Assembly (NCBI GenBank): GCA_030024065.1
Contig: JASEIE010000193.1
Location: 1 to 7,973 of the forward strand
Source of the DNA: Thermodesulfobacteriota bacterium
GTDB taxonomy: Bacteria; Desulfobacterota; BSN033; UBA1163
Length of the DNA: 7,973 nt
Direction of reading: 5' to 3'
Shown one piece after another: positions 1 to 7,973 of the stretch; within the stretch, counting starts at the first letter, position 1, and each line of letters begins with the position of its first letter. Below the pieces are notes generated by a model that worked only from the letters and a program-made list of their open reading frames with translations, was not told the DNA's origin and did not search any database. A program made the position numbers and the translations under genes.

Positions 1-90
1 TCCACTACCCGGGGGTTGATTATTGTTCGGAAAGTCAGGAGACCTTCCACTACCCCGGGGTTGATTATTGTTTGGAAGGTCAGGAGACCT
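1..90 (-). repeat. Two tandem 45-bp repeats, in frame within the RAYT gene
   Basis: Positions 1-45 and 46-90 are the same 45-bp unit, differing at three positions (11/56, 28/73 and 33/78). Because 45 is a multiple of three the unit adds 15 codons without disturbing the frame, encoding RSPD(L/F)PNNNQP(R/P)GSG. Each unit holds a REP-like hairpin. The repeat lies just after the HUH motif, where RAYT-like proteins often have a loop of variable length (family knowledge). More copies may continue left of the window. Confidence 0.9.
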
Positions 91-336
91 GCTGTTACCC
101 AGTGATTCACAAATCATGTGAATATGATCGGGCATGACAATAAATCCTTTTAGTTTAAAATCCCCTCGTTCTTCATAGAACAACAAAGTGCTTACAGCCG
201 CTTTAGCAATGGCTTTGTACTTAAATACCTCAACACGCTTATTTGTGACCATCGTAATAAAATGGTAGCCTTCGTTATATTTTCGTTTTTTCGATGGCAG
301 GTCAGGAGACCTGCCGCTACCCATTGGTCTATCCAT
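1..336 (-). CDS. REP-associated tyrosine transposase (Y1_Tnp / RAYT), 5' part, runs off left edge
   Basis: This is the N-terminal 112 codons of a single-strand DNA transposase of the IS200-like Y1 (HUH) superfamily, read without a stop from the ATG at 336 to the window edge. The diagnostic piece is residues 65-75, FIVMPDHIHMI, whose His71 and His73 form the HUH metal-binding pair; before it, residues 22-64 (EGYHFITMVTNKR..., ...FYEERGDFKLKG) fit the usual strand-helix-strand start of the fold. The catalytic tyrosine helix lies beyond the edge. Starts at 339 (GTG), 336 and 324 (both ATG) are in frame and none has a clear ribosome binding site. The peptide GSGRSPDLP near the N terminus recurs twice after the HUH motif because REP-like hairpins are embedded in frame. 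The gene begins 17-20 bases after the coxS stop, where a molybdenum-subunit gene might have been expected. Family assignment is confident; whether the protein is intact is not known. Confidence 0.85.
   Translation of the reverse strand, partial: MDRPMGSGRSPDLPSKKRKYNEGYHFITMVTNKRVEVFKYKAIAKAAVSTLLFYEERGDFKLKGFIVMPDHIHMICESLGNSRSPDLPNNNQPRGSGRSPDFPNNNQPPGSG
29..53 (-). repeat. REP-like unit C: GTAG foot plus 8-bp hairpin with one mismatch
   Basis: Minus-strand GTAG at 50-53 precedes GGAAGGTC-TCCT-GACTTTCC (29-48), an 8-bp stem with a single mismatch (33 against 44). Orientation and loop are identical to units A and B. Another GTAG foot at 5-8 shows that a further unit begins at the left edge of the window. 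Confidence 0.65.
74..100 (-). repeat. REP-like unit B: hairpin with GTAA foot
   Basis: The same core as unit A, AGGTC-TCCT-GACCT (77-90 on the minus strand), with only the 5-bp inner stem preserved. The foot tetranucleotide is GTAA instead of GTAG. It encodes SRSPDLP of the RAYT loop. It looks like a decayed copy. Confidence 0.6.
296..322 (-). repeat. REP-like unit A: GTAG foot plus perfect 8-bp hairpin
   Basis: On the minus strand GTAG (317-320) is followed by one base and then by a hairpin with a perfect 8-bp stem: GGCAGGTC (minus, 308-315) and GACCTGCC (296-303) around a TCCT loop (304-307). A GTAG tetranucleotide at the foot of a palindrome is the recognised architecture of REP sequences mobilised by RAYT proteins. 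The unit overlaps RAYT codons 5-14. Confidence 0.75.
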
Positions 337-356
337 CACTGTTTCGTGCTTCGAAT

Positions 357-824
357 TTATAATTGTCCGCTTACTGCTTTAATCGCCTGGATGATCTGAA
401 GATAACCGGTGCAGCGACAGAGATTTCCTGCGATCCCTGTTCGAATCTCCTCTTCCGTGGGTTTTGGGTTTTCATCGAGAAGGGCCTTGGCAGAGAGAAC
501 CATCCCGGGCGTACAGAAACCACACTGGATGGCTCCATATTCAATAAAAGCCTTCTGGATGGAGTGAAGGTTACCCTGGACATCGGTCAGGCCTTCAATC
601 GTTGTGACAACCTTTCCATCCGCCTCCAGCGCGGGCAGGATACAGGAGTTAACGGTCTTTCTATCTACCAGGACAGTGCAGGCGCCGCATTCACCCATGC
701 CACATCCTTCCTTTGTTCCGGTGAGTTCTAATTTGTCTCTTAGAAGCTGCAGGAGGGTGAGGTGGGGTTCGATCTCGACCTGAATGGGCTCTCCGTTCAA
801 AATAAAATGGATGGCTCTCTTCAT
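357..824 (-). CDS. 2Fe-2S subunit of a xanthine dehydrogenase/CO dehydrogenase-type molybdenum hydroxylase (CoxS/XdhC-like)
   Basis: This 155-residue protein is the small iron-sulfur subunit that passes electrons from the molybdenum site to the FAD subunit. It has both expected domains: an N-terminal plant-ferredoxin-like cluster with Cys41, Cys46, Cys49 and Cys61 (EGCGMGECGACT), and a helical C-terminal domain with Cys101, Cys104, Cys136 and Cys138 (QCGFCTPGM ... GNLCRCTGY). Length and motif spacing are normal for the family. The start at 824 is preferred over the longer open frame to 890 because AAGGAGA (832-838) lies 7 bases upstream and the fold begins right there. It follows coxM in the same direction after a 162-bp repeat spacer. 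No catalytic large subunit is seen after it. The substrate cannot be told from this subunit; the family includes aldehyde, purine, nicotinate and aryl-CoA hydroxylases or reductases. Confidence 0.95.
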   Translation of the reverse strand: MKRAIHFILNGEPIQVEIEPHLTLLQLLRDKLELTGTKEGCGMGECGACTVLVDRKTVNSCILPALEADGKVVTTIEGLTDVQGNLHSIQKAFIEYGAIQCGFCTPGMVLSAKALLDENPKPTEEEIRTGIAGNLCRCTGYLQIIQAIKAVSGQL

Positions 825-986
825 CTGGGAATCTCCTTCAGCCTGATTTAAATTCCAATCACCAAATCCCAAACTCCAAATAATACCCAATTACCAATAC
901 CCAAATAACCAAAAAATGCGATCCATTGGAGCTTGGTTATTGGAGCTTATTTGATGTTTGGTTATTGGTTCTTGGTGATTTATTAC
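825..986. repeat. CAA-rich degenerate repeat spacer between coxM and coxS
   Basis: This 162-bp gap holds no gene. Its left half is made of degenerate CCAAAT/ACCCAA units and its right half of the complementary TTGG/GGTTATTGG type, so it can fold back on itself. An outer inverted repeat AATCACCAA (857-865) / TTGGTGATT (972-980) is exact. TTGGTTATTGG occurs twice (933-943, 958-968), and TTGGAGCTT occurs at 926-934 and 940-948. The only clear functional signal is the coxS ribosome binding site near 832-838. Spacers of this kind recur in some Desulfobacterota genomes, in my recollection. Confidence 0.7.
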
Positions 987-1958
987 CTACCACAGTCTCA
1001 CCGGGAAAATCGTTTCTTCCGGTCTTAATATCCTCTCGATACATCTCATGGCCATGCGTTTCACCAGGACCTTAATCATGTCCCTGCGGTACCAGGCTTC
1101 TCCGCGTATAGAGTCTCTGGGCTGGGCTTCCTCAGAGGCCGTGAGAGCCACTTTTTCAAGGAGCTCATCACTTAGCTTCTTACCACGGAGGAAATCCTCG
1201 GCCTTTTTTGCCCTGATGGGAGTGGGAGCAGCCACTCCCAGAGCAATCCGGATTTCCTTACAGATCAGCTCATCTTCCTCGAGGGAATGGAGGACTGTGG
1301 AGATAGGGGAAGTGTTGCAGAGGAGGTCCGGGCAGGTGACAGTTGATTTATCAAGAGAGAGGAGGACAGCAACCCCAAGGATAGGAAGGTCGAGGGCCTG
1401 TCTTCTCTGGTGTTTCCAATAAGCAGAGCCTGTGTTGGGAAGGGGTTTTGGAATGACAATCTCTGTGAGGATTTCGTCCTGCTGTAAGAGAGTCTCTCCA
1501 GGTCCGGCAAAGAACTGCTCCATCGGAATCGTTCTTTCAGACTTCGAACTCTTCAGCTTAACCTGCGCACTTAGGACAAGAAGGGGGGCGGCTGTATCGG
1601 CAGAGGGGGCGGCTGTACAGATATTGCCGCCAACCGTTGCCACATTCCGGATCTGAACGGAGCCGAGGACATCGACGGCATCGGTCAGAGCAGAAAATTC
1701 TTTCCTGATTCTTTCTGACTTTTCAATGGCACGATGAGTCACCATCGGGCCAATCCTGAGCATTCCGTTATAATCAATTTGACCCAATCCCGGGACCCCT
1801 TGAAGGGAGATGAGGATATCCGGAAACAGCTTCTTCTGCTTGATCATGACGATGACATCCGTGCCTCCTGCGATGAGCCGGGCCTTATTTCCGTATCGAT
1901 TTAAGAGGGAAAGAGCCTCATCAAGGGTCTTGGGTTTAAGGTAGTCAAACCTTTTCAT
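987..1958 (-). CDS. FAD-binding subunit of a xanthine dehydrogenase/CO dehydrogenase-type molybdenum hydroxylase (CoxM/XdhB-like)
   Basis: This 323-residue flavoprotein subunit takes electrons from the 2Fe-2S subunit. FAD-binding signatures are present: LIAGGTDVIVMIK (28-40) and RNVATVGGNICTAAPSAD (104-121). The C-terminal CO-dehydrogenase flavoprotein domain is seen at 239-292 (ALGVAAPTPIRAKKAE ... WYRRDM). The start at 1958 is chosen because GGAGGT (1963-1968) precedes it; the upstream in-frame ATG at 1970 overlaps that site. The gene begins 20 bases after dctM, so the two are probably co-transcribed. It is longer than the usual 280-300 residues: about 27 extra residues (205-231, with Cys209 and Cys214) sit between LLSLDK and the LICKEIRIALG strand, and the C terminus has a short extension. 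It lacks the Cys-rich loop after the GGN motif that carries the 4Fe-4S cluster of 4-hydroxybenzoyl-CoA reductase beta subunits, so it is not that subtype. Confidence 0.92.
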   Translation of the reverse strand: MKRFDYLKPKTLDEALSLLNRYGNKARLIAGGTDVIVMIKQKKLFPDILISLQGVPGLGQIDYNGMLRIGPMVTHRAIEKSERIRKEFSALTDAVDVLGSVQIRNVATVGGNICTAAPSADTAAPLLVLSAQVKLKSSKSERTIPMEQFFAGPGETLLQQDEILTEIVIPKPLPNTGSAYWKHQRRQALDLPILGVAVLLSLDKSTVTCPDLLCNTSPISTVLHSLEEDELICKEIRIALGVAAPTPIRAKKAEDFLRGKKLSDELLEKVALTASEEAQPRDSIRGEAWYRRDMIKVLVKRMAMRCIERILRPEETIFPVRLW

Positions 1959-1978
1959 GGAGACCTCCATTTTTAAAA

Positions 1979-3274
1979 TTATCTGACTAAACCGGGCAAA
2001 AAGAGGACGATCTTTGGGAAGAGGAGTATCATCGCCATCGTAACCGCATAGGCCGGAATGAACCAGAGAACGCCCTTAAAAACAGTTGAGAGTGGAATAT
2101 CCTCAGCCATGCCAGCGACGACATAGGCGCAGATGCCTACAGGTGGGGTGACGGCGCCCATGGTGGTAACCACTGTGAGAATGCATCCAAACCAGATCGG
2201 ATCATAGCCTAATTTCATCGCCATGGGAAAAAAGATGGGAATCGAAATTAACAGGAAACCAAGAGCATCCATCACCATTCCTGCGATCGCATAAATAATC
2301 AGTATGCAGACCATGATCATATACGGAGGCACCTGAAGGGTCGAAACAAAATCGACCGCCAGAAAGGGGAGACGGCTGATTGTTAAAAACCGGCCGAAGA
2401 TCACAGCCCCCCAGACGATCACAATCACCATGCAGGTCACCCTCAAGGCATCAATAATCGCTGAAACAAACCCCTTGAAAGAAAGTTTTTTTCTCACACC
2501 TCCTGCGACCACCAAGGCGAAGAAGGCGCCGGCTGCCCCGGCCTCTGTGGGAGTATAGGCTCCGGTATAAAGTCCTCCCATGACGAGTCCAAAAAGGATA
2601 ATCATCTCCGTCATACCGGGAGTTGCCTTAATCTTATCGATCAGACTCACCCTCGGCCCTCCGGGACCCCACTCCGGATGCCTCACACAAAGAAGATAGA
2701 TCGTGATTGTGAATAGGGCGGCCATCAGAATTCCTGGCAGGGTCGAGCCCCAGAAAAGCTTGCCGATGGACTGTCCGGTCTGTATGCCATAAACGATCAG
2801 CACAACGCTCGGTGGGATGACTACCCCCAGGGTTGAACCACATGCAATCGAGCCAGCCGAAAGCGCTTTATTATAATTGTACTTCTTCATCTCTGGCAGG
2901 GCTACGGTCGTCATGGTGGCTGCCGTAGCGTTATTGGAGCCACAGATTGCGGCAAACCCCGCGCAGGCCATGATCGTGGCCATGGCGATTCCACCCCGGG
3001 TCCGGCCAAACCATTTATAGGCCGTTTCGTAGAGGTTCTTATTGACTCCAGAATGAAAACAGATCGTCCCCATCAGGATGAAGAGAGGGATCACTGTAAG
3101 GCTATAAGAGGAAAAAATGGACCAGGTCTCCGTGCCGATTGTGGAAAGGGCGGAACTCAAACTCGTCACATGCCAGATTCCCAAAAAACCAACCAATGCC
3201 ATTGAAAAGCCGACAGGCATCTGCAAGACGATCATCACGACCAGAAGGATAAGAATCCCGATGAGTCCGGTCAT
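1979..3274 (-). CDS. dctM: TRAP transporter large membrane subunit (DctM family)
   Basis: This 431-residue integral inner-membrane protein forms the ion-coupled transport channel of a tripartite ATP-independent periplasmic (TRAP) transporter, normally driven by a sodium or proton gradient. Hydrophobic helices fill the whole length. The family signature is at 112-156: GSNNATAATMTTVALPEM, then a region ending GSTLGVVIPPS. A second inverted-type re-entrant region appears near TPTEAGAAGAFFALV, and TPPVGICAYVVAGMA lies in the C-terminal half. Length is typical. Its ATG directly follows the dctQ stop codon (TAG-ATG, no gap), with AAGGAGA (3282-3288) inside the end of dctQ, so translation is likely coupled. 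The cargo cannot be deduced from this subunit. Confidence 0.96.
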   Translation of the reverse strand: MTGLIGILILLVVMIVLQMPVGFSMALVGFLGIWHVTSLSSALSTIGTETWSIFSSYSLTVIPLFILMGTICFHSGVNKNLYETAYKWFGRTRGGIAMATIMACAGFAAICGSNNATAATMTTVALPEMKKYNYNKALSAGSIACGSTLGVVIPPSVVLIVYGIQTGQSIGKLFWGSTLPGILMAALFTITIYLLCVRHPEWGPGGPRVSLIDKIKATPGMTEMIILFGLVMGGLYTGAYTPTEAGAAGAFFALVVAGGVRKKLSFKGFVSAIIDALRVTCMVIVIVWGAVIFGRFLTISRLPFLAVDFVSTLQVPPYMIMVCILIIYAIAGMVMDALGFLLISIPIFFPMAMKLGYDPIWFGCILTVVTTMGAVTPPVGICAYVVAGMAEDIPLSTVFKGVLWFIPAYAVTMAMILLFPKIVLFLPGLVR

Positions 3275-3766
3275 CTATTTTTCTCCTTTTTCAGAAAGAA
3301 AAGATTTCAAAAAATCGATCATCAGGACAAAGGCGAGAAGAAGACAACAGATGGCGACGACATAAACAAAGGGGTAATAGATGATCCTTAAGGTCTCCGA
3401 TGTCTCACCTCTTTTCCAGATAGTGGTGGCGTAGACTGCGCTCTGCCATGCCACCAGAACGAAGAAAATCATGCAGACAAAGGAATTGATGGCATGTATC
3501 ATCCTTTTGATTCGTTTTGAATATCGATTGGCTAAGATATCCACCGAAATATGACTTCGGGTAATCTGACCATAACCAAGAGTCAAAGCGACGACGAGGG
3601 CTCCGAAGAAACCCACCAGTTCATAAGCCCCTGTGAGAGGAGATCCCATTGACCTTAACAACATATTGGCACAGGCAATGCCCGTCAATGTCAGAAGTGC
3701 AATCCCACCCATCCAGGTGAACCATTTGTTCAAGACACCACTGATTTTATCCAGTCCGAATAACAT
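3275..3766 (-). CDS. dctQ: TRAP transporter small membrane subunit (DctQ family)
   Basis: This 163-residue membrane protein pairs with DctM in the TRAP transporter. Four hydrophobic segments are visible, at about 19-39, 48-66, 88-108 and 130-152, the number expected for DctQ. The region GAYELVGFFGALVVALTLGYGQITRSHISVDIL (start and end quoted in part: GAYELVGFF ... RSHISVDIL) matches the conserved family core, in which the charged R-x-H-x-x-V-D comes just after the second helix. The start at 3766 has GAGGT (3772-3776) upstream. It is fused end to start with dctM and separated from dctP by a 93-bp gap that contains a strong hairpin. Confidence 0.94.
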   Translation of the reverse strand: MLFGLDKISGVLNKWFTWMGGIALLTLTGIACANMLLRSMGSPLTGAYELVGFFGALVVALTLGYGQITRSHISVDILANRYSKRIKRMIHAINSFVCMIFFVLVAWQSAVYATTIWKRGETSETLRIIYYPFVYVVAICCLLLAFVLMIDFLKSFLSEKGEK

Positions 3767-3805
3767 AGCTTACCTCATCTGCCCGAAATGAGGCCGGTTT
3801 TTGGG

Positions 3806-3838
3806 AAAAGGAGGGGGGCAGGGGCCTCCCCTCCTTTT
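3806..3838. terminator. Intra-operon hairpin between dctP and dctQ: attenuator or terminator
   Basis: A perfect 11-bp stem pairs AAAAGGAGGGG (3806-3816) with CCCCTCCTTTT (3828-3838) around an 11-base loop. It lies 22 bases downstream of the dctP stop and 40 bases before the dctQ start. On the minus strand the 3' arm ends in TTTT followed by CCC, so the U tract is short; on the plus strand it is followed by one more T. A partial terminator here would give more binding protein than membrane subunits, which is the common need in TRAP operons. The 3' arm could also protect the dctP message end. Confidence 0.65.
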
Positions 3839-3859
3839 TAGATCGGCAATAAAGCGAGA

Positions 3860-4909
3860 TTATTCAGGGAATTCCTTGCTGTATTTCACCTTGAATTTCA
3901 TGACATCATCGAGGATGGCCTTGGCGGGTAATCCTTTTGCCTCAACATCCTTCTGGTGTTTATCGATCATGGGTTTGAGCGCGGCATCCCATCTCGAGAT
4001 TTCCTTTGATGAGAGCCTGTACACCTGGACGTTGTGAGTTTTTTCAGACCACTTCATCGCTTCTTTCACGTGATTGTCCACATATTGTCCTGTCCAGATC
4101 GCCTGATCTTTTCGAAGGTCATCCATGACCTTCTTCACATCCGCAGGCAGGGAGTCCCATTTCTTTTGATTCATCACCACTGCGAATGAAACGACGAAAA
4201 GGTTGAGATTTTCAGTCACATGGCGGGTGAATTCTGCAAATTTGAAGTCCTTCATCACTTCGAGGGAAGAGACCAAGCCTTTGATCACACCTTTCTGTAA
4301 CGACTCTGGGACATCTGACATGGGCATACCTACGGCTGCGGCACCGAGGAGTTCAAGGATCTTTGCACCGGTTCCGGAGGCCCTCAGTTCATAGCCCTTT
4401 AAATCCTCCAGACCGAGGATGGGCTTCATGGACATGATGTTTGCCGGTGGGCAGGTGAACATGGTGAGGACCTTGAATTTTTCGAGTTCTTTGGGCTTAT
4501 ATTTCTCCACGAGTTCCGAGAGCGCGGCGCTTGCCACGGTGGAGCTTGGCCATCCGAGAGGTAGATCGACGAATTCCACAACAGGGAACATTCCCGGAAA
4601 GTAAGAGGTACAGGTGCTGCCAATATCTGCCGTTCCAGCGGCAACCCCATCGAACATGTTTTTGGCATGGAGCAGGGTGCCTCCCGGATAGGTATCTATC
4701 TTCACCTTTCCGGCAGTCCTTTTTTCGACCTCTGTTTTCCACCTTTCCATCTGAACGCACGGAAAGGTCGGGGCCGGTGGAAAGTTCGCGTAACTCAGTT
4801 TAATCTGTGCGTGGGCAGGCGACATAAAGAGACTGCTTTCCAGCAGCAGCGCCCCCATGAGTCCTAATGACATGAAAACGATCCAGCCTAATAATGTCTT
4901 TCGTTTCAT
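3860..4909 (-). CDS. dctP: TRAP transporter periplasmic substrate-binding protein (DctP family)
   Basis: This 349-residue protein captures the substrate in the periplasm and delivers it to DctQM. A Sec signal peptide is clear: MKRK, a hydrophobic core to about residue 30, and cleavage after AHA at 34/35. The mature chain starts with the family strand IKLSYANFPP. The stretch GLEDLKGYELRASGT places Arg176 at the position of the conserved arginine that binds the carboxylate in DctP proteins. MPMSDVPESLQKGVIKG follows, also typical. The substrate is therefore probably an organic acid; its identity is open. The start is supported by AAGGAGGG (4916-4923) 6 bases upstream. The gene has its own promoter and operator-like site at 4952-4983 and is followed by an attenuator hairpin. 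It lies downstream of paaK, which suggests that the imported acid is activated to a CoA ester. Confidence 0.96.
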   Translation of the reverse strand: MKRKTLLGWIVFMSLGLMGALLLESSLFMSPAHAQIKLSYANFPPAPTFPCVQMERWKTEVEKRTAGKVKIDTYPGGTLLHAKNMFDGVAAGTADIGSTCTSYFPGMFPVVEFVDLPLGWPSSTVASAALSELVEKYKPKELEKFKVLTMFTCPPANIMSMKPILGLEDLKGYELRASGTGAKILELLGAAAVGMPMSDVPESLQKGVIKGLVSSLEVMKDFKFAEFTRHVTENLNLFVVSFAVVMNQKKWDSLPADVKKVMDDLRKDQAIWTGQYVDNHVKEAMKWSEKTHNVQVYRLSSKEISRWDAALKPMIDKHQKDVEAKGLPAKAILDDVMKFKVKYSKEFPE

Positions 4910-4951
4910 TTCTAACCCTCCTTATTTAGTTTTAGATACCGGGAATTTGGC

Positions 4952-4966
4952 GTATACTGTATACAG
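4952..4966. promoter_or_regulatory. GTATAC operator-like palindromes over the dctP -10 box
   Basis: The plus strand holds GTATACTGTATAC (4952-4964), two GTATAC sites in tandem with dyad symmetry, and overlapping it the perfect 10-bp palindrome CTGTATACAG (4957-4966). Sites with a GTATAC core are typical of GntR-family regulators of the FadR/FCD type, many of which control organic-acid uptake genes (family knowledge). The position over the -10 box would suit repression relieved by the substrate. No regulator gene is in the window. Confidence 0.55.
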
Positions 4967-4983
4967 AAAAGCAAATTTGTCAA
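4956..4983 (-). promoter_or_regulatory. Sigma70-type promoter of dctP
   Basis: On the minus strand a full-consensus -35 box TTGACA (4978-4983) is separated by 16 bases from TACAGT (4956-4961; four of six consensus bases). Transcription would begin near 4948, giving a leader of about 40 bases with the dctP ribosome binding site. An operator-like palindrome covers the -10 box. Confidence 0.7.
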
Positions 4984-5029
4984 GTTTTTATTAAGTTCCA
5001 CCACCTCCTTTCAATCATTTGTGAATGGT

Positions 5030-5104
5030 GATTCGTGAATCGTGGTTCGTTTTCCATAATTCAAAACTCATAACTCATAACTCATAACTCATAACTCATA
5101 ACTC
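5030..5104. repeat. Intergenic repeats between paaK and dctP, including a 7-bp tandem array
   Basis: AACTCAT is repeated five full times and once in part at 5065-5104 (period 7). Beside it is a degenerate GATTCGTGAATC-type segment with the short inverted repeat GATTC/GAATC (5030-5034 / 5037-5041). The array begins 4 bases from the paaK stop codon, so it would be the 3' untranslated part of paaK. No classical terminator is visible there. Confidence 0.85.
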
Positions 5105-5108
5105 TACA

Positions 5109-6407
5109 CTACCCTTCCCGATAATCGAAGACCCTTTTGCTTTTCCGCTCAGACCTCGGCAGGGTTCCGTAGTCATAGACCTCGACGGTCCCGCTGACCA
5201 GAATTTGCTTCTTAATCTCTTCTTCGATCGTATTAGCAATCGCAGTGTCCCCGGTCGGATCACCTCCCTCCCTTCTTTCCACCTTAACGATCATATAGTC
5301 CTTGCCGTCCTCTTTGCGTTCGAGGTGAATCTGGTATTCGCTGCCGATACCTTTTATATAAGAATAAGAAAGGATATGGTCGATCTGGCCGGGATAGATG
5401 TTGACCGCCCTGATGATGAACATATCGTCCGATCTTCCCAGGATGCGGTCATGCATGGGAAGGATGGATCCGCAGGAGCATCTTTTGGGGATGAGTCTGG
5501 TGAGGTCTCTGGTGCGGTAACGAACAAGAGGGGCTGCCTCTTTCCGAAGGGTGGTCACCACCATCTCGCCGGTTTCTCCCGGTTGAACCGGTTCAAGGGT
5601 TTCGGGATTGAGAAGCTCGAGAATATAATAATCGGCCCAGTAGTGGATACCTTCATGATAGATACAGTCAATGCCAGTTCCAGGGCCATAGAGCTCGGTG
5701 AGGCCCATGATATCGAAGACATGTTCCACTCCTAAGAGTTCCTTCATTCTTGTCCTCATAGCATTGCTCGAACGTTCTGAGCCCATAATGACTTTTTTTA
5801 AGGCGATCCGGTCTCCGAGGCCTCTCTTTTCAATCTCTTCTCCCATAAGGAGGGCCATGGAGGCCGTCGCACAGAGAAGGGTCGATTGAAAATCTTCGAG
5901 GAACTGACACTGCATATCGATATTTCCGGGACCGATGGGAATGGCCATGGCCCCCAAACGTTCGACGCCTAACTGAAAACCAACTCCGGCCGTCCAGACT
6001 CCGTAGCCCACGGCAATTTGGATCCGATCTTTCGTCGTCAGCCCTGCCATCTCATAGCAGCGGGCAAACATATTGGCCCAGTCGTTAATATCCTTCTGGG
6101 TATAACAGAGAACTTTTCGTTTTCCAGTCGTTCCGGAGGAGGCATGGATTCGGACGATCTTTTCGAAGGGAACAGATATTAAAGGGAAGGGGTACTCCTC
6201 CTGAAGGTCTTTGGCAGTGGTAAAGGGAAGTTTAGAAATATCCTTAAGAGACTTGATGTGCTTTGGCTTGACACCTGTTGCATCGAATCGCTTCCGATAA
6301 AATTCAGAATTCTTATAGATATGGTTGACTGTCCACTGAAGCCCTTCGAGTTGGGTCCGCCTGAGTTCTCTCTCCGTTCGAATCTTCGGCATGAAACTCT
6401 TCCCCAT
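5109..6407 (-). CDS. Phenylacetate-CoA ligase family protein (PaaK-like, adenylate-forming)
   Basis: This 432-residue cytoplasmic enzyme belongs to the ANL adenylate-forming superfamily and should convert a carboxylic acid, ATP and CoA to acyl-CoA, AMP and pyrophosphate. Motifs occur in order: the phosphate loop HASSGTTGK (88-96), GLTELYGPG (235-243), the ribose-contacting RYRTRD (296-301), GRSDDMFIIRAVNIYP (324-339, hinge region), and the PaaK-type C-terminal domain ending GTLPRSERKSKRVFDYR. Length is typical of PaaK. RCSCG (309-313) resembles the Cys pair seen in some PaaK homologues. The start at 6407 has AGGAGG (6414-6419) 6 bases upstream; the longer open frame to 6464 would run through the promoter. 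Many annotated PaaK homologues act on acids other than phenylacetate (for example hydroxybenzoates, aminobenzoate or indoleacetate), so no gene symbol is given. Its neighbours suggest activation of the acid brought in by the TRAP system. Confidence 0.93.
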   Translation of the reverse strand: MGKSFMPKIRTERELRRTQLEGLQWTVNHIYKNSEFYRKRFDATGVKPKHIKSLKDISKLPFTTAKDLQEEYPFPLISVPFEKIVRIHASSGTTGKRKVLCYTQKDINDWANMFARCYEMAGLTTKDRIQIAVGYGVWTAGVGFQLGVERLGAMAIPIGPGNIDMQCQFLEDFQSTLLCATASMALLMGEEIEKRGLGDRIALKKVIMGSERSSNAMRTRMKELLGVEHVFDIMGLTELYGPGTGIDCIYHEGIHYWADYYILELLNPETLEPVQPGETGEMVVTTLRKEAAPLVRYRTRDLTRLIPKRCSCGSILPMHDRILGRSDDMFIIRAVNIYPGQIDHILSYSYIKGIGSEYQIHLERKEDGKDYMIVKVERREGGDPTGDTAIANTIEEEIKKQILVSGTVEVYDYGTLPRSERKSKRVFDYREG

Positions 6408-6435
6408 TTTGTTCCTCCTGATTTCATTGGCTCCA

Positions 6436-6464
6436 ATCCTATATAAAAATAAAGGCTCCGTCAA
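6436..6464 (-). promoter_or_regulatory. Sigma70-type promoter of paaK-like gene
   Basis: The minus strand reads TTGACG (6459-6464), a 17-base spacer, and TAGGAT (6436-6441), five and four matches to the -35 and -10 consensus. Transcription would start near 6429, about 22 bases before the ATG and just ahead of the ribosome binding site. The inserted element described at 6476-6637 ends only 11 bases upstream of the -35 box. Confidence 0.55.
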
Positions 6465-6483
6465 GTGAAAATGAGTACAATTT

Positions 6484-6629
6484 GTAATGCCCCAGTTATG
6501 GGGGAGATTTTTATAATATATGTAGCGCCCTCATTTATTGAGGGCGGAGTCCGTCGGCAATAAATGCCGACGCTACGGGGAAAAAGGAATAACTCCATAA
6601 CCAATAATTACCCATAACTGAGGGATTAC
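6484..6629. mobile_element. Complete 146-bp MITE with 19-bp terminal inverted repeats and 8-bp target duplication, IS66-like ends
   Basis: The left end GTAATGCCCCAGTTATGGG (6484-6502) and the right end CCCATAACTGAGGGATTAC (6611-6629) are inverted repeats, identical at 17 of 19 positions. They are flanked immediately by an exact 8-bp direct repeat TACAATTT (6476-6483 and 6630-6637), the mark of a transposition event. No protein is encoded, so it is a non-autonomous element. Ends starting with GTAA and 8-bp duplications are the known pattern of the IS66 family, which makes an IS66-type transposase the most likely mover (inference). The interior holds a 55-bp structured dyad. The element fills most of the gap between the exporter gene and the paaK promoter. 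Confidence 0.85.
6522..6576. repeat. 55-bp dyad with two stem-loops inside the MITE
   Basis: An outer stem GTAGCG (6522-6527) / CGCTAC (6571-6576) encloses two hairpins: GCCCTCA-TTTAT-TGAGGGC (6527-6545) and GTCGGCA-ATAAA-TGCCGAC (6553-6571). The loops are complementary, and CATTTATTG (6532-6540) is the exact reverse complement of CAATAAATG (6558-6566). The whole segment is symmetric about position 6549. It may be a separate palindromic repeat nested in the MITE. Confidence 0.8.
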
Positions 6630-6685
6630 TACAATTTTAATATCAACCACTTATTTAATCCGACCTTCAATCTGAGAAGTTGTGT

Positions 6686-7606
6686 TCATTGAGTTCCATC
6701 CTTTTCTGATCTCAATGGAGGGAGGTTTATCTTCTGTCGGAAAGAGCCCTGTTGGCTTATTGTCGTCAAGGCCACTGATCCAACAACCATTGCCGCAGCG
6801 ATCAGGGTATTGAAGGTGAGTGGTTCCGCAGCGAGGGAATGGCCGAGCAGGACAGCAACGACCGGATTGACATACGCATAGGTGGAGACCAGGGGAGTAG
6901 GTGCATTACGAAGGAGCCAGGTATAGGAGGTCAACCCGACCCAGGAACCGAAAAAAATCAAATAAGTAAACCCTGCAAGGGATCGAAAGGTGAGACCGGA
7001 TAGATTTAACTCCGGTAGTTCTCCGGTCAGAATTCCAAGGAGGAACAACCCTGCCCCTCCGGCTAACATCTCCGTGGCAGTCCACATTAACGGGGATGAA
7101 GGGAGTGAAGCTTGGCGGCTGTAGAGTGAGCCGACAGCCCAGAAGAGAGAAGCTAAGATCAGAACGACAGCGCCGACAGGATCTACATTCGTTCCTTTGC
7201 CCGGAATTTGACCCTGTCCGACCAGAAGGCTGATGCCGATAAAACCCAAAACCAGACCTGGAATGGCCCAGCGGCTTGGCCGTGGTCCGGCAGGCCGGAG
7301 CAGATCGATCAAGACTATCCACAAGGGGGCAGTTCCAACGAGGATGGCTGTCATCCCTGAGACGACTCGTTGTTGAGCCCAGACCACACCGCCATTGCCA
7401 CCCACTAATAGAAGAAAGCCTATTATTATTGCAGAATGCCATTCCCTCCGGGAGGGCGCTTCGTCTCCGAGGAATCTCCTGATCAGATAGAGTATGCCTC
7501 CGGCAATCAGGAATCGGGTGCCAGCCATGAGAAATGGGGGAATGGTTTCGATGGCAAAACGGATCGCAAGGTAGGTCGATCCCCAGATGATGTAGACACT
7601 GGTCAT
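6686..7606 (-). CDS. EamA/DMT-family inner-membrane transporter (YedA-like), start uncertain or 5' truncated
   Basis: This is a drug/metabolite-transporter superfamily permease, probably an exporter of a small metabolite across the inner membrane. The 306 visible residues carry two EamA repeats with about ten hydrophobic segments. Family signatures include WGSTYLAIRFAIETIPPF (8-25) and STYAYVNPVVAVLLG (241-255), the latter as in E. coli YedA. The ATG at 7606 has no ribosome binding site and falls inside the first membrane helix: the frame stays open upstream for about 35 codons and reads SLAIWSAM directly before it, as expected of the missing helix start, yet that stretch contains no ATG, GTG or TTG. 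The true 5' end may have been lost by insertion of the neighbouring plus-strand element, or a rare start is used. Its function is not obviously tied to the acid-uptake genes. Confidence 0.85.
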   Translation of the reverse strand: MTSVYIIWGSTYLAIRFAIETIPPFLMAGTRFLIAGGILYLIRRFLGDEAPSRREWHSAIIIGFLLLVGGNGGVVWAQQRVVSGMTAILVGTAPLWIVLIDLLRPAGPRPSRWAIPGLVLGFIGISLLVGQGQIPGKGTNVDPVGAVVLILASLFWAVGSLYSRQASLPSSPLMWTATEMLAGGAGLFLLGILTGELPELNLSGLTFRSLAGFTYLIFFGSWVGLTSYTWLLRNAPTPLVSTYAYVNPVVAVLLGHSLAAEPLTFNTLIAAAMVVGSVALTTISQQGSFRQKINLPPLRSEKDGTQ

Positions 7607-7658
7607 CGCAGACCAGATGGCGAGTGAAGAAGGGTCTGCGACAAATTTATGGGTAGAT

Positions 7659-7687
7659 TTGACAAATCTTTTTATTTGGCCTATAAT
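7659..7687 (+). promoter_or_regulatory. Perfect-consensus sigma70 promoter for the DUF6788-type gene
   Basis: TTGACA (7659-7664), a 17-base spacer and TATAAT (7682-7687) match the ideal bacterial promoter at every position. Transcription should start near 7694. Two palindromes overlap it: AGATTTG-A-CAAATCT (7655-7669) on the -35 box, and an inverted repeat whose left arm covers the -10 box. Confidence 0.85.
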
Positions 7688-7718
7688 CTGAATGCTTAAT
7701 GAGCAAACAGATTATAGG
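7680..7718. repeat. 11-bp perfect inverted repeat spanning the -10 box and the ribosome binding site
   Basis: CCTATAATCTG (7680-7690) and CAGATTATAGG (7708-7718) are exact inverted repeats separated by 17 bases. The left arm contains the -10 box and the right arm enters the AGGAGGT ribosome binding site. Since transcription would begin between the arms, this is more likely a DNA-level site than an RNA hairpin. Confidence 0.7.
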
Positions 7719-7726
7719 AGGTGGTT

Positions 7727-7973
7727 ATGGAAGAGACTTTGGAAAGCTTGGAGGCCAAGAGAAAGTCTTTGTACCGGAAGCTGGAAGAGGTTGGGGATTT
7801 GAGGCGTGGGATTATTTCTGTTAATTATCGAAAGTGCGGGAAGAAAAACTGCGTTTGCACCAAGCCAGGGCACCTTGGCCATGGGCCCCAGTATCTCTGG
7901 AACACGACGATCAAAGGCAAGAGCTATGCGAAGAGCTTAAAAGTGGGTCCGGAGTTACAGAAGTACATGGAAG
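7727..7973 (+). CDS. DUF6788-type protein, 5' part, runs off right edge
   Basis: Eighty-two codons are visible. An N-terminal charged helix (MEETLESLEAKRKSLYRKLE) is followed by the conserved core LRRGIISVNYRKCGKKNCVC (26-44) and TKPGHLGHGPQYLWNTTIKG (45-64). This matches my memory of the family called DUF6788, whose members are small, function-unknown proteins often found in many copies next to transposase genes. Cys37, Cys42, Cys44, His49 and His52 could bind zinc (inference). AGGAGGT (7716-7722) precedes the ATG at 7727 with proper spacing. The strong promoter, the opposite strand and the damaged-looking neighbour suggest part of a mobile element, but no transposase or element end is visible here. 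Confidence 0.75.
   Translation, partial: MEETLESLEAKRKSLYRKLEEVGDLRRGIISVNYRKCGKKNCVCTKPGHLGHGPQYLWNTTIKGKSYAKSLKVGPELQKYME

Follow-up and report, generated by a model that had tools for sequence, protein, structure and literature searches.

How REPs move and why RAYTs persist so long are open problems, and the gene described here bears on them: enzyme and presumed DNA target are united in it, and their joint change can be followed. The window (the whole 7,973-nt stretch analysed, contig JASEIE010000193.1 of a Thermodesulfobacteriota bacterium) begins with the 5′ part of a RAYT (Y1_Tnp) gene, in which a first, sequence-only reading had noticed REP-like hairpins. The question is whether these hairpins truly belong to the coding sequence and, if so, how a transposase gene came to contain them. 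The reading preferred here, to which a probability of roughly 60% is given, is that this RAYT carries its own REPs turned into coding modules, spread by entry into a loop, by repetition of units and by exchange between arrays.

Hairpin Units in the Window Frame

The minus-strand frame at 1-339 is uninterrupted for 113 codons and runs off the left window edge. It matches PF01797 (Y1_Tnp, E 5.3e-06), and its nearest homologue, P0001, covers 75% of the frame at 89% identity. The combination that marks a RAYT/REPtron enzyme, a Y1_Tnp domain with an HUH motif, is present: PF01797 is found in both the window frame and P0001, and the frame reads PDHIH. The motif (MPDHIH in translation) lies at 118-135 on the minus strand, and its PDHxH columns are invariant in the alignment.

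Three complete hairpin units are embedded in this frame, all on the minus strand and all read in frame, and the in-frame hairpins of the window RAYT gene are confirmed as a real observation. The N-terminal unit (295-320) has a GTAG foot, an 8-bp stem and the loop TCCT, and encodes GSGRSPDLP. Beyond the HUH motif, loop unit 1 (73-98) has a GTAA foot, a broken outer stem and the peptide GNSRSPDLP, and loop unit 2 (28-53) has a GTAG foot, two G-T pairs in its stem and the peptide GSGRSPDFP. Loop unit 3 is truncated by the window edge to its foot (GTAGTGGA, 1-8, minus strand), recognized by its sequence and by the register of the repeat. The units follow the pattern GTAG (once GTAA)-NNNN-AGGTC-TCCT-GACCT or come close to it. 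The sequence-only reading was right about the unit at the frame start, the single orientation and the GSGRSPDLP-type peptides; its AGGTC-TCCT-GACCT hairpin applies in full to 295-320, the loop units departing from it as described, and its "repeated" loop units amount in the window to two complete copies and one cut at the edge. Allowing up to 3 mismatches, GTAGNNNNNGGTCTCCTGACC matches the window three times, against a mean of 0.04 in shuffled windows, and none of 200 shuffles reaches 3. The palindrome lies fully inside the frame and is read in frame, as in in-frame intragenic (RPE-like) REPs. Hairpin and linker together form a tandem repeat of 45 bp (1-90, minus strand), with copies at 1-45 and 46-90 that match at 93% and have no indels; the proposed frame-keeping period is seen for these two copies. 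Because 45 is divisible by three, units can be gained or lost without breaking the frame.

Anatomy of the Full-Length Genes

The window shows only the 5′ end hairpin, and the tyrosine helix and stop codon fall beyond its left edge. A protein search gave 15 homologues and a second search, with a profile built from ten of them, gave 82; the latter is to be read as at least 82, only the 7995 candidates sharing most words having been scored. Relatives' DNA was taken from genome contigs of Syntrophaceae (L001, at 83%), Nitrospinae (L002), Schekmanbacteria (L003) and one deltaproteobacterium, whose RAYT gene is divided between two contigs (L004 and L005). A phylum-wide DNA search for more family members gave 2 of 395 genomes, both already in the set. 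The plasmid collection, searched by tblastn with the window frame, returned 12 records, every one below 60% identity, and neither a relative nor a pattern match was found in viral_contigs with a protein profile and the unit pattern. Each of the genomes G001 to G004 has one RAYT gene, present as two pieces in G001 and in G004.

The sequence-only reading expected an extended frame to reach the tyrosine helix. In the full-length relatives it does, crossing the array and reaching the tyrosine motif, while the window ends before it. The order in L001, L002 and L003 is N-terminal REP, HUH strand, loop, Y.Y.NP motif and C-terminal FGSGDPKLP, the last being degenerate in L002. Read on the reverse strand, a second REP (B, core GGGTCTCCTGACCC) yields FGSGDPKLP; in the relatives, REP A and an inverted REP B bracket the gene, and both are protein-coding. 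GTAG-foot hairpins of opposite orientation stand at both gene ends in L001, L003 and L125 and at the 3′ end in L004, B being degenerate in L002. The coding inverted REP at the C-terminus and the N-terminal arrays are features beyond those of the earlier reading, as are the in-frame hairpins in a different loop of unrelated RAYTs and the in-frame REPs of other genes described below.

Y149 and N153 are invariant in the relatives and fall, in alignment, on the YIYINP stretch of E. coli TnpA-REP (4er8), which we take to hold the catalytic tyrosine of that enzyme. Among solved structures, 4er8 alone is matched by sequence (E 7.6e-09), and it is also the top fold match (E 1.4e-08).

The contigs of the window, L004 and L005 all end within the array, which would suit an assembly artefact in which dispersed repeats were misassembled. 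However, complete array-bearing genes lie in longer contigs (22.3 kb for P0047, 12.5 kb for P0045 and a 35-kb contig for L001), and array proteins are present in several source collections, which leaves an artefact with almost no credit.

Two kinds of relative differ from this plan. L125 (1477-1842, genome G404) is a decayed RAYT copy that lacks, in frame, the stretch from the HUH loop to the tyrosine motif and keeps both end REPs. P0051, P0053 and P0054 are RAYTs with 0 loop units and with REP-like N-terminal peptide repeats, some of which read FGSGDPKLP.

Unit Number in the Loop after the HUH Motif

The loop could be parsed in 66 of the 82 homologues (16 were not parsed), and frame-broken arrays are under-counted in this sample because protein databases contain open frames. 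One to eight units are present in 48 parsed loops, and 18 have none, 17 of these being loops of 9 residues. In all 48 unit-bearing loops the last unit ends one residue before the same helix. The 60 spacings between units measure 14 residues (40 cases), 15 residues (16), 12 residues (3) and 29 residues (1).

The expectation that loop length would change in steps of the unit is borne out by whole-unit differences among homologues and between near-identical pairs. Comparable cores were available for 47 of the 82 proteins, and 17 pairs reach 95% identity or more outside the loop; unit number differs in 12 of them. P0007, P0018, P0017 and P0016 share at least 97% identity and hold 1, 2, 3 and 4 units, respectively; P0017 (loop of 42 residues) and P0018 (28 residues) have identical cores. 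In a tree built from 57 of the 82 rows, presence of the loop requires 3 changes, a single origin being possible, and unit number requires 22. Recent events could be counted from such differences between alleles. Going from zero units to one lengthens the loop by 5 residues, whereas a REP measures 26 bases; therefore, either no clean insertion took place or trimming followed. No loop unit is present in L003 or in its protein, P0049, which retain the REPs at both ends.

Under the preferred reading, the frame takes in the REPs of both gene ends, A being N-terminal and inverted B C-terminal. Another copy of REP A would have entered the flexible stretch that links the HUH strand to the following helix, where added residues would spare the fold. 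There it would have multiplied as hairpin plus linker (45 bp in DNA, 14 or 15 residues in proteins), partly through repetition in place and partly through exchange with the N-terminal array, and units would be gained and lost while selection maintains the enzyme core. Bacterial transposases tend to act close to where they are made, and for this reason the RAYT itself may have placed the first unit into its own gene; later growth would be due to slippage or recombination. We infer that the RAYT protein still binds the units, as we do for any role that the units may have. The sequence-only reading had offered two alternatives, self-insertion of the substrate or a loop built by REP expansion. Growth by repetition of hairpin and linker holds, and loops without a REP exist; the framing of the two as mutually exclusive does not hold.

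AlphaFold models agree with a tolerant loop to the extent that the array is predicted to be disordered. P0001 has a mean pLDDT of 84, with low termini and a dip at the loop, and in P0047, with eight loop units, the core blocks score about 92-98 and the array about 38-50.

Linkers and Probable Exchange between Arrays

The linkers bear on how the units multiplied. Adjacent 45-bp units of L004 have identical linkers, and whole-unit repetition is therefore indicated. In L001 an identical 19-nt linker occurs in the loop and at the N-terminus, and in P0045 the linker NNNHPS is likewise found at both sites. L005 is a weaker case, its N-terminal and loop linkers differing at 2 of 19 bases; its 36-bp loop unit resembles a noncoding array located 3′ of the gene in L004.

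These data also weigh on a passive account, in which a REP turned coding by accident and slippage at hairpins copied it, the loop being tolerant and RAYT activity irrelevant. Neighbouring units with identical linkers resemble local repetition, the predicted disorder of the array fits, and REPINs often occur in tandem copies according to the accessible text of PMC8049555. However, the same linker at two separate sites of the gene (L001, P0045) requires exchange beyond slippage. In addition, other RAYTs carry hairpins at a different loop, and the hairpin pair of one of them (L176) recurs in its genome. Passive growth is thus judged rather unlikely, if deserving of serious attention.

Conservation of the Hairpin DNA and the Peptide

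The conserved units could owe their persistence to the protein or to the DNA. Core synonymous distances among L001, L002 and L003 exceed 1 or are saturated. In the comparisons of these three, synonymous changes number 2/14, 2/17 and 0/15 in REP codons vs 57/111, 47/93 and 35/100 in the core (p 0.010, 0.003 and 0.005; the three comparisons share sequences). Between these distant lineages the REP codons appear nearly frozen at synonymous sites. One of the seven pairs that include the window or L125, which extend over the 5′ part only, has p < 0.05. The changes within the N-terminal unit concern the base behind the foot and one stem pair, which differs on both sides. Core dN/dS is 0.14 (window-L001), 0.11 (L001-L005) and 0.16 (L001-L004), and 0.40 for window-L005, where it is based on 8 changes. 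Judged from such substitution patterns, the enzyme core is shown to be under purifying selection and the hairpin to be conserved as DNA.

An account in which the GSGRSPDLP repeats function in the protein, through DNA contact or oligomer formation, and the hairpin is a by-product of codons could draw on the fixed end point of the array in 48/48 loops. It could also draw on the unit next to the helix, the best kept of all, with 8.47 of 9 matches vs 6.74 for the preceding unit, although this gradient could come from either protein constraint or polarity of growth. Random codons for the peptide, however, produced foot and stem in 322 of 200,000 draws, synonymous sites are almost frozen, and the 18 of 66 relatives without a loop unit look active. 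Selection of the peptide is accordingly regarded as improbable.

Hairpins kept as DNA, and located at both ends of the gene as well as inside it, might also act as a control device, with RAYT production limited when the RAYT or the ribosome encounters them in the mRNA or DNA of the gene itself. Such control is compatible with the preferred reading of coding REP modules. As an explanation it is very improbable, as unit number ranges from 0 to 8 among relatives and varies between near-identical genes, which fits a dose-tolerant or unselected trait.

REPs Elsewhere in the Genomes

The hairpin unit was also expected elsewhere in the genome, and it is present in the genomes of four relatives and of a fifth. 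With up to 2 mismatches, the A/B pattern occurs at 12, 21, 38 and 24 places in G001, G002, G003 and G004 (the gene itself included), against 2, 1, 7 and 0 places for a reversed control pattern. Within the class of G001, at up to 1 mismatch, two gene-holding genomes have 11 and 24 places; among 21 class mates without the gene, 19 have none and two have one. The gene itself, or its edge, accounts for many of the places (7/11 in G001 and 15/24 in G004, where the split gene may count twice), and the dispersed REP population is therefore small. G404, which holds the decayed copy L125, has 25 REP places, and G403, G405 and G406 have none.

Around chosen dispersed places, 38 stretches were examined over the four genomes. 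The REP lies outside frames of at least 100 codons in 30 and inside one in eight. REP pairs are found in 18 of the 38, with feet facing each other in 13 and in the opposite arrangement in 5. Five of the eight REP-holding frames match Pfam families (PutA, UvrA, ABC transporter, SAM_HAT and GspH) with the REP in frame, except that in the ABC transporter frame the REP may precede the true start. One element is read in frame in unrelated genes of one genome, as with RPEs, in G002 and G003. In G002 an in-frame REP pair lies within UvrA (L161, 784-833), and in G003 an in-frame REP (L142, 1492-1513) supplies GGSGRSPDLPF between the two enzyme domains of PutA.

In-Frame Hairpins in Other RAYTs

Comparable arrangements occur in other RAYTs. 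In loci L006 to L080, 29.9 kb of RAYT interior contain 8 hairpins with stems of at least 10, vs 12 in 397.7 kb of the other frames at these loci. The individual hairpins of distant RAYTs described below were taken without a chance filter, and chance may account for those of L054 and L060; in L019 and L021 the stem includes the foot. As read from translations, the hairpin lies clearly in a second loop, which extends from the helix after the post-HUH loop to the WQ motif, in 9 of the 12 RAYTs inspected. The L006 protein (35% identical) has its hairpin, with the foot GTAT, in the same loop as the window.

Several of these hairpins recur around their gene or in its genome. That of L035 is present at both flanks and at 8 exact genome places, five of them on the RAYT contig, with none in nine other genomes. 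That of L019 is also at both flanks and has 18 genome places at up to 1 mismatch vs 4 in nine other genomes, its 3 exact places all being at the RAYT. Hairpin pairs are held by L024, L175, L176 and L179. Within 800 kb of its genome, the L176 pair has five further places, and this hairpin repeat is variable among the protein relatives of L176; for the L172 and L179 hairpins, no second copy was found in 800 kb of their genome. The search covered 800 of about 1300 kb of G414, and one hairpin had 17 matches in it.

It is tentatively suggested, with somewhat less than even confidence, that a self-substrate within the coding sequence is a recurrent RAYT property. In several unrelated families, REPs or whole REPINs would have inserted into either of two permissive loops, the protein growing by taking in its target. 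If so, their in-frame entry would cause enzyme and cognate hairpin to be inherited as one piece.

Relation to Known Systems

The closest known system is the REPtron, a RAYT/TnpA-REP gene with GTAG REPs, as described in the accessible texts of Nunvar 2010 (PMC2817692) and Di Nocera 2013 (PMC3733652). The likeness includes a Y1/HUH enzyme closest to 4er8 and GTAG-foot hairpins in opposite orientation at both ends, recurring in gene-holding genomes. By contrast, the end REPs of the present relatives lie inside the frame, and coding REP arrays occupy the post-HUH loop. Flanking sequences that overlap RAYT gene ends are noted in the accessible text of PMC3733652, as are in-frame REPs in many genes. 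These in-frame intragenic REPs, like Rickettsia palindromic elements, are palindromes tolerated as protein inserts, single or grouped, as here, and UvrA is a host gene both in that text and in G002. The present case differs in that the host gene is the presumed cognate transposase and in that copy number changes by whole units between near-identical genes.

IS200/IS605 transposases use hairpin substrates. The TnpA proteins of IS608 and ISDra2 have the same fold (matches to 2xma, 2a6m and others), but TnpA-REP is the only sequence match here as well as the best fold match, and the end hairpins here are inverted. In the accessible part of PMC8266576, the GTAG foot and the loop are important for cleavage and the inverse strand is unprocessed.

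In-frame REPs in other genes are thus known. No REP inside a RAYT frame was found in the literature as far as accessible, which included PMC3733652, PMC6006769, PMC2817692, PMC8266576 and PMC8049555. The array shows a route by which mobile hairpins create new protein sequence. RAYT-driven gain of REPs is directly testable in this system, because the enzyme and its presumed substrate share one gene and alleles one unit apart exist at an identical core.

Gene Neighbourhood and Other Features of the Window

In the window, genes for the 2Fe-2S and FAD subunits of a molybdenum hydroxylase lie upstream of the RAYT gene (1-1970). In L001 (4802-7504) the RAYT gene is located between the 2Fe-2S and molybdenum subunit genes, the third subunit following the RAYT. 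An Rfam match to mir-247 in window 1-1000 scores 27.9, against a gathering score of 70, and was taken as chance. Short intergenic arrays of 7-bp repeats are found at 850-980 and 5017-5104. A second, different GTAG...CTAC hairpin pair (GTAGCGCCCTCATTTATTGAGGGC and its partner) lies between genes at 6522-6576 and is likely a REPIN of another family. At the right end, 7721-7972, an open frame matches DUF6788 (E 7.2e-18).
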